NCBI RefSeq assembly: GCF_002278135.3
Contig: NZ_CP029425.2
Coordinates: 4,564,001 to 4,628,000, forward strand
Source of the DNA: Bradyrhizobium ottawaense
GTDB lineage: Bacteria; Pseudomonadota; Alphaproteobacteria; Rhizobiales; Xanthobacteraceae
Direction of reading: 5' to 3'
DNA: 64,000 bases
Positions 1 to 64,000 of this stretch are shown piece by piece. The notes below the pieces were generated by a model, which was given only the letters and a program-made list of their open reading frames with translations, ran no database searches and had not been told where the DNA came from. Each line of letters starts with the position of its first letter. Position 1 is the first letter of the stretch. The translations under genes were made by a program, and so were the position numbers.

Positions 1-678
1 GCCGACAGACGGCAGGCCGCCGAGCTGGCCGGCGGTCACCTGCGTGTTCTGGGTCTGGATCGCCGCGGTCACGTCGCTGGGCATCAGATTGTATTTGGCC
101 AGCTTGTCGGGATCGAGCCAGATGCGCATGGCGTATTCGGCGCCGAACAACGTCACCTGCCCGACGCCGGCAACGCGACTGATCGGATCGTTGACCGAGG
201 AGGCCACGTAGTCGGCGATGTCGCTGGCGGCAAGCCGACCGTCCTCGGAGACGAAACCCAGCACCATCAAGAAGCTCGCCGAGGACTTCACGACCTTGAT
301 GCCCTGCTGCTGCACGACCTGCGGCAGCAGCGGAGTTGCAAGCTGCAGCTTGTTCTGCACCTGCACCTGGGCGATGTCGGCATCGGCCCCGTTGGTGAAG
401 GTCAGCGAGATCTGCACTTGGCCCGTCGAGGTGCTCGACGACGACATGTATTGCAGATAGTCGAGACCGGTCATGTTCTGCTCGATGACCTTGGTCACCG
501 AGTTCTCCGCGGTCTCGGCATTGGCGCCGGGATAGGTCGCCGTGATCGTGACGACGGTCGGCGCGATCTGCGGATATTGCGCGATCGGCAGCCGCATGAT
601 CGCGAGCACGCCGCCCAGCATGATCAGGATGGCGATGACCCAGGCGAAGATCGGCCGCTTGATGAAGAAATGGGACAT
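1..678 (-). CDS. RND efflux pump inner-membrane permease, N-terminal part (cut by window edge)
   Basis: This is the first 226 codons of an AcrB/MexB-type (HAE1) proton-driven multidrug permease; the rest lies beyond base 1. It begins [18 protein letters not shown], the usual start of this family: a short cytoplasmic helix running into the first membrane segment. Porter-domain signatures follow, such as [19 protein letters not shown] near residue 50 and [17 protein letters not shown] sequence after it. The start ATG lies 5 nt downstream of the adaptor stop, so the two are co-transcribed and probably translationally coupled. The adaptor is expected to connect it to an outer-membrane channel, which is not visible here. 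Substrates cannot be inferred. Regulation is probably by the divergent TetR repressor. Confidence 0.93.
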
Positions 679-683
679 GACGG

Positions 684-1898
684 TTACTGCTCGGCTGTGG
701 CGGCTGCAGGCCGCGCGTCGGCCTGCCGCGTCGGATTCACGGCAAGACCGGTTGCGGGATCGACCGCGACCTCGACGGTCTTGACCGGCGCGCCGGGGCG
801 AGCCTTCTGCGTTCCCTCGACGACCAGGCGGTCGCCCGCCTTGGCGCCGGAGCGCACCAGCCAGTTGCTGCCGACGTCCTCTCCGAGTTCCAGCGTCCGC
901 TGCTCGACCTTGCCGTCCTTGTCGACGAACATCGCCACCGCCTGCCCCAGCGGATTACGCGAGACCGCCCGCTGCGGCACCAGGATCGCGGCCGTGTCCA
1001 CGCCGGCGACGACGCGGGCGCGCACATACATGCCCGGCAGCAGCGCCCGCTCGGGATTGGCGAAGACCGCGCGCGACGAGACCGAGCCGGTGCTCTCGTT
1101 GACACTGGCATCGGTGAAGCCGTACTTGCCCTTGTGGCCGTAAGCCCTGCCGCTCTCCATCAAGAGCTCGACCTGCACGCCTTCGGCAGGACGCTTAAGC
1201 CGGCCACTGGCGATCTGGTTGCGCAGGCGTTCCATCTCGGAGGTCGACTGATCGAGGTCGACATAGACAGGGTCGAGCTGCTGGATCGTCGTCATCGCGG
1301 TCGCCTGGCTGGCGGTGACCAGCGCACCGGGCGTGATGCTCGACTTGCCGATCCGGCCCGAGATCGAGGCCGTGACCTTGGTGCGATCCAGCGAGATCGC
1401 AGCCGTGTCGCGGTTGGCCTCCGCCGCCTTCACGTCGGCCTCGCCCTGCTTGTAGGCGGCGACCGCATCGTCGACATCCTGCTGGCTCGCCGCATTGGTT
1501 TGCAGAAGCTGGGTCTTGCGCGCGGCCTTGAGCTTGACGCTGACGAGCGTTGCCTCCGACCTCTGCACCGCGGCCTCGGCGCTGGCCAAGCCCGCCTTGT
1601 ACTGCACCGGATCGATCTCATAGAGCAGGTCGCCTTCCCTGACCTCGGCGCCTTCCACGAAGTCGCGCTTGAGCAGAATGCCCGTGACCTGCGGCCGGAC
1701 CTCGGAAACCTGGTAGGCGACGACGCGGCCCGGCAGCACCGTCGAGATCTTCGCTTCCTGCGGTTTCAGGGTCATGATGCCGACCTCTGGCACCATCTGC
1801 TGCAATGCCGCTTGCGGGTTCTGCTCCCCGCAAGCGGCAAGCAGCAGGGCAATCAAGGGAACAGCGCGGACGATCGGGGAACGCATGAGACGATCCAT
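684..1898 (-). CDS. RND efflux periplasmic adaptor lipoprotein (AcrA/MexA type)
   Basis: About 404 aa. This is a membrane fusion protein linking the RND permease to an outer-membrane channel. The N-terminus carries a lipoprotein signal ending LIALLLAAC, so the mature protein should be anchored by a lipidated Cys. The biotinyl-lipoyl half-motif, alpha-hairpin (about residues 90-160), beta-barrel and C-terminal membrane-proximal domain follow in the usual order and length. I chose the ATG at 1898 (MDRLMRSP) because an upstream in-frame ATG at 1925 has no ribosome-binding site and lies next to the operator array. It overlaps nothing upstream, and its stop is 5 nt from the permease start. Confidence 0.92.
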
Positions 1899-1930
1899 GG
1901 GTAAGTTGCGGCCCCTGAAGGGCATCGCGC

Positions 1931-1980
1931 GGAAACATTTGGAAACTATTCAGTTTCCATTGGGAAACTTGGTAGTTTCC
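1931..1980. promoter_or_regulatory. Tandem palindromic operators between the efflux operon and its TetR regulator
   Basis: Five copies of a 6-bp half-site lie in 50 bp. GGAAAC at 1931 is followed by two identical-architecture palindromes, GGAAAC-N6-GTTTCC at 1941-1958 and at 1963-1980. Their starts are 22 bp apart, about two helical turns. The half-sites between them also pair as GTTTCC-N4-GGAAAC. Position between a tetR gene and divergent RND genes is the classical place for a TetR operator. A CTTGAC -35-like hexamer for the efflux operon occurs on the minus strand at 1995-1990. The binding protein is inferred; the repeats are seen directly. Confidence 0.8.
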
Positions 1981-2062
1981 TTCCCTGAAGTCAAGTGCTA
2001 GGCTGCCTGCACAACGGCGTTCAAGCAGTCGTGAAGCAGCTCAAATTCAAGCGGGTACGTCC

Positions 2063-2716
2063 ATGGCGAAAGAAGCCAGCAGTCAGAGGCGCATTGCTCC
2101 GCCGTCGGAGCGGACCAAGCCGACCGTGGGCCCCGCCCCCGACGCTCGCATGAGGCAATTGCTGGCGGCGGCGAAGGACACCTTCACCAGCAAAGGGTTT
2201 GCCGCGACGACGATGGACGACATCGCCGGTGCCGCCGGGATGTCGAAGAAGACGCTCTACAAATTGTTCGAGAGCAAGACCGAGCTGTTCCGCGCCATGC
2301 TGCTGCGCAGCTTGCCGGAAGCCGATTACGCAGACACCCCTTCGGAAGGATCACCAGTGATCCGGCTTCGAAACATGCTGCGCGAGGCGGCCAACGTCGC
2401 GCTGTCGCCTGGCGAGATCGCCCTGCAGCGTTTGATCATCGGTGAACGTCAGGCGTCCCCGGAGCTGGGGCGTATGTTCGCCGAGGTCATCATGGAAAGC
2501 GGCACGGAGCATATCGTCGAGCTACTGAAGGCAGTTCGCCTGGAGCCCCGTTTTGAGGGCGTGCCGCTCCGCCTCATTGCCGAAATGCTGTTCGGCATGG
2601 TGTTCAGCCACGATCATTTCAGGCTGCTGACAGACACCGCATTCAAGTTCAATCGCCGCGCCCTGGACCGGCGGATCGATCTTGCCATTGCAACCTTCTG
2701 TGCGGCCGACGAATAA
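2063..2716 (+). CDS. TetR/AcrR family transcriptional repressor of the adjacent efflux operon
   Basis: 217 aa. A basic, proline-rich N-terminal arm of about 30 residues precedes a TetR DNA-binding domain (about residues 30-80). The recognition helix region reads TTMDDIAGAAGMSKKTLYK, typical of AcrR-like repressors. The C-terminal region (about 90-215) is a helical ligand-binding and dimerisation domain of the AefR/TetR_C type. It is divergent from the RND adaptor, with paired GGAAAC/GTTTCC palindromes in the shared 165-bp region. The likely role is therefore local, drug-releasable repression of the efflux genes and of itself. The ligand is unknown. Confidence 0.9.
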   Translation: MAKEASSQRRIAPPSERTKPTVGPAPDARMRQLLAAAKDTFTSKGFAATTMDDIAGAAGMSKKTLYKLFESKTELFRAMLLRSLPEADYADTPSEGSPVIRLRNMLREAANVALSPGEIALQRLIIGERQASPELGRMFAEVIMESGTEHIVELLKAVRLEPRFEGVPLRLIAEMLFGMVFSHDHFRLLTDTAFKFNRRALDRRIDLAIATFCAADE

Positions 2717-2748
2717 GCGTGAGCCGCCTCGCTCGGCTTGGAAGAAGG

Positions 2749-3468
2749 TCAGCAGCCGAGCCTATCGGCGATCCCGCCAAAGTCCTTGGCGACGATGTCC
2801 CACTTGCCGGTGGCTTCGAAATCGACCTTCTGGAGCGGACCGTACTCCGTCGGCCGTGCGACGAACGCGGTCTTCAGGCCGTTCTTCTGCGCCGCCGCGA
2901 GATCGCCGTTGTGGGCGGCGACCATCATCACCTCCTCCGGCTTGAGGCAGAGCAGCCTTGCTGCGCCCAGATAGGTTTCCGGATCGGGCTTGTAGTGCTC
3001 GAACAGCTCGGCCGACATGACGAGATCCCACGGCAGGCCGGCAAACTTCGCCATGTTGGTGAGCAGCGCGACATTGCCGTTCGATAGCGGCGAGATCACG
3101 AATTTCGACTTCAGCCGGGTGAGGCCCGCGACGCTGTCTGGCCAGGGATTGAGGCGATGCCAGCCCTTGGTGAGATAATCGAGATCGGCGTCAGTGAGGC
3201 CCTTGATCGCGAACTGCGCGACCAGCTTCTCTAGCGAGCGGCGGTGCAGATCATCCAGCATGACATAGCCGCGCTCGGGATGTTTGCGCACATCGTCCAT
3301 CGAGGCCATGTACATGCCGCGCCAGCCGTCGACGAGCGCCGCCCAGTCGGCACTGATGCCGCGCTGCCTGCTCCACCACATGAAGTCGGTGATGAGGCTG
3401 GTGCGCCAGTCCACAACCGTGCCGAAGACGTCGAAGACAAGGGCTTTGACGGCGGAGAGTTCGGACAT
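2749..3468 (-). CDS. HAD-superfamily haloacid dehalogenase type II
   Basis: 239 aa from the ATG at 3468, which has GGGAAG upstream; a longer in-frame start at 3498 lies in the repeat element and is rejected. The HAD motif I nucleophile is in ALVFDVFGTVVDWR. Motif II (SPLSNGN) and the motif III/IV region (KPDPETYLGAARLL, then MMVAAHNGDLAAAQKNGLKT) are all present. Family members hydrolyse L-2-haloacids to hydroxyacids through an Asp-ester intermediate; phosphatase activity on another small substrate is also possible. It converges with tetR and stands alone upstream of a palindromic repeat. Confidence 0.85.
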   Translation of the reverse strand: MSELSAVKALVFDVFGTVVDWRTSLITDFMWWSRQRGISADWAALVDGWRGMYMASMDDVRKHPERGYVMLDDLHRRSLEKLVAQFAIKGLTDADLDYLTKGWHRLNPWPDSVAGLTRLKSKFVISPLSNGNVALLTNMAKFAGLPWDLVMSAELFEHYKPDPETYLGAARLLCLKPEEVMMVAAHNGDLAAAQKNGLKTAFVARPTEYGPLQKVDFEATGKWDIVAKDFGGIADRLGC

Positions 3469-3493
3469 GGCGCTTCCCGTGATTGTTCTTGTT

Positions 3494-3592
3494 GTCATTC
3501 CGGGATGCGCCGTTAGGCGCAGGCCCGGAATCCATACTCCCGATCGTGGTTATGGATTCCGGGCTCGACGCTTTGCGTCGCCCCGGAATGAC
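3494..3592. repeat. Intergenic palindromic repeat (CATTCCGGG family)
   Basis: A 99-bp nested inverted repeat begins GTCATTCCGGG and ends CCCCGGAATGAC. Inside it GGCCCGGAATCCATA pairs with TATGGATTCCGGGCTC around a short centre. It lies between the start of the HAD gene and the end of glpX and contains no ORF. From general familiarity, this is one of the dispersed palindromes of Bradyrhizobium-type genomes; copy number cannot be judged from one window. Confidence 0.75.
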
Positions 3593-3612
3593 GGGCAGTT
3601 GTTATGCCCTAC

Positions 3613-4614
3613 TTAGTCCAGATGGAACTTCGCAAGCTCGCGATGCTCGGCCTTGATGTAGCGCACGGTGCCGGTGACCGAACGCATCACCACCGTCTCG
3701 GTCTCGATCACGCCGTCCTTGCGAAATTTGACGCCCGAGAGCAGCGAGCCCGTGGTGACGCCGGTGGCGGCGAACAGGCAGTCGCCGCGCGCCATGTCCT
3801 CGATGCCGTAGATCATCTTGGGATCGTTGACGCCCATCTTGGCGGCGCGTTCACGCTTCTCGTCGGAATCGAGGATGAGACGGCACTGCATCTGGCCGCC
3901 GATGCAGCGCAGCGCCACGGCCGCGAGCACGCCTTCCGGCGCGCCGCCGGTGCCGAGATACATGTCGACGCCGGTGTTATCGGGGTCGGCGCAATGGATC
4001 ACGCCGGCCACGTCGCCGTCGGTGATCAGGCGCACGGCGGCGCCGGTCGAGCGCACGCTCTCGATGATGCTGGCATGGCGCGGACGATCGAGCACCAGAA
4101 CCGTGATGCCGTCGGGCTGGACACCCTTGGCCTTGGCGAGACGGCGGACGTTGTCGGCCGGCGTTGCATCGAGATCGACGACGCCCTTGTTGTAGCCCGG
4201 CCCGATCGCGAGCTTCTGCATGTAGACGTCGGGGGCGTGCAGCAGCGTACCGCCGTCGGCCATCGCCATGGTGGCAATCGAGCCCGGCATGTTCTTGGCG
4301 CACAGCGTGGTGCCTTCGAGCGGATCGACCGCGATGTCGACCTGCGGGCCGGCGTTCAGGCCGACCTTCTCGCCGATGAAGAGCATCGGCGCCTCGTCGC
4401 GCTCGCCCTCGCCGATCACGATGGTGCCCTCGATCGGGAGCTTGTTGAGCTCGCGGCGCATCGCATCCACCGCAGCCTGGTCGGCCGCTTTCTCGTTGCC
4501 GTGCCCGCGCAGCCGCGCCGACGACACCGCCGCCCGCTCCGTCACCCGCACGATCTCCAGCGTGAGGATGCGCTCGAGCAACGCGTGCGGGGGGACTGAA
4601 ATATGGGTCGACAT
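3613..4614 (-). CDS. glpX: Fructose-1,6-bisphosphatase class II (GlpX type)
   Basis: 333 aa, the normal size of GlpX. It removes the 1-phosphate from fructose 1,6-bisphosphate in gluconeogenesis and possibly from sedoheptulose bisphosphate. Diagnostic blocks are VVIGEGERDEAPMLFIGE-type sequence near residue 60 (metal-binding acidic cluster), DIAVDPLEGTTLCAK near 90 and GTGGAPEGVLAAVALRCIGG near 190. The ATG at 4614 has GGAG 11 nt upstream; a further in-frame start at 4671 lacks this. It is the last gene of an aminotransferase-hom-glpX series on the minus strand. Confidence 0.96.
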   Translation of the reverse strand: MSTHISVPPHALLERILTLEIVRVTERAAVSSARLRGHGNEKAADQAAVDAMRRELNKLPIEGTIVIGEGERDEAPMLFIGEKVGLNAGPQVDIAVDPLEGTTLCAKNMPGSIATMAMADGGTLLHAPDVYMQKLAIGPGYNKGVVDLDATPADNVRRLAKAKGVQPDGITVLVLDRPRHASIIESVRSTGAAVRLITDGDVAGVIHCADPDNTGVDMYLGTGGAPEGVLAAVALRCIGGQMQCRLILDSDEKRERAAKMGVNDPKMIYGIEDMARGDCLFAATGVTTGSLLSGVKFRKDGVIETETVVMRSVTGTVRYIKAEHRELAKFHLD

Positions 4615-4776
4615 CGGCTCACTCCTTCGAAACGGTTTTGGACAGAAGTCTCTGCCCGCATCAACTCTCAACGCCCACGGTTCGTTCGTTCAAACCGCCT
4701 CATTGTTTCAGCATGACCTTTCCGGAAAACCGCTTCGCACTATGTGCTGGCGCGGTCCTTCGGATCCGGGACATGC

Positions 4777-6093
4777 TCAGTTCTTCTCGATCCGGATCAC
4801 CTGCGGCCGTCCGCTGATCACCTTGTCCTTCTGCACGGCGGCGAGCGCGCGGCGCACCGCGTCCTCATGCGTCGCGTAGGTGATCAGGATGACGGGCACA
4901 GGAACCGCCTTGCCGTCGGCTGGCGCAGCGCCGCCATTGGGATGACGCTGCACGATCGACTCGATCGAAATCTTCTGCTCTGCCAGCCGCGTCGCGATCG
5001 CAGCCGCGGTGCCGGGGAAATCGCGCGCCAGAAGGCGGATGTAATAGCCGCCCTCGTGCCGCTCCATCGGCGCCTTCTTGGTGTCGCGCAAATGAGAAAT
5101 GGGCCGGCCGAACGGATTGGCGCGGATTCCGCGCGCGACATCGGCGATATCGGCGACGACGGCGGATGCCGTCGCGGCACCGCCGGCGCCGGGGCCGACC
5201 AGCGTGATCGGCGGAATGCCCTCGCCGTCGATTGTGACCGCATTGGTGACGCCCATCACCTGCGCGATCGAGGAGGATTTCGGAACCATGGTCGGATGCA
5301 CGCGCTGCTCGATGCCCTTGGCGGTGCGCACCGCAACGCCGAGCAGCTTGACGCGGTAGCCGAGATCGGCCGCCGCGCGCAGATCTTCCGGCGCGATGGA
5401 GGAGATGCCTTCGACATACACCGCGCTTTGAGCAACTTTCGTGCCGAAAGCGAGGCTGGCGAGAATGGCGAGTTTTTGCGCGGTGTCATGGCCGTCGACG
5501 TCGAAGGACGGGTTGGCCTCGGCATAACCGAGCCGCTGCGCATCCGCGAGGCATTCGGCGAAGGACAGGCCTTCCTGCTCCATCCGGGTCAGGATGTAAT
5601 TGCAGGTGCCGTTGAGGATGCCATAGACGCGGTTGATGCCGGTTCCGGCAAGACCCTCGCGCAACGTCTTGATGACGGGGATCGCGGCGCCGACGGCTGC
5701 CTCGTAATTCAGCGCACCGCTGTGCTTTTCAGCGGCCTTTGCCAGTTTCAAACCGTGCTTCGCGAGCAGCGCCTTGTTTGCCGTGACCACTGACTTGCCG
5801 GCGCTGAGCGCGGCCTCGACCGCCGACAGCGCGGGATCGCCGGCGCCGCCCATCAGCTCGACGAAGCAATCGATGCCGGGATGCGTGGCCAGCGCCAACG
5901 GATCCTTGACCCATTCGACGCCGCGCAGGTCGATGCCGCGCTTCTTCGCCTTCGAGCGCGCGGTGACGGCGACGACGCGGATACCGCGGCCGCTGCGGCC
6001 TGCGAGCACGCGGGCCTGCGTTTCAATCAAACGGACAACTTCGGCGCCCACGGTGCCGAGCCCCGCTATGCCCACTTTCAGGGGTGCAACCAT
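4777..6093 (-). CDS. hom: Homoserine dehydrogenase
   Basis: 438 aa. It reduces aspartate semialdehyde to homoserine, the branch to threonine, methionine and isoleucine. The N-terminal Rossmann fold has the dinucleotide loop GLGTVG at residues 11-16. The family signature lies in the middle with the catalytic Lys region (AANPSFDVDGHDTAQKLAIL). The last ~90 residues form an ACT domain (GGYYIRLLARDFPGTAAAIA), so feedback inhibition by an amino acid, usually threonine, is expected. It begins 29 nt after the aminotransferase stop, which suggests an operon, and ends 162 nt before glpX. Confidence 0.97.
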   Translation of the reverse strand: MVAPLKVGIAGLGTVGAEVVRLIETQARVLAGRSGRGIRVVAVTARSKAKKRGIDLRGVEWVKDPLALATHPGIDCFVELMGGAGDPALSAVEAALSAGKSVVTANKALLAKHGLKLAKAAEKHSGALNYEAAVGAAIPVIKTLREGLAGTGINRVYGILNGTCNYILTRMEQEGLSFAECLADAQRLGYAEANPSFDVDGHDTAQKLAILASLAFGTKVAQSAVYVEGISSIAPEDLRAAADLGYRVKLLGVAVRTAKGIEQRVHPTMVPKSSSIAQVMGVTNAVTIDGEGIPPITLVGPGAGGAATASAVVADIADVARGIRANPFGRPISHLRDTKKAPMERHEGGYYIRLLARDFPGTAAAIATRLAEQKISIESIVQRHPNGGAAPADGKAVPVPVILITYATHEDAVRRALAAVQKDKVISGRPQVIRIEKN

Positions 6094-6122
6094 GATGACT
6101 TAGAAAACCTGCCGAAGAGAAC

Positions 6123-7343
6123 TTAACGCCGATTGGCGAGCGGAACGACGTTGTGCAACGTTTCGATGCCGCTTTCAAGGAAGCGTCGCACGCCGCGCGC
6201 GGCCTGCCTGATCCGTTGCTCGTTTTCCACCATGGCGATGCGGACATATCCTTCACCATGCTCGCCGAAGCCGACGCCGGGCGAGACCGCAACGCCGGAT
6301 TTCTCCACCATCAGGGTCGCGAATTGCATGCTGCCGACGCTGCGGAAGGCTTCGGGCAGCGGCACCCAGGCGAACATCGAGGCCTCCGGCGGCGGGATCT
6401 CCCAGCCGGCGCGGCCGAACGATTCCACCAGCGCATCGCGGCGCTTGCGGTAGGTGTCGCGCATCTCCTTGATGCAATCGTCGGGACCGTTCAGTGCGGC
6501 GGTCGCCGCGACCTGCACCGGCGTGAAGGCGCCGTAATCGAGATAGGATTTGACGCGGGCGAGCGCTGCGATCACGCGCTCGTTGCCGACCGCAAAGCCC
6601 ATGCGCCAGCCGGCCATCGAATAGGTCTTCGACATCGAGGTGAACTCGACGGAGACGTCCATCGCGCCGGGCACCTGGAGCACCGAGGGCGGCGGATTGT
6701 TCTCGTCGAAATAGACCTCGGCATAAGCGAGATCGGACAGGATCAGGATCTCGTGCTTCTTCGCGAACGCGACGAGGTCCTTGTAGAAATCCAGGCTCGC
6801 GACATAGGCGGTCGGGTTCGAGGGATAGCAGACGACGAGCGCCAGCGGCTTGGGGATCGAATGCACGATCGCCCGCTCCACCGCCTCGAAGAACTGCGGC
6901 GTCGGCTCCGACGGCACCGAGCGGATCACGCCGCCCGCCATCAAAAAGCCGAAGGCGTGAATCGGGTAGCTCGGGTTCGGACAGAGGATGACGTCGCCGG
7001 GCGCGGTGATCGCCTGCGCCACGTTGGCAAAGCCTTCCTTCGAGCCCAGCGTCGCGACGATCTGGGTGTCGGGGTTGAGCTTCACGCCGAAGCGGCGGGC
7101 GTAGTAGCCGGCCTGGGCCCGGCGCAGTCCGGGGATGCCGCGGGACGCCGAGTAGCGATCGGTGCGCGGCTTGCCCAGCGTCTCCTTCAGCTTCTCAAGC
7201 ACATGCGCCGGGGCCGGCAGATCCGGGTTGCCCATGCCGAGGTCGATGATATCGGCGCCGGCATTCCGCGCGGCCGCCTTGGCCCGATTGACCTGCTCGA
7301 ACACGTAAGGCGGAAGGCGGCGGATGCGGTAAAATTCTTCCAT
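6123..7343 (-). CDS. PLP-dependent class I/II aminotransferase (AlaC / LL-diaminopimelate aminotransferase-like)
   Basis: 406 aa. Fold type I aminotransferase with the PLP-Lys motif SMSKTYSMAGWRMGF near residue 240, the aspartate region YPSNPTAYVA and a C-terminal Arg region. The N-terminus MEEFYRIRRLPPYVFEQVNR resembles the AlaC group, which transaminates alanine or glutamate; annotation pipelines often call it LL-DAP aminotransferase. The start at 7343 is chosen because GGAG lies upstream and the sequence before it is not conserved-looking. It heads the hom-glpX series, which fits aspartate-family amino-acid metabolism. Confidence 0.9.
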   Translation of the reverse strand: MEEFYRIRRLPPYVFEQVNRAKAAARNAGADIIDLGMGNPDLPAPAHVLEKLKETLGKPRTDRYSASRGIPGLRRAQAGYYARRFGVKLNPDTQIVATLGSKEGFANVAQAITAPGDVILCPNPSYPIHAFGFLMAGGVIRSVPSEPTPQFFEAVERAIVHSIPKPLALVVCYPSNPTAYVASLDFYKDLVAFAKKHEILILSDLAYAEVYFDENNPPPSVLQVPGAMDVSVEFTSMSKTYSMAGWRMGFAVGNERVIAALARVKSYLDYGAFTPVQVAATAALNGPDDCIKEMRDTYRKRRDALVESFGRAGWEIPPPEASMFAWVPLPEAFRSVGSMQFATLMVEKSGVAVSPGVGFGEHGEGYVRIAMVENEQRIRQAARGVRRFLESGIETLHNVVPLANRR

Positions 7344-7558
7344 GGCTCTCTGGGCTCCGGGGCAACCGGTCAGGACAGAATCGACAGGCCAGGACGGCGC
7401 TTCGGAAAGGCGTCCATTTTCGCCGTGAAAATTACTCAAAATCAAATGCTTAGAGCAATCATCGACGACGAAGACTGAAGTCGTTCGCCCTGACTCTCGG
7501 CTGAACGTGGTCTTTTAGCACGGCAAGGCGGGGGCGCCAGCGATTACCTTGGAGCGGC

Positions 7559-7834
7559 TCATTTCGCATCCTTGCCGGCGACGGCCTGGCGATCGCGCGC
7601 TGCGGCGAGCTCAGCCTCGATCTTGGCGCGCTGCTCCGGCGGGATGACCGCTTGATCACGATCCGGCGGCAGGTCGTGCACCGGCAGGTAGGTGCCGGGC
7701 TCCCTGGGATGCGCCTGCGCGTCCGCGGGGGTCATATCCGCGAGCTGGCTCGAGCAGCCGCCAACGGCGAGCGCCGCGATCAGCAGCGCGCCGCGGATCG
7801 GCAGCGTCTTTTGCAGGTCCCACAACGCCAACAC
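7559..7834 (-). CDS. Small putative lipoprotein of unknown function
   Basis: 91 aa. Residues 1-27 form a signal ending in the lipobox ALAVGGC, so the mature protein would be a ~64-residue lipoprotein. The remainder is hydrophilic and proline-rich (PREPGTYLPVHDLPPDRDQ) and ends in a charged helix with Glu/Ala/Arg. I do not recognise a family. It is divergent from phaC across about 250 bp, and codon use matches its neighbours. Confidence 0.75.
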   Translation of the reverse strand: MLALWDLQKTLPIRGALLIAALAVGGCSSQLADMTPADAQAHPREPGTYLPVHDLPPDRDQAVIPPEQRAKIEAELAAARDRQAVAGKDAK

Positions 7835-8087
7835 TTGGGAAATCCCCTACTCGTCCCAAAGCACGGCCCCGGGCAACCTTACCCAAGACCGCGCCCAAGC
7901 TCAAACCATTGCTGCCCAAATGGTGCGAGCGAGAAAACAGCCATTGCCCACCAAGCCGAGCGGTGCGGCCCGAATGTGACGGAACCAAGAAGATTTGTCG
8001 CAGTGCAACACATCTTCGAGAGTGTTTAACGTCAAACATGCGAGCTTCGCGGTGACGAATACGGAATGAACCGTTACTGTTCTGCTC

Positions 8088-9896
8088 ATGAGCATGGCCA
8101 CGACCGATACGCCCAAACCCGAGACGAAGTTCGATGCGGAAGCCTTCGCGATGAATGTCGCGCGGGCGATGGAGAGCGGCGGCAAGGCGCTGGCCGCCTA
8201 CCTCAAGCCGCGCGAGAGCGGCGAGGTGCAGGATCGCCCGCCGGCCGAGCTCGCCGAGGTCGTCAAGACCTTCACCTCGGTCGCCGAATACTGGCTGTCG
8301 GATACGTCCCGCTCCTCCGATCTGCAGACCAAGCTCGCCAAGGACTATCTCGACCTCTGGGGCTCGGCGGTGCGCCGCATGGCCGGCCAGGACGCAGCGC
8401 CCGCGATCGCGCCCTCGCCGCGCGACAAGCGCTTTGCCGACCCGGAATGGAAGTCGAACCAGTTCTTCGATTTCGTCATGCAGCTCTATCTGCTCACGAC
8501 CAGATGGGCGCAGGAGCTGGTGCGCGACGCCGAAGGGCTCGATCCGCAGACCCGCCGCAAGGCGGAGTTCTACGTCCAGCAGGTCATCAACGCGATCTCG
8601 CCGTCCAACTTCGTGCTGACCAATCCGGAGGTGCTGCGCGAAACGGTGGCCAGCAGCGGCGAGAACCTCGCCCGCGGCCTGAAGATGCTGGCCGAGGATA
8701 TCGCAGCCGGAAAGGGCATGCTGAAGATCCGCCAGTCCAACCCGGACAACCTCGTCGTCGGCGTCAACATGGCGACGACGCCGGGCAAGGTGATTTACCA
8801 GAACGAGATGATGCAGCTGATCCAGTATTCGCCGTCCACGGAGACGGTGCTGCGCACTCCGCTCCTGATCGTGCCGCCCTGGATCAACAAGTTCTACATC
8901 CTCGATCTCAAGCCGGAGAAATCCTACATCAAGTGGTGCGTCGACCAGGGCATCACCGTGTTCGTGATCTCATGGGTCAATCCCGACAAGCGGCTCGGCA
9001 ACAAGAGCTGGGAAGACTACATGAAGGAAGGCCCGCTCACGGCGATGGACGTGATCGAGAGGGTCACCGGCGAGATGAAGGTGCACACCGCCGGCTATTG
9101 CGTCGGCGGCACCATGCTCGCGACCACGCTGGCCTGGCTCGCCGAGAAGCGCCGCCAACGCGTGTCGTCGGCGACGTTCTTCGCCGCACAGGTCGACTTC
9201 ACCCATGCGGGTGACCTCCTGGTGTTCGTCGACGAGGAGCAGATCGCGGCGCTCGAGCAGGACATGAAGGCGGCCGGCGTGCTCGAAGGCTCGAAGATGG
9301 CGATGGCCTTCAACATGCTGCGCTCCAACGATCTGATCTGGTCCTACGTCGTCAGCAACTACCTGAAGGGGCAGCAGCCGAGCGCGTTCGACCTCTTGCA
9401 CTGGAATTCGGACGCGACGCGCATGACCGCGTCGAACCATTCCTATTATTTGCGCAATTGCTATCTGGAGAACCGGCTCTCCACCGGCACGATGGTACTC
9501 GACAACACGCTGCTCGATCTCTCCAAGGTCAAGGTGCCCGTCTACAACCTCGCCACCCGCGAGGACCACATCGCGCCCGCTGAATCGGTGCTGTACGGCT
9601 CGCAGTTCTTCGGCGGTCCGGTGAAATACGTGCTGTCCGGCTCGGGCCACATCGCCGGCGTCGTCAATCCGCCCGCCTCGAACAAGTACCAGTACTGGAC
9701 CAACGACAACATCAAGGACGTCAACGTCGCCCAATGGATGAAGGACGCGGTCGAGCACAAGGGCTCGTGGTGGCCGGATTGGCGTCAATGGCTGGGCGAG
9801 CTCGATCCGGAGCAAGTCCCGGCGCGCAGCGTCGGCAGCGACGCCCTGCCGGCGATCGAGGACGCGCCCGGCAGCTATGTCAGGGTTCGCGCATAG
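8088..9896 (+). CDS. phaC: Class I poly(3-hydroxyalkanoate) synthase
   Basis: 602 aa, the usual length for class I PhaC. It polymerises (R)-3-hydroxyacyl-CoA, mainly hydroxybutyryl-CoA, on the surface of PHA granules. The N-terminal PhaC domain (about 90-260) precedes an alpha/beta-hydrolase domain with the modified lipase box GYCVGG. The catalytic Cys is residue 338, with Asp 493 (TREDHIAP) and His 521 (GSGHIAG) completing the triad. ATG 8088 and an in-frame ATG two codons later are both possible; neither has a strong ribosome-binding site. No phaA, phaB or phasin gene is next to it. Confidence 0.97.
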   Translation: MSMATTDTPKPETKFDAEAFAMNVARAMESGGKALAAYLKPRESGEVQDRPPAELAEVVKTFTSVAEYWLSDTSRSSDLQTKLAKDYLDLWGSAVRRMAGQDAAPAIAPSPRDKRFADPEWKSNQFFDFVMQLYLLTTRWAQELVRDAEGLDPQTRRKAEFYVQQVINAISPSNFVLTNPEVLRETVASSGENLARGLKMLAEDIAAGKGMLKIRQSNPDNLVVGVNMATTPGKVIYQNEMMQLIQYSPSTETVLRTPLLIVPPWINKFYILDLKPEKSYIKWCVDQGITVFVISWVNPDKRLGNKSWEDYMKEGPLTAMDVIERVTGEMKVHTAGYCVGGTMLATTLAWLAEKRRQRVSSATFFAAQVDFTHAGDLLVFVDEEQIAALEQDMKAAGVLEGSKMAMAFNMLRSNDLIWSYVVSNYLKGQQPSAFDLLHWNSDATRMTASNHSYYLRNCYLENRLSTGTMVLDNTLLDLSKVKVPVYNLATREDHIAPAESVLYGSQFFGGPVKYVLSGSGHIAGVVNPPASNKYQYWTNDNIKDVNVAQWMKDAVEHKGSWWPDWRQWLGELDPEQVPARSVGSDALPAIEDAPGSYVRVRA

Positions 9897-9960
9897 CGGA
9901 ATCTTCCGCGCTTTTGTATAGACTCGCGCTCAACGCAGCGACGACAGAGGGGACCCGACC

Positions 9961-10359
9961 ATGACGCGCGAACTGTTCTGGCTGACACTGACGGTGATCC
10001 TGACCGGGATCCTCTGGATCCCCTACACCATCAACCGCTGCCAGGTCCGCGGCCTCAGCGGCGCCATGGCCAACCCCTCGCGCGGCGACAAGCCGCAGGC
10101 GGAATGGGCGAACCGCCTGATGTTCGCGCATGACAACGCGGTTGAGAACCTCGTGCTCTTTGCGCCGCTGGTACTGATCCTCAACGCGATCGACTATTCC
10201 ACAAAATGGACCGTGCTCGCCTGCGCCGTCTATTTCTGGTCGCGCGTCGCACATCTCATCGTCTACGCGATCGGCATCCCGGTGTTCCGCACCCTGGCCT
10301 TCACCGTCGGCTTCCTCGCCCAGGCCGTGCTGGCGCTGGCGATCTTCAAGGTGGTTTGA
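9961..10359 (+). CDS. MAPEG-family membrane protein
   Basis: 132 aa with about four membrane segments: residues 3-22, a central pair and the C-terminal hydrophobic stretch LAFTVGFLAQAVLALAIF. The loop RLMFAHDNAVENLVLFAPL matches the MAPEG (membrane-associated eicosanoid/glutathione metabolism) family, whose bacterial members are often glutathione-dependent transferases or of unknown role. A good ribosome-binding site (GAGGGG) precedes the ATG. It lies 64 nt after phaC on the same strand. Confidence 0.85.
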   Translation: MTRELFWLTLTVILTGILWIPYTINRCQVRGLSGAMANPSRGDKPQAEWANRLMFAHDNAVENLVLFAPLVLILNAIDYSTKWTVLACAVYFWSRVAHLIVYAIGIPVFRTLAFTVGFLAQAVLALAIFKVV

Positions 10360-10361
10360 TT

Positions 10362-10483
10362 TCGTGTCCCGGACGCGCGAAGCGCGAGCCGGGACCCAGA
10401 AGGCCGCTACCAACAGGGAAGAGTGGGCCCCGGCTCTGCAGCGCACCGCTGAAGGAGCGCTGCGCTGCGTCCGGGGCGCGAGA
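10362..10483. repeat. Intergenic palindromic repeat (GTGTCCCGGACGCG family), copy 1
   Basis: An imperfect long inverted repeat between the convergent MAPEG and argC genes. Its outer arms are TCGTGTCCCGGACGC and GCGTCCGGGGCGCGAGA, and an inner arm pair is GAGCCGGGACCC / GGGCCCCGGCTCTG. A second member with the same outer arms is at 28146-28281. It has no coding potential and may act as a bidirectional terminator or as a non-autonomous mobile palindrome. Confidence 0.7.
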
Positions 10484-10488
10484 CTGCC

Positions 10489-11469
10489 CTACTCCTCCGG
10501 CAATCCCAGCATCAGCCGCATGTTCTGTACGGCGGCGCCCGAGGCGCCCTTGCCGAGATTGTCGAGCCGGGCGACCAGCACCGCCTGGTGATATTTGTCG
10601 CTGGCGAAGACGTAGAGCTCGAGCATGTTGGTCTCGTTGAGCGCCTCCGGCTCGATCCGGCCGCCTTTGGCCGCCTCGTTCTGGAGCGGCATCACCTTGA
10701 CGTATTTCGAGCCGACGTAGCGCTTGGCGAGCGCAGCCTGCAGATCGGTACCGCCGGGCTTGCCGGGCAGCGTGTCGAGCTGCAGAGGCACCGAGACCAG
10801 CATGCCCTGCCGATAGTTGCCCACCGACGGAATGAAGATCGGCCGCCGCGTCAGGTTCGAATAGAGCTGCATTTCCGGCAGATGCTTGTGCTCGAAGCCG
10901 AGGCCGTAGAGTTCAAAGGACGGCGCGCTGCCGTCCTCGAAGCTCGCGATCATCGACTTGCCGCCGCCGGAATAGCCGCTCACCGCGTTGACGGTGACGG
11001 GATAATCGGGCGGCAACAGACCGGCATCGACGATCGGCCGCAGCAGCGCAATCGCGCCGGTCGGATAGCAACCGGGATTGGAGACCTTCTTCGCCGCCTT
11101 GATCTTGCCGGCCTGGTCAGCCGTCAGCTCCGGAAAGCCGTAGGCCCAATCGGGCGCGACCCGGTAGGCGGTCGAGGCGTCCAGCACCTTCGGGCCCGAA
11201 GCGCCCATGCTGTCGACCAGCGCAACCGTTTCCTTGGCGGCATCGTCGGGCAGGCAGAGGATGACGAGATCCACCTCCTCCATCAGCGCCTTCTTGGCCG
11301 CGGGGTCCTTGCGCTTGTCGTCGGCGATCGTCCTCACGACGACGTCGTTCTGGAGTTTCAGCCGCTCGTTGATGCCGAGCCCGGTGGTGCCGGAGCCGCC
11401 GTCGACGAAGACGGTCGCGGGTTTGGTGGCAGCGCCCTTCGGGGCCTGTTTGATGTCAGCGAGGCTCAT
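10489..11469 (-). CDS. argC: N-acetyl-gamma-glutamyl-phosphate reductase, type 2
   Basis: 326 aa. It catalyses the NADPH-dependent third step of arginine biosynthesis, N-acetylglutamyl phosphate to the semialdehyde. The Rossmann loop reads [11 protein letters not shown] near residue 25. The active-site Cys is in [10 protein letters not shown] near residue 145, and HKHLPEM supplies the catalytic His region. Its short length and sequence fit the ArgC type 2 group. Its ATG overlaps the stop of the preceding PaiB-like gene by 4 nt (11466-11469), so the two are translationally coupled. Confidence 0.96.
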
Positions 11470-12131
11470 GGTGCGCTCCCTTCGAGCATGTTCGTGTCGT
11501 CTGCAAAAACCTGCGGCCTGGCCTGCCGCATCAAAAGTGAGATCTGCTTGGCGTCGGCATCGCCGGCGCCGAGCGCATTGGCGATCGCCGTGTAGTCGGC
11601 GTCGGACTTGTGCTGGTTGAGCTTGAAGCTGCCTTCGACCTCCTCAACCGTCATCACCAGACCCACAATCGCCTTCTTCATCGCCTCGAGCCGTCCGGCC
11701 GTCATCTTGTCCGATGTCCACGGCTTCTTCGGCCGCAGCCAGTTCTCGAACTTGTCGCTGAGCGTGTCGATCTGCACCGCCAACTCGTCGTCAGACAACA
11801 TCCGCACCGGCCCGCTCAGATGCACCGACTGGTAGAGCCAGGTCGGCACCTGGTCCGGCGAGACGTACCAATCCGGCGATACATAGGCATCGGGGCCATT
11901 GATCGCGAGCAGCCAGGACGCTGCGCCATCCGCAAGCTTTAGCAGCGGATTGTGACGGGCGACATGAAAGGCCGCCTGCGGCGTGCCATCGGCCGCATAG
12001 GTCAGATAGAACGGCAGCGGGGAAGCGACCGGCTTGTGACCGTCAAAGGCGCACATGGTGCCGAAGCCGCGCTCTTCGGCGAACTTCAGGCTTGCGGCGC
12101 GGTCCTGCTTGAAAAAGGGTGGCGTGTACAT
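11466..12131 (-). CDS. FMN-binding negative transcriptional regulator-like protein (PaiB family)
   Basis: 221 aa. The N-terminus [20 protein letters not shown] and the block [10 protein letters not shown] are typical of the PaiB family, a split-barrel FMN-binding fold related to pyridoxamine-phosphate oxidases. Bacillus PaiB was described as a regulator, but most members have no tested function and could be flavin enzymes. It is translationally coupled to argC. The ATG is preceded by CAGGAGACCACG, a good ribosome-binding site. A possible leader ORF and a promoter lie 101-215 nt upstream. Confidence 0.88.
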
Positions 12132-12231
12132 CGTGGTCTCCTGCTGGGCCTCCTTGGGGGGCCGCCGGATCAGATCGCGCTGACAGGAGAGAGAATGCCG
12201 CGGATCGGATCCAGCGGCAAAGACGATGATC

Positions 12232-12309
12232 TCAAACGCGATCGACCGCCCAAACCGCTAAAGAGCGGCGGCGGCGACGAGCGAACAGGATGGTCGCGGC
12301 GTTGATCAT
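12232..12309 (-). CDS. Possible leaderless Arg-rich leader peptide upstream of PaiB-argC
   Basis: A 25-codon ORF begins MINAATILF and has five consecutive Arg codons (CGT CGC CGC CGC CGC) at residues 11-15, then SLAVWAVDRV and TGA. Its ATG is 9 nt from the last base of a near-consensus -10 hexamer, so the transcript would start 0-2 nt before the AUG, i.e. a leaderless mRNA, as known for the rhizobial trp leader peptide. The Arg codons can pair with the sequence just after them (CCGCT with AGCGG), and another hairpin (GCCGC...GCGGC) follows. Its place before an arginine-biosynthesis gene suggests attenuation control. I do not recognise it as a described leader, and the Arg run could be a GC-rich coincidence. 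Confidence 0.45.
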   Translation of the reverse strand: MINAATILFARRRRRSLAVWAVDRV

Positions 12310-12317
12310 GGCGCGCG

Positions 12318-12346
12318 GCTATAAGGCCAGATCGGGTTTCCGTCAA
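12318..12346 (-). promoter_or_regulatory. Sigma-70-type promoter for the PaiB-argC transcript
   Basis: On the minus strand the -35 TTGACG (12346-12341, within CTTGACG) and the -10 TATAGC (12323-12318) are separated by exactly 17 nt. This is close to the rhizobial housekeeping consensus CTTGAC-N17-CTATAT. It begins 10 bp after the dedA stop codon and points toward PaiB-argC. The predicted start (about 12311) nearly coincides with the ATG of the small ORF at 12309. Confidence 0.6.
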
Positions 12347-12356
12347 GGTTTCGGCG

Positions 12357-12887
12357 TCAGATCACCCGCCAGATCCATTCCATGATCTTCGCGAGCACGT
12401 CGCCGAACATCAGGAGCACGGCGGACCAGATCAGGGCCGAGACGAAATTGGCGGCCTGGAAGCTCCAATAAGGCATCTCGAAGATGCCGGCCGCAAGCGG
12501 CACCGAGGCGCGCAAGGGCCCGAAGAAGCGGCCGATGAAGATGCTGGGGATGCCCCAGCTGCGCACGAAAGCCTCGCCCCTGGGCAGGAGCTCCGGATAG
12601 CGCGAGAGCGGCCACATCTGGGCGACCTTCTCCTTGTAGCGGTAGCCGAACCAGTACGAGACCCAGTCGCCGAGCGCCGCGCCGAGGCCGCCGGCGATCC
12701 AGACCGGGTAGAAGCTGATGCCGCTCGCCCCGATCAGCGCACCGATCGCGACCAGCGCGCCCCAGGCCGGGACCAGCAGCGAGATGAAGGCGAGCGATTC
12801 CCCGAAGGCGAGCAGGAACACGATCGGAGCCGCCCAGGCCTGGTGAACGCGCACGAAATCGGCCAGGGCGTGCGCAAATTGCTCCAT
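12357..12887 (-). CDS. DedA-family membrane protein
   Basis: 176 aa of the DedA (SNARE-associated/VTT) family, with a re-entrant loop near the N-terminus (AFGESLAFISLLVPAWGAL) and four to five hydrophobic segments. The conserved blocks GGLGAALGDWVSYWFGYRY and FIGRFFGPLRASVPLAAG are present. Family members are needed for envelope homeostasis, proton motive force and, in several cases, undecaprenyl-phosphate recycling. It stands alone; a new promoter for the downstream genes starts just after its stop. Confidence 0.9.
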   Translation of the reverse strand: MEQFAHALADFVRVHQAWAAPIVFLLAFGESLAFISLLVPAWGALVAIGALIGASGISFYPVWIAGGLGAALGDWVSYWFGYRYKEKVAQMWPLSRYPELLPRGEAFVRSWGIPSIFIGRFFGPLRASVPLAAGIFEMPYWSFQAANFVSALIWSAVLLMFGDVLAKIMEWIWRVI

Positions 12888-13160
12888 CTAAAAAAAAGCC
12901 TTCCCGCCCCGTCTCAAGGTGCTGCTCGATGAAAAAGACTGGTAAGCCAAGGGCTTGTGTGACATCAAGTCACAAAACTCGCTCGGCGCCGACGGTCCGG
13001 TCAAATTGCCGGGAATTGCAGGGCCTGCGGCGTAAAATCGCCGGGATTGACTCCCAACCAAACCGCCCCGGCCGCCCGCGGTAACCTTTCCAAGTCAGAA
13101 GTGGCATAGTCGGCCTAACCGATTCGCCGCTTATGCGGCCCTCAAAGCGTATCAAGATAT
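12888..13160. other. Divergent intergenic region between dedA and parE
   Basis: 273 bp holding the promoters of both genes. An A7 tract sits just upstream of dedA, and GTGTGACATCAAGTCACA around 12957-12974 contains the short inverted repeat TGTGAC/GTCACA. I see no ORF, RNA gene or repeat of the dispersed families here. Confidence 0.4.
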
Positions 13161-15206
13161 ATGTCCAAACAGTTGAAACCCAAAGCAAAAGACGATTTTT
13201 TCGGCGGCGATGAGCCAAAGCCTCGCACGCCTGCCAAGGCGGCTTCGCGCGGAACCGGCGGCGAAGCCGACTACACGGCAGCCGACATCGAGGTGCTCGA
13301 AGGCCTGGAACCGGTGCGGCGCCGACCCGGCATGTATATCGGCGGCACCGATGAGAAGGCGCTGCATCATCTGTTCGCCGAGGTCATCGACAACTCGATG
13401 GACGAGGCGCTGGCGGGACATGCGACCTTCATCGGCGTCGAACTCTCCGCGGACGGCTTCCTGACCGTCACCGACAACGGCCGCGGCATCCCGATCGACC
13501 CGCATCCAAAATTTCCGAAGAAATCGGCGCTCGAAGTCATCATGTGCACGCTGCATTCGGGCGGCAAGTTCGACAGCAAGGTCTACGAGACCTCCGGCGG
13601 CTTGCACGGCGTCGGCATCTCCGTGGTGAACGCCCTCTCCTCGCTGCTCGAGGTCGAGGTCGCGCGCAGCCAGAAGCTCTACCGCATGACCTTCGAGCGC
13701 GGACACCCCAAGGGCAAGCTCGAGGATCTGGGCAAGATCAACAACCGCCGCGGCACGCGCGTCCGCTTCAAGCCCGATACCGACATCTTCGGCGCCAAGG
13801 CTGCGTTCAAGCCGCAGCGCCTGTTCAAGATGACGCGCTCGAAGGCGTATCTGTTCGGCGGCGTCGAGATCCGCTGGAATTGCGCGCCCGAACTGCTCAA
13901 AGGCGTCGAGGACGTACCGGCCGAAGCGACATTCCACTTCCCCGGCGGCCTCAAGGATTATCTGGCGGCAGCAATTCACGCCGACACGCAGGTCCACCCG
14001 GATATCTTCTCCGGCAAGTCGGGCCGCAACGGCGCGCATGGCGCCTGCGAATGGGCGGTGGCCTGGACCGCGGATGCCGACGGCTTCCTCTCTTCCTACA
14101 CCAACACCGTCCCGACACCCGATGGCGGCACGCACGAATCCGGCCTGCGCAGCGCGCTGCTGCGCGGCCTGAAGGATCACGCCGAGCGCGTCGGTCAGGG
14201 CAAGCGCGCCTCGTCCATTACGTCGGAAGACGTGATGGTCGGTGCCGCCGTCATGCTTTCCGTGTTCGTGCGCGAGCCCGAATTCCAGGGCCAGACCAAG
14301 GATCGTCTCGCCACCGCGGAAGCGCAGCGCATCGTCGAACAGGCGATGAAGGATCCGTTCGATCACTGGCTGTCGGGCAATCCGAACATGGCCAACAGGC
14401 TGCTCGATTTCGTGATCGACCGCGCCGAGGAGCGGCTGCGCCGCCGCCAGGAAAAGGAGACGGCGCGCAAGACCGCCGGCAAGAAGCTGCGGCTGCCCGG
14501 CAAGCTCGCCGACTGCACCGATGCCGGCACCGAAGGCTCCGAGCTCTTCATCGTCGAAGGCGACTCGGCCGGCGGCAGCGCCAAGCAGGCGCGTGACCGC
14601 AAGACTCAGGCCGTGCTGCCGCTGCGCGGCAAGATCCTCAACGTCGCCTCCGCCGGCAAGGACAAGCTGACGGCCAATGCCCAGCTCTCCGACCTCGTGC
14701 AGGCGATCGGCTGCGGCCAGCTCCTGCAATACCGAGAAGAGGATCTGCGCTATCAGCGCATCATCATCATGACCGACGCCGACGTCGACGGCGCGCACAT
14801 CGCTTCGCTGCTGATCACATTCTTCTACCGGCAGATGCCGCGGCTGATCGACGAGGGTCACCTCTTCCTGGCCGTGCCGCCGCTCTACAAGCTCACGCAC
14901 GGCACCAAGTCGGTTTACGCGCGCGACGACAAGCACAAGGAAGAGTTGATCAAAAGCGCGTTCAACGCCAACGCCAAGGTCGAGGTGAACCGCTTCAAAG
15001 GCCTCGGCGAGATGATGCCGGCGCAGCTCAAGGAGACCACCATGGATCCGAGGAAGCGCACGCTGCTCAAGGTGGTGCTGCTCGCCGACGATCGCGACAC
15101 CACGGCGGATTCGGTGGAACGGCTGATGGGCACCAAGGCCGAGGCGCGCTTCGCCTTCATCTCGGACAAGGCCGAGTTCGCCAGCGAGGAGCTGCTGGAC
15201 GTTTGA
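13161..15206 (+). CDS. parE: DNA topoisomerase IV subunit B
   Basis: 681 aa. ATPase subunit of topoisomerase IV, which decatenates daughter chromosomes with ParC. The GHKL ATPase motif EVIDNSMDEALAGHA is near residue 80, with GGLHGVGISVVNALS forming the ATP lid. The TOPRIM domain starts with EGDSAGGSAKQARDR near 465 and includes MTDADVDGAHI. The C-terminal GyrB/ParE domain (RFKGLGEMMP) follows. A basic 40-residue N-terminal extension precedes the ATPase domain. Length and the absence of a GyrB insert favour ParE over GyrB. A strong terminator follows. Confidence 0.94.
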   Translation: MSKQLKPKAKDDFFGGDEPKPRTPAKAASRGTGGEADYTAADIEVLEGLEPVRRRPGMYIGGTDEKALHHLFAEVIDNSMDEALAGHATFIGVELSADGFLTVTDNGRGIPIDPHPKFPKKSALEVIMCTLHSGGKFDSKVYETSGGLHGVGISVVNALSSLLEVEVARSQKLYRMTFERGHPKGKLEDLGKINNRRGTRVRFKPDTDIFGAKAAFKPQRLFKMTRSKAYLFGGVEIRWNCAPELLKGVEDVPAEATFHFPGGLKDYLAAAIHADTQVHPDIFSGKSGRNGAHGACEWAVAWTADADGFLSSYTNTVPTPDGGTHESGLRSALLRGLKDHAERVGQGKRASSITSEDVMVGAAVMLSVFVREPEFQGQTKDRLATAEAQRIVEQAMKDPFDHWLSGNPNMANRLLDFVIDRAEERLRRRQEKETARKTAGKKLRLPGKLADCTDAGTEGSELFIVEGDSAGGSAKQARDRKTQAVLPLRGKILNVASAGKDKLTANAQLSDLVQAIGCGQLLQYREEDLRYQRIIIMTDADVDGAHIASLLITFFYRQMPRLIDEGHLFLAVPPLYKLTHGTKSVYARDDKHKEELIKSAFNANAKVEVNRFKGLGEMMPAQLKETTMDPRKRTLLKVVLLADDRDTTADSVERLMGTKAEARFAFISDKAEFASEELLDV

Positions 15207-15231
15207 GCCCTCGGCCCTGTAGCGCTCCGTC

Positions 15232-15262
15232 AAGAGCCCCGGCGAAAAGCCGGGGCTCTTTT
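15232..15262 (+). terminator. Rho-independent terminator after parE
   Basis: Perfect 12-bp stem AAGAGCCCCGGC / GCCGGGGCTCTT (15232-15243 and 15249-15260) with a GAAAA loop, followed by T residues, 26 nt after the parE stop. Confidence 0.93.
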
Positions 15263-15632
15263 GCTTTGCGGGGGCGATGACGTCGCTGCGGTCCGTATGG
15301 CCTTGAGCGATTCCCGGAATCGTCGTTGCGACTCGGCCAACGACTCACGGCGCTCAGGCGGAGGCACGACTGCCTCCATTTCGGACAAGGCCGGTTTGCT
15401 AACGAAACCTTACCCAAGGTTGAATTCCAAAAATCTCGGTAAGGCTTTGAATTTATGTAACTATTACAGATCTTGACAGCCGCGGCGGAAATACCCGCGT
15501 ATCGGCGTTTTCCGGCAACTGTGCCTGCCCGGCAACAGCATTCCGGCAGGAAACGTCTATAGTCCGAGCATCAGATGACACGAACTTCAGTGCGCTCGCG
15601 CTGCTACACAGACCAAGGTTGGGGATTTTAAC
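15263..15632. other. Long upstream region of the first Omp25-like gene
   Basis: 370 bp without a credible ORF. It contains the inverted repeat CCTTACC (15408-15414) / GGTAAGG (15438-15444) with a 23-nt centre, and a TTGACA hexamer at 15473-15478 that could be a -35 box, though no good -10 lies 17 nt further on. The remainder is probably the 5' leader of the abundant porin mRNA. Confidence 0.4.
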
Positions 15633-16415
15633 ATGAAGAAGGTTTTGCTCGCTCTGACCGCGGTTGCCGCGATGACCGGTTCGGCCTCAGCGGCCGATCT
15701 CGGTGCCCGTCCCTACGTGAAGGCCCCGATGCCGGCGCCCGTCGCCAACTGGACCGGCTTCTACGTGTTCGGCGGCGGCGGCGGCGGCCTCTCCAATGCC
15801 GACCAGCACGTCCAGACCACCGTTGGTGCGGTTCCGCTGACGATCGACCAGCGTCAGGGCGGCTCCGGTTGGTTCGGCACCGTCGGCGCCGGTTACGACT
15901 GGCAGTTCAGCGGCACCTGGGTCGCCGGTGTGTTCGCTGACGGCCAGTTCGGCAGCATCCGCGCCACCATCCAGGATCCGATCGTCGGCATCACCGGCAA
16001 CCAGAAGCTGGAAACCTCCTGGGCCGCGGGCGTGCGCCTCGGCTGGCTGGTCGCCCCGAACGTTCTCTCCTACGTCAACGGTGGTTACTCGGGCGCCCAC
16101 TTCGGCCAGACCAACTTCACGACGCTGGGCGGCACTCCCGCCGGCATCCACCTCAACAGCTACAACCGCAACGGCTGGTTCGTTGGCGGCGGTGTCGAGA
16201 ACAGCCTGAACATCTTCGGCGTCTCTTCGCCCGGCTGGTTCATGAAGACCGAGTATCGTTCGGCCTTCTACAACGCCAAGACCTCGAACGAGCTCTTCGA
16301 CGGTACCAACGCGCTGGTCGGCCGCGACATCCGCGCCAACAGCTGGAACCAGACGATCTCGACCTCGCTGGTCTACCGCTTCAACTGGACCGGTCCGGTC
16401 GTCGCGAAGTACTGA
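15633..16415 (+). CDS. Outer-membrane beta-barrel protein, Omp25/RopB-like
   Basis: 260 aa. A cleavable signal peptide (MKKVLLALTAVAAMTGSASA) is followed by mature ADLGARPYVKAPMPAPV. Alternating aromatic/polar strands end in SLVYRFNWTGPVVAKY; a C-terminal aromatic strand is typical of BAM-assembled barrels. The block NWTGFYVFGGGGGG marks the small 8-stranded Omp25/31 (OmpA-like barrel) family of Rhizobiales. No peptidoglycan-binding domain is present. A paralogue lies at 17831-18595 in inverted orientation. It has its own terminator, so it is probably monocistronic. Confidence 0.9.
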   Translation: MKKVLLALTAVAAMTGSASAADLGARPYVKAPMPAPVANWTGFYVFGGGGGGLSNADQHVQTTVGAVPLTIDQRQGGSGWFGTVGAGYDWQFSGTWVAGVFADGQFGSIRATIQDPIVGITGNQKLETSWAAGVRLGWLVAPNVLSYVNGGYSGAHFGQTNFTTLGGTPAGIHLNSYNRNGWFVGGGVENSLNIFGVSSPGWFMKTEYRSAFYNAKTSNELFDGTNALVGRDIRANSWNQTISTSLVYRFNWTGPVVAKY

Positions 16416-16455
16416 TCCGACCAAGTACTGATCCGAACGCAAGTTCAGACGTCAA

Positions 16456-16480
16456 AGCCCCGGCATCGCCGGGGCTTTTT
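16456..16480 (+). terminator. Rho-independent terminator after the Omp25-like gene
   Basis: Perfect 9-bp stem AGCCCCGGC / GCCGGGGCT (16456-16464, 16468-16476) with an ATC loop, ending in TTTTT. The remaining 250 bp up to the next gene show no convincing ORF or repeat. Confidence 0.92.
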
Positions 16481-16737
16481 CGTTATGGTCTTGTCGGCGA
16501 CCAAAGCTCGACTTCAGCGTCGTACGCAGCGGCGAGCTGAGCTTCGATCACTCACATGACGTTGGTGACCGCCTGCCCCCCCGCATCGCGACATGCGCTG
16601 GGCTTCGCCGCGTTGGCTTCTGCCGGCGGCGCCATTGTATCCGGACCAAAGCTACGGCTACTGTGGGCCCAAGCTCTCCTGACCGTGGCGATTGATGCCG
16701 CGGGTCGCGACGGAAGCGGACCGACGGGGAGGAATGC

Positions 16738-16923
16738 ATGCGCAGATTTCTGCTTGTAGCAGGCCTGTTTGCCCTCGCCGTCGGGCTGCTCTGGATCGGA
16801 CAGGGCACGGGTACGGTGCCCTGGCCGCGATCGAGCTTCATGGTCAACCAGCTGCATTGGGCCGGCTATGGCGCCGCCATGGCCGGCTTCGGGCTGGTGC
16901 TGATCTGGCAAAGCAACCAATAA
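16738..16923 (+). CDS. Small two-helix membrane protein of unknown function
   Basis: 61 aa. Two hydrophobic segments (about residues 4-20 and 42-57) flank a short loop, GTGTVPWPRSSFMVN. A strong ribosome-binding site (GGGGAGGAATGC) directly precedes the ATG, which supports it as a real gene. It ends 21 nt before the SDR gene on the same strand and is probably co-transcribed with it. I do not recognise a named family. Confidence 0.75.
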   Translation: MRRFLLVAGLFALAVGLLWIGQGTGTVPWPRSSFMVNQLHWAGYGAAMAGFGLVLIWQSNQ

Positions 16924-16944
16924 AAGAAACCAGGGAATACAAGC

Positions 16945-17715
16945 ATGACATCCAGCCGGTTCGAGCTCCGCGGCAAGGTCGCGGTCGTAACAGGAGGCAA
17001 TGGCGGCATCGGGCTCGGCATGGCGCGCGGCCTTGCCGATGCCGGCGCCGACATCGCCGTGGTCGGACGCAACGAGGCCAAGTCCAAAGCAGCAGTCGAA
17101 GATCTCAGCCAGCGCGGCGTCAAGGCGATCGCGATTGCGACCGATGTCACCGATAGGGCCGCCATCGAAGCCATGATCGCGCGCGTGGTGAAGGATCTCG
17201 GCCGCATCGACATCCTCGTCAACAATGCCGGAATGAGCATCCGCAAGCCGCCGCACGAGCTCGAGCTCGACGAGTGGAACAAGGTGATCGACACCAACCT
17301 CACCAGCGCCTTCCTGTGCTCGAAGCTTGCTTATCCGGCCTTGAAGGCGTCAGGCAACGGCAAGGTGATCAACATCGGCTCGATGATGTCGATCTTCGGT
17401 GCGAGCTTCGCCACCGCCTACGCGGCGAGCAAAGGCGGCATCGTGCAGTACACGCGTGCCTGCGCCAATGCCTGGGCGCCCGACAACATCCAGGTCAATG
17501 CGATCCTGCCGGGCTGGATCGACACCGACCTCACCCGCGGCGCGCGGCAGCAGGTGTCAGGATTGCACGAGCGGGTGCTGGCGCGCACGCCTGCGGGGCG
17601 CTGGGGCGACATCGACGATTTCGCCGGCATCGCCGTGTTCCTGGCATCGTCCGCGTCGAACTTCGTCACGGGCACCGCGATCCCCGTCGATGGCGGTTTC
17701 TCGGTGATGGCCTGA
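16945..17715 (+). CDS. Short-chain dehydrogenase/reductase
   Basis: 256 aa classical SDR. The NAD(P) loop is TGGNGGIGLGMA near residue 15 and NNAG is near 90. The catalytic triad is Ser in GSMMS, then Tyr and Lys in AYAASKGG near 155. The C-terminal IPVDGGF block is typical of the FabG/glucose-dehydrogenase-like group. Substrate cannot be predicted. It follows the 61-aa membrane protein by 21 nt and is closed by a shared terminator. Confidence 0.9.
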   Translation: MTSSRFELRGKVAVVTGGNGGIGLGMARGLADAGADIAVVGRNEAKSKAAVEDLSQRGVKAIAIATDVTDRAAIEAMIARVVKDLGRIDILVNNAGMSIRKPPHELELDEWNKVIDTNLTSAFLCSKLAYPALKASGNGKVINIGSMMSIFGASFATAYAASKGGIVQYTRACANAWAPDNIQVNAILPGWIDTDLTRGARQQVSGLHERVLARTPAGRWGDIDDFAGIAVFLASSASNFVTGTAIPVDGGFSVMA

Positions 17716-17751
17716 GGCCGGGCCTGTCGGCCATTCAACAACGCAAAAAAG

Positions 17752-17778
17752 AAGCCCCGGACAAATCCGGGGCTTTTG
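17752..17778. terminator. Bidirectional terminator between the SDR and Omp genes
   Basis: Perfect 9-bp stem AAGCCCCGG / CCGGGGCTT (17752-17760, 17767-17775) with T residues on one side and an A-rich tract on the other, so it can serve both convergent genes. Confidence 0.9.
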
Positions 17779-17830
17779 AATTTAGGCAGTGCCTTTTTTG
17801 ATCGTTGGTCGCGTTGCGTCGTCGACGTGC

Positions 17831-18595
17831 TCAGTAACGGGCAATGACAGGTGCGTCGAACCTGTAGCTCGCGCGCACGACGGCCCACTGGATGTCGCGC
17901 GGCTTGGCATCGAAGGTGTAATTCCCCGACGTGCCGCCGAGCTGATAGGTCTGGCTGCCGAAGGCAGCGTAATTGTATTCGAGGCCGACGATCCAGTTGC
18001 GGGTGACGCCATATTCCCAGCCGGCGCCGACGGTCCAGCCGTTGGCCCAGTGGGTCTGGCCGCCCGAGCCCGACACACCGACGGTGTCGCTGACCGACAG
18101 ACGGTTGTTCGCGCCGGCATAGCCGCCCTTGACGTAGAAGAGGTTGTTCTGCACGGCGAAGCCGGCGCGGCCGACCACGGTCGCGAGCACGTTGGTGCGC
18201 CAGGAGAACACGTCGTCGCCCGCACCGAACGCGGTGTTCGTGAACGAGCCCTTGTTGTCGAGGCCGGAGATCGTGCCTTCCATGCCGAACACGTAGTTGT
18301 TGGCTTGCCAGTTGTAGCCGATCTGGGCGCCGCCCATGATGCCTGCGCTGCGCTGACGATAGCCCTCGCCCGGGACGAGATCGCCGAACGGCGCACCGGT
18401 CCCGTTGTTGATGAACTGCTGGTTGGTCCATGCACCGCCGATGTGACCGCCGACATAGAAGCCGGTCCAGTTGAACAGCGGCTCCGCATAGGCGGGCGCC
18501 TTGGTGTAGCGCGCACCGAGATCGGCGGCGGAGGCCGCGCCCGCCGAAACCAGAGCGGTCGTGCAGGCGAAGGCGGCAATCAATTTGTTACGCAT
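17831..18595 (-). CDS. Outer-membrane beta-barrel protein, Omp25/RopB-like (paralogue)
   Basis: 254 aa. Signal peptide MRNKLIAAFACTTALVSAGA-SAA, then mature ADLGARYTKAPAYAEPLFNWTGFYVGG, clearly related to the barrel at 15633-16415. It ends in VVRASYRFDAPVIARY, with a C-terminal strand of the barrel type. The family contributes to outer-membrane integrity and in some rhizobia to host interaction. It is convergent with the SDR gene and ends 53 bp after the shared terminator. Confidence 0.9.
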   Translation of the reverse strand: MRNKLIAAFACTTALVSAGAASAADLGARYTKAPAYAEPLFNWTGFYVGGHIGGAWTNQQFINNGTGAPFGDLVPGEGYRQRSAGIMGGAQIGYNWQANNYVFGMEGTISGLDNKGSFTNTAFGAGDDVFSWRTNVLATVVGRAGFAVQNNLFYVKGGYAGANNRLSVSDTVGVSGSGGQTHWANGWTVGAGWEYGVTRNWIVGLEYNYAAFGSQTYQLGGTSGNYTFDAKPRDIQWAVVRASYRFDAPVIARY

Positions 18596-18774
18596 GGTAC
18601 AACCCCGTGTCCTTTGATGGACGCACGGTCACAGACGGGTGTTACTAAAATTCGAATCAACAGAGTTAACGCGGCCATGGGCACGCGCTGGTCCGCAGAT
18701 CCGTCGGCGCTGTTGCTCGCCGGCAACGCCGCACGCGCGACTTAACGCGACATTATCCCTACCGAATTCCTGCG

Positions 18775-20016
18775 CTACGATGCCGCTTTCGAATGCACGT
18801 GCTCGGGCCGCACGCCGAGCGCAAGCAGGCGCGCCGGAATGCCCTGCAGCCATGGCAGCGCGGTGATGAGGCGCACGATCAGCGGCACTTTGAGCGGCCG
18901 ATCGCGCTCCTGCAAGGCACCGCTGATGATCTTGTTCTGCACGATCACCTGCATCCGCTGGGTCATCTTCACCGGGAATTCGCGGCGACGGCGCACGGCA
19001 TCGAGATCGTTGTCGGACGGGCAGCCGTGCTGCATCTTGTCCGCCAGCAGATTGGCGGTCGCGACTGCGTCCTGCACGGCGAGATTGACGCCGACGCCGC
19101 CGACCGGAGACATCGCATGCGCGGCATCGCCGATGCAAAGCAGACCCGGCCGCGTCCAGCGCGTCAGGCGGTTGATCGCGACGGTCAGCAGCTTGACGTC
19201 GTCAAAGCTCTTCACGTCGGCGATGCCCGACCTGAGGATCGGGGCCATGCGCACGACGTCGTCGAGCAGTGCCTGCAGTCCCCTCGCCTTCACCGCTTCG
19301 TGCTGTCCCTTGGCGATGACATAGGCGCACTGCCAATAGTCGCCGCGATCGAACGTGATCATCATCCTGCCGGGCTCGACGCGCGCGAACACGCTTTCCG
19401 TCTCGTCGGCCTTGCGGCCGGCGCGGAACCACAGCACGTCCATCGGCGCGCCGATCTCCTCGACACCAAGGCCGGCGCGCTCGCGCACCGTCGAATGCCG
19501 GCCGTCGCAGGCGATGGTGAGATCGGCTTCGATGTCGACGACGCCGTCAGGCGTTTTCGCCCGCACCCCCGCGATCTTCTCGCCGCGGCGGATCAGATCG
19601 ACCGCCTCCGTGCTCATCATCACCTCGAGTGAGGCAAAGCGCTGGCCGGCCTCGCGCAGGAAATTCAAAAAATCCCATTGCGGCATGAAGGCGATGAAGG
19701 GGTATTTGGTGTGGAGCCGGCGGAGATCGGCGATGCGCACCGGCGTACCGCCGAACAGGCCGTCCATCTTCTGCAGGCGTTGATGCGGCAGCTTCAGGAA
19801 GCCGTCGATCAGGCCGAGTTCGTCCATGACCTCGAGCGTCGAGGGATGTACGGTGTCGCCGCGGAAATCGCGGAAGAAATCCGCATGCTTCTCCAGCACC
19901 ACGACCTCGATGCCGGCCCGCCCCAGAAGATAGCCGAGCATCATGCCGGCCGGCCCGCCGCCGACGATGCAGCAACGGACTCTTTTCGTCCGGTTCGGTT
20001 GTTGGTCGGAGGTCAT
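18775..20016 (-). CDS. FAD-dependent monooxygenase/oxidoreductase (UbiH/PHBH fold)
   Basis: 413 aa. The N-terminal FAD-binding GxGxxG is CCIVGGGPAGMMLGYLLG at residues 14-31. A DG motif (ACDGRHSTVRERAG) is near 165, and the GD motif CIGDAAHAMSPVGGVGVNLA is near 290. This is a group A flavin monooxygenase architecture with an acidic/aromatic substrate pocket of unknown specificity. It stands alone between the Omp gene and a divergent small membrane protein. Confidence 0.9.
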   Translation of the reverse strand: MTSDQQPNRTKRVRCCIVGGGPAGMMLGYLLGRAGIEVVVLEKHADFFRDFRGDTVHPSTLEVMDELGLIDGFLKLPHQRLQKMDGLFGGTPVRIADLRRLHTKYPFIAFMPQWDFLNFLREAGQRFASLEVMMSTEAVDLIRRGEKIAGVRAKTPDGVVDIEADLTIACDGRHSTVRERAGLGVEEIGAPMDVLWFRAGRKADETESVFARVEPGRMMITFDRGDYWQCAYVIAKGQHEAVKARGLQALLDDVVRMAPILRSGIADVKSFDDVKLLTVAINRLTRWTRPGLLCIGDAAHAMSPVGGVGVNLAVQDAVATANLLADKMQHGCPSDNDLDAVRRRREFPVKMTQRMQVIVQNKIISGALQERDRPLKVPLIVRLITALPWLQGIPARLLALGVRPEHVHSKAAS

Positions 20017-20184
20017 TGCAGCCGCTATCCGCGATGCGAGTATCGATCAAGATATGCCGGACGATTGTAACGCCGGTTCAGGTCGATCGCAGCCTCAATC
20101 TGGACGGGTCTCGGCAAGGACGGCTGGCAGCTTCGGATCACGCCGGCCCTCGCGGCCCCGGAATAAACCGCGGGCCCCGTTGTT

Positions 20185-20337
20185 ATGGGGAATACGACCC
20201 AAACGGCATCAGCGGGAACGTTCAACGTGGCATGGTTGCTTGCAGGCGTGGCAGCCTGGCTGGCCATCAACATCGCGCTCGTCTATCTGCGCACGCGGCG
20301 AAGCGGCAATGCGGAAGAGAGCGAGCCGAAGGTCTAG
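20185..20337 (+). CDS. Small single-pass membrane protein
   Basis: A 50-aa ORF beginning MGNTTQTASAGTFN. One strong membrane helix (about residues 14-36, VAWLLAGVAAWLAINIALVY) is followed by a positively charged stop-transfer (RTRRSG) and an acidic tail ending EPKV. The topology and charge distribution look real, and a perfect bidirectional terminator stem follows 78 bp later. The ribosome-binding site is weak, which is the main doubt. No family recognised. Confidence 0.6.
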   Translation: MGNTTQTASAGTFNVAWLLAGVAAWLAINIALVYLRTRRSGNAEESEPKV

Positions 20338-20414
20338 CTTTGCCTGCGGCGACGGCCGCGCCCGGCTCAGCCTTTCTCGTCAGAGCAGCCGGTCGCCACT
20401 TGCGAGGCAACGAG

Positions 20415-20439
20415 AAAGGCCCGCGCTGCGCGGGCCTTT
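20415..20439. terminator. Bidirectional terminator hairpin
   Basis: Perfect 11-bp stem AAAGGCCCGCG / CGCGGGCCTTT (20415-20425, 20429-20439) with a CTG loop. It sits between the 50-aa membrane protein gene and the convergent Gly-rich gene. Confidence 0.9.
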
Positions 20440-20456
20440 CATGCAGCAGAGCCAGA

Positions 20457-20897
20457 CTATTTCTGATCTTCATTGCTGGTCCCGGAGCCCGGAGTGCCGA
20501 TCGGCAATCCGTTCGGCGCGTGACCAACACCAGCGTTCCGCTCGGCTTGCGCCGCTGTCGGCGACGTGCCGTTCGCAGTCGGCGACTGAACGTTCGGATT
20601 GTTCTGACCTCTGTTGGTGTTGACGTTGGCCCCGGTGGTGGTGCTATGCGTCCCCATTCCTGAAGGAGCCGACGGCCCTGAATTGGCACTGCTGGATGAC
20701 GTGCCTACTCCAGCACCCGAGCTGGCCGCGGATCCCGCACCGGCGCCGCCGGTCCCCGTACCGGCAGCGGCACCCGCGCTGGCGCCGCCCGCACCACCGC
20801 TGCCCGCACCACCGCCGCCTCCCCCGCCTCCCTGGGCAAAAGCGGACGTCGAAAGTGCAGCGCATGCGAAAGCTACGAGGATGGACTTGCGGATCAT
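20457..20897 (-). CDS. Secreted Gly/Ala/Ser-rich low-complexity protein
   Basis: 146 aa from the ATG at 20897, which has GGGAGA upstream. A clear signal peptide (MIRKSILVAFACAALSTSAFA) is followed by a glycine tract and about 70 residues of Gly, Ala, Ser and Thr, then an Asn/Thr/Pro-rich C-terminus. No cysteine or fold is recognisable; it is probably disordered in the periplasm or outside. It lies downstream of a secreted small protein and a caspase-like gene on the same strand, 82 nt from the former. Confidence 0.7.
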   Translation of the reverse strand: MIRKSILVAFACAALSTSAFAQGGGGGGGGAGSGGAGGASAGAAAGTGTGGAGAGSAASSGAGVGTSSSSANSGPSAPSGMGTHSTTTGANVNTNRGQNNPNVQSPTANGTSPTAAQAERNAGVGHAPNGLPIGTPGSGTSNEDQK

Positions 20898-20978
20898 GGA
20901 TCGTCTCCCTGGTTTGGTGGACAATCCAGGTGACCAAGGAGTTGTTCCTTCGCCTGCGGCGAACAGGCGCCCGCTACC

Positions 20979-21188
20979 TCAAGGCTTCGACTTCCGTTCC
21001 CATGGGCGCTTGCCGTCGGCGTCGCGGTCCCAGGGACGCGTCATCGGAGCTCCCTTTTCATCCTCGGCGGCCTTCGCACGGTCCGCTTGGACGCGTTCCC
21101 GGTCGGTCAGTGGCGGCGTGGGGATGGGAGTAGTTTGCGCCAGAACCGGAAGCGTCGTGAGGAGCGCGACGAGGATGAATTTTGTCAT
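20979..21188 (-). CDS. Small secreted charged protein of unknown function
   Basis: 69 aa from the ATG at 21188. A signal peptide (MTKFILVALLTTLPVLAQ) is followed by TTPIPTPPLTDRERVQADRA and a Lys/Asp/Arg-rich tail ending in WERKSKP. The mature part of about 50 residues is highly charged, with Trp-Asp/Glu-Arg motifs (RPWDRDADGKRPWERK). A longer in-frame start at 21272 would overlap the caspase gene and lacks a signal peptide at its N-terminus, so it is rejected. No family recognised. Confidence 0.65.
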   Translation of the reverse strand: MTKFILVALLTTLPVLAQTTPIPTPPLTDRERVQADRAKAAEDEKGAPMTRPWDRDADGKRPWERKSKP

Positions 21189-21268
21189 CCCCGGCTCTAA
21201 CATTTCCACCGTTGACTTGTCCGATTTAAGTTCGTCCATCCCGCCACGCCCGCCCGATCGACACGCCC

Positions 21269-22783
21269 TCAATTATTGCTGCGGTTCGCGCTGCGGAAAC
21301 TCTTGATCTCCGAGACGCTGCCGTCGCGATAGGTCAGCTCTACGGAGACGGACTGTGTGCTCGGTGCGAGCTTCATGTAGAGCGGCATGCCCGCAGTGAT
21401 CGCACTGGGGTCGCGCATGTCGCAAGCAGGCATCTTCAGCACCTGGTTGGGCACGGCAGTGTCGATGCCGATGCGCACCTCGCGGATGGCGCAGCGATAG
21501 GACACGAGGTGCGTGTAGTAGACCAGCAGCCCGTTGAACTCGCGGAACGACAGCCAGCTCGTCGATGTCATGTCGAGGATCTTGCGCTGGTCGCGGATCA
21601 GCGCGGCCTCGGGATCGAACCGGATCGGGAACGGCCCCTGCATGTCGCCGGACTGATCGACATAGCGGACCTCGATGGTGCCGGCCGCAGCATCCGGCGG
21701 CAATTCGATCGACGGGTTCGGCATCCGCTTGCGCGTGCGCGGATCGAGCGTGTCGATGAATCCGGTCTCGCGGAAATCGCCCTTGCCGGCCATGCGCCAG
21801 GAAATGCCGAGCGTCGGGTCGGCGAACGAGAACACCACGCTCCAGCCGCCATTGTGCCGCGAGAAGCTCGCGATCGGCGCGTTGAGGGTCTCCTCCTTCG
21901 GCAGTTGCGGCACCGACACCGGCGGTAGCGCCGCGAGCTTCTGCGGTGGCGGATCAGCCGGCCGCGCGACGGCATCCTTCGCCATGCCGCTGAGGAAGAC
22001 GTCGTCGACCATCTGGTCGAAATAGACCGGCACCTGCCTGTGCTTGACGGTATCGGCCATCTCGCTGACGGCACGGCGGGTGCGCTGCGCCACCTGCACG
22101 AGGTTCTCGCCGGGCTGAAGCAGCTCCTTGGCGAAAGTGCGCGTGAACACCGAATTGGGATTGGCGTCGTCGTTGGAGAGGCGATCGAGCGCGGTCTGGC
22201 GGGGACCAGCCGAAAACACCGAGAACACACCTTCGGGCAGCTGCACCATCGGAGCAAGCCCGCCGCCACCGGCCACCGCGCGGGTACCCTTGCGCTCGAA
22301 CGGGTTGTTGCGGCAAGCGTCGAACACCAGGATCGAGGTCCGCGCCTTCTTGTTCTGGAGGCGCTCGACGATGCGGTCGGCCAGGATCGAGGCGTCACGC
22401 ACCAGCTCTTCCTGCCCTTCGGTCGCCGCCGGCACGTCCGTCGGCAGCAAGTAGTTCTGGCCTGCGATCTCGAAGCCGTGGCCGGCGTAGAAGAAGAACG
22501 CCGTGTCACCTGGCTCGATCGCCTTGTCGAAGGCGAGCAGGGTCTCGGAGAATTGCTGCCGGCTCTGGTTCTCGGCGATCATCACCGAGAAGCCGAGCTG
22601 CTTCAGCGTGTCGCCCATGGTGCGGGCGTCGTTGACCGCCTTGAGCAGCTTCGGGACGTTCCTGTAGTCGTTGTTGCCGACGACGAGCGCGACACGCTTC
22701 TCGGCATGGGCGGGAGCTGCGAAGCCGCTCAGGCCCGCCGCCAGGCCAAGGGCCGCCAGAATTCTGAAAAGCCGACGCGTCAT
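21269..22783 (-). CDS. Secreted caspase-fold (C14) peptidase-like protein
   Basis: 504 aa. The signal peptide (about residues 1-30, ending APAHA) directs it to the periplasm. The p20-type caspase domain follows (about 32-260): EKRVALVVGNNDYRN starts strand 1, the catalytic His is residue 102 in FYAGHGF, and the catalytic Cys is residue 157 in VFDACRNNPF. Both are present, so it may be an active metacaspase/orthocaspase-like enzyme. The C-terminal ~230 residues form a separate beta-rich region (SFADPTLGISWRMAGKGDF and onward) that I do not recognise. Two small secreted proteins follow on the same strand. Confidence 0.87.
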   Translation of the reverse strand: MTRRLFRILAALGLAAGLSGFAAPAHAEKRVALVVGNNDYRNVPKLLKAVNDARTMGDTLKQLGFSVMIAENQSRQQFSETLLAFDKAIEPGDTAFFFYAGHGFEIAGQNYLLPTDVPAATEGQEELVRDASILADRIVERLQNKKARTSILVFDACRNNPFERKGTRAVAGGGGLAPMVQLPEGVFSVFSAGPRQTALDRLSNDDANPNSVFTRTFAKELLQPGENLVQVAQRTRRAVSEMADTVKHRQVPVYFDQMVDDVFLSGMAKDAVARPADPPPQKLAALPPVSVPQLPKEETLNAPIASFSRHNGGWSVVFSFADPTLGISWRMAGKGDFRETGFIDTLDPRTRKRMPNPSIELPPDAAAGTIEVRYVDQSGDMQGPFPIRFDPEAALIRDQRKILDMTSTSWLSFREFNGLLVYYTHLVSYRCAIREVRIGIDTAVPNQVLKMPACDMRDPSAITAGMPLYMKLAPSTQSVSVELTYRDGSVSEIKSFRSANRSNN

Positions 22784-22910
22784 CGCAAGATTCCCGTTGT
22801 AGAACGGCGCCAAGCCGCTTCCCTCGAACAGCAGTTCATTGGACCCCCTGCCGCTGTGTGATAGTCGGCCCAGACGTTACCGTGGTTCAAGGAACCTGGG
22901 CCGCGGTTCC

Positions 22911-23945
22911 ATGATCTGGCTATGGCAGATTCCCGTGGAATCTGCTCTTTCTAGGGCAATTGCGCTGCAAGCGAGGGCTGCCGTGTATCGCTGGTGTACC
23001 GACGAGGTCGAGCCGCACGATCGCTTCGACTATTGGCGCGAGGTGCGCTCCAAGGGATTGTTCGGTGTCACTGCCGAACTCGCGCGCGAACGGCGCGCGG
23101 ACTTCTTCGGCGAGTTCTCGCTGCGCCAGCTTGGCGGCGCCGGCCTCGTCGAGCTGAAGGCCTCGCAATATGCGGTCGAGCGCAGCACCTCCGACATCGC
23201 CTACGCACCCGGCGACAGCATCTGCGTCTACCAGCAGCTCGGGAGCGGCGGCTGGTTCGGCGGCATGCGCGGCAACGACTTCGCGATCGCCCCCGGCAGT
23301 TTCGCCACCAGCCATACCGACCTGCCCTACCGCACGGCGCCGCTCGGCGCCGGGGGCTTTCACCTGCGGATCCTGAAGATTCCGGTCAGCACCATCCCGG
23401 CGCAGGACAAGCGCATGCGCGAGCTTGCGCCCCGGACGTTCGGCGACCCCACCCTGGCGCCCCTGCTCGGGGCCTGCTTTGCCGAGCTCGGCGAAGCCTC
23501 AACGGATCAGGGCGACAGCGATGCGACCTCTCTCGTCCAGGCTTTGGCCCATCTGGCGATGATCGAGCGCGGCATCGTCAGGCCCGGCAGCCGGCGCGGA
23601 CAGGCCGCGCTGCGGACCGCCCGCCTCTCGCGGGCCCGGCGCCTGATCGCGGGCCACCTGCAAAACCCGGATCTGGCACCGACGATGGTGGCCGACGAGC
23701 TCGGCGTGTCCGTGCGCCACCTGCACATGCTGTTCGAGACCGCGGCGAAGAGCTTCTCACAGACCGTGACGGACGAACGCCTGAAACAGAGCCGCCGCCT
23801 GATGCGTGAGGCACCCGAGCGGCTGATCGCCGACATCGCGACCTCCTGCGGCTTCGAGAGCCTGGCAACCTACTACCGGGTCTTCAATGCCGCTTATGGC
23901 ATGGCCCCGGGTGACTTCCGGGCGCAGGGCTCGGATAGGCGTTAG
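22911..23945 (+). CDS. AraC-family transcriptional regulator
   Basis: About 344 aa from ATG 22911; GTG 22983 and ATG 22839 are other in-frame starts with no clear deciding signal. The N-terminal part carries an AraC-binding-like cupin domain (FDYWREVRSKGLFGV onward, about residues 40-210). The C-terminal AraC/XylS domain has two helix-turn-helix units (LAPTMVADELGVSVRHLHMLF and IADIATSCGFESLATYYRVF). It is divergent from the caspase-like gene and could regulate it; that is inference from position only. Confidence 0.87.
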   Translation: MIWLWQIPVESALSRAIALQARAAVYRWCTDEVEPHDRFDYWREVRSKGLFGVTAELARERRADFFGEFSLRQLGGAGLVELKASQYAVERSTSDIAYAPGDSICVYQQLGSGGWFGGMRGNDFAIAPGSFATSHTDLPYRTAPLGAGGFHLRILKIPVSTIPAQDKRMRELAPRTFGDPTLAPLLGACFAELGEASTDQGDSDATSLVQALAHLAMIERGIVRPGSRRGQAALRTARLSRARRLIAGHLQNPDLAPTMVADELGVSVRHLHMLFETAAKSFSQTVTDERLKQSRRLMREAPERLIADIATSCGFESLATYYRVFNAAYGMAPGDFRAQGSDRR

Positions 23946-24244
23946 CCGCCGTTTTGGCGGCTCAGGCCGGAGCGCGGGGTTGGGCGGAAAAACCCCAGTC
24001 GCACCCGCTATTTGGTAAAAACCTCAGGTTTTTTAGGACCTTCCCGCGCCCGCTCCATTGACTTTGGCCGATTCCCGCCTATGTTCCGGGGCGACGCGGC
24101 TCAGATCGAAGACCGATTCCTGAGCCTGGCGCTTTGTTCGCGTGAGTCAGCACCCCCAGCTTCTTTGAGAGCGCGCCGTTTCGGGGTGGAACGCGACAGC
24201 CTTATTACCCTCGATTCCGAACGGCGGTTTCGACCAGAGGCTCA
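23944..24244. other. Leader region of the DEAD-box helicase gene, with two inverted repeats
   Basis: The AraC stop overlaps a 7-bp hairpin AGCCGCC-GTTTT-GGCGGCT (23944-23962) without a T run, a weak terminator candidate. A second short palindrome, AAAAACCT-C-AGGTTTTT, lies at 24017-24033. The remaining ~210 bp before the helicase show no ORF. RNA-helicase genes often have long regulated leaders, but no known element is recognisable. Confidence 0.4.
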
Positions 24245-25777
24245 ATGTCCTTTTCAGATCTCGGACTGTCCGAAAAAGTCCTCGCCGCAGTGGCGGCCAC
24301 CGGTTACACCACCCCCACCCCCATTCAGGAACAGGCGATCCCCCACGTCCTCGCACGCAAGGACGTGCTCGGCATCGCCCAGACCGGCACCGGCAAGACC
24401 GCGGCCTTCGTGCTGCCGATGCTCACCATCCTCGAGAAGGGCCGGGCCCGGGCGCGCATGCCGCGCACGCTGATCCTCGAGCCGACCCGCGAGCTCGCGG
24501 CCCAGGTCAAGGAAAACTTCGACCGCTACGGCGCCGGCCAGAAACTCAACGTCGCGCTTCTGATCGGCGGCGTTTCCTTCGGCGACCAGGATGCCAAGCT
24601 GACGCGCGGCGTCGACGTGCTGATCGCCACCCCCGGCCGTCTGCTCGACCACACCGAGCGCGGCGGTCTGCTCCTCACGGGGGTCGAGCTGCTCGTCATC
24701 GACGAGGCCGATCGCATGCTGGACATGGGCTTCATCCCCGACATCGAACGCGTCTGCAAGCTCGTCCCGTTCACGCGACAGACCCTGTTCTTTACCGCGA
24801 CCATGCCGCCGGAAATCCGGCGCATCACCGAAGCCTTCCTGCACAATCCGCAGAAGGTCGAAGTGTCCAAGCCTGCCACCACTGCCGTGACCGTCACGCA
24901 ATCCCAGGTGCCAGCCGGGCGCGAGGCGCACGAGAAGCGCGAGCTGCTTCGCCGCCTGCTGCGCGAAGCCAAGGATCTCAAGAACGCGATCATCTTCTGC
25001 AATCGCAAGCGCGAAGTCGCCATCGTTCACAAATCGCTCCAGAAGCATGGTTTCAGCGTCGGCGCACTGCACGGCGACATGGACCAGCCGGCCCGCATGG
25101 CGGCGCTCGAACAGTTCCGCAAGGGAGAGCTACCGCTCCTCGTCGCCTCGGATGTCGCCGCCCGCGGCCTCGACATTCCCGAGGTCAGCCACGTCTTCAA
25201 TTTCGACGTTCCCCACCATCCCGATGACTACGTCCACCGCGTCGGCCGCACCGGCCGCGCCGGTCGCACCGGCACCGCGATCTCGATCGTGACGCCGCTC
25301 GACCAGAAGTCGATGGTGGCAATCGAGAAGCTGATCGGCCAGAGCATTCCGCGCGCCGAAGGCGACTTTGAAATCCACGCCGAAGCCTCCGATGGGACCG
25401 AGCGTCCGCGCGAGTCGCGTGGCCGCGAACGTTCACGCGGCGGACGCGGCAAGCCGCAGCGCGGCCGCGACCGTGAGCGCAGCCACGAGCCGCGCGAGCC
25501 CCGTGGCGAGGCAAGACATGCTTCCGAGGCCAAACATTCTTCTGAAGCAAAGAGTTCTTCGGAGGCAAGACAGCCCGCCGAAGCAAGGCATCGTTCCGAC
25601 GACAAGCGCAGGGCGGAGCCGCGTCACGACGCGCGCCAGCAGGCCAATAATTCGCACGTGCCGTCGATCGGCCGTCCCGAGCCTCGCCGCCAGCGCGAAG
25701 CCGACAGTGAGCCGGGCGATCACTCGCATCTGCCGGCGTTTCTGCTGCGGCCGGTCCGCTCCCCCGCCGGAGCCTGA
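24245..25777 (+). CDS. DEAD-box ATP-dependent RNA helicase (RhlE-like)
   Basis: 510 aa. The Q motif (FSDLGLSEKVLAAVAATGY...PTPIQEQAIP), motif I AQTGTGKT, Ia PTRELA, II DEAD (VIDEADRMLDMGF), III TAT, and VI HRVGRTGRAGRTG are complete and in order, so it should be an active RNA-unwinding ATPase. The core ends near residue 370. The last ~140 residues are an Arg/Ser/Glu-rich, disordered RNA-binding tail containing short repeats of the form SEAK/SEAR (about 415-445). Similar helicases act in ribosome assembly, cold adaptation and the RNase E degradosome; rne is 35 kb away in this window. Confidence 0.95.
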   Translation: MSFSDLGLSEKVLAAVAATGYTTPTPIQEQAIPHVLARKDVLGIAQTGTGKTAAFVLPMLTILEKGRARARMPRTLILEPTRELAAQVKENFDRYGAGQKLNVALLIGGVSFGDQDAKLTRGVDVLIATPGRLLDHTERGGLLLTGVELLVIDEADRMLDMGFIPDIERVCKLVPFTRQTLFFTATMPPEIRRITEAFLHNPQKVEVSKPATTAVTVTQSQVPAGREAHEKRELLRRLLREAKDLKNAIIFCNRKREVAIVHKSLQKHGFSVGALHGDMDQPARMAALEQFRKGELPLLVASDVAARGLDIPEVSHVFNFDVPHHPDDYVHRVGRTGRAGRTGTAISIVTPLDQKSMVAIEKLIGQSIPRAEGDFEIHAEASDGTERPRESRGRERSRGGRGKPQRGRDRERSHEPREPRGEARHASEAKHSSEAKSSSEARQPAEARHRSDDKRRAEPRHDARQQANNSHVPSIGRPEPRRQREADSEPGDHSHLPAFLLRPVRSPAGA

Positions 25778-25836
25778 GGCGCGAGGCGCACCAGGTTTCG
25801 GTTGAGCAAAGCCGCCGCACAATTTTTTAGATGCAT

Positions 25837-25867
25837 TCGTGAACGTATATTTACGGGGTGTTCACGA
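25837..25867. promoter_or_regulatory. Inverted repeat upstream of the GGDEF gene
   Basis: Perfect 8-bp arms TCGTGAAC (25837-25844) and GTTCACGA (25860-25867) separated by an AT-rich 15-bp centre, 76-106 bp upstream of the diguanylate cyclase start. The arrangement fits a regulator-binding operator or a hairpin in the leader; no T run follows. The cognate factor is unknown. Confidence 0.45.
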
Positions 25868-25942
25868 TCGTCCGTTAGCCTACGAACATAATTTAAGCAT
25901 TGCTGCGGTCGACGGCGCACCGACCGCTGTGGGGTATGTTCC

Positions 25943-27010
25943 GTGGTCAAGGTTCTCGACGAACACGAACGCACGATGGCGTTCGCCGAGGTAGCGCTCG
26001 GGCAGATCCGATCGCTGCGGCAGACGGCAATTCCCCGCAACTATGAGATTTGGTACGTCTACGCCACCGGCTACAACGCGCCGCTCAACAAGATCGTCAA
26101 TGAGACGCTGGCGCGCAGCGGCAAGCTGACTGAAGCCGATCTCGAGCAGATCTACGAGACCTATCTCTCCCACATCAAGACCACCGACCGCATCGACAAG
26201 GTCGGCGCGCGCGTCATCGGCGAGATCGACGACGTGATGAAGGTCTTGAGCGATGCACTCGGCATGACCGGCTCCTACGATGCCAGCCTGTCGGGGGCCA
26301 CAGAGAAACTGGCGTCGGCCAAGAACCGTGAGCAGATCAAGGCGATCGTCGAGACGCTGCTCCGTTCGACCAGCGAGATGCGCGAAACCAACAAGACGCT
26401 GGAAGACCGGCTGACGCTGTCGAAGAACGAGATCAGCAATCTCCAGCAGAGCCTGGAGGCGATCCGCGCCGAGAGCCTGACCGATCCGCTCACGGGCCTT
26501 GGCAACCGCAAATATTTCGACCGCATGATCGACATGGCGGTGCAGAGCGCCCTCGCCTCGGGCGAGCCGCTGTCGCTGCTGCTGTTCGACATCGATCATT
26601 TCAAGTCGTTCAACGATTCCTACGGCCATCTCACCGGCGATCAGGTGCTGCGGCTCGTCGGCCTGTCGCTGAAGCAGACCATCAAGGGCCAGGACATCAC
26701 CGCGCGTTATGGCGGCGAGGAATTCGCGGTCGTGCTCCCCAACACCGCACTGCGTCAGGCCCTCACGGTGGCCGACCACATCCGCCGCGCAGTGATGGCG
26801 AAGGAATTGAAGAAGAAGTCCACCGGCGAGATCCTCGGCCGCGTCACCATCTCCGTCGGAGTCTCCATGCTCAAGCAGGGCGACGACACCGACGCGCTGA
26901 TCGAGCGTGCGGATGCCTGCCTCTATGCCGCCAAGCGTAACGGCCGCAACCGCGTGATCTGCGAAGCCGATCCGGAATACGCGGTCGAGACCCACAGCCG
27001 GGTGGCGTGA
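25943..27010 (+). CDS. Diguanylate cyclase (GGDEF domain), soluble
   Basis: 355 aa from a GTG start. Residues about 1-150 form a helical domain without membrane segments, containing a conserved-looking aromatic stretch (RNYEIWYVYATGYNAPLNK) and a coiled coil (about 120-180). The C-terminal GGDEF domain starts at DPLTGLGNRKYFD and has the active-site signature ARYGGEEFAVVLP at residues 254-266. It should therefore make c-di-GMP from GTP. The inhibitory I-site position 5 residues before the signature reads KGQD rather than RxxD, so product inhibition may be weak. No EAL domain. Confidence 0.93.
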   Translation: MVKVLDEHERTMAFAEVALGQIRSLRQTAIPRNYEIWYVYATGYNAPLNKIVNETLARSGKLTEADLEQIYETYLSHIKTTDRIDKVGARVIGEIDDVMKVLSDALGMTGSYDASLSGATEKLASAKNREQIKAIVETLLRSTSEMRETNKTLEDRLTLSKNEISNLQQSLEAIRAESLTDPLTGLGNRKYFDRMIDMAVQSALASGEPLSLLLFDIDHFKSFNDSYGHLTGDQVLRLVGLSLKQTIKGQDITARYGGEEFAVVLPNTALRQALTVADHIRRAVMAKELKKKSTGEILGRVTISVGVSMLKQGDDTDALIERADACLYAAKRNGRNRVICEADPEYAVETHSRVA

Positions 27011-27107
27011 CGCGATCGCGGCATGTCGAACGGCTGTGCTTGACATTCCAACCTGACGACCGCCATCTTCTGCGCCGCCAGACCGCGAGCGTTGAGGACT
27101 TGTCGTC

Positions 27108-27638
27108 GTGCCTAATCCCCATGATTTTCACACGCCGCAACCGTCCTACACCAGGGACGAACTGCTGAAATCGAGCGACGGCGGCTATTTCGGGCCGGGC
27201 AATGCGCAACTGCCGGCCCCGCCGATGCTGATGATGGACCGCATCACGGAAATCAGCCTGGACGGCGGCGAATTCGGCAAGGGCCATATCGTCGGCGAGC
27301 TCGATATCGTGTCGGACCACTGGTTCTTCGATTGTCACTATCGAGGTGATGCGATGATGCCGGGGAGCCTGGGCCTGGATGCGATGTGGCAGATGGTCGG
27401 CTACTGGCTCGGCTGGTCGGGGTCACCGGGCAAGGGCCGCGCCATCGGCGTCGGCGAAGTCGAGTGCACGGGCACCATCACGCCGGAGACGCGACGCGTG
27501 CGCTACGAAGTCGCCATGCGGATGGTCCGCCGCGGCAAGCTGGTGCTCGGAATTGCCGATGGCCGCGTGCTGGCAGATGGCATATCGATCTTTGTGGCGA
27601 AGGATATGCGAGTTGGTCTGACTAAGGCTACAGACTGA
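27108..27638 (+). CDS. fabA: 3-hydroxydecanoyl-[acyl-carrier-protein] dehydratase/isomerase-type protein
   Basis: 176 aa from a GTG start. It is a hotdog-fold FabA: the block MMPGSLGLDAMWQMVGYWLGW matches the family closely. The catalytic His 77 (DCHYRGD) and Asp 91 (GLDAMW) are 14 residues apart, as in E. coli FabA (His70, Asp84). It would dehydrate 3-hydroxydecanoyl-ACP and isomerise the product to start unsaturated fatty acids. In many rhizobia fabA is followed by fabB and fabI; here it is followed by a repeat and a convergent gene, so it is an orphan at this locus. Confidence 0.9.
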   Translation: MPNPHDFHTPQPSYTRDELLKSSDGGYFGPGNAQLPAPPMLMMDRITEISLDGGEFGKGHIVGELDIVSDHWFFDCHYRGDAMMPGSLGLDAMWQMVGYWLGWSGSPGKGRAIGVGEVECTGTITPETRRVRYEVAMRMVRRGKLVLGIADGRVLADGISIFVAKDMRVGLTKATD

Positions 27639-27645
27639 GATCCCA

Positions 27646-27732
27646 TAGGGTGGGCAAAGGCGCGTAGCGCCGTGCCCACGATCTCTCGCGATGACATCCT
27701 GATCGTGGGCATGCTCCGCTTTGCCCACCCTA
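27646..27732. repeat. Intergenic palindromic repeat (TAGGGTGGGCAAAG family)
   Basis: An 87-bp cruciform with perfect outer arms TAGGGTGGGCAAAG (27646-27659) and CTTTGCCCACCCTA (27719-27732). Its inner arms are GTGCCCACGATC and GATCGTGGGCA. It lies between convergent fabA and the TfoX-like gene and overlaps the last codon of the latter by 3 bp. I recognise it as a frequent dispersed repeat of Bradyrhizobium-type genomes. Confidence 0.85.
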
Positions 27733-28137
27733 CCGCACCTTCCTTTTGGCTGCCTTCTTGGCCAACCGCTTCTTCGGCGCGGCTTTTTTTGCCGCCGCCT
27801 TTTTCTTCGGCCGCGTCTTCACCTTGGCGCGCTGGGCGGCGGCGAGTGCCGCCCTCGCCCATTGGGCGAGCTCGGCGGAATCGTCGAACAGGCGCGCCGG
27901 CAGCTCCCAATAGGAGTTGACCACCACGGTCCTGGCGCGGGTCGAGTACTGAAACGGCTTTGAGCCTTCGGCTTCAAAGTCCGGGATCGTCACCTCGTCG
28001 GCGCGCAAGAACAGGCCGGCACGCAGTGACAGCGCGAAGTTGATGCCGTCGGCGGAGATGCCGTAGCCGGAGAACATTTTCCGGATGGTGACGGGCCCGA
28101 AATCGGCAAACAGGTCGGTCAGGAATTCGCGGTCCAT
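27730..28137 (-). CDS. TfoX/Sxy N-terminal domain protein with basic tail
   Basis: 135 aa from the ATG at 28137. Residues 1-100 form a TfoX_N domain (FADFGPVTIRKMFSGYGI and SLRAGLFLRAD), a fold related to competence regulator Sxy whose function outside gamma-proteobacteria is unknown. The last ~30 residues are a Lys/Ala/Arg/Pro tail (KKAAAKKAAPKKRLAKKAA) resembling histone-H1-like or nucleoid-associated tails, so nucleic-acid binding is likely. The stop codon falls at the edge of the palindromic repeat. A longer in-frame start within the next repeat is rejected. Confidence 0.85.
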   Translation of the reverse strand: MDREFLTDLFADFGPVTIRKMFSGYGISADGINFALSLRAGLFLRADEVTIPDFEAEGSKPFQYSTRARTVVVNSYWELPARLFDDSAELAQWARAALAAAQRAKVKTRPKKKAAAKKAAPKKRLAKKAAKRKVR

Positions 28138-28145
28138 GGGCCCCC

Positions 28146-28281
28146 TCGTGCCCCGGACGCAGCGCAGCGTGTAACGATGCGCTGCTGAGCCGGGGCCCAG
28201 TCTTTTGCGCTGGTGACTATAGCGTGGGTCCCGGCTCTGCGCAGCAGCGCGAGGAGCGCTGCGGCACGTCCGGGACACGAG
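28146..28281. repeat. Intergenic palindromic repeat (GTGTCCCGGACGCG family), copy 2
   Basis: Outer arms TCGTGCCCCGGACGC and CACGTCCGGGACACGAG; inner arms GAGCCGGGGCCCA and TGGGTCCCGGCTCTGC. The same arms occur at 10362-10483. It lies between the start of the TfoX-like gene and the end of sufA. Confidence 0.75.
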
Positions 28282-28296
28282 AGTCTTGGGAAGGCG

Positions 28297-28695
28297 TTAT
28301 CCGTCGATCTTGGCCGGCCGCAACTCAACCGACTCGCCGCAGCCGCAGGCGGAAATCTGGTTCGGATTGTTGAAGACGAACTGGGCCTGCATCTTGTCGG
28401 CCTTGTAGTCCATCTCGGTGCCGAGCAGGAACAGCACGGCCTTGGGATCGACCAGGATCTTGACGCCCTTGTCCTCGACGACCTCGTCGGTCGGGCGGAC
28501 GTCGTGGGCGTATTCGACCGTGTAGGACTGGCCGGCGCAGCCGCCGTTCTTCACGCCGACGCGCAGGCCGACGATCTCCGAATCGGCGCGCTGGGTCAGC
28601 TCGGTGATGCGCTGGGCAGCAGCGTCCGTCAGCCGCATCACCTGCGGGCGCGGCCGCCGCGGCTTCGGAGTGGATGCTGGTGTCGCCTGGGTCAT
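28297..28695 (-). CDS. sufA: A-type Fe-S cluster carrier (SufA/IscA family)
   Basis: 132 aa. The three conserved cysteines of A-type carriers are present: GGCAGQ near residue 53 and CGCGES near 116-118. It accepts clusters from the SufBCD scaffold and passes them to apo-proteins. An extra Pro/Arg-rich N-terminal stretch (STPKPRRPRPQ) precedes the domain. It is the last gene of the suf operon, 49 nt after sufT. Confidence 0.94.
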   Translation of the reverse strand: MTQATPASTPKPRRPRPQVMRLTDAAAQRITELTQRADSEIVGLRVGVKNGGCAGQSYTVEYAHDVRPTDEVVEDKGVKILVDPKAVLFLLGTEMDYKADKMQAQFVFNNPNQISACGCGESVELRPAKIDG

Positions 28696-28744
28696 CTTAT
28701 CTATCTGGTCCGTTGCGGAGCAAATTCAATGCTGAGATTAAGCG

Positions 28745-29116
28745 TCACCACATGTTGAGCACGAGGCGCGCCTCGTCGCTCATGCGCTCGGGCGACCACG
28801 GCGGCTCCCAAACGACCTTGACGTCGACCACGCCGACGCCGGGGACGCTGGCAACCGCGTTCTCGACCATGGTCGGCAGCTCGCCGGCGGCCGGGCAGTT
28901 CGGCGTCGTCAGCGTCATCTGGACGTCGACGGAGCGATCGTCCTTGATTTCGACCTTGTAGATCAGGCCGAGCTCGTAGATGTCGGCCGGGATTTCCGGG
29001 TCGAACACGGTCTTCAGCCCGGCGATGATCTCCGTGGTCAGCCGCTCGGTCTCCTCCGGCGGCAGCGCCGAATGGGTCTCCATCGGACTAGCTTTGATTT
29101 CGGCCGTGTCACTCAT
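28745..29116 (-). CDS. sufT: SUF-associated MIP18/DUF59 protein
   Basis: 123 aa. A MIP18 (DUF59) domain fills residues 28-120 (GLKTVFDPEIPADIYELGLIY; the LTTPNCPAAGELP block contains the conserved Cys). SufT proteins assist maturation of Fe-S proteins. The start overlaps the sufS stop by 4 nt, indicating coupling. Confidence 0.93.
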   Translation of the reverse strand: MSDTAEIKASPMETHSALPPEETERLTTEIIAGLKTVFDPEIPADIYELGLIYKVEIKDDRSVDVQMTLTTPNCPAAGELPTMVENAVASVPGVGVVDVKVVWEPPWSPERMSDEARLVLNMW

Positions 29117-30360
29117 GCGAACAAATCCCGCGCCTTCAAAAGCGCCTGTGCCAGATGATCGACTTCTTCCCGCGTATTATACATGCCGAACGAGGCTCGG
29201 CAGGTGGCTGTTACGTTGAACCGCTCTAAAAGCGGCATCACGCAATGGGTGCCGGCGCGCACCGCGATGCCCTGGCGGTCGATCACGGTGGCGACATCGT
29301 GGGCATGCGCGCCCTTCAGCTCGAAGGAGATCACCGGGCCCTTGCCCCGTGCCGTGCCGATCAGCCGCAGCGAATTGATCTCGCGGAGCCGATCCTGGGC
29401 ATAGGTGGTGAGATCGTGCTCGTGCGCGGCGATGCGCTCCTTGCCGATCGAATTGACGTAGTCGATGGCAGCGCCAAGGCCGACGGCCTCGACGATCGCG
29501 GGCGTGCCCGCCTCGAATTTGTGCGGGGGGTCGCCATAGGTCACGACATCGCGCGAGACCTCGCGGATCATCTCGCCGCCGCCGTTGAAGGGGCGCATCG
29601 CGACGAGGTGGTCGTACTTGGCCCAGAGGATACCGATGCCGGTCGGCCCGTAAACCTTGTGGCCGGTGAAGACGTAGAAATCGCAGCCGATGTCCTGGAC
29701 GTCGACGGGCAGATGCACCGCGCCCTGGCTGCCATCGACCAGCACGGGAATGCCGCGCGCGTGGGCGATTCTGACGACCTCCTTGACCGGCACGATGGTG
29801 CCGAGCGCGTTCGACATCTGCGTGATCGCGACCAGCTTGGTCTTGGCCGTCAGCAGCTTCTCGAACTCGTCGATGAGGAAATTGCCCTCGTCGTCCACGG
29901 GCGCCCATTTGATCACGGCACCCTGGCGCTCCCTCAGGAAGTGCCACGGCACGATGTTGGAGTGGTGCTCCATGATCGAGATGACGATCTCGTCGCCTTC
30001 CCCGATGTTCGGCCCGCCCCAGGACGAGGCAACCAGATTGATCGCTTCGGTCGCGTTGCGGGTGAAGATCACTTCTTCCGTACGGGGCGCGTTAATGAAC
30101 TGCGCCACCTTGGTGCGACCGCCCTCATAGGCTTCGGTCGCGGCATTGGCGAGGTAATGCAGGCCGCGATGCACGTTGGCGTATTCGCTAGTGTAGGCCT
30201 GCGTCATGCGATCGAGCACGGCGCTCGGCTTCTGCGCAGAGGCGGCGTTGTCCAGATAGACCAGCTTCTTGCCGTAGACCTGCATGGCGAGCGCCGGAAA
30301 ATCCTGGCGCACGCGCGCGACGTCATAGGCACCGTTCCTGACTGCGGGATGCGTGCTCAT
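29113..30360 (-). CDS. sufS: Cysteine desulfurase, SufS type (group II)
   Basis: 415 aa. PLP enzyme taking sulfur from cysteine for Fe-S assembly. The PLP-Lys motif is CDFYVFTGHKVYGPTGIGIL near residue 228, and the active-site Cys lies in AVRAGTHCVMPLL near 370, the short-loop arrangement of group II desulfurases. Such enzymes normally need SufE or SufU as sulfur acceptor; neither is in this operon. Starts and stops overlap both neighbours by 4 nt. Confidence 0.96.
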   Translation of the reverse strand: MSTHPAVRNGAYDVARVRQDFPALAMQVYGKKLVYLDNAASAQKPSAVLDRMTQAYTSEYANVHRGLHYLANAATEAYEGGRTKVAQFINAPRTEEVIFTRNATEAINLVASSWGGPNIGEGDEIVISIMEHHSNIVPWHFLRERQGAVIKWAPVDDEGNFLIDEFEKLLTAKTKLVAITQMSNALGTIVPVKEVVRIAHARGIPVLVDGSQGAVHLPVDVQDIGCDFYVFTGHKVYGPTGIGILWAKYDHLVAMRPFNGGGEMIREVSRDVVTYGDPPHKFEAGTPAIVEAVGLGAAIDYVNSIGKERIAAHEHDLTTYAQDRLREINSLRLIGTARGKGPVISFELKGAHAHDVATVIDRQGIAVRAGTHCVMPLLERFNVTATCRASFGMYNTREEVDHLAQALLKARDLFA

Positions 30361-31661
30361 GACCGCCGCTCCAGCCAGCGCTCGGCGATGCCGATCACGT
30401 GCTCGCGCAAACCGTCATCGGCGATCTGCTCGATCGCCTCGCCCACGAAAGCCTGGATCAGCAGCGCCTGGGCCTGCTTCTCCGGCAGGCCGCGGGCCTT
30501 CAGATAGAACAACAGGCTGTCGTCGAGCGCGCCGGCGGTGGCGCCGTGGCCGCAGGAGACGTCGTCGGCAAAAATCTCGAGCTCGGGCTTGTTGTCGGCC
30601 TCGGCCTCATCCGAGAGCAGCAGCGCGCGCGTCATCATCTTGCCGTCGGTCTTCTGCGCATCGGGACGGACGATGATGCGGCCCTGGAACACCGAATGGG
30701 CGCGATCGTCGATCACGGCGCGGAAAACTTCGCGGCTGACGCAGTTCGGCACGGCGTGGTCGACCACCAGCGTGGTGTCGCCGTGCTCGGTCTTCTGCAA
30801 CAGGTTGACGCCGTTGGCCGAGAGCTCGCTGCCCTCGCCCGCCAGCGTGATGAAGCCCTGGAGGCGGCTGACCGCGGCGCCGGTCGTCATGTTGAAGAAG
30901 TTGAGCTTCACGTTGGCGCCGACGGTGACGAAGTGCGACGAGACATTCAGCGCGTCAGGCGCATCATCCATCAGGCGGATATGGGCCACGTCGGAATCGT
31001 CGCCGACCGTCACCAACACAGCGTCATGGACCTGGTAAGTCTTGGCGCCAGCCGCGACAAAACTCTCGATGATGGTGGCGCGCACGCCCTTCCCGACCGC
31101 GACCTGCGAACGGGTGAAGGCCGACGCCGACGCGGCCGTCGCAATGTGGATGATCTGGACCGGCGCGGACAGCTGCGCGCCGTCGGCAATCGACAGCACC
31201 ACGCCATCGGTCGCCATCGCCGCGTTCAGCGCGATCACGGCATCGGTGGACGCGGTCTTCAGCAGACCGGCATCCTTCTCCAGCGTTTCCCGCAACGTGC
31301 TGAAGCCCGCCTCGGCTGCCAGCGCCTTCACGTCGGAGAGATCGGCCGCGAACACGCCGTCGACCAGCACCAGCTTGCGGGCGCCCGCGATCGCATGCAC
31401 CTTCACAGCGTCCGCGGCGCGCTTCAGCGCGGCCGCGTCGGGCGCGGCCGCAAGCGGCAGCACCTCGCCGACCAGCGCGCGCAGGTCGGTGTATTTCCAT
31501 TCCTCGATCCGGCGGTGCGGAAGGCCGAGACGCTCATAGGTCTCGAACGCCTCGCGTCGCACGGCGGTGACCGCGGTCGAACCCGGCAGCCGGCCCTCGG
31601 CGCTGGTGAAGAGATCGCTCACCGCGCGGCCCTTTCCGGTCTTTGCCACAGCAACGTTCAT
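30357..31661 (-). CDS. sufD: Fe-S assembly scaffold protein SufD
   Basis: 434 aa from the ATG at 31661, which has AAGGA 8 nt upstream; the open frame continues upstream to 31922 but only through sufC. SufD is a right-handed beta-helix partner of SufB in the SufBC2D scaffold. Diagnostic are the N-terminal LPHRRIEEWKYTDLRAL and the C-terminal VSCGHGATAGALDDSLLFYL, with the conserved His of SufD (HGAT). It lies between sufC and sufS with an 11-nt gap and a 4-nt overlap. Confidence 0.95.
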   Translation of the reverse strand: MNVAVAKTGKGRAVSDLFTSAEGRLPGSTAVTAVRREAFETYERLGLPHRRIEEWKYTDLRALVGEVLPLAAAPDAAALKRAADAVKVHAIAGARKLVLVDGVFAADLSDVKALAAEAGFSTLRETLEKDAGLLKTASTDAVIALNAAMATDGVVLSIADGAQLSAPVQIIHIATAASASAFTRSQVAVGKGVRATIIESFVAAGAKTYQVHDAVLVTVGDDSDVAHIRLMDDAPDALNVSSHFVTVGANVKLNFFNMTTGAAVSRLQGFITLAGEGSELSANGVNLLQKTEHGDTTLVVDHAVPNCVSREVFRAVIDDRAHSVFQGRIIVRPDAQKTDGKMMTRALLLSDEAEADNKPELEIFADDVSCGHGATAGALDDSLLFYLKARGLPEKQAQALLIQAFVGEAIEQIADDGLREHVIGIAERWLERRS

Positions 31662-31672
31662 CGCAAAATTCC

Positions 31673-32425
31673 TTACGCGGCGTCCTCGAACTGGGCATAT
31701 CCGGAGGCTTCCAGCTCCAGCGCCAATTCCTTGCCGCCGCTCTTCACGACACGGCCCTTCGACATCACGTGCACGACGTCGGGCACGATGTAGTTCAGCA
31801 GCCGCTGATAATGGGTGATGACGACCATCGCGCGCCCCGGCGAACGCAGCGCGTTGACGCCGTCGGCAGCAATGCGCAGCGCGTCGATGTCGAGGCCGGA
31901 ATCCATCTCGTCGAGGATGCACAGGCTCGGCTCGAACAGCGCCATCTGCAGCACCTCGTTGCGCTTCTTCTCGCCGCCGGAGAAGCCGACATTGACGCCG
32001 CGCTTGAGCATGTCCTGCGGGATGTTCAGCGACTTCGAGACCTCACGAACCTTCTTCAGGAAGTCCGGCGTCGAATATTCGCTCTCGCCGCGTGCCTTGC
32101 GCTGGGCGTTCAGCGCGGTGCGCAGGAAGTTCATGGTGGCGACGCCGGGGATCTCGACCGGATACTGGAACGCCAGGAACACGCCCTTGGCGGCGCGCTC
32201 GTCAGGCGACATCTCCAGGAGATCCTCGCCCCTGAACAGGATCTGGCCGTCGGTGACCTCGTAACCGGGCTTGCCGGCGATCACGTGGGAGAGCGTCGAT
32301 TTGCCGGAACCGTTCGGCCCCATGATCGCGTGCACCTCGCCCTCGTTCACGGTCAGCGTCAGCCCGTGGAGGATCTCACGCTCCTCGACACGAACCTTGA
32401 GGTCTTTCACTTCAAGCAAAGCCAT
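31673..32425 (-). CDS. sufC: Fe-S assembly ATPase SufC
   Basis: 250 aa ABC-type ATPase. Walker A GPNGSGKSTLSHVIAG near residue 35, the ABC signature FSGGEKKRNEVLQMA near 145 and Walker B CILDEMDSGLDIDALRI follow in order. SufC powers conformational change of the SufBD scaffold; it is cytosolic, not a transporter. The ATG at 32425 (MALLEVKDLKV) matches the family start; the longer ORF reaches into sufB and is rejected. Confidence 0.96.
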   Translation of the reverse strand: MALLEVKDLKVRVEEREILHGLTLTVNEGEVHAIMGPNGSGKSTLSHVIAGKPGYEVTDGQILFRGEDLLEMSPDERAAKGVFLAFQYPVEIPGVATMNFLRTALNAQRKARGESEYSTPDFLKKVREVSKSLNIPQDMLKRGVNVGFSGGEKKRNEVLQMALFEPSLCILDEMDSGLDIDALRIAADGVNALRSPGRAMVVITHYQRLLNYIVPDVVHVMSKGRVVKSGGKELALELEASGYAQFEDAA

Positions 32426-32486
32426 TTTGGTGTCCAGTCTATTCAAATGATGCATGGAGCGCTTAAGCGCACCGCGAGGGTCGGTA

Positions 32487-33983
<1,497 letters not shown>

Positions 33984-34079
33984 TCCATCCTCCGCTCGCG
34001 GTTTCAAGGACCGCGGTGGATCAAACTCGAACGATTATTACGGTGTCTATTACGATGTTTTTTGGCGGAAAGCACGCGC

Positions 34080-34094
34080 TTAGAACCGTTCAAG
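34080..34094 (-). promoter_or_regulatory. Possible Irr-like (iron control element) half-palindrome upstream of sufB
   Basis: TTAGAACCGTTCAAG, about 97 bp upstream of the sufB start. It has a full TTAGAA half-site and a degenerate second half (TTCAAG for TTCTAA), resembling the TTTAGAA-N3-TTCTAAA-type motif bound by Irr in rhizobia. SUF genes are iron-controlled in this group, which makes the match plausible, but two mismatches keep it weak. Confidence 0.25.
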
Positions 34095-34108
34095 CCGTGT
34101 TTCATCGC

Positions 34109-35248
34109 TTAGCTCTTAAGTAGGGTATTACCGAGCTTTCGCCAAGCCTCTAACGCCCTGTTGATGTCATCCGGTTCCGTGGACCAGCCCAGACTGAGAC
34201 GCACCGCTCCCTGGGCCACGGCGGCATCGTACCCCATGGCCGACAGCACGTGAGAGGGTTGGACCTTGCCCGAGGAACAGGCCGAACCCGAGGAGACTGC
34301 GATGCCTTCGAGGTCAAAGCCGATCACGGCGGTCACAGCCTTGAGGCCGGGCGCGGTGAAAAGGACGGTATTAGGCAACCTCTTCACCTCATCCGAGAGG
34401 ATCGTTGCGCCGGCGATTCCCCGGATGCCATTTTCCAAGCGATTTCTGAGGGTTGCCATCTGCTCCGCATCTTCCGAAAGAGTCTGAAGCGCGACCTTCA
34501 CCGCTGCGCCAAAGCCCGCGATTCCCGCAATATTCTCGGTTCCGGCGCGCCGGTTCAGCTCCTGGCCGCCTCCCCGCAGCAGCGGCTCCAATCCCGTCAG
34601 TCCCTCCGCCACGACCAGGGCGCCGACACCCTTGGGGCCGCCGACCTTATGTGCAGAAAAAGTCGCAAGATCTGCGCCCATAGCGTTGATCTCGAATGGG
34701 ATTTTGCCAAGCGCCTGGATTGCATCGACGTGCAGGAGGCCGCCGGCCTCATGGACGATCCGGGCGACCTCCGCGACCGGCTGGAGCGCGCCGGTTTCGT
34801 TGTTCGCCGCCATGACGGAAACCAGTGCCGGAGCGCCGTCGCGGAGCAGGCTCCTGAGATGGTCGAGGTCAACCACACCGGAACGCATCACCGGGATCAG
34901 GCCGATCTTGTCCGCCGCGAACCGGCCACCGGCCAGCACCGAAGCGTGCTCCACGGCCGAGAGCAGCAGCCGCTCGACCGGGCCGCCGGATGACCGCCGC
35001 AGGCCAGGCGACAGCGCCAGCGCGTTGGCTTCCGTGCCAGCGGAGGTGAAGACGACGTTCCGCGGCAGCACCCCTACCGCCACCGCCAGCGTGGCGCGGG
35101 CCTCCTCGATCAGCCGTCGCGCCTCCCGCCCCTCGGCATGGACCGATGACGGGTTGCCGACCAGATCCCAGGCGGCGAGCATTGCGCGTCGCGCTTCCGC
35201 ACGCAGCGGCGTGGTCGCATTCCAGTCGAGATAAACGCGGTTCCGCAT
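34109..35248 (-). CDS. Cysteine desulfurase, NifS/IscS type (group I)
   Basis: 379 aa. PLP-dependent desulfurase starting RVYLDWNATTPLRAEAR. The PLP-Lys motif is ATFSAHKVGGPKGVGAL near residue 200, and the catalytic Cys lies in the flexible loop GSACSSGKVQPSHVL near 320, the group I signature. It is therefore distinct from the group II SufS in the same operon. It is the first gene of the cluster and probably supplies sulfur either to SUF or to tRNA thiolation. Only SufS has the short-loop Cys. Confidence 0.93.
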   Translation of the reverse strand: MRNRVYLDWNATTPLRAEARRAMLAAWDLVGNPSSVHAEGREARRLIEEARATLAVAVGVLPRNVVFTSAGTEANALALSPGLRRSSGGPVERLLLSAVEHASVLAGGRFAADKIGLIPVMRSGVVDLDHLRSLLRDGAPALVSVMAANNETGALQPVAEVARIVHEAGGLLHVDAIQALGKIPFEINAMGADLATFSAHKVGGPKGVGALVVAEGLTGLEPLLRGGGQELNRRAGTENIAGIAGFGAAVKVALQTLSEDAEQMATLRNRLENGIRGIAGATILSDEVKRLPNTVLFTAPGLKAVTAVIGFDLEGIAVSSGSACSSGKVQPSHVLSAMGYDAAVAQGAVRLSLGWSTEPDDINRALEAWRKLGNTLLKS

Positions 35249-35598
35249 GTAGTATTATCTTACCTTGCCTGGCAAACTTGACCCGTTGGGCCCATCCAGC
35301 CCGACATGGCGCCCCGACACGCGCTTGGCAACGGGCGATTCCATACCCGCGGCAGCTGATGACGCGACCATGACACGCTAACATCTTGAGCCCATTGAGT
35401 GATGTTCAAGATGCTTGCTTTTTGACCCTCAGCCTATGTTAGAACCCGCACCGTCAAGTCACCGCACGCCTTCAGCGCATCACCGCAAGGCGCGCCTTCT
35501 CACCCTTCATTCGCGCTTCCGTCGGTACCTGCCGATGAGGCCACAATCGGTTGATTGCCGAGGATCGTCTCTCCAGCACATCAATCAAGAGATCATCG
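35249..35598. other. Divergent intergenic region between the suf cluster and an alpha/beta hydrolase
   Basis: 350 bp holding promoters of both units. It contains an inverted repeat with perfect 8-bp arms CATCTTGA (35382-35389) and TCAAGATG (35406-35413) around 16 bp, and a lone TTAGAAC at 35438-35444. No ORF or known riboswitch is seen. Confidence 0.4.
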
Positions 35599-36246
35599 AT
35601 GCCTGAAGTTATTTTCACTGGCCCTGCCGGCCGTCTCGAAGGCCGCTATCACCCGGCCAAGCAGAAGAACGCGCCGATCGCGATGATCCTGCATCCGCAT
35701 CCGCAGTTTCACGGCACGATGAATCATCAGATCGTGTACCAGTGCTACTATGCGTTCGCGCATCGCGGCTTCTCGGTGCTGCGCTTCAATTTCCGCGGCG
35801 TCGGCCGCAGCCAGGGCTCATTCGACCATGGTACCGGCGAATTGTCGGATGCCGCCGCAGCCCTCGACTGGGCGCAGACCATCAATCCCGAAGCGCGCGC
35901 CTGCTGGGTCGCCGGCTTCTCCTTCGGCGCCTGGATCGGCATGCAGCTCCTGATGCGCCGCCCCGAGGTCGAGGGCTTCATCTCGATCGCGCCGCCGGCC
36001 AATCTCTACGACTTCTCGTTCCTTGCGCCCTGCCCGTCGTCGGGCCTGATCGTGCATGGCGAGAAGGACGCGGTGGTGCCGCCGAAGGACGTCAACACCC
36101 TGGTCGAGAAGCTGAAGACGCAGAAGGGCATCGTGATCGACCAGCAGGTCATCCCCGGCGCCAACCATTTCTTCGACGCCAAGCTCGAGCCGCTGATGGA
36201 GACCATCACGGCCTATCTCGACATGCGTCTGGCCAACGTGCGCTAA
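35599..36246 (+). CDS. Alpha/beta hydrolase of the dienelactone-hydrolase-like type
   Basis: 215 aa from the ATG at 35599 (MPEVIFTGPAGRLEG), with AAGAGA upstream. The nucleophile elbow is GFSFG with Ser 108, and the oxyanion block ILHPHPQFHGTM is at residues 30-42. The acid and His lie in HGEKDAVVPPKDV and PGANHFFDAKLE. This family is common in alphaproteobacteria, but its substrate is unknown. It converges with the SMR gene, whose stop overlaps its own by 4 nt (36243-36246). Confidence 0.88.
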   Translation: MPEVIFTGPAGRLEGRYHPAKQKNAPIAMILHPHPQFHGTMNHQIVYQCYYAFAHRGFSVLRFNFRGVGRSQGSFDHGTGELSDAAAALDWAQTINPEARACWVAGFSFGAWIGMQLLMRRPEVEGFISIAPPANLYDFSFLAPCPSSGLIVHGEKDAVVPPKDVNTLVEKLKTQKGIVIDQQVIPGANHFFDAKLEPLMETITAYLDMRLANVR

Positions 36247-36572
36247 GCGAGCTTTAGCGCGGCGATCCCCATCAAGACGAGCGCGATGCCCGCAAGCTTC
36301 ATCGCGCTCAAGGTCTCGCCGAACAACACGACGCCCATCACGAAAGTGCCGGCAGCCCCAATGCCGGTCCACACCGAATAGGCGACGCCGACCTCGAGCA
36401 CCTTCAAGGCCCGCCCGAGCAGGACAACGAAGGCCGCGAGCAGCACCACCGAAACGACGCTCCAGCCTAAGCGCGTGTAGCCCTCCGCATATTTCATCGA
36501 GATCGCCCAGCCGACGTCGAGCGCGCCGGCGATCACCAGCATCAGCCAGGCCAGGGATTGCGACATCGGCAT
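36243..36572 (-). CDS. Small multidrug resistance (SMR/SugE-like) transporter with Asp in place of the key Glu
   Basis: 109 aa with four membrane helices. The block ISMKYAEGYTRLGWS after helix 1, the AYSVWTGIGAAGT loop in helix 3 and the ending GIAALKLA place it in the SMR family near SugE/Gdx. The membrane-embedded acidic residue that binds proton and substrate (Glu14 in EmrE, helix 1) is here Asp 19, in IAGALDVGWA (codon GAC). Its start lies 5 nt after the GST stop, so the genes are coupled and probably share a detoxification role. Substrate may be guanidinium or small cations. Confidence 0.87.
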   Translation of the reverse strand: MPMSQSLAWLMLVIAGALDVGWAISMKYAEGYTRLGWSVVSVVLLAAFVVLLGRALKVLEVGVAYSVWTGIGAAGTFVMGVVLFGETLSAMKLAGIALVLMGIAALKLA

Positions 36573-36576
36573 CGTC

Positions 36577-37254
36577 TCAGGCGGCGAGCTTGAGCAGATG
36601 CGCGTCGTGCCGCACCAGGAAGGCGCGCAGCAATTGAGGATAGTCCGCGCCAACCGCGGTTCGTACGCTCGGACGCTTCGCAAGCTGCGCGCGCCACGCC
36701 CGCACCTTCGGAAGATCGGTGAAGATGCCGTGCTCGGTCAGTTCGTCGAACAGATCGAAATAGCGGAAGATCGGCGCGAACACCGCATCGACCAGGCTGA
36801 ACGCATCGCCAGCGAAATAAGGTCCCGCGCCGAGCGCCCCTTCGACACGCGCGAATTTCGCGGCGAGCGCCTGGCGCTTGGTTTCGAAGGTCGCCGGATC
36901 CGTCGTCGTCTCCAGTCCCCAGAGATCGCCGAGGATCGCCGAGCCGAACTCCATCCAGGCGCGATGCTCGGCACGCTTCAGCGCATCCGCCGGATGCAGC
37001 TTGAGGCCCGCTTGCGTCTCCTCGATGTATTCACAGATCACGTTGCTCTCGAACAGCGCGACTTCGCCGCTATCGGTCGTCACCACCAGCACCGGCACCT
37101 TGCCGAGCGGCGAGAGCTTTAGAAACCAGTCGGGCTTGTTGGCGAGATCGATGTCGATCCGCTCGAACGGCACGCCCTTTTCCGTCAGCGCGATCACGGC
37201 GCGCTGCACGTAGGGGCAAAGCTTGTGGCTGATCAGTTTGAGCGAAGCGGTCAT
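36577..37254 (-). CDS. Glutathione S-transferase family protein
   Basis: 225 aa from ATG 37254; a TTG two codons earlier is possible. The thioredoxin-like N-domain has a Cys at residue 13 in KLCPYVQRA, as in omega/beta-type GSTs and Cys-dependent transferases, and the cis-Pro region GKVPVLV. The helical C-domain follows (about 90-220). It likely conjugates or reduces with glutathione. It is translationally close to an SMR exporter and preceded by a promoter packed with palindromes, indicating inducible expression. Confidence 0.92.
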   Translation of the reverse strand: MTASLKLISHKLCPYVQRAVIALTEKGVPFERIDIDLANKPDWFLKLSPLGKVPVLVVTTDSGEVALFESNVICEYIEETQAGLKLHPADALKRAEHRAWMEFGSAILGDLWGLETTTDPATFETKRQALAAKFARVEGALGAGPYFAGDAFSLVDAVFAPIFRYFDLFDELTEHGIFTDLPKVRAWRAQLAKRPSVRTAVGADYPQLLRAFLVRHDAHLLKLAA

Positions 37255-37275
37255 GGCCAAGATCCCGGCGTTTCA

Positions 37276-37335
37276 ATGCAGCTGCACCCATATAGATGCA
37301 CTTGCATGCAACTGTCAAGATCAATGCAATTGCAT
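37276..37335 (-). promoter_or_regulatory. Promoter of the GST-SMR unit with three palindromic operators
   Basis: On the minus strand the -35 TTGACA (37318-37313, within CTTGACA) and the -10 CTATAT (37295-37290) are 17 nt apart, a near-perfect rhizobial sigma-70 promoter. Three copies of ATGCA-NN-TGCAY lie on it: 37324-37335 just upstream of -35, 37296-37307 in the spacer and 37276-37287 over the predicted start site. Two are perfect 12-bp palindromes and one has a single change. The layout is that of a repressor-controlled promoter; the repressor is not in the window's neighbourhood. Confidence 0.75.
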
Positions 37336-37351
37336 TAATTTGGCGCCGGCC

Positions 37352-37381
37352 GATCACCCTGCCGTTATCGGCATCGGCACG
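37352..37381. repeat. Left direct repeat: degenerate copy of the anmK 3' end
   Basis: This 30-nt stretch (GATCACCCTGCCGTTATCGG onward) matches 38093-38123 inside the end of anmK with three differences. Read on the minus strand it encodes VPMPITAG, a remnant of the AnmK C-terminus VPMPMTGG. The two copies are 741 bp apart in the same orientation. Confidence 0.7.
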
Positions 37382-38092
37382 CGTCGGGCAAAACACCCAA
37401 AACCCGTCAATCCCCGTCCGCAAAAATATTCCACTTTCCCGAATTTCGGATTTATGGCATACACACGCCATCCCGGCCCTGCCAGAGGGGCGCTTCGCGA
37501 TCGTCACGAGATGCGGGCCGGGGTGCGGTGGACGCGGTAGCGCCGGCGCGATGTGCGTGAGGACAGGGCGGGCGACCGTGAGTCCCGGCACAACGCGCAT
37601 ACGACACGGCGCGGTCACAGCGGTTTGGTCGATGCTCTGGGGCGGGCACACGCAAGCCCCGGATGTTGAGACCAAGCCGTCCGCGGACGGAGAAGTCGTG
37701 TGGTCCCGACGCCCGGGGTTCTGGCGTCAAGGCTTGCGGTGATGCGGCGGCCCGACCGGGCACGTGCATCAGCCATCCGCAAGGCGACGGGGGCAATAGT
37801 GCAACGCTCCCCGAGGAGAGCACGAAGGACACCGTTAAAACCATCCGCGCAGGGAAGGCCGGGCGACCGGCACACCTGTGGTCCACCCCGTGTGCGTTCT
37901 AATCGCCCACGGACCTGCGGGTGCCGCCGGCGCCCGGCCTTCCCTGCGCCCTTTGGTCTTCAAGGAGCGCGAACGACAGCAAGGCTCGGGCGAAACCTGC
38001 CGCGAGAGTACGAAGGCGTGTCTGCAATCTTGAAAGCCGATTGGAAGGGCGAGGCAGTGCCCCAATTCGGGAAGCCGCCCTCAGGGCCGCGC
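37382..38092. mobile_element. Non-coding structured element, probably inserted
   Basis: About 710 bp without a credible gene, bounded by direct repeats derived from anmK. It starts CGTCGGGCAAAACACCC. The inner part is rich in palindromes (CCGTCCGCGGACGG at 37678-37691, GCAAGCC/GGCTTGC around it) and includes a perfect 19-bp inverted repeat at 37847-37949. I have a general recollection of very similar sequence recurring in Bradyrhizobium genomes, usually mis-annotated as small hypothetical ORFs; I cannot verify it here. It carries no transposase, so if mobile it is non-autonomous. Confidence 0.5.
37847..37949. other. Long hairpin inside the structured element
   Basis: The 19-nt arms 37847-37865 (starting GCGCAGGGAAGG) and 37931-37949 (ending CCTTCCCTGCGC) are perfectly complementary. 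The 65-nt loop contains a second stem, GCACAC (37870-37875) / GTGTGC (37890-37895). As RNA this would be a very stable structure on either strand; as DNA it is a cruciform. Confidence 0.6.
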
Positions 38093-39184
38093 GATCACCC
38101 CGCCCGTCATCGGCATCGGCACGCCCGTGGTGGCCGGATAGGACAGCGGCAGGCCCTTCAGCCCACGCGCGGCGAGGAAGCCGAAGGCCTGGGCTTCGAT
38201 GGCGTCGGAGGCCCAGCCGAGCGTCTCGGCGGCCTCGACGGTCGCCGATCCCACCCGCTCCCGCAGCATCCGCAGCATGGTGAGATTGCGGGCGCCGCCG
38301 CCGCAGACGATCCAGCTCCGCGGCCGACGCGGCAGCAACGGGATGATGCGGGCGATCGCCGCCGCGGTGAAGGCGGTCAGCGTCGCCGCGCCATCGGCCG
38401 GGGCGACATCGCCGAGCTTGAGCGCGGCGAAATCGTTGCGGTCGAGCGATTTCGGCGGAGGCAACGCAAAAAACGGCAGCTCGAGCGCACGCGCGATCCA
38501 GGCCTCATCGACCTTCCCGAGCGCTGCGAACTTTCCTTCCGCATCGAACGCCTGGTTCATGGTGCGGTACATGAAATCGTCCAGCAGCGCGTTGCCGGGG
38601 CCGGTGTCGCAGGCGATCAGCGTGTCGTTGCCGTCGATATAGGTGATGTTGGAGACGCCGCCGATATTGACCACGACGATCGGCCCCTCGCGATCCAGCG
38701 AGTTGGCGAGCGCGCGGTGGTAGACGGGTACGAAGGGCGCCCCCTGCCCGCCGGCCTCGACGTCGGCGGCGCGGAAATCATGCATCACGGGGATATGGAT
38801 CGCTCTCGCCAGCGCCGGCGCGTCGCCGATCTGCACCGTCAGCCGTCTCTCGGGGCGGTGCAGCACGGTCTGGCCGTGGAAGCCGACGATGTCGATGTCC
38901 TCGGGCTTCATGCGGTTCTGGGCAAAGAAGGCGGCAACCGCCTCGGCATGGGCCCGTGTCACCGCGCGCTCGGCCTCGGCCAGGATGCCTGGCCGGGCGT
39001 CACGTTGCAGCAGGTGCACAGCCTCGGAGAGCGCCTGGCGCAGCAGATTGCGCTCCGCAGGGCTATAGGCCCGGTAGCCGGACGGCCCGAATGCCTTCAC
39101 CTGTTTTCCATCGGTTTCGATCAGCGCGACATCCACCCCGTCCAGCGAGGTGCCGCTCATCAAACCGAGTGCCGTCAACATCAT
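38081..39184 (-). CDS. anmK: Anhydro-N-acetylmuramic acid kinase
   Basis: 367 aa. It phosphorylates and hydrolyses 1,6-anhydroMurNAc from peptidoglycan turnover to MurNAc-6-phosphate. The phosphate-binding start MSGTSLDGVDVALIETDG, the VVNIGGVSNITYI block and the catalytic Asp region ACDTGPGNALLDDFM are present. It is divergent from tyrS, a gene order common in alphaproteobacteria. Its last codons lie in the right-hand direct repeat of the neighbouring element. Confidence 0.96.
   Translation of the reverse strand: MMLTALGLMSGTSLDGVDVALIETDGKQVKAFGPSGYRAYSPAERNLLRQALSEAVHLLQRDARPGILAEAERAVTRAHAEAVAAFFAQNRMKPEDIDIVGFHGQTVLHRPERRLTVQIGDAPALARAIHIPVMHDFRAADVEAGGQGAPFVPVYHRALANSLDREGPIVVVNIGGVSNITYIDGNDTLIACDTGPGNALLDDFMYRTMNQAFDAEGKFAALGKVDEAWIARALELPFFALPPPKSLDRNDFAALKLGDVAPADGAATLTAFTAAAIARIIPLLPRRPRSWIVCGGGARNLTMLRMLRERVGSATVEAAETLGWASDAIEAQAFGFLAARGLKGLPLSYPATTGVPMPMTGGVIARP
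38093..38123. repeat. Right direct repeat within the anmK 3' end
   Basis: Intact copy, encoding the AnmK C-terminal VPMPMTGGVI, matched by the degenerate copy at 37352-37381. Conservation of the gene while a duplicate lies on the far side of the element is what integration into a gene end would leave. Confidence 0.65.
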
Positions 39185-39349
39185 GGATCAGCGTCCTCAA
39201 GAGACCCCCTCCGGCATGCCGATCTTGTGCCAGAGGGACACATCTTATAATGCCACAGGCCAAAGTGGCGGGCAGCAATCGAGTTCCCACGGAAGACCCT
39301 TAAATTGCGCCCAAAACAGTAAACCAAGAATTGTCAGGCACGCCGACAG

Positions 39350-40603
39350 ATGACTGCATTTAAATCGGATTTCCTCAACACCCTGCAGGAACGTGGATTC
39401 ATTCACCAGTGCTCCGATTTCGAGGGGCTGGACGCGCTCGCCGCCAAGGGCGAGGCGACCGCCTATGTCGGCTACGATTGCACCGCCCGCTCGCTGCATA
39501 TCGGCAATTACCTCACCATGATGATGCTGCACTGGCTGCAGCAGTCCGGCAACAAGCCGATCACGCTGATGGGCGGCGGCACCACCATGGTGGGCGATCC
39601 CTCCGGCAAGGACGAGACGCGCGCGATGCGCACCGTCGCCGAGATCGAGGCCAACAAGGAATCGATCCGCGGCGTGTTCGCGAAAGTGCTGCGCTACGGC
39701 AGCGGCGCGAGCGACGCCATCATGCTCGACAATGCGGAGTGGCTGACCAAGCTGAACTGGATCGAGATGCTGCGCGACGTCGGGCGGCACTTCTCGGTCA
39801 ACCGCATGCTGACCATGGACTCCGTGCGGCTGCGCCTCGAGCGCGAGCAGGAGATGAGCTTCATCGAGTTCAACTACATGGTCTGCCAGGCTTACGACTT
39901 CGTCGAGCTCGCCAAGCGCACCGGCTGCAAATTGCAGATGGGCGGCTCGGACCAGTGGGGCAACATCATCATGGGCGTCGATCTCGGCCGCCGCATGGGC
40001 ACCCATCAGCTGTTCGCACTGACGACACCGCTGTTGACGACGGCGTCCGGCGCCAAGATGGGCAAGACGGCGCAAGGCGCGGTCTGGCTCAACGCCGACG
40101 CGTTCTCGCCCTATGATTTCTGGCAGTACTGGCGCAACACGGAAGATGCCGACGTCGGCAAATTCCTGAAGCTGTTCACGACGCTGCCGATGGCTGAGAT
40201 CAGGAAGCTCGAGGCGCTCGGCGGCTCGGAGATCAACGAGGCCAAGAAGGTGCTCGCCACTGAAGCGACCGCGCTGCTGCACGGCCGCGAGGCCGCGAAC
40301 GAGGCGGCGGAGACCGCGCGCCGCACCTTCGAGGAAGGCGCGCTGGCCGAAACCCTGCCGACGGTGCAAATTCCGCAGGGTGAGATCGACGCCGGCCTCG
40401 GCGTGCTCAACGCCTTCGTCAAGGCGGGCCTCGTTGCATCCAACGGCGAAGCCCGGCGCCAGATCAAGGGCGGCGGCCTTCGCGTCAACGACGAGCCGGT
40501 CACTGACGAAAAGATGGCACTGTCGGCAAACAATCTGACGCCCGAGGGCGTGATCAAGCTGTCCTTCGGCAAGAAGAAGCACGTCCTCCTTAAGCCTGCA
40601 TAG
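39350..40603 (+). CDS. tyrS: Tyrosyl-tRNA synthetase
   Basis: 417 aa. Class I synthetase: the HIGH-like motif is [15 protein letters not shown] near residue 45, and the KMSKS-like loop is [13 protein letters not shown] near 228. The C-terminal S4 RNA-binding domain is at about 350-410 ([21 protein letters not shown]). It charges tRNA-Tyr. The ATG follows a 165-bp divergent region shared with anmK. Confidence 0.97.
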
Positions 40604-40660
40604 GCGTATGAGCTTTTCGCTGCTTGTCAGGGCGCACGGATGCGCGCTCCCTGACGGGCA

Positions 40661-41908
40661 ATGGATCAGAACACGCCCAGGGAGAACGTCGCGAGCGATC
40701 AGCGGGACGCTGTTCGCACCGCGCTCGTCGTGCTCGCTCTGTGCTTCACGCTGGCCGTGCTCGGCCGCGGGCTCGGCGACAGCTTTACGGTGTTCCTGAA
40801 ACCGATTTCGGAAAGTTTTGGCTGGGACCGCGCGCAGATCGTCTCGGTCTATTCACTGACCTGGCTCGCGAGCGGTCTCACCGCGCCCTTCGTCGGACGC
40901 CTGTTCGACCATTCCGGACCACGCATCGTCTATGCGCTCGGGCTGTTGCTGCTGGGCGCGGCGTTCCTGGTCGCAGCCCACGCGCAACATCTCTGGCAAT
41001 TCCAACTCTCGATCGGCCTCTGCGTCGGCATCGGCGTTGCCTTCATCGGCATCGTGCCGAACTCGATCCTGCTCGGCCGCTGGTTCGGCCCTCGTCTGCC
41101 GACGGCAATGTCGGTGGTGTATTCAGCGATGGGCGGCGGCGTGCTGGCGCTGTTGCCGGCTTCGCAGCTCCTGATCGATCACATCGGCTGGCGCGACACC
41201 TACCAGCTATTCGGTTTTACGGCACTGGGCCTGTTGCTCCCGCTGATGCTGCTGCCGTGGCGGCTGTTCGCCGCGGGCTCGCCGCATGTCGTGAAGAGGA
41301 CCGACCCTGATTTCGTCGACAATGGCTGGACCCTGCTCCGTGCCATGCGCCATCACGCCTTCTGGGCGCTGTTCTGGACCTTTTTCTTCACTGCCGTCGG
41401 CATGTACTCAATCGCCGCACAGATCGTGGCCTATCTGATCGACGCCGGCTTTCCGCCGCTGCAGGCTGCGACCGCCTGGGGTTTCTCCGGCGTCGTGCTT
41501 GTGTTCGGCATGCTCGGCGTCTCCGCGCTCGACGGCCTGATCGGGCGCCGGCCGTCGGTGCTGCTGAGCTACGCGATCTCGATCCTCGGCATCGTCCTGC
41601 TCTGGCTGTTGCAGTATTCTCCGAACATCCTGCTGCTCACCGGTTTCGTCGTCTGCTTCGGCAGCATGATGGGCTCGCGCGGCCCGCTGATCAGCGCCAC
41701 GGCGATGAGGATTTTCCAGGGCAAGCGGGTCGGCACCATCTACGGCACCATCTCGATCGGCAGTGGCCTCGGCTCGGCGTTCGGCTCCTGGAGCGGCGGC
41801 CTGATCCATGACGCGACCCACGGGTACAACGCGCTGCTTGCGTTCGCACTTGCGAGCGTGGTGCTCGGGATGATCCCGTTCCTGATCGTGCCCGCCTTGC
41901 GGCGGTAG
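40661..41908 (+). CDS. Major facilitator superfamily transporter
   Basis: 415 aa with about 12 predicted membrane helices. Motif A-like sequence after helix 2 reads APFVGRLFDHSGPRIV, and a second copy in the C-half is DGLIGRRPSVLLS. It belongs to the MFS group related to monocarboxylate/oxalate-formate (OFA-like) carriers. Substrate unknown. It begins 57 nt after tyrS on the same strand. Confidence 0.9.
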   Translation: MDQNTPRENVASDQRDAVRTALVVLALCFTLAVLGRGLGDSFTVFLKPISESFGWDRAQIVSVYSLTWLASGLTAPFVGRLFDHSGPRIVYALGLLLLGAAFLVAAHAQHLWQFQLSIGLCVGIGVAFIGIVPNSILLGRWFGPRLPTAMSVVYSAMGGGVLALLPASQLLIDHIGWRDTYQLFGFTALGLLLPLMLLPWRLFAAGSPHVVKRTDPDFVDNGWTLLRAMRHHAFWALFWTFFFTAVGMYSIAAQIVAYLIDAGFPPLQAATAWGFSGVVLVFGMLGVSALDGLIGRRPSVLLSYAISILGIVLLWLLQYSPNILLLTGFVVCFGSMMGSRGPLISATAMRIFQGKRVGTIYGTISIGSGLGSAFGSWSGGLIHDATHGYNALLAFALASVVLGMIPFLIVPALRR

Positions 41909-42026
41909 GTGTCCTGGAGGTAACTTGCGCGCATCCGCGTCACCGGGAAATTACGGATGGGCGCGACGCGGAATACGCGCGAAAGCTGCGGTCGTACGCG
42001 GCTGAAATCCTGGCCTGCGGTGTTTT

Positions 42027-42052
42027 GTCCGACATGACGAAAATGTCAGGAC
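42027..42052. promoter_or_regulatory. Imperfect palindrome upstream of the DoxX gene
   Basis: GTCCGACAT (42027-42035) pairs with ATGTCAGGAC (42043-42052) apart from one extra base, around a 7-bp centre, about 77 bp upstream of the DoxX start. This is an operator-like dyad of unknown regulator. Confidence 0.4.
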
Positions 42053-42128
42053 GAATCGAGTGCGCACGGCTTGCAGGGCGAAACCGAATGCGGTCCAAGT
42101 CGCAGCATTGGATGGAGGGCACAAACCA

Positions 42129-42566
42129 ATGAACTTTCCGTATCTCACTCGCTTTCAACCGGTTCTCTTGAGCCTGTTTCGCTTCGTCACCGGATTGCTG
42201 CTGTTCCAGTACGGCATCGCAAAGATCTTCAAGTTTCCGGTGCTCCCCTACTTCGCCAACATCCCGCCGCTGATCTGGACGGCAGGTGCGCTCGAACTCG
42301 TGCTCGGCGCGCTTCTGATGCTCGGCCTGTTCACCCGCCTCACCGCTTTCATTCTCTCGGGCGAAATGGCCTTCGCTTACTTCATGGGCCACATGCTCAA
42401 AGGCGAAACGCCGGTGCTCTTGCCGCTGCTCAATGGCGGCACCGCAGCAATCCTGTTCTGCTTCGCCTGCCTCTACCTCGCGGCCGCCGGCGGCGGTTCG
42501 GTCAGCGTAGATGCGCTGATGGGCAAGGAGAGTGACGCGGCGGGCGATGCCTACGCACGGCGCTGA
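42129..42566 (+). CDS. DoxX-family membrane protein
   Basis: 145 aa with four hydrophobic segments typical of DoxX/SURF4-like proteins (LSLFRFVTGLLLFQYGIAK at the start, GALELVLGALLMLGLFTRL in the middle). Family members are membrane proteins of unclear function, some linked to redox stress. The ATG at 42129 has GGAGG 10 nt upstream; the longer frame upstream crosses the palindrome and is rejected. Confidence 0.9.
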   Translation: MNFPYLTRFQPVLLSLFRFVTGLLLFQYGIAKIFKFPVLPYFANIPPLIWTAGALELVLGALLMLGLFTRLTAFILSGEMAFAYFMGHMLKGETPVLLPLLNGGTAAILFCFACLYLAAAGGGSVSVDALMGKESDAAGDAYARR

Positions 42567-42592
42567 GGCGCTCGCAAATTAACCTGAACGCA

Positions 42593-42624
42593 AGTCGGCA
42601 CCGGCGGATCTGCCGGTGCCGACT
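42593..42624. terminator. Perfect 13-bp hairpin between convergent DoxX and a micro-ORF
   Basis: Arms AGTCGGCACCGGC (42593-42605) and GCCGGTGCCGACT (42612-42624) with a GGATCT loop. There is no long T run, but its position at the ends of both convergent frames suggests shared transcription termination. Confidence 0.75.
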
Positions 42625-42710
42625 CAGCGCGCGCCCAGCACGTTCCAGATCAGGACGAGGGCGGCCACGAGCAGCACGGCCATGACGATGCGGTGAACGA
42701 ATCGGTTCAT
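42624..42710 (-). CDS. Micro-protein with a single membrane helix (28 aa)
   Basis: The ORF begins MNRFVHRI and runs through a hydrophobic helix ([18 protein letters not shown]) to AR and stop. Positive residues at the start suggest an N-in orientation. Its stop abuts the 13-bp hairpin above, consistent with a real transcription unit. GGAGCGGCA precedes the ATG. It is too short to assign a family. Confidence 0.5.
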
Positions 42711-42929
42711 TGCCGCTCCGGCCGGGCTCGGTCACCACCACATTCCGACATCATCTGTCTCGGCGACCTGACGCGCCACGCACTGGCGAAGCGCGTTTCC
42801 GCCTGCATGCGTGCGCATCCGGCTGCGGACGCTGCGCGCGCGGCAGCACGTCGCACGCGTCCATTCATGATTGGTAAGAACTTCATGCTACCGACGCGAG
42901 CAATAACAACCATTTTTTTCGAGGCTGCG

Positions 42930-44624
42930 ATGAAGCTGATGAGTCATCTCAAGATCCGGACCAAGCTCGCCAGCATGGTCTGTCTTTCAGCTCTCACAGT
43001 CACAGCCATCATCGGCGTATCGTCCGTCCTCAGCAAGAGCCGCATGATGGAGGACCGCGTCCAGCAGATGCGGACTGCGGTAGAGCTGCTCTACAACTAC
43101 GCGCAATCTCTTCAGGAAGAGGTTACCGCCGGCAAGCTGACGTCGGCCGACGCCAAAGCCCAGTTCCACCAGCGTGGCCGCCGCATGAACTTCAACGGCA
43201 ACCAGGGCTACCCCGTCGTCTACAACCCCGACACCTCCATCCTGGTGAACGGCGCCAATCAGCAGCTGGAAGGCAAGATCACCGGAGCCAAAGACTCCAA
43301 CGGCGTCCTGATCGCCGACGCCATCATCAAGGCTGGCGGCGAGACCGCGCAGGGCGGAGTGACCTCCTATCTCTACCCCCGCCCCGGCCAGACCGAGCCC
43401 GTGCGCAAGACCGTCTTCGCGCGCAAATTCGCGCCCTGGAACGCGACCATCAGCTACGGCCTCTATGTCGACGACATCGACGCCGACGTGCGCGCCCTGA
43501 CGCTGGAGCTCGGCGCGATCGGCGTCGGCCTGATGCTGCTGATGGCGACGCTGTCCTGGCTGATCGCTCGCGACGTGCTCGGCGCGCTCGACCGCCAGAA
43601 GAACCGCATGCAGGAGATTTCGGAAGGCGCCATCGATAACCCGGTCGAGGAGACCGACCGCGGCGACGAGATCGGCCGCATGGCCGAGACACTCGAAGTG
43701 CTCAGGCAGACCGCGCTGACGGCGCGGAACCTGGAAGCCGAGCAGGTCGCCGCCAAGACCCGCAGCGAGCAGGAGAAGCGCGACGCCCTGATCGCCCTCG
43801 CCGATCGCTTCGATGCCTCCGTCGGTCAGCTCGTCGGCCTGATGGCCTCCGGCTCCGGCGAGCTCGAGACCACCGCGAAATCGATGTCATCCACGGCTGA
43901 GGGCACCAACCGCCGCGCCGCCGTGGTCGGCACGGCCGCCACCGAGGCCAGCCAGCGCGTCCAGACCGTCGCGGCCGCCGCCGAAGAGCTCTCCTCCTCC
44001 ATCACCGAGATCAGCCGCCAGGTCGCCCAGTCCGCCGAAGTCACGGGTCGCGCCGTGGACAGCGCCCGCCGCACCGACACCATCGTGCGCGCGCTCTCGG
44101 ACGGTGCCCAGCAGATCGAGCATGTCGCCGAGTTGATCTCCAGCATCGCGGCGCAGACCAACTTGCTCGCTCTCAACGCCACCATCGAGGCCGCGCGCGC
44201 CGGTGAAGCCGGCCGCGGCTTTGCCGTGGTCGCCTCCGAGGTGAAGTCGCTGGCGAGCCAGACTGCCGAAGCCACCCGCGAGATCGGCGACAAGATCGCG
44301 CAGATCCAGGGCGCGACCAAGGAGGCCGTGGACGCCATCGGCGGCATCACCGCCACCATCGAGGAGGTCAGCCGCATCGCCACCTCGATCGGCGCCGCCA
44401 TCGAGGAGCAAGGCGCCGCCACCGCCGAGATCGCCCGCAGCGTCTCGCAGACCGCGGAAGCCACCAAGGAAGTCACCACCAATATCGGCGGCGTCTCTAC
44501 CGCCGCGAACGAGACCGGCAATGCCGCCGGCATGGTGCTCGCCGCCGCCTCGAACCTCTCCAAGCAGGCCGAGCAGCTCTCCGGCGAAGTCGGGACATTC
44601 CTCGCAGGCGTGCGCGCGGCTTAG
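42930..44624 (+). CDS. Methyl-accepting chemotaxis protein
   Basis: 564 aa from the ATG at 42930 ([14 protein letters not shown]); the frame continues upstream without a signal. Topology: membrane segment about 15-35, periplasmic sensor with single-Cache features about 40-190 ([20 protein letters not shown]), membrane segment about 193-214, HAMP, then the long MCP coiled coil. The signalling tip is near residue 420 ([20 protein letters not shown]), where CheA and CheW bind. No C-terminal CheR-docking pentapeptide is seen. The ligand is unknown; single-Cache sensors often bind small organic acids. Confidence 0.93.
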
Positions 44625-44651
44625 GCGGCCGACAACACTCCAAGCGATCTC

Positions 44652-44774
44652 CGTCATGCCCGGGCTTGTCCCGCCTGCGCGGCCGAAGCCGCTTCGGCGA
44701 GGCGAAGGCCCGGGCATCCACGTTCCTGGTGCCGTGTGTGGGGCGTGGATGGCCGGGAAAGCCCGGCCATGACG
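44652..44774. repeat. Intergenic palindromic repeat (GTCATGCCCGGGCTTGTCCC family) with a nested insert
   Basis: Outer arms CGTCATGCCCGGGCTTG and AAAGCCCGGCCATGACG; inner arms GGGCATCCACGTT and GGCGTGGATGGCC. Between them sits a second palindrome, GCCGAAGCCGCTTCGGC, flanked by GCCTGCGCG / CGAGGCGAAGGC, so it looks like one repeat inserted in another. It lies between convergent chemoreceptor and AsmA-like genes. Confidence 0.7.
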
Positions 44775-44790
44775 CCGGAGACAGCCGCCC

Positions 44791-47700
44791 CTACTGCCGC
44801 CGCGTCAGGCTACATCCACTCGAGAGCTGGCGCGTCGAGCCGGTCGAACCGTCGTTTGACTGCGAGGGGAATTCTTCGAACGGCGAGTTCTGCTTGCCGG
44901 TGTTGAACTCGAATATCTTGCGGAACAGGCCCGGGGCCATCGCCGAGATCGGATTGACGCGCATCACGGGCGCAGCCGGCGTGCCGACGACCTCATAAGT
45001 CACGCCGATCAACCCTTCATTGTTGCCGCCGCCGAGGAAGATGCCGAACAACGGGATCTGGCCGAAGATGTTGTTGACGCCATACATCGGCACGAAGGTG
45101 CCGCTCATGCAGACCTGGTTGCCGGGATAGTCGATCGAGCCCTCGATGGTGGCGCCGATCATGGGACCCTTGACCACGCCGTCACGGACCGTGAGCGCGC
45201 CGTTCTGCCGGGTGAACTCGGCGCGGAGCGCGCTGAACGAGACACCGTTGCCGGTGCCGTTGGGCGCGCCGGCGGCAACGCGCTCGAGCTGCGCCTCGCC
45301 CTTCACCGTGAAGTCGCGGACGTTGATGAGGCCTTCGCGCGAGGTGTTCGGCTCGGATGTCGGCGGCTCCATCGCCACCACCATCTGGCCGCCGACCGCC
45401 TTAGTATAGGTGTCGGTGAAGCGCAGCAGCGCGCCGGCATCGTTGGTCTGGAGGTAGATCACCTCGCGGTTGCCCTGTGCACGCCCGCCGCGCAGATCAG
45501 CCGCCACCGGCGTGTCTTTGCCGACCTTGCCGCTCAATGTGAAGGCCTTGATGGCACCATTGCGTTTCGACATCTTGGCATCGACGCTGCGCATGGCCTC
45601 GCCGTTGAAACCCGCGACGGCGCCGAGCTTCACGTCGATGTCGAAATCGACGTTCTTCATCTTGTTCTTGTCGTCCTTGGAATTGCCGGAGATCGCCGAC
45701 TTCAGGAAGCCACGGCCGTCGAACACGTCGCCGCGCATGGTGCCCTTGATGACGCCATCCTGGCTGCGCTCCACCTTCAGCGACGCCTTGTCGCCATCGG
45801 ACGGCGAATAGGTCGGGAAGTTCGCGCTCATGAGATCGCCGTTCGCGTCGACCTCGAGCGAGCCCTTGATCGAGGCGCCACCACCTTCGATGACGATGTC
45901 TTCCAGACGCGTCGATTGCGCGGTCGGCACGACCTTGAAGCTGGCCTTGCCCGACTTGCCCGGCAGCTTGACCCAGCCGGGCAGGATGTTGTCGAGCTTC
46001 ACCGAGGTCAGGTCGGCCTCGACGCCGAGCTTCGTCGTCTGGTCGGGGCCGCCGGCGATCTTGCCCGACAGCTTGATCGGCAACGATCCACTGACGGCGG
46101 GGCTGAGATCGAATCCCAGGCGCGCCCGGCTCGCATCGTCCAGCGTTGCCTGCAACCTGACATCCGCGTCGCCCTCGGCCGGCTTGCGATAGTCGAGCGA
46201 GGCCGCCTGCCCGTTGATCTTGACGTCGCCCTTGACCTGATAGCCCGTGTTGCTCGCGACGATCTTGAGAGTGTTGGCCTCCAGCTTCTGGTTCATCACC
46301 AGCTTGTCGGCGGCAAAACCGTTGAGGTCGGCGGTGACGGCGTAGGTCGTGTCCGCCTTGGTCAGCTCGCCCTTGACCGGGAGGCCGAGCTGGATATTCG
46401 CCGTGAACGTCCCCTTGCTGGTGTTGGGATCGACGACTGTCGACGACAGATCGCTCAGGCGATCATTCGAGAGCATCTCGGCGGCCGCCGGCACAGGCCC
46501 CTCGACGCGGAACCTGGTCCGCGACGGCGACGGCTTGGGCGCCATATCAGGCACCTCGAAGACGAAATCGGAAATCGTGACCTTGCGGCCGGCTGGCGTA
46601 TCGGCAATGCCCTGCCCGATGGTCACGGTCGCGGTGCGGCCGGTCACGCGCGCCTTCAAATCGGCATCGTGCACAACAGGCATGCCGTCCACGGGACGGA
46701 CCGCGACGCCGCTCGCCACGATGTTGACCGAGAGGCCGTCGTCAGGAATGGGCGGCCCCTTGCGCGGAAGGTTTTTCGTGGGCGAATTGACGCCGATCTC
46801 GATGCGCTGGAGCGTTCCGCGCTCGATCCGCTCGATCACCCATTCGCGCAACTCGGGAACGACCAGCGTCGGCCACATCCGCTTGAGCGCGGAGGCCGAC
46901 ATCGGCGTTCCCGCAAAGCCCAGCGTCAGCCGCGGCTCGCCGGAATAGTCGATCGCACCCGTGCCGGCGACGCCGATCTCGCCATTGCTGATGTCGGCCT
47001 GCGTCAGCAAGAGGCGCTTGTGGTCGGTGTCGAAGCGGAAGCCGATCGCGATGCGGTTGAAGACGAGCGGCGGCTCGTTGTCGATGCCGCCGAGCAGGAT
47101 CGAACCGCCGCTGAAGCCGAGCTGCCAGTCGTTGATGGTGCCGTTGGGCGGCTCGAGATGGGCCAGAAGCGTCAGGCGGTTCGCGCCCGACAGGATCTTG
47201 AACGGTGCCACCAGCACCCGCCGATTGGCGTCCCACTCGACGTTGATCTCGGCCTGGTCGATCGCCATCGGATAGTCTGGCGTGTCGGTGTCGATGATAT
47301 TGCCGGCGCCGACCGCGAGCTTGCCGCGGAAGAAGGTCGGCACGCCATCGCGGCCGAGCTCGCCCTTGAGCTCGCCCGTCAGCGGCAGGTCGGCCGTGTA
47401 GGTAAGATCCTTGACCCGCAACGCCAACAGGATGTTGGAGGTCGAGACCTTGTCGGCCTTGATGTCGACCGAGCGCACGCCGTTCTCGGCCGGCCCGATC
47501 GTGGCGCGCAGCATCCATGGGCGCGCGCCCTCTTCGCCCAGGCTGAGCGTGACGCCCCCGCGGCTCGGCCGGCGCAGGCTGAGCGTGATGTTCTCAAACG
47601 ACCATTTGCTGCCGCGCTGCTGATCGTCGACGATCAGGTTGCCGTTCTTCAGACCGATCTCGTTGAGGTTCTGGCCGTCGAGGCCGGTCATGCTCAGACT

Positions 47701-48516
47701 GTCGAGCCAGTCGAGGCCCTGAAGGATGCCGCTCTGCGCCGTCACCTGAGGCGGGCCTTGAGAGGCTGCTTGTGATGGATCCTGGCTCGCGGGCCCCGTG
47801 GCGAATGGCGGCGGCGGGACGCCATTGCGCGGGAACGTCGGCGGCAGACCCGCGTCCTTCTTCGAGGCGACGCCGGTTGCCAGCGGCTTTGCGGTATCGC
47901 CGGCGGACACGGTGACGGTACCGTCGGGCGCGATGCGGATCGCGAGTTCGGCATCGACCAGATTGAGACTCTCGGCGCGCAGATGCCCCATCAAGAGGCC
48001 CGCACCCGATAGCTTCACTTCAGCCTTCGGCGCGCTGGCAACGACGGCGTGATCGCGATCGCGGACGATGATGTCCCGGATGCGGACGGCGATGCGGACC
48101 CGGCCGGCGCGCTCGATCTGGGTGCCTCCGATCTCAACCGTGTTGCCGTGACCGATATTGTCCTCGATCGCGGCCGCCAGCCACGGCGTTGCAATGTCGA
48201 GATTGATGGGGCCGGCACCGAGCCGCCACCACAGCGCGCCGAAGCAGCCGATGAAGATGACGGCGAGAGTCCCGACGACAAGGACGACGCGCTTTAGCCA
48301 GCGATCGGCCGCCAGCCAGCGCCGCAACGCGCCAAAACCGTCACCGAAGCGATGAAAGCCCGAATTGGAACGCGACAACAGCCGGCGCGCGCGATGGCCC
48401 GCGGCCGCCTCCTGATCCGGATCCCAATCGGCGTCGTCCCATTCCTGCGGCTGTTGCTGAACGCCGCGCCGATCGAAGTCCCGATTGAAATCCTGGGGCG
48501 ACTTATTCCTTGCCAT
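44791..48516 (-). CDS. Large AsmA/YhdP-like inner-membrane-anchored protein (DUF3971-type)
   Basis: 1241 aa from the ATG at 48516. A cytoplasmic N-terminus of about 75 residues is followed by one membrane helix (about 77-99) and a >1100-residue periplasmic region of repeated amphipathic beta-strands. AsmA/YhdP proteins are thought to form hydrophobic-groove bridges that carry phospholipid to the outer membrane. A typical C-terminal block is TIEGSIDYPGNQVCMSGTFV near 1170, followed by a Ser/Gly-rich end. A Pro/Gln/Ala-rich linker (about 215-250) interrupts the early part. It is divergent from prxQ. Confidence 0.85.
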   Translation of the reverse strand: MARNKSPQDFNRDFDRRGVQQQPQEWDDADWDPDQEAAAGHRARRLLSRSNSGFHRFGDGFGALRRWLAADRWLKRVVLVVGTLAVIFIGCFGALWWRLGAGPINLDIATPWLAAAIEDNIGHGNTVEIGGTQIERAGRVRIAVRIRDIIVRDRDHAVVASAPKAEVKLSGAGLLMGHLRAESLNLVDAELAIRIAPDGTVTVSAGDTAKPLATGVASKKDAGLPPTFPRNGVPPPPFATGPASQDPSQAASQGPPQVTAQSGILQGLDWLDSLSMTGLDGQNLNEIGLKNGNLIVDDQQRGSKWSFENITLSLRRPSRGGVTLSLGEEGARPWMLRATIGPAENGVRSVDIKADKVSTSNILLALRVKDLTYTADLPLTGELKGELGRDGVPTFFRGKLAVGAGNIIDTDTPDYPMAIDQAEINVEWDANRRVLVAPFKILSGANRLTLLAHLEPPNGTINDWQLGFSGGSILLGGIDNEPPLVFNRIAIGFRFDTDHKRLLLTQADISNGEIGVAGTGAIDYSGEPRLTLGFAGTPMSASALKRMWPTLVVPELREWVIERIERGTLQRIEIGVNSPTKNLPRKGPPIPDDGLSVNIVASGVAVRPVDGMPVVHDADLKARVTGRTATVTIGQGIADTPAGRKVTISDFVFEVPDMAPKPSPSRTRFRVEGPVPAAAEMLSNDRLSDLSSTVVDPNTSKGTFTANIQLGLPVKGELTKADTTYAVTADLNGFAADKLVMNQKLEANTLKIVASNTGYQVKGDVKINGQAASLDYRKPAEGDADVRLQATLDDASRARLGFDLSPAVSGSLPIKLSGKIAGGPDQTTKLGVEADLTSVKLDNILPGWVKLPGKSGKASFKVVPTAQSTRLEDIVIEGGGASIKGSLEVDANGDLMSANFPTYSPSDGDKASLKVERSQDGVIKGTMRGDVFDGRGFLKSAISGNSKDDKNKMKNVDFDIDVKLGAVAGFNGEAMRSVDAKMSKRNGAIKAFTLSGKVGKDTPVAADLRGGRAQGNREVIYLQTNDAGALLRFTDTYTKAVGGQMVVAMEPPTSEPNTSREGLINVRDFTVKGEAQLERVAAGAPNGTGNGVSFSALRAEFTRQNGALTVRDGVVKGPMIGATIEGSIDYPGNQVCMSGTFVPMYGVNNIFGQIPLFGIFLGGGNNEGLIGVTYEVVGTPAAPVMRVNPISAMAPGLFRKIFEFNTGKQNSPFEEFPSQSNDGSTGSTRQLSSGCSLTRRQ

Positions 48517-48807
48517 TGCCTCTCGATACAGGCGCCCGTCAGAGGATTGAGCGCCGCCGGGACCGCAGCCGTCCACGGGAAGCGAAGCTCCCTGCGCCGG
48601 CATTGCCGCCATACCTCGAATATTCCTGCTGTTCGTCATTTCGCCCCGGGAGCGCGTTCAACGAGCAGTGGGGTGGTGCGTGGAATTCCTTGTAACCATA
48701 CTCCGGCGCCGCCAGACTTGCCCAGCCGAGGGCGCGATTCCGGCACACCGGACGAGAGCTGCAATACCGTTTCGGTTGACCCGCCGAAAGCGTCGAAAGG
48801 AAGGCGT
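48517..48807. other. Divergent intergenic region between the AsmA-like gene and prxQ
   Basis: 291 bp. The upstream in-frame extension of the AsmA-like ORF ends here without a ribosome-binding site. I see no terminator, repeat of the dispersed families, or short gene. Confidence 0.35.
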
Positions 48808-49497
48808 ATGTCCAAGAAATCCCGAGCGAAATCGTCCAAAACGCCCTCCGGCAGTCCGACGGCTAAAAAGAAGGCCCTGAAACCGCGGGCCTCTACTCCG
48901 ACAAAGTCCGCGAAAACACAGCGGACACCGGCGACCAAATCAACCGGGACCTTAGCAAAGGCAGGATCACATAAGGCCGCATCGAAACAGTTAAAATCCT
49001 CCAAATCAGTGGCTCCGCCCGCCAAGGCGAAGTCGGGCCTGGCCGAGGGCCAGAAGGCCCCCGCCTTCCGCCTGCCCCGCGACGGCGGCGAGGTGGTCAC
49101 ATTGGCGGACTATGCCGGCAGAAAGCTCGTCCTGTTCTTCTACCCCCGCGCCGACACCCCGGGCTGCACCCGGGAGGCGATCGACTTCACTCGCCTCGCC
49201 GGTGCCTTCGCGGCCGCCGATACCGCCGTGCTCGGCGTCTCCGCCGATCCGTTAAAGGCTCAGGAGAAGTTCCGCGACAAGCACAAGCTCGGTATCCCCC
49301 TGATCTCGGATGAGACGCACCAGATGCTGGAAGCCTATGGCGCGTGGGGCGAAAAGTCCATGTATGGCAAGAGCTTCCTTGGGATTCTTCGCACCACGAT
49401 ACTGGTCGGGGCGGATGGCAAACTGGCCAGGATCTGGCGCAACGTCCGGGTCGACGGCCATGCCGACGAGGTGCTGGAAGCGGCAAGAAGTCTTTAA
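48808..49497 (+). CDS. Thioredoxin-dependent peroxiredoxin, Bcp/PrxQ type, one-cysteine, with basic N-terminal extension
   Basis: 229 aa. The catalytic domain (about 75-229) carries the peroxidatic Cys 120 in YPRADTPGCTREA. The resolving Cys usual five residues later in PrxQ is replaced (TREAID), and no other Cys exists, so it should work by a 1-Cys mechanism. Residues 1-75 are a Lys/Ser/Thr/Ala/Pro-rich low-complexity arm (SKKSRAKSSKTPSG and onward) resembling histone-H1-like tails. It lacks a signal peptide. A strong ribosome-binding site (GAAAGGAAGG) supports this start. Confidence 0.9.
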   Translation: MSKKSRAKSSKTPSGSPTAKKKALKPRASTPTKSAKTQRTPATKSTGTLAKAGSHKAASKQLKSSKSVAPPAKAKSGLAEGQKAPAFRLPRDGGEVVTLADYAGRKLVLFFYPRADTPGCTREAIDFTRLAGAFAAADTAVLGVSADPLKAQEKFRDKHKLGIPLISDETHQMLEAYGAWGEKSMYGKSFLGILRTTILVGADGKLARIWRNVRVDGHADEVLEAARSL

Positions 49498-49607
49498 CCA
49501 GTCCTTTAAATTCGCGCGTTCCCATTTCCGGAAAATTAACCATGACCGGCCCAGATTGCTGCGGCAATTAGGCCGTACGGACTCATCCGACCGGCGCGGG
49601 AGTGCCG

Positions 49608-50960
49608 ATGTCGAAAAGTTCTGCCCAATACTCGCAGTACGCCCAACATCATCCTCACGACCACGGACGGGCCTTCCAACGCCGTCCTGCCCTCGCGGCA
49701 GCCGCAGCGATTCCCCTTCCCGCGACCGACGACGCCTACACCATCGTCCATGCCGGCAAGCAGGTTCGCTTCGGGCCCGTGGTGTTCTGGATCGTGGTCG
49801 GCACGGTGGTGCTGCTCGGTCTCTGGTCGGCGGCGACCGCCACCTATTTCGCCTTCCGTGACGACGTCCTGACCCGGCTGATCGCCCGCCAGGCCGAGAT
49901 GCAATACGCCTATGAGGACCGCATCGCCGAGCTGCGCGCCAAGGTCGACCGCACCACCAGCCGCCAGTTGCTCGACCAGGAACAGTTCGACCAGAAACTC
50001 GACCAGATCATGAAGCGCCAGACGGCGCTGGAGTCCCGGGCGACGGCGCTCGGGGCCATGCCTGACGTGACCGGTTCGATCCCCCGCGCGGCCCCGCAGC
50101 GCGGCGAGGCGAGCCAGAGCACGCCAAAACCCTCGCCGATCAGCGACACCGTGATTTTCGTGGCACCGCCGGACCGTGAGGCGCGGCTGGAATCGCGCGC
50201 GCCGACCGTGGCTGCTCCCCCGACCAGCCAATTCGCCAAGAATCAGGGTTTCGACAACGTCCTGGTTCGGCTCACGACCTCGCTCGACCAGGTTGAACGG
50301 CGCCAGATGGCGGCGCTCAGCGCCGTCGAGGAAGGCATGGATTCACGCATGCGCCGGATGCGCGGCGTGGTCAGTGATCTCGGCCTGAATCTCGCCAATC
50401 TCGAATCCGCCGTGCCGCGCAGCGCGATGGGCGGGCCGTTCGTACCGGTCAAACTGACGGCCAATGCCGGACCGTTCGAGAAGCAGCTCTCTCGCATCAA
50501 CACCACGCGCGCCGAGATGGATCGTCTCAACCGCACGCTGGCGCTGGTGCCGTATCGCAAGCCCGTCATCGGCGAGGTCGAATTCACCTCCGGCTTCGGC
50601 GTCCGCAGCGATCCCTTCCTCGGCCGGCCCGCGATGCATACCGGGCTCGATTTCCGCGCCGCCACCGGCGATCCGGTTCGCGTCACCGCCAACGGCAAGG
50701 TGGTGTCCGCCGGCTGGTCCGGCGGTTACGGCCGCATGGTCGAGGTCGACCACGGTAACGGGCTTTCGACCCGCTACGGCCATCTCTCCGAGATCAACGT
50801 CAGGGTCGGCGAGACCGTGAAGATCGGCCAGGTCGTCGGTCTGGTCGGGTCGACCGGTCGATCCACCGGTCCGCATCTGCACTACGAGACCCGCATCGAG
50901 GGCGAAGCGGTCGATCCGCAGAAGTTCCTGCGCGCTGGCGTGCGTCTCAGCGCGGGCTAA
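49608..50960 (+). CDS. M23 (LytM-type) peptidoglycan endopeptidase, membrane-anchored
   Basis: 450 aa. One membrane helix (about 56-82, PVVFWIVVGTVVLLGLW) is followed by a periplasmic coiled coil (about 90-200) and a LytM domain (about 310-440). The zinc ligands are present: H and D in MHTGLDFR and HxH in PHLHYET. It is therefore likely catalytically competent, cleaving peptide cross-links, unlike degenerate EnvC/NlpD-type activators. The start ATG (49608) is preceded by GGGAG; a GTG two codons earlier is possible. It follows prxQ by 110 nt. Confidence 0.9.
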   Translation: MSKSSAQYSQYAQHHPHDHGRAFQRRPALAAAAAIPLPATDDAYTIVHAGKQVRFGPVVFWIVVGTVVLLGLWSAATATYFAFRDDVLTRLIARQAEMQYAYEDRIAELRAKVDRTTSRQLLDQEQFDQKLDQIMKRQTALESRATALGAMPDVTGSIPRAAPQRGEASQSTPKPSPISDTVIFVAPPDREARLESRAPTVAAPPTSQFAKNQGFDNVLVRLTTSLDQVERRQMAALSAVEEGMDSRMRRMRGVVSDLGLNLANLESAVPRSAMGGPFVPVKLTANAGPFEKQLSRINTTRAEMDRLNRTLALVPYRKPVIGEVEFTSGFGVRSDPFLGRPAMHTGLDFRAATGDPVRVTANGKVVSAGWSGGYGRMVEVDHGNGLSTRYGHLSEINVRVGETVKIGQVVGLVGSTGRSTGPHLHYETRIEGEAVDPQKFLRAGVRLSAG

Positions 50961-50988
50961 GCCCGTGACCAAAGGCGCCTGTGCATGA

Positions 50989-52224
50989 TCACTGGCTGCG
51001 CTCGTGGCCAACCTCGCCGGTGATGACGTCGCCGAACAGCTCCCAGGCTTGCCCGTTGAAGCGCATCAGCTGCATCTGCTCAATCGGGAAATAATCGTCC
51101 GGTGAGGTGTTGACCATGATGCCGGGCAGCATCAGGTCGGTGTGGAAATCCTTCAGGTTCGCGGCCTGCTTCATGACGTTCTCACGGGTGAGATTATCGC
51201 CGCACTGCTTCAGCACCTGCGCCATCGCCTCGGCCTGGACATAACCGTAGATGTTGTTGGAATTGGCCTTGTCGCCGTCGGGATAGTATCTGTCCATGAA
51301 TTCGCGCCATTTTACCACGGCCGGATCCTTGTCCCAGGTCGGATCGGTCGGGTCCTTCAGATAGACCGTCGAGATGATGTCCTTGGAATAGTCGAGCCCG
51401 GCAGGCTTGAGCACCGAGGCGACCGAAGTCGCGGTGTTGGCGAGGAAGAATTTCGGTTTCCAGCCGAGCTCGCCGACCTTCCGGATCGCTTGCGCCGAGC
51501 CCTTCGGGGCGGCCCATGAGAAGAAGATGTCCGCACCAGAGTCGTGCAGGGCGACGATCTGCGAGTCGATCGAGGGATCGCTGACCTCGTAGGACTTGTC
51601 GGCGATGATCATATTGGCTTTGTCGCCGAGCCCGTCCTTCAAACCCTTGAACTGGTCCTTGCCGGCGTCGTCGTTCTGCCAGAAGACGGCGATCTTGCTG
51701 CTCGGGAAATGATCGCGGATGTACTTGGCGTAGATCCGTCCCTCGCTCTGGTAGTTGGGCTGGAAGCCCATGGTCCACGGGAAGTTCTTGGGGTCGCCGA
51801 ACTTGGTACCGCCGGAGGCGACGAACAGCTGCGGCACCTTCTTGGCGTTCATGTACTTCATGATCGCGGAATTCGAGGGCGTACCGAGCGGCTGGAAGAT
51901 CAGCAGCACCTCGTCGCTCTCCACCAGCTTGCGCGCCTGTTCGATCGCCTTCGGCGGCGAATAGGCGTCGTCATAGCTGATGAAGTTGATCTTGCGGCCG
52001 TTGATCCCGCCCTGGTCGTTGATCATCCTGAAATAGGCGGCCTCGGTCTTGCCGATCACACCGTAGGACGACGCAGGCCCGCTATAGGGCATGATGTTGC
52101 CGATCTTGATTTCGGTGTCGCTGGCGCCGGGGTCGTATTTTTTCTGCGCCGAGGCCGGTGTCGTGATGAGCACTCCCGCAGCGAGCATGGCGAGGGCAGC
52201 AAGGCTTTCGCGACGACCCGGCAT
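50989..52224 (-). CDS. ABC transporter substrate-binding protein, branched-chain amino-acid (LivJ) type
   Basis: 411 aa from the ATG at 52224 with GGAGAG upstream. Signal peptide (about 1-28, ending TTPASA), then a type I periplasmic-binding fold starting DTEIKIGNIMPYSGPASSYG. The block VLLIFQPLGTPSNSAIMKYM is typical of the family used for amides, aromatic acids and amino acids. No permease or ATPase gene is next to it, so it may serve a transporter encoded elsewhere or a sensory system. The substrate is unknown. Confidence 0.9.
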   Translation of the reverse strand: MPGRRESLAALAMLAAGVLITTPASAQKKYDPGASDTEIKIGNIMPYSGPASSYGVIGKTEAAYFRMINDQGGINGRKINFISYDDAYSPPKAIEQARKLVESDEVLLIFQPLGTPSNSAIMKYMNAKKVPQLFVASGGTKFGDPKNFPWTMGFQPNYQSEGRIYAKYIRDHFPSSKIAVFWQNDDAGKDQFKGLKDGLGDKANMIIADKSYEVSDPSIDSQIVALHDSGADIFFSWAAPKGSAQAIRKVGELGWKPKFFLANTATSVASVLKPAGLDYSKDIISTVYLKDPTDPTWDKDPAVVKWREFMDRYYPDGDKANSNNIYGYVQAEAMAQVLKQCGDNLTRENVMKQAANLKDFHTDLMLPGIMVNTSPDDYFPIEQMQLMRFNGQAWELFGDVITGEVGHERSQ

Positions 52225-52332
52225 CGGTCTCTCCCCTATTTTGTAGTCTTGTTTTGTAGGGAGTGTCGCAAGGCCGTTGGCGGCTGGCAAGCGCTTCGAT
52301 TTTCCGCGAGATGAAACGGCGGATCCGGAATT

Positions 52333-53244
52333 TTACTCGCTGCGCCGCGGCAGGTTCAAAACGCGTCCGTCGATCACGAGCAGCGCGCTGCCAATGACGA
52401 TGGCGCCTGCGATCTCGCGCATCGAGATCGGCTCATCCAGCACCAGCCATCCCAGCAGGATGGCGGTGACGGGAATGAGCAGCGTCACCAGCATGACATT
52501 GGTCGCACCGGAGCGCCGTATGATCTGAAAGAAGACGATATAAGCGAGCGCCGTCGAGAGGCCCGCAAGGCCAAGCACCGCAAGCCAGGTCGTCAGGCCC
52601 GGCACCGGAAGACGCCAAGGCTGCTCCACCACGCCGGCGACGATCGCCATCATCACCGTCGACGCCATCAGTTGAAACGTCGCGGTGCCGAGCGGTGCTG
52701 CGTCCTTCAGCATTCGCCGCGCTGCCAGTGCGGCGAATCCATAGCTGAAGGCGCCGCCAAGGCAGAGCAGGATGCCGAGCCCCTGCCCCGGCCTCGTCTC
52801 GAGACCCCATCCGCGCAGGATGATCACGCCGGCAAGGCCGAGCGCCACGCCGGCCACGCGCCGCAGCTGCAAGGCCTCTTCGCCCGCCGCGGCCATCACG
52901 ACCACCGTGAACAGCGGTGTCGTCGCATTCAGGATCGACGCCAGTCCACTCGGGATGAAAGTCTGTCCGGCCACGATCAGTGAGAACGGGATGACATTGT
53001 TCAGCAACCCGATCGCAACGAATGGCTTCCAGTCCACAATGCTCTTGGGCAAGCCGATCCCCTGCATGTGCAGCAGCGGCAGCAGAATGCCCGCCCCGAG
53101 CGCGATACGCAAAAACACCAGCGTCAGCGGCGGCAATTCCCGCAACGCCGCGCCGTTGAAGAAGAACGAGCCGCCCCAGAGGACGGAGAGCACCGCGAGT
53201 AGCGACCAATCGCGCGCGTCGATCCTGTTGTCGTTTGGGGGCAT
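52333..53244 (-). CDS. Drug/metabolite transporter (EamA, two-domain)
   Basis: 303 aa with ten hydrophobic segments and two EamA repeats (about 10-140 and 155-290). Typical blocks are LWGGSFFFNGAALRELPPL and LGWLVLDEPISMREIAG. The substrate is a small metabolite, unspecified. The ATG at 53244 is placed 6 nt after GAGGTG; an in-frame GTG at 53253 lies inside that site. A truncated relative is immediately upstream (53325-53694). Confidence 0.9.
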   Translation of the reverse strand: MPPNDNRIDARDWSLLAVLSVLWGGSFFFNGAALRELPPLTLVFLRIALGAGILLPLLHMQGIGLPKSIVDWKPFVAIGLLNNVIPFSLIVAGQTFIPSGLASILNATTPLFTVVVMAAAGEEALQLRRVAGVALGLAGVIILRGWGLETRPGQGLGILLCLGGAFSYGFAALAARRMLKDAAPLGTATFQLMASTVMMAIVAGVVEQPWRLPVPGLTTWLAVLGLAGLSTALAYIVFFQIIRRSGATNVMLVTLLIPVTAILLGWLVLDEPISMREIAGAIVIGSALLVIDGRVLNLPRRSE

Positions 53245-53324
53245 GCGTTTCACCTCGGCGCAGTTGCTCGCCTAGGACAACGCGGAAAATTTCGCCACCC
53301 GGTTTGCGACAAAATTACTCGAGA

Positions 53325-53694
53325 TCATTCCCGTGACCGCCGATCGCCCGCGATATCGGCAACAACCGCCCCAATCACCAACGCGCCGCCAATGAGCGCG
53401 TGGACGGCCGGTATCTCGCGGAAGGCAACCCAGATCCAGAACGGCATCAGCGGCGTTTCCAGCGTCGCGATCAGGGAGGCCTGTCCTGACGGCAGCAAGC
53501 GCGAGCCCGGCGCGGCCTTGCATCACCACGAGAAGCACCGTGATCAGGCTGCCGGCGAACAGGCCGCGCCAGAACAGAATGGTCCAGGGATCAAGCGGCA
53601 GAAGGCGTGTGAAGAACGGCGCCGTGCTCCAGGCAATCGCGGCGGCGACGACGAGGGCAATGCCGAGACCGCGTTCCGAACGAGGCTGCCCCAT
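53325..53694 (-). pseudogene. EamA transporter remnant with internal deletion and frame shift
   Basis: The N-terminal ~65 codons (MGQPRSERGLGIALVVAAAIAW...) encode the first EamA helices. The frame then breaks near 53500; in another frame a C-terminal EamA end (LPSGQASLIATLETPLMPFW to GDRRSRE, stop at 53325) continues. About 170 residues that should lie between are missing. The gene is thus a deletion remnant. A normal related transporter follows 80 nt downstream. Confidence 0.8.
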
Positions 53695-53708
53695 GTGGAT
53701 GCGACCGG

Positions 53709-54590
53709 CTAGGACGGCTTCTTCGGCCGCGACACCAGCTCGATCATCCTGCCTTCGTCGTCATCCGGCATCGCCGCCTTCGCCTCCGCGTAGGCCTCGA
53801 CCGCGGCCCGCGAGACCAGCGGTTTGTCGGCCAGCAGGCTCTCCGCGAGTTTGACCGCATAGGCGGCATCCTTGTGCCGCAGCGCTGCCGTGAACGTCGC
53901 GCCGGAAAAATCGCGAGCGACCATGCGCTTGGAGTGGCGCTGCACCTGCGGACTTGCGGCGACGCCCGCCTGGATCGATTCCAGCACGAGGTTCATGTCG
54001 AGCCCGGCCTGCTCGGCGATGGCAAGGCCCTCGGCGAGGCCGGCGATCTGGATCGCGCCCATGAGGTTGTTGATGAGCTTGTAGACGGTGCCGGAGCCGA
54101 CCGCGCCGAAATGGCGGATGGTCGAGCCGATCGGCGTCAGATACGGCCGCGCGCGTTCGAGATCGGCCGCATCGGCGCCAACCAGCAGCGTCAGCTTTCC
54201 GCTGGCGGCGGCATCCGGCAATCCGGTCACGGGGCAATCGATATAGATGAGCCCGCGCGCATTCAGCTCGCGGCCCATCTCGCGGGCATGGTCATAGGAG
54301 ACGGTCGAGCATTCGATCGCGATGGTGCCTGATTTTGCCGTCTTGGCCGCGCCCTTCGGCCCGAGCCAGACCGCGCGCGAGGCTTCGTCATCGGCAACCA
54401 TGGTCACGACCGCGTCGGCATCGATTGCGGCGTCCTCGGGCGAGGTCGCCCAAAGCGCGCCGCGCGCGATCAAATCTTCAGCCTTGGCCTTGCTGCGATT
54501 CCACAGCGTCACCGTGAAGCCGGCATCGAGATAGCGGCCGGCCATGCCATGACCCATCCGCCCAAGCCCGATGAAGGCGACGCGTGTCAT
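53709..54590 (-). CDS. NAD(P)-dependent beta-hydroxyacid dehydrogenase (3-hydroxyisobutyrate dehydrogenase family)
   Basis: 293 aa from ATG 54590. Rossmann loop GLGRMGHGMAGRYLDAGFTV near the start, the substrate-specific GPKGAAKTA region, and the catalytic Lys in VYKLINNLMGA near 175. It likely oxidises or reduces a hydroxyacid such as 3-hydroxyisobutyrate or a tartronate-semialdehyde-type substrate. It begins 2 nt after the prfB stop, so it is read from the same transcript. Confidence 0.9.
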   Translation of the reverse strand: MTRVAFIGLGRMGHGMAGRYLDAGFTVTLWNRSKAKAEDLIARGALWATSPEDAAIDADAVVTMVADDEASRAVWLGPKGAAKTAKSGTIAIECSTVSYDHAREMGRELNARGLIYIDCPVTGLPDAAASGKLTLLVGADAADLERARPYLTPIGSTIRHFGAVGSGTVYKLINNLMGAIQIAGLAEGLAIAEQAGLDMNLVLESIQAGVAASPQVQRHSKRMVARDFSGATFTAALRHKDAAYAVKLAESLLADKPLVSRAAVEAYAEAKAAMPDDDEGRMIELVSRPKKPS

Positions 54591-54592
54591 CG

Positions 54593-55724
54593 CTAATCCA
54601 CGTCCTCGATGTCGGCACCAGTGGTGCCGAAGGCGCGCTGCGCCAAGGTTGCGGCCATGAAGTCGTCGAGATCGCCGCCGAGCACGCCCGAGGTGTCCGA
54701 GGTCTGCACCCCCGTGCGCAGATCCTTCACCATCTGATAGGGCTGCAGCACGTAGGAGCGGATCTGGTGACCCCAACCGATGTCGGTCTTGGCGGCCTGG
54801 TCGGCGGCGGCCTTCTCCTCGCGCTTCTTCAGCTCGATTTCATACAGGCGCGCGCGCAGCATGTCCCAGGCCTGAGCCCGGTTCTTGTGCTGGGAGCGGC
54901 CGGCCTGGCAGACCACGGCGACACCGGTCGGAATGTGCGTCAGCCGCACCGCGGATTCGGTCTTGTTGACGTGCTGGCCGCCGGCGCCGCCCGAGCGCAT
55001 GGTGTCGACGCGGACGTCGGCTTCCTTGATGTCGATCTTGATGCTGTCGTCGATGACGGGGAATACCTGCACGCTCGAGAACGAGGTGTGCCGCCGCGCG
55101 TTGGAATCGAACGGCGAGATGCGCACCAGACGATGCACGCCCGCTTCCGTCTTCAGCCAGCCATAGGCGTTGTGGCCTGAGACCTGGATCGTCGCGGACT
55201 TGATGCCGGCCTCTTCGCCCTCGGACTCTTCCAGCACCTCGACCTTGAAGCCGTGGGTGTCGGCCCAGCGCGTGTACATGCGCAGCAGCATCTGCGCCCA
55301 GTCCTGGCTCTCGGTGCCGCCGGCGCCGGCATGGACTTCGAGATAGGAATCGAACCGGTCGGCTTCGCCCGACAGCAGCGCCTCGAGCTCGCGCCGCGCC
55401 ACTTCCTTCTTGAGATTCTTGAGAGCCGCTTCGGCTTCCGCGACGACGCCGGCATCGCCCTCGGCCTCGCCGAGCTCGATCATGCCGATGTCGTCTTCGA
55501 GCTCCTGCTCGACCTTGCCGATGCCCGAGAGCGAATCCTCCAGTGAGGTCCGCTCCTGCATCAGCTTCTGGGCTTTCTGGGGATCATTCCAGAGATTGGG
55601 ATCTTCTGCGAGCTTGTTCAGCTCAGCGAGGCGCGCCGTCGATTTCTCGACGTCAAAGATGCCTCCTCAGCAGCCCGACTGACTGCTTGATCTCTTCTAC
55701 CAACCGTTCGATTTCGGCGCGCAT
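54593..55724 (-). CDS. prfB: Peptide chain release factor 2, with programmed +1 frameshift
   Basis: 376 aa after a +1 shift. Codons 1-23 ([23 protein letters not shown]) end at an in-frame UGA at 55655-55653. Reading resumes one base later at GAC ([15 protein letters not shown]...). The shift site is AGG AGG CAU CUU UGA C, with the SD-like AGGAGG three bases before CUU, the same spacing as in E. coli. RF2 hallmarks are the anticodon-like SPF in [13 protein letters not shown] and the GGQ in [14 protein letters not shown]. Low RF2 lets UGA be shifted; high RF2 terminates, so synthesis autoregulates. It lies downstream of mrcA. Confidence 0.97.
55652..55667 (-). promoter_or_regulatory. prfB programmed frameshift site
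   Basis: Minus-strand AGGAGG (55667-55662), CAT, CTT, TGA (55655-55653), C. The SD-like hexamer pairs with 16S rRNA while CUU slips to UUU at the UGA, the standard RF2 recoding signal. Confidence 0.95.
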
Positions 55725-55835
55725 GTCGTTCTCTGATGTCGCGGAATTGGTCCGCGTTAGATTGCAACGGGATGTAGCGGCGGCAGCACCAAAGCGCAAC
55801 CGCCGGAACCGGGATCGTTTGTCTTGTCCTAAGCC

Positions 55836-58343
55836 TTAGTACAACCCGCCGGTGCCCGGCCGCATGAAGAAGCCGGAATCCGGCTGCTGCTGCTGCGACG
55901 CCGGCACGCCGCCGCGCCCGTCGGCATCGGCAACGCCAATGACCGAGTAATTGTCCGGCGGCGCCGTGCCCGGCTTGAAGGCTTCGAGAATGGTTCCGCC
56001 AGTCTCGCCCGGACCTGCGCGCATGCCGGTTTTGGAGACGACGCGCACGAGCTTGATGCCGGCAGGCACCTTGAAGGGAACGGCGGGCTTGTCGGCGAGC
56101 GCGAGCTTGAGGAAATCGCGCGCGATCGGAGCGGCCAGATGGCCGCCGGTTGCGGCATTGCCCTTACCCAGCGGACGCGGCTTGTCGTAACCCATGTAGA
56201 TGGCGACGGCGACGTCGGGCGAGAAGCCGACGAACCAAGCGTCCTTGGCCTCGTTGGTGGTGCCGGTCTTGCCGGCGACGGGTTTGCCGACTTCCTTGAT
56301 GACCGTGGCCGTACCGGCCTGCACCACGCCTTCCATCAGCTCTGTGATCTGATAGGCGGTCATCGAGTCCAGCACCTGCTCGCGGCGGTCGATCAGCTGC
56401 GGCTCGGCCTGGTTCTTCCAGCCGCCCGGCGCGTCGCAGCCGCGGCATTCACGCTGGTCGTGCTTGAAGATCGTGTGTCCGTAGCGGTCCTGGATGCGAT
56501 CGATCAGCGTCGGCTTCACGCGGCGGCCGCCATTGGCAAGCATCGAGTAGGCCGTGACCATGCGCATCGCCGTCGTCTCGCCGGCGCCCAGCGCGTAGGA
56601 CAGATAGTTCGGCAGTTCGTCATAGACACCGAAACGGCGGGCATATTCGCCGATCAAGGGCATGCCGATGTCCTGCGCCAGCCGCACCGTCACGGTGTTG
56701 AGCGATTGCCGCAGCGCGTTGCGCAGCGTCACCGGTCCCTGGAATTTGCCCGAGGAGAAGTTTTCCGGCCGCCACACGCCGGCGCCCTGCCCCTGGTCGA
56801 TTTCGATGGGGGCGTCGAGCACGACGGTCGAGGGCGTATAGCCATTGTCGAGCGCCGCCGAATAGACGATCGGCTTGAACGACGAGCCCGGCTGCCGATA
56901 GGCCTGCGTGGCGCGGTTGAACTGGCTCTGGTCGAACGAGAAGCCGCCGACCATGGCGAGCACGCGGCCGGTCCAGGGATCCATCGCCACCATCGCACCG
57001 GACACTTCGGGGATCTGGCGCAACCTGTACTGGCCCTCGACCGGCTGGCCGTCCTTGTAGAGCGGATCGGCATAGATGACGTCGCCGGGCTGCAGGACCT
57101 GCGACACCGCCGTCGGCGTCTTGCCTTTGGTTCCGCCCTGCACGGCTCGCGCCCACCGCACGCCGTCAACCGTGACGATGCCGGTCTCGCGCTGCTTGCT
57201 CACGGCGCCGCCAAGCTCACGGCTCGGCTGGAAGCCGATGCGCGCCGACTGGTCGCTGGTCTCCAGCACGACCGCCATACGCCATGGCGAGATGTCGGAG
57301 AGCGATTTGATCTCGGCGAGCCTCACGCCCCAATCGCCCGACGTATCGAGCTTGCTCATGGCGCCGCGATAGCCCTGCTGCTCGTCATAGTTCACGAGGC
57401 CCGAGACCATGGCCTTGCGCGCCATCACCTGGATCTTCGGATCGAGCGTGGTGCGGACCGAGAGACCGCCCTCATACAGCTTCTTCTCGCCGTAGCGCTC
57501 GAAGATGTCGCGGCGGACTTCCTCGGCAAAATATTCGCCGGCGAAGGTGTGGGCGCCGTTGGAGCGGTTGGTGACGGCCAGCGGCTCCTTGCGCGCCTTG
57601 TCGGCGTCGGCCTGCTTGATCCAGCCGTTCTCCACCAGACGGTCGATCACGTAATTGCGGCGCTCGATGGCGCGGTCGCGGTTGCGGACCGGATGCAGCG
57701 TCGCCGGCATCTTCGGCAGCGCGGCCAGATAGGACGCTTCCGCCACGGTCAGCTCGTTCACCGACTTGTCGAAATAGACCAGCGAAGCGGCCGCGATGCC
57801 GTAGGCGCCGAGGCCCAGATAGATTTCGTTCAGATACAGCTCGAGGATCTTGTCCTTCGAGTAGGTCTTCTCGATCCGCATCGCGAGCAAGGCTTCCTTG
57901 ATCTTGCGGGCGAAGGAGACCTCGTTGGTCAAAAGGAAGTTCTTGGCGACCTGCTGGGTGATCGTGGAGGCACCCTGCGGACGCCGGTTCGAGCCGTAAT
58001 TCTGGATGTAGACCACGCCCGCGCGCGCCATGCCGGTGTAGTCGATGCCGCCATGCTCGTAGAAATTCTTGTCCTCGGCCGCGAGGAACGCATTGATCAC
58101 GAGCTTCGGCACCGCCTGGATCGGCAGATACAGCCGCCGCTCCTTGGCGTATTCGCCGAGCAGCGAGCCGTCGACCGCGTGCACGCGGGTCATCACCGGC
58201 GGCTCGTAATCCTGAAGCTGAGAGTAGTCCGGCAAGTCCTTGGAGAAATGCCAGATCAGGCCTGCCACGGCCCCGACACCGACAAGGAACACCACCGTTC
58301 CCGCGGCGAACAGGAAGCCCATGAACCGCACCAGCAAGCGCAT
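55836..58343 (-). CDS. mrcA: Bifunctional penicillin-binding protein 1A
   Basis: 835 aa. N-terminal membrane anchor (about 8-34), glycosyltransferase GT51 domain (catalytic region AAEDKNFYEHGGIDYTG near 92-108), then a transpeptidase domain with the SxxK Ser in GSSFKPIVYS near 480, SxN in RQSLNTVTVRL and KTGTTNEAKDAWFVGFS near 675. It polymerises and cross-links peptidoglycan. A Cys-containing insert (HDQRECRGCDAPGGW near 630) precedes the KTG motif. It is followed by prfB. Confidence 0.96.
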   Translation of the reverse strand: MRLLVRFMGFLFAAGTVVFLVGVGAVAGLIWHFSKDLPDYSQLQDYEPPVMTRVHAVDGSLLGEYAKERRLYLPIQAVPKLVINAFLAAEDKNFYEHGGIDYTGMARAGVVYIQNYGSNRRPQGASTITQQVAKNFLLTNEVSFARKIKEALLAMRIEKTYSKDKILELYLNEIYLGLGAYGIAAASLVYFDKSVNELTVAEASYLAALPKMPATLHPVRNRDRAIERRNYVIDRLVENGWIKQADADKARKEPLAVTNRSNGAHTFAGEYFAEEVRRDIFERYGEKKLYEGGLSVRTTLDPKIQVMARKAMVSGLVNYDEQQGYRGAMSKLDTSGDWGVRLAEIKSLSDISPWRMAVVLETSDQSARIGFQPSRELGGAVSKQRETGIVTVDGVRWARAVQGGTKGKTPTAVSQVLQPGDVIYADPLYKDGQPVEGQYRLRQIPEVSGAMVAMDPWTGRVLAMVGGFSFDQSQFNRATQAYRQPGSSFKPIVYSAALDNGYTPSTVVLDAPIEIDQGQGAGVWRPENFSSGKFQGPVTLRNALRQSLNTVTVRLAQDIGMPLIGEYARRFGVYDELPNYLSYALGAGETTAMRMVTAYSMLANGGRRVKPTLIDRIQDRYGHTIFKHDQRECRGCDAPGGWKNQAEPQLIDRREQVLDSMTAYQITELMEGVVQAGTATVIKEVGKPVAGKTGTTNEAKDAWFVGFSPDVAVAIYMGYDKPRPLGKGNAATGGHLAAPIARDFLKLALADKPAVPFKVPAGIKLVRVVSKTGMRAGPGETGGTILEAFKPGTAPPDNYSVIGVADADGRGGVPASQQQQPDSGFFMRPGTGGLY

Positions 58344-58643
58344 TATGTGTTTATCCGTTCAATCTCTGGATCAGCTCAGTATCAGCCCCTTGGCACCCAA
58401 ACAGGGGCCAACCTTCACGTCACCAATTCACCGGCTTACGCAATACCATCAGTGCCGGACTTTAGACGCTTGCCGAGCGGGATTCTCTCCGATTCCGGAA
58501 CCCCCTGCGGCGTTTTTATAAAGCGCCCGCTGTGGCCAAACTAGGGCTTTTGTGGCGGGACGGAAAAACCCTTTCAATTCGACGATCCCCCGGTCGTCAA
58601 TTTGACGATCCCGGGGTCGTCAATTTGACGATCCCCCGGGTCG
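58344..58643. other. Intergenic region between the amidase and mrcA with tandem repeats at its amidase end
   Basis: 300 bp on the minus strand between the amidase stop and the mrcA ATG. Most is non-repetitive and includes the probable mrcA leader. Its right end holds most of the tandem repeat described at 58573-58663. No ORF is seen. Confidence 0.4.
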
Positions 58644-58663
58644 TCAATTTGACGATCCCGCCG
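58573..58663. repeat. Tandem 23-24-bp repeat with palindromic core
   Basis: Three near-identical units TCGTCAATTTGACGATCCC (starting 58594, 58617 and 58641) and one degenerate leading unit. The core GTCAATTTGAC is an 11-bp palindrome; unit ends vary in GC tracts. The amidase stop codon (TGA, 58646-58644) lies within the last unit, so its final codons Gly-Ser-Ser-Asn come from the repeat. Confidence 0.85.
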
Positions 58664-59939
58664 TGGCCATCCGCTTGGTCAAGAACCCGTCGATGGCCTG
58701 CGCCATCGAGCCCACGGCACGCGACCGCCAGCCCTCGGAGACCAGATGCTCGAGGTCGCCCTTATTGGAGACATAACCGATCTCGACCAGCACCGACGGC
58801 ACGTCGGGCGCCTTCAGCACCCGGAAGCCCGCCGACTTCAGGGGATGCTTGTGCATCCGCACCGTCGACTTCATCTCGCCCATCAGAAGACGGGCGAAAC
58901 GGTTTGAAAAGGTGCGGGTTTCCCGCTGCGTGAGGTCGATCAGGATGTCGGCGACGTCGGTCGGCTCCTCGGCGAGGTTGAAGCCGGCGATCGCGTCCGC
59001 CCGATTTTCTGCGTCCGCCAGCCGCTGGGCCTCGGCGTCGGACGCCTTGTCCGACAGCGTATAGATGGTCGCGCCCTGCGCATCGCCCTCGGCACGGGGC
59101 AGCGCATCGGCATGAATGGAGACGAACAAGGCGGCCTTCAGATTCCGGGCGATCTTGGTGCGGTCATTGAGAGGAATGAAGGTGTCGTCGTTCCGCGTCA
59201 TGACCACGCGGTATTTGCCGGCCTTCTCCAGCTTGTCGCGGAGCGCCAGTCCAAAGGCCAGCACCAGGTTCTTCTCGCTCTCGCCGCTCGACTGCGTGCC
59301 GTTGTCGATGCCGCCATGACCGGGATCGATCACGACCACCGGGCGGCCATCGGCCTTCTGCTGCGCCGTATCAGGGGTTGTCGTCGCGGGAGCGGTTGCG
59401 GGCTGCGCCTCGGCGATCGTGGGCCGCAGTTCGGGGCGATTTTCGGGTGCGAGCGACTGCACGAAGGCGGTCCGGTCGACCTCCTCCAGCTCCAGCACGA
59501 GCCGAGCCGGCTGGCCGTTGGCCGCCTCCAGCACATAGGAATTGGCGATCCGGGCCGGTCCCGTCAGGTCGAACACGATTCGCGAGCCGCCGGGCATGAC
59601 GAGCCCGTAGCGGAAGGCCTTCACCAGGCCGCGCCCCCCGACCCCCGTGCCCGCGGGCAGCTGAAAATTGACCTGCGGCACGTCAACGACGACCCGGTAC
59701 GGGTCCGCGAGCGTGACCGCACGGAAGGTAACGGTCTGGTCGATGTCGAGAATGAAGCGTGTCTGCTTGCCATCGCCGGCCAGCCGGGCGGCCGAGGCGA
59801 CTGGAAAATTCGCTACCGCAACAGTGGGTTGCGGCTGGCTTTCCGCGGCGCTCAAGCGTGAGGAATCAGCGCACGGCAACGCTGCGGCGCACAGAAGTGC
59901 GCATCCCAGCAAAACCCGTTGATTTGTGCGGCTCGCCAC
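58644..59939 (-). CDS. N-acetylmuramoyl-L-alanine amidase (AmiC-like, AMIN + Amidase_3)
   Basis: 431 aa from a GTG start. Signal-like N-terminus (about 1-32), AMIN domain (about 60-150, for septal peptidoglycan targeting) and a zinc amidase domain (about 200-425). Metal and catalytic residues are in DPGHGG (His), SGESEKN (Glu), SIHAD (His) and VEIGYVSN (Glu). It cleaves stem peptides from glycan at the septum. It precedes mrcA and prfB on the minus strand and is divergent from rne. Confidence 0.94.
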   Translation of the reverse strand: MASRTNQRVLLGCALLCAAALPCADSSRLSAAESQPQPTVAVANFPVASAARLAGDGKQTRFILDIDQTVTFRAVTLADPYRVVVDVPQVNFQLPAGTGVGGRGLVKAFRYGLVMPGGSRIVFDLTGPARIANSYVLEAANGQPARLVLELEEVDRTAFVQSLAPENRPELRPTIAEAQPATAPATTTPDTAQQKADGRPVVVIDPGHGGIDNGTQSSGESEKNLVLAFGLALRDKLEKAGKYRVVMTRNDDTFIPLNDRTKIARNLKAALFVSIHADALPRAEGDAQGATIYTLSDKASDAEAQRLADAENRADAIAGFNLAEEPTDVADILIDLTQRETRTFSNRFARLLMGEMKSTVRMHKHPLKSAGFRVLKAPDVPSVLVEIGYVSNKGDLEHLVSEGWRSRAVGSMAQAIDGFLTKRMATAGSSN

Positions 59940-60644
59940 CGATTCCGTGCCTCCGAGCAGCCCTTTTAACGCAATAGAACCACAGGGTTAATCGATCCTT
60001 AATGACAGAAACGCGAAACTCGCTGACTGTGACCGCCGTGCGACGCTCCCTTGCACCGATGGCTCATTCCTCGTATGTACGGAATGCTGACGGCCGATAT
60101 TTCCGGTTGTGTCGCATTCAGCCTCCCGGTGCAGCGCCGGAACTCTCAAGGTTTGGGAATTCCAGCGTTTTCCGTTCCCCTCTAAGACCAGCGCGGTGCG
60201 CGGCAGCGAGGTGGAGCGGGTCAAGCGCCGGCGGCGGACGGTCCTGGGTTACCTCTCGCGTTACCGGGACAGTTCTGACAGCGACGTAACCCATTACCCG
60301 GTCCCTTGATCCCAGGGGAGCGGTTCGTGATCCCCAAGGCGAGCGCGCTCGCGCCATGCCTGGCCAGCAGCAACTGATTGAAGGGCGGCCTCGCCGCCCA
60401 ATGTTTCATACGGGCCGACGCTTGATGCGCCAGACTGTGCCGACGAATTCTGAAGGATCATTCGCGACGCTGCGGAGTGAAAATCCCGCGCGCCGCCTTG
60501 GTCCTGAAGCTTCCGGTTCGGCAAGCCGCGAGAGACGGCGTTTCGGCCTTCCCCTCACCCCCGAATCAGGTGGACCGTCGCGTCACCCGGCAGCGCAGCT
60601 CGCGCCCACGGTGAATCGCGCCCGCCGCCGCCAAGAGTTAAGAC
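59940..60644 (+). other. Long 5' region of the RNase E gene
   Basis: 705 bp between the amidase start and rne. No convincing ORF; a 95-codon frame at 60002 has no ribosome-binding site or recognisable features. It contains a GGGTTAC (60246-60252) / GTAACCC (60286-60292) stem and a GGGGAGCGG...GATCCCC hairpin-like stretch near 60315. rne mRNAs often carry long leaders through which RNase E degrades its own transcript; such a role is likely but not visible as a known motif. Confidence 0.45.
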
Positions 60645-63600
60645 ATGCCCAACAAGATGTTGATCGATGCCACCCACCCGGAAGAGACCCGGGTCGTCGT
60701 GGTCCGCGGCAATCGCGTCGAAGAGTTTGATTTCGAGACCGCGCAACGCAAGCAACTGCGCGGGAATATCTACCTCGCCAAGGTCACAAGGGTCGAACCC
60801 TCGCTCCAGGCCGCCTTCGTCGAATATGGCGGCAACCGCCACGGCTTCCTCGCCTTCAGCGAAATCCATCCCGACTACTACCAGATCCCGGTTGCCGACC
60901 GGCAGGCGCTGATCGAGGCCGAGGAACAGGCCCATCGCGAGGCCGAGGAAGAGAGCGAGAACCGCTCCCACGGCCGCCGCCGTTCGCGCCACCGCAACGC
61001 CCGCCGCCGCGGTCATGGCGAGCGCGTGCGCAGCGACATCGTCGAAGGCGCAGATCCGACGGCCCAGCCGATCGAAGGCGCGGTGCTGCCGGAGCATGCC
61101 GAGGGCGCCCTGCACGAAGGCGAGCATCTGCACGCCGACGCGGAGCATCACGGCGAGCACGAAGCTCACGATCACCACGATCATGATCATGGCGAGCATG
61201 ATCACGACGATCATCATGACCATGATGACGGGCACCATCACGCTCACGATCATGACCATGGTCACGACGGCGAGCATGATCATCACGACCACGATCACGC
61301 CGATGAGACGCCCGCGCCTGTCGCAACGATTGGCGCCGAGCCCGTGGTCGCTGCCGAACTGCAGGAGACCGCCGCCCCCGAAGCGCATGCGGAAGCTCTG
61401 GCTGAGGCCGTGACCTCCGCCGCCGAGCCGGCCGATGCCGTGTATGCAGCGGGCGAGAGCGCCGAGACGCCGCATGCCGAGGCTGCGGAAACGACCGGCG
61501 AAGACGACGAGGACGAAGACGAAGACGGCGAGGAAGCCGAAGAGGAAGTCGTTGAATCCGTCGGCGGCGACGACGTGCTGGAGGAAGTGCCGGAGCGCAC
61601 TTTCCGCCCGCGCCGCCAGTACAAGATCCAGGAAGTCATCAAGCGCCGCCAAGTGATGCTGGTGCAGGTCGTCAAGGAAGAGCGCGGCAACAAGGGCGCG
61701 GCGCTGACCACCTACCTCTCGCTCGCCGGCCGCTATGCCGTGTTGATGCCGAACACCGCCCGCGGCGGCGGCATCAGCCGCAAGATCACCAGCGCTCAGG
61801 ACCGTTCGCGCCTGAAGGAAGTGGTGCAGGATCTGGACGTGCCCGAGGGCATGGGCATCATCCTGCGCACCGCCGGCGCCGCCCGCACCAAGCCCGAGAT
61901 CAAGCGCGACTTCGAATATCTGATCCGGATGTGGGAGACGGTGCGCGACCTGACGCTGAAGTCGCAGGCCCCCACCCTCGTCTACGAGGAAGGCTCGCTG
62001 ATCAAGCGCTCGCTGCGCGACCTCTACAACAAGGAGATCGACGAGATCTCGGTTGCCGGTGAAGCCGGTTACCGCGAAGCCCGCGACTTCATGAAGATGC
62101 TGATGCCCGCCAATGTCAGCGCGGTGAAGCAGTATCGGGACGGCCAGCCGCTGTTCTCGCGCATGGGCGTCGAGAGCCAGCTCGACGCGATGTTCTCACC
62201 GACAGTGCAGCTGCGCTCCGGCGGCTACATCGTGATCAACCAGACCGAGGCGCTGGTCTCGATCGACGTCAACTCGGGACGATCGACCCGCGAGCACCAT
62301 ATCGAGGACACCGCGCTCAAGACCAATCTGGAAGCGGCCGAAGAGGTCGCCCGCCAGCTTCGCCTGCGCGACCTCGCCGGCCTGATCGTCATCGACTTCA
62401 TCGACATGGACGAGAAGCGCAACAACCGTGCGGTCGAGCGCAAGCTGTCCGATTGCCTGCGGCAGGACCGCGCGCGCATCCAGGTCGGCCGCATCTCGCA
62501 TTTCGGCCTGCTCGAGATGTCGCGCCAGCGCATCCGCGCCAGCGTGCTCGAGAGCTCGACCGATCCGTGCCCGCATTGCGGCGGCACCGGCCATGTCCGT
62601 TCAGTGTCTTCGGTAGCGCTGCAACTGCTGCGCGGCCTCGAAGAGATCCTGATGAAGGGCGCGACCCACAATCTCGTGGTCCGCACCCGCACCGACGTCG
62701 CGCTCTATGTGCTGAACCACAAGCGCGGCCATCTGCGCGATCTCGAGAACGGCTTCAAGGTGACGCTGTCGGTCATCGCCGACGCGAGCGTCAGCGGACC
62801 GCAGGCCTATCTCATCGACCGCGGCGAGCAGGTGCATACGCTGGAAGCCGCCAAGGCCCTACTGGTGGCGCAGGCGGCAGCAAGCCCGCCGCCGATCGTT
62901 GAAGAAGCTTATGACGACGAGGAATTCGATTCCGAACTCGAATCCGAGGTCGAAACCGAGGAGACCGAAGGTCTCACCGAGGAGCAGGCTGCGGGCGAGG
63001 CAGCCTCCGACCAGGACGGCCAGCGCCGCAAGCGCCGCCGTCGCCGGCGCGGCCGCGGTGGCCAGCGCGACGGCGAGTTGCGTGAGGATAGCCCCGCGAC
63101 CCTTCCCGAGGCGGCCGTTGCGGCCGGCGAAGGCGAAGAGGATGCCGAGTCCGAGCAGGATGGCGAAGAAGGCGAGGAACAGGCGGCCCGGGGCGAGCAG
63201 CAGGGCAGCGGTGATCGCCGCCGCCGGCGTGGTCGCCGCGGCGGACGCCGTCGGCGTGGCGGCAGCGAGGACGGTCTCGCCGGCTCCATCAGCGACGAGC
63301 TCGCGGCCAATGCGCCGCCGGAAGCGTCCGACGCAGTCGCCGATTTCGACGGCTTCGGCGGCGAGGCTGCGCCCTCGATTGCCCAGGCCGAACACACCGC
63401 TGAGCCTGAGGTCTCGCAGCCCGAGCCGCGCGTCGAGGTGCAGACCGAGGCGGTGCCGGCCCAGCCTCAGCCGATTGCCGCTGAGGAAGAGCCCGCCGAC
63501 GACAAGGCCGCGCGGCGCCGCTCCACGGTCCGGGAAAAGGTGAGCTTCCTGTCGAGCAGCCCGAGCGAGCCGGCAGCCCCGGTTGCGCAGGCGCCCGAGC

Positions 63601-63707
63601 CGGCCGTCCCGCCGGCAGCTCAACCCGTGCCGGAACCGGCAAGCGAAACGCCGGCCGCGCCACGCCGCGCCGGCTGGTGGTCGCGCCGCTTCGGCGGCGG
63701 TGAATAA
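60645..63707 (+). CDS. rne: Ribonuclease E, with His/Asp-rich insertion in the S1 domain
   Basis: 1020 aa. Core: S1 RNA-binding domain at the start, broken by an insertion of about 230 residues (about 90-318), then catalytic DNase-I-like domain with magnesium ligands Asp 541 (SIDVNSGRST) and Asp 584 (VIDFIDMDE), spaced 43 residues as in E. coli. The zinc link is DPCPHCGGTG with Cys 642 and 645. The insertion includes a His/Asp-rich tract (about residues 158-222) and an Asp/Glu-rich acidic stretch. The C-terminal ~280 residues are Arg/Glu-rich and disordered, with GQRRKRRRRRRGRGG-type RNA-binding and degradosome scaffold segments. It makes the first cut in mRNA decay and rRNA maturation. Confidence 0.95.
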   Translation: MPNKMLIDATHPEETRVVVVRGNRVEEFDFETAQRKQLRGNIYLAKVTRVEPSLQAAFVEYGGNRHGFLAFSEIHPDYYQIPVADRQALIEAEEQAHREAEEESENRSHGRRRSRHRNARRRGHGERVRSDIVEGADPTAQPIEGAVLPEHAEGALHEGEHLHADAEHHGEHEAHDHHDHDHGEHDHDDHHDHDDGHHHAHDHDHGHDGEHDHHDHDHADETPAPVATIGAEPVVAAELQETAAPEAHAEALAEAVTSAAEPADAVYAAGESAETPHAEAAETTGEDDEDEDEDGEEAEEEVVESVGGDDVLEEVPERTFRPRRQYKIQEVIKRRQVMLVQVVKEERGNKGAALTTYLSLAGRYAVLMPNTARGGGISRKITSAQDRSRLKEVVQDLDVPEGMGIILRTAGAARTKPEIKRDFEYLIRMWETVRDLTLKSQAPTLVYEEGSLIKRSLRDLYNKEIDEISVAGEAGYREARDFMKMLMPANVSAVKQYRDGQPLFSRMGVESQLDAMFSPTVQLRSGGYIVINQTEALVSIDVNSGRSTREHHIEDTALKTNLEAAEEVARQLRLRDLAGLIVIDFIDMDEKRNNRAVERKLSDCLRQDRARIQVGRISHFGLLEMSRQRIRASVLESSTDPCPHCGGTGHVRSVSSVALQLLRGLEEILMKGATHNLVVRTRTDVALYVLNHKRGHLRDLENGFKVTLSVIADASVSGPQAYLIDRGEQVHTLEAAKALLVAQAAASPPPIVEEAYDDEEFDSELESEVETEETEGLTEEQAAGEAASDQDGQRRKRRRRRRGRGGQRDGELREDSPATLPEAAVAAGEGEEDAESEQDGEEGEEQAARGEQQGSGDRRRRRGRRGGRRRRGGSEDGLAGSISDELAANAPPEASDAVADFDGFGGEAAPSIAQAEHTAEPEVSQPEPRVEVQTEAVPAQPQPIAAEEEPADDKAARRRSTVREKVSFLSSSPSEPAAPVAQAPEPAVPPAAQPVPEPASETPAAPRRAGWWSRRFGGGE

Positions 63708-63726
63708 AGCCGAACACTCAAGAGAA

Positions 63727-63754
63727 AACGCCCGGGTCAAGCCGGGCGTTTTTT
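63727..63754 (+). terminator. Rho-independent terminator after rne
   Basis: Perfect 9-bp stem AACGCCCGG / CCGGGCGTT (63727-63735, 63742-63750) with a GTCAAG loop, then a T run. Confidence 0.93.
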
Positions 63755-63775
63755 GATTTGGCGAGGTCAGTTCCA

Positions 63776-64000
63776 ATGCAAAGCGCAATCGTTCTCGGCG
63801 GCGGCATGATCGGCGTGAGCGCGGCGCTGCATCTTCAGCAGCGCGGCTGGGCCGTCACGCTCGTCGACCGCAGGGAGCCGGGCCGCGAGACCAGCTACGG
63901 CAATGCCGGGATGATCCAGGCGGAAGCGGTCCGCCCCTATCCGATGCCGCGCGACCTTGCGACGCTGCTGAAGATCGCGACCGGCCGCACCAACGATGTG
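63776..64000 (+). CDS. FAD-dependent oxidoreductase, DadA-like (N-terminal part, cut by window edge)
   Basis: First 75 codons. The dinucleotide-binding start MQSAIVLGGGMIGVSAALHL, then GWAVTLVDRREPGRETSYGN and AGMIQAEAVRPYPMP, typical of D-amino-acid dehydrogenase/glycine oxidase-like DAO enzymes. GAGG lies upstream of the ATG. Substrate and length unknown because the gene runs out of the window. Confidence 0.88.
   Translation, partial: MQSAIVLGGGMIGVSAALHLQQRGWAVTLVDRREPGRETSYGNAGMIQAEAVRPYPMPRDLATLLKIATGRTNDV

Follow-up and report, generated by a model that had tools for sequence, protein, structure and literature searches.

The segment 37383-38025 of the window (the whole stretch of 64,000 nucleotides analysed here, from Bradyrhizobium ottawaense) probably belongs to a dispersed gene family of many copies that encodes a large structured non-coding RNA. 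Most copies carry a promoter-like block, from which a plus-strand RNA of about 560 nt would be transcribed. The copies sit between genes, where they would control no particular neighbor; the predicted RNA would act in trans, perhaps as an RNP scaffold, a sponge or a ribozyme, and many interchangeable copies might provide dosage. New copies would occasionally arise by duplication at the DNA level. A sequence-only reading of this region had suggested either a mobile RNA element or a large structured non-coding RNA. The latter is strongly supported by covariation and by compensatory changes in other genera, and a spread of copies over evolutionary time is also supported, by the anmK loci of relatives, but the proposed rule of insertion at gene ends does not hold for the family.

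Layout of the element and its surroundings

As that reading stated, the interval of about 0.7 kb between the glutathione S-transferase (GST) gene and anmK contains no gene (Table 1). Its bounds need adjustment: the element proper covers about 37383-38025, a unit of about 640 bp, and about 60 bp of filler lies between its right end and the functional end of anmK. The repeat of the anmK end is present at 37345-37382 and 38086-38124 according to both sequence reading and a repeat search, which resolves it into a 26-nt pair (88%) and a 19-nt pair (84%); in a flank test, it appears as a 39-bp match (87%, E 7e-7). The 19-bp inverted repeat is indeed perfect, and the repeat search gives 30-nt arms (83%) for the same region. 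The palindrome CCGTCCGCGGACGG is present at 37677-37690, but is not conserved as a palindrome in the family: the position reads like GCGTACGGCAAA in other subfamilies, and in the consensus structure, the ACGG of the CCGTCCGCGGACGG/GCGTACGGCAAA site pairs with a CCGT about 155 columns away.

Table 1. Features of the element and its flanks, in window positions
Feature	Position	Strand	Basis or remark
GST gene, opposite flank	36577..37260	-	Pfam GST domains
Decayed duplicate of anmK 3' end (left copy)	37345..37382	-	Sequence reading, repeat search, flank test
Left-end motif GTCGGGCAAAACAC	37383..37396	+	Present in 24 of 40 copies
Putative promoter-like block AAATATTCCACTTTCCCGAATTTCGG	37424..37463	+	Not a consensus sigma-70 site
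Hexamers TTTCCC / CATACA	37435..37440 / 37458..37463	+	Within the promoter-like block; 17 nt between
Predicted structured ncRNA gene, about 560 nt	37470..38025	+	Ends estimated from the alignment
Helix 1, 5' side CCCGGCCC	37472..37479	+	Partner 37515-37522; both sides changed in four pairs
Helix 1, 3' side GGGCCGGG	37515..37522	+	Consensus structure
Long stem, 5' arm	37847..37865	+	Perfect 19-bp inverted repeat
Long stem, 3' arm	37931..37949	+	Perfect 19-bp inverted repeat
3'-terminal hairpin CTCGGGC...GCC-CGAG	37985..38006	+	Consensus structure
Right-end motif GTGTCTGC	38018..38025	+	Copies share an end near this motif
Filler, element to functional anmK end	38026..38085		Unique in own genome; also in G355
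anmK (anhydro-N-acetylmuramic acid kinase), intact	38081..39184	-	Pfam PF03702

The aligned copies have a common layout, in which an AT-rich block is followed by the structured body, with an end close to GTGTCTGC. The distance from GTCGGGCAAAACAC to the AT-rich block is 41-44 nt in 19 of the 24 copies with this motif, 35 nt in three and 56 nt in two. Similarity between the closest pair of copies (c22 and c27) ends at GTGTCTGC; in other pairs, e.g., c07 and c32, it extends past this motif into a REP-like palindrome. By eye, REP-like palindromes of three kinds occur within about 100-200 bp or less after many copies, and these may end or protect the predicted transcript. REP and Br-REP palindromes of Bradyrhizobium are also intergenic, multi-copy and palindromic. 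REPs are described as 20-40 bp long (PMC3733652) and Br-REP1/2 as short stem-loops located in 3' UTRs (PMC5082802), whereas the unit described here is about 640 bp, and REP-like palindromes adjoin it and do not replace it. Palindromes of the TGCA type at 37275-37340, upstream of the GST gene and visible by eye in most of the relatives' anmK loci read, are probably an operator of that gene.

Over 36 copies, the hexamers of the promoter-like block read TT(T/G)(A)C(C/A) and (T/C)A(T).. with a spacing fixed at 17, and in c15, in which the intervening sequence is replaced, the hexamers TTGACA-17-TATGTT are recognizable by eye. The promoter consensus reported for B. japonicum is TTG-N(16-18)-TATA (PMC4842269), suggesting that the block is promoter-like but weak. 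A strict scan of the window copy detected no promoter and no terminator-like site. A protein-coding reading was rejected: for ORFs of at least 40 amino acids on either strand, a start and stop pair is common to at most five of 36 copies. In addition, the length of 626 of 669 indels relative to the window copy is not divisible by 3.

RNA structure and distribution of the family

The plus strand of the window interval has a minimum free energy of -310.5 kcal/mol (z -5.9), and none of 100 shuffles was as low. The RNAalifold consensus of 36 copies from the same genome (own copies) contains 105 pairs, and 97.6% of 3765 cells are paired, compared with 91.6% in shuffles. Covariance analysis of the stems, which the sequence-only reading had proposed, revealed compensatory changes that exceed both shuffled and slid controls and extend to relatives outside the model. 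In counts that ignore the relatedness of copies, both sides have changed in 34 of the 105 pairs (21.6 in shuffles), and the covariation score is 0.249 versus 0.139 (sd 0.004) in shuffles, none of 500 being as high, and 0.03-0.06 when the structure is slid along the alignment; these controls are flattered because the structure was derived from the same sequences.

The long stem is nearly invariant among own copies. Among 17 aligned copies from other genera, an alignment that leaves out L120 (in G125) with its Bradyrhizobium-type stem, an A-U pair is replaced by G-C in 16, and two G-C pairs are replaced by C-G in all 17; the hairpin enclosed by the long stem also has two pairs that change in step. 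Each of the three long-stem changes may go back to a single old event. As for the strand, the 48 pairs predicted on both strands, to which this count is limited, include 23 G-U and 8 A-C cells, indicating an RNA from the plus strand; the corresponding counts over the full consensus were set aside as biased by the folding itself. The folding of the minus strand (z -3.5, with none of 100 shuffles as low) and the pairs predicted on this strand only, nine of 35 of which show two Watson-Crick types versus 15 of 57 on the plus strand only, count against the plus-strand assignment.

The statement that similar sequence recurs in Bradyrhizobium proved correct, as the own genome and relatives in the genus match by BLAST, covariance model and stem pattern. 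The suggested BLAST search for further copies gave 72 pieces in the own genome (one contig, 8.59 Mb), which merge into 40 copies, and a covariance model built from the 3' part of own copies gave 88 raw matches, of which 43 are strong copies. Identity among 36 own copies ranges from 60% to 97% (median 69%), the closest paralogs reaching 97.4%. At the DNA level, BLAST matches 17 of 18 genus relatives and none of 12 genomes of other genera. The covariance model matches all 11 single-contig genomes of the genus, with 14 to 138 raw matches per genome, which do not represent copy numbers because at most 150 candidates per genome were scored and antisense echoes of the stem may be included. Within the bacterial family, the model matches 64 of 149 genomes, which represent 23 of 47 genera, at E <= 1e-5, with 16 candidates scored per genome and weak matches counted among the 23 genera. 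An order-wide model search matched three of 121 genomes, all of the genus, and none of the 118 others. The stem pattern occurs in at least 120 stretches of GTDB genomes; among 80 listed, all but three are named Bradyrhizobium, the exceptions being "Alphaproteobacteria bacterium" assemblies. Plasmid and phage records gave no match or one weak match, and two viral contigs match the stem pattern. In the searches made, the element was matched only within one bacterial family.

A profile of 36 own copies recovers all 18 copies fetched from nine other genera, which were picked from the stronger matches; the profile match is nearly full length in most of these and is in two pieces in one. L120 scores far above the other 17, which could be explained by transfer from one genus to another or by an assembly that is mis-assigned or contaminated. 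Copy number is variable, one genus relative (G006) has no BLAST match and another (G114) has four model matches, suggesting that some genomes can do without high dosage. L033 and L051, which occupy the c27 and c33 positions in two relatives, have lost their 3' part.

Rfam includes group II introns, HEARO, OLE, GOLLD, ROOL, riboswitches and sRNAs. A search of Rfam 15 gave no match at E <= 1 in the window at 36500-39000, and the five matches at 14 loci (two tRNAs and three below the cut-off) all lie outside the element. OLE, GOLLD and ROOL are likewise large (OLE is about 600 nt) and have intricate conserved structures, with functions described as unclear. These RNAs are single-copy or borne by phages or plasmids, whereas the present element is without an Rfam match, is chromosomal and occurs in dozens of dispersed copies. 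A survey of ncRNAs in 50 genomes describes mobile or repeat candidates in which a structured motif occurs many times per genome in varying orientation to its neighbors (PMC11109978), and the element has both features; its main text contains no word that begins with alphaproteobacteria, Rhodopseudomonas, rhizobi or Bradyrhizobium. No publication on the family was found in the literature searched (outside subscription papers and bioRxiv). Reads from like copies map to multiple positions and may be discarded by standard pipelines, and the family could therefore have been missed.

Shared loci and concerted evolution

The strong copies listed for two single-contig relatives number 35 (18 among 41 raw matches of G007 and 17 among 37 of G032), and 27 of them share at least one flank with an own copy, namely both in 15, only the downstream one in 10 and only the upstream one in two. 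No flank is shared in the remaining eight. Segments of up to several kb that contain unrelated genes are often found directly upstream of the left end, with downstream synteny intact (L242-L259, L280-L314). The upstream segments looked at contain ordinary genes and some transposases, with nothing constant, and these unstable flanks resemble the surroundings found near mobile DNA. Rearrangement between copies was rejected as the cause by flank comparison: none of the relatives' upstream flanks matched an own copy other than the one matched downstream.

An initial count over 14 ortholog comparisons gave changes at 5.0% of paired and 14.7% of unpaired sites, with 33 broken pairs versus 84 expected. 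As conversion by paralogs could explain this result, a recount over 32 comparisons was split according to whether the ortholog or a paralog is closer; it omits c01, c18 and c41-c43 (unaligned), c27 and c33 (truncated in relatives) and some weak copies. In the 11 comparisons in which no own paralog is as close as the ortholog, 95 of 2196 paired and 562 of 4143 unpaired sites have changed, and 20 pairs are broken versus 67 expected for as many random changes, suggesting that single copies are constrained as RNA in place. In the 21 comparisons with a closer paralog, the changes are 288 of 4214 paired and 1341 of 7287 unpaired sites, with 60 broken pairs versus 200 expected. For c26 alone, the initial count gave changes at 5 of 204 paired and 42 of 403 unpaired sites, and the three broken pairs, versus 3.6 expected, represent no excess.

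In 20 of 27 comparisons, the ortholog is more distant than the nearest own paralog (in two of these by <0.01), in a test that sets the nearest of 42 paralogs against one ortholog; the recount gives 21 of 32. A tree of 30 chosen copies places those at c14, c16, c17 and c19 in one group per genome (bootstrap 100). For the other subfamily, the four G032 copies cluster together (100), the six own copies do so less firmly (94), and the G007 copies do not; the copies at c21 and c34 group by locus. Paralogs closer than orthologs are a signature of concerted evolution, as in rRNA genes, and gene conversion would be the simplest homogenizing process; a selfish element that repeatedly replaces copies would leave a similar pattern. 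Among bacterial RNA genes, concerted evolution is familiar mainly from rRNA. rRNA operons are present as several dispersed copies of structured RNAs, alike within a genome and mostly co-directional with replication, and this pattern of dispersion, within-genome likeness and co-direction is also seen in the element family. The sequences are unrelated, and the element has many more copies and, in the searches made, is matched in one bacterial family only.

Function and alternative explanations

The downstream gene is co-directional with the element at 15 of 39 own copies (with ORFs called by a composition rule), which argues against a leader sequence. A cis-regulatory leader or riboswitch was rejected, as the element has no constant place upstream of co-directional related genes. 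With the origin set at dnaA and the terminus at its antipode, 31 of 43 own copies are oriented away from the origin, as are 105 of 150 strong copies among the matches listed, in nine of 11 genomes; the nominal p of 5e-7 for this orientation is overstated because orthologs are counted repeatedly. In the own contig, dnaA is at the start, and coarse samples of GC skew switch sign near 4.3 Mb. The L001-like subfamily has no directional bias (5 of 11). The terminus half holds 29 of the 43 own copies. Even spacing along the chromosome was rejected, the spacing being random. The longest copy-free stretch (0.92 Mb, C1:6.87-7.80 Mb of the own genome) overlaps a cluster of identical ORFs with a weak match to the DnaA profile, which are probably helper genes of the IS21 type located in a mobile island or a symbiosis island.

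A trans-acting structured RNA is the likeliest function. It best fits the promoter-like block, the lack of a constant neighbor, the interchangeable like copies and the mostly co-directional orientation with replication; strongly transcribed genes tend toward such co-direction. On a more tentative level, it is quite possible that the family represents a new class of large bacterial RNA, the dispersed and concertedly evolving copies of which would yield an abundant RNP core or ribozyme that acts in trans and is confined to the bacterial family of Bradyrhizobium. Bacteria have few large structured RNAs, most of them without known function; the present family is large, covaries over many helices and resides in widely studied nitrogen-fixing soil bacteria. 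It raises testable questions about the binding partners of the RNA, the reason for many copies and the route of homogenization.

The main rival, which we regard as rather unlikely, is a selfish non-autonomous element mobilized in trans, the fold of which would be a recognition structure and the copies of which would be homogenized by continuing replacement. Dispersed copies in variable number, a clade-limited copy at anmK, own paralogs as alike as 97.4% and the lack of an own counterpart for eight of the 35 copies in relatives are all in accord with such an element, as are the REP-like repeats that flank c05, c14 and c40 closely on both sides. However, 27 of the 35 copies are at shared loci and paired sites are constrained in place, and the element is nearly absent from plasmid, phage and viral records. 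In the window copy, no inverted pair of at least 12 bp links both ends, nor are there terminal inverted repeats of MITE or IS type at this length. Direct flank repeats, which were scored down to a length of about 15 bp, are no commoner than in controls (10 of 40 copies versus 53 of 200 mismatched pairs), and the handful of neighbors identified include no constant transposase, integrase or reverse transcriptase. The directional bias along the replichores, the concentration in the terminus half and the intergenic position could also reflect a DNA-level element for chromosome organization or replication, with palindromic stems serving as protein sites. This explanation is considered improbable, given the greater tolerance of G-U than of A-C, the compensation over many separate helices, the random spacing and the unbiased subfamily.

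Least probable, as a rule for the family, is site-specific integration at the anmK end that restores the gene, a mechanism contradicted by the other loci and conceivable as a one-off. The anmK end does occur on both sides of the insert, the right one being functional, and the empty sites sought in relatives were found: among 30 anmK loci read, the element is present in the own one alone, and 27 of the other 29 have the GST gene within 1.5 kb of anmK. However, the insert is without a gene, and coding sequence is duplicated against the element at one of 40 own copies alone (none of the 39 others among c01-c40), so that integration at a gene end leaving the gene intact, as first proposed, is not a property of the element. 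Moreover, the left flank in G355 is a decayed anmK fragment comprising the gene end and an internal piece (window 38392-38442), indicating that the left copy is the remnant of a partial anmK duplication of at least 360 bp and not a short target duplication. On this basis and that of the flank test, the reading of the 31-bp repeat as a target-site duplication was dropped.

Returning to the dispersed RNA gene, its gain at anmK would have been accompanied by partial duplication of anmK, the extra part of which has since decayed, and this duplication is a local accident shared by one of 264 relatives. Filler acquired by 3' transduction from another copy was rejected, as the own genome contains no second instance of it. 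A search for the filler and right junction across 265 genomes of the genus, in which three candidates per genome were scored and 31 genomes gave no match, yielded a full match in the own genome and G355 alone. The simplest history would be one gain in the clade with partial anmK duplication, followed by later deletions. Among 18 further anmK loci, two (G136 and G410) keep about 65 bp of the left end of the element.
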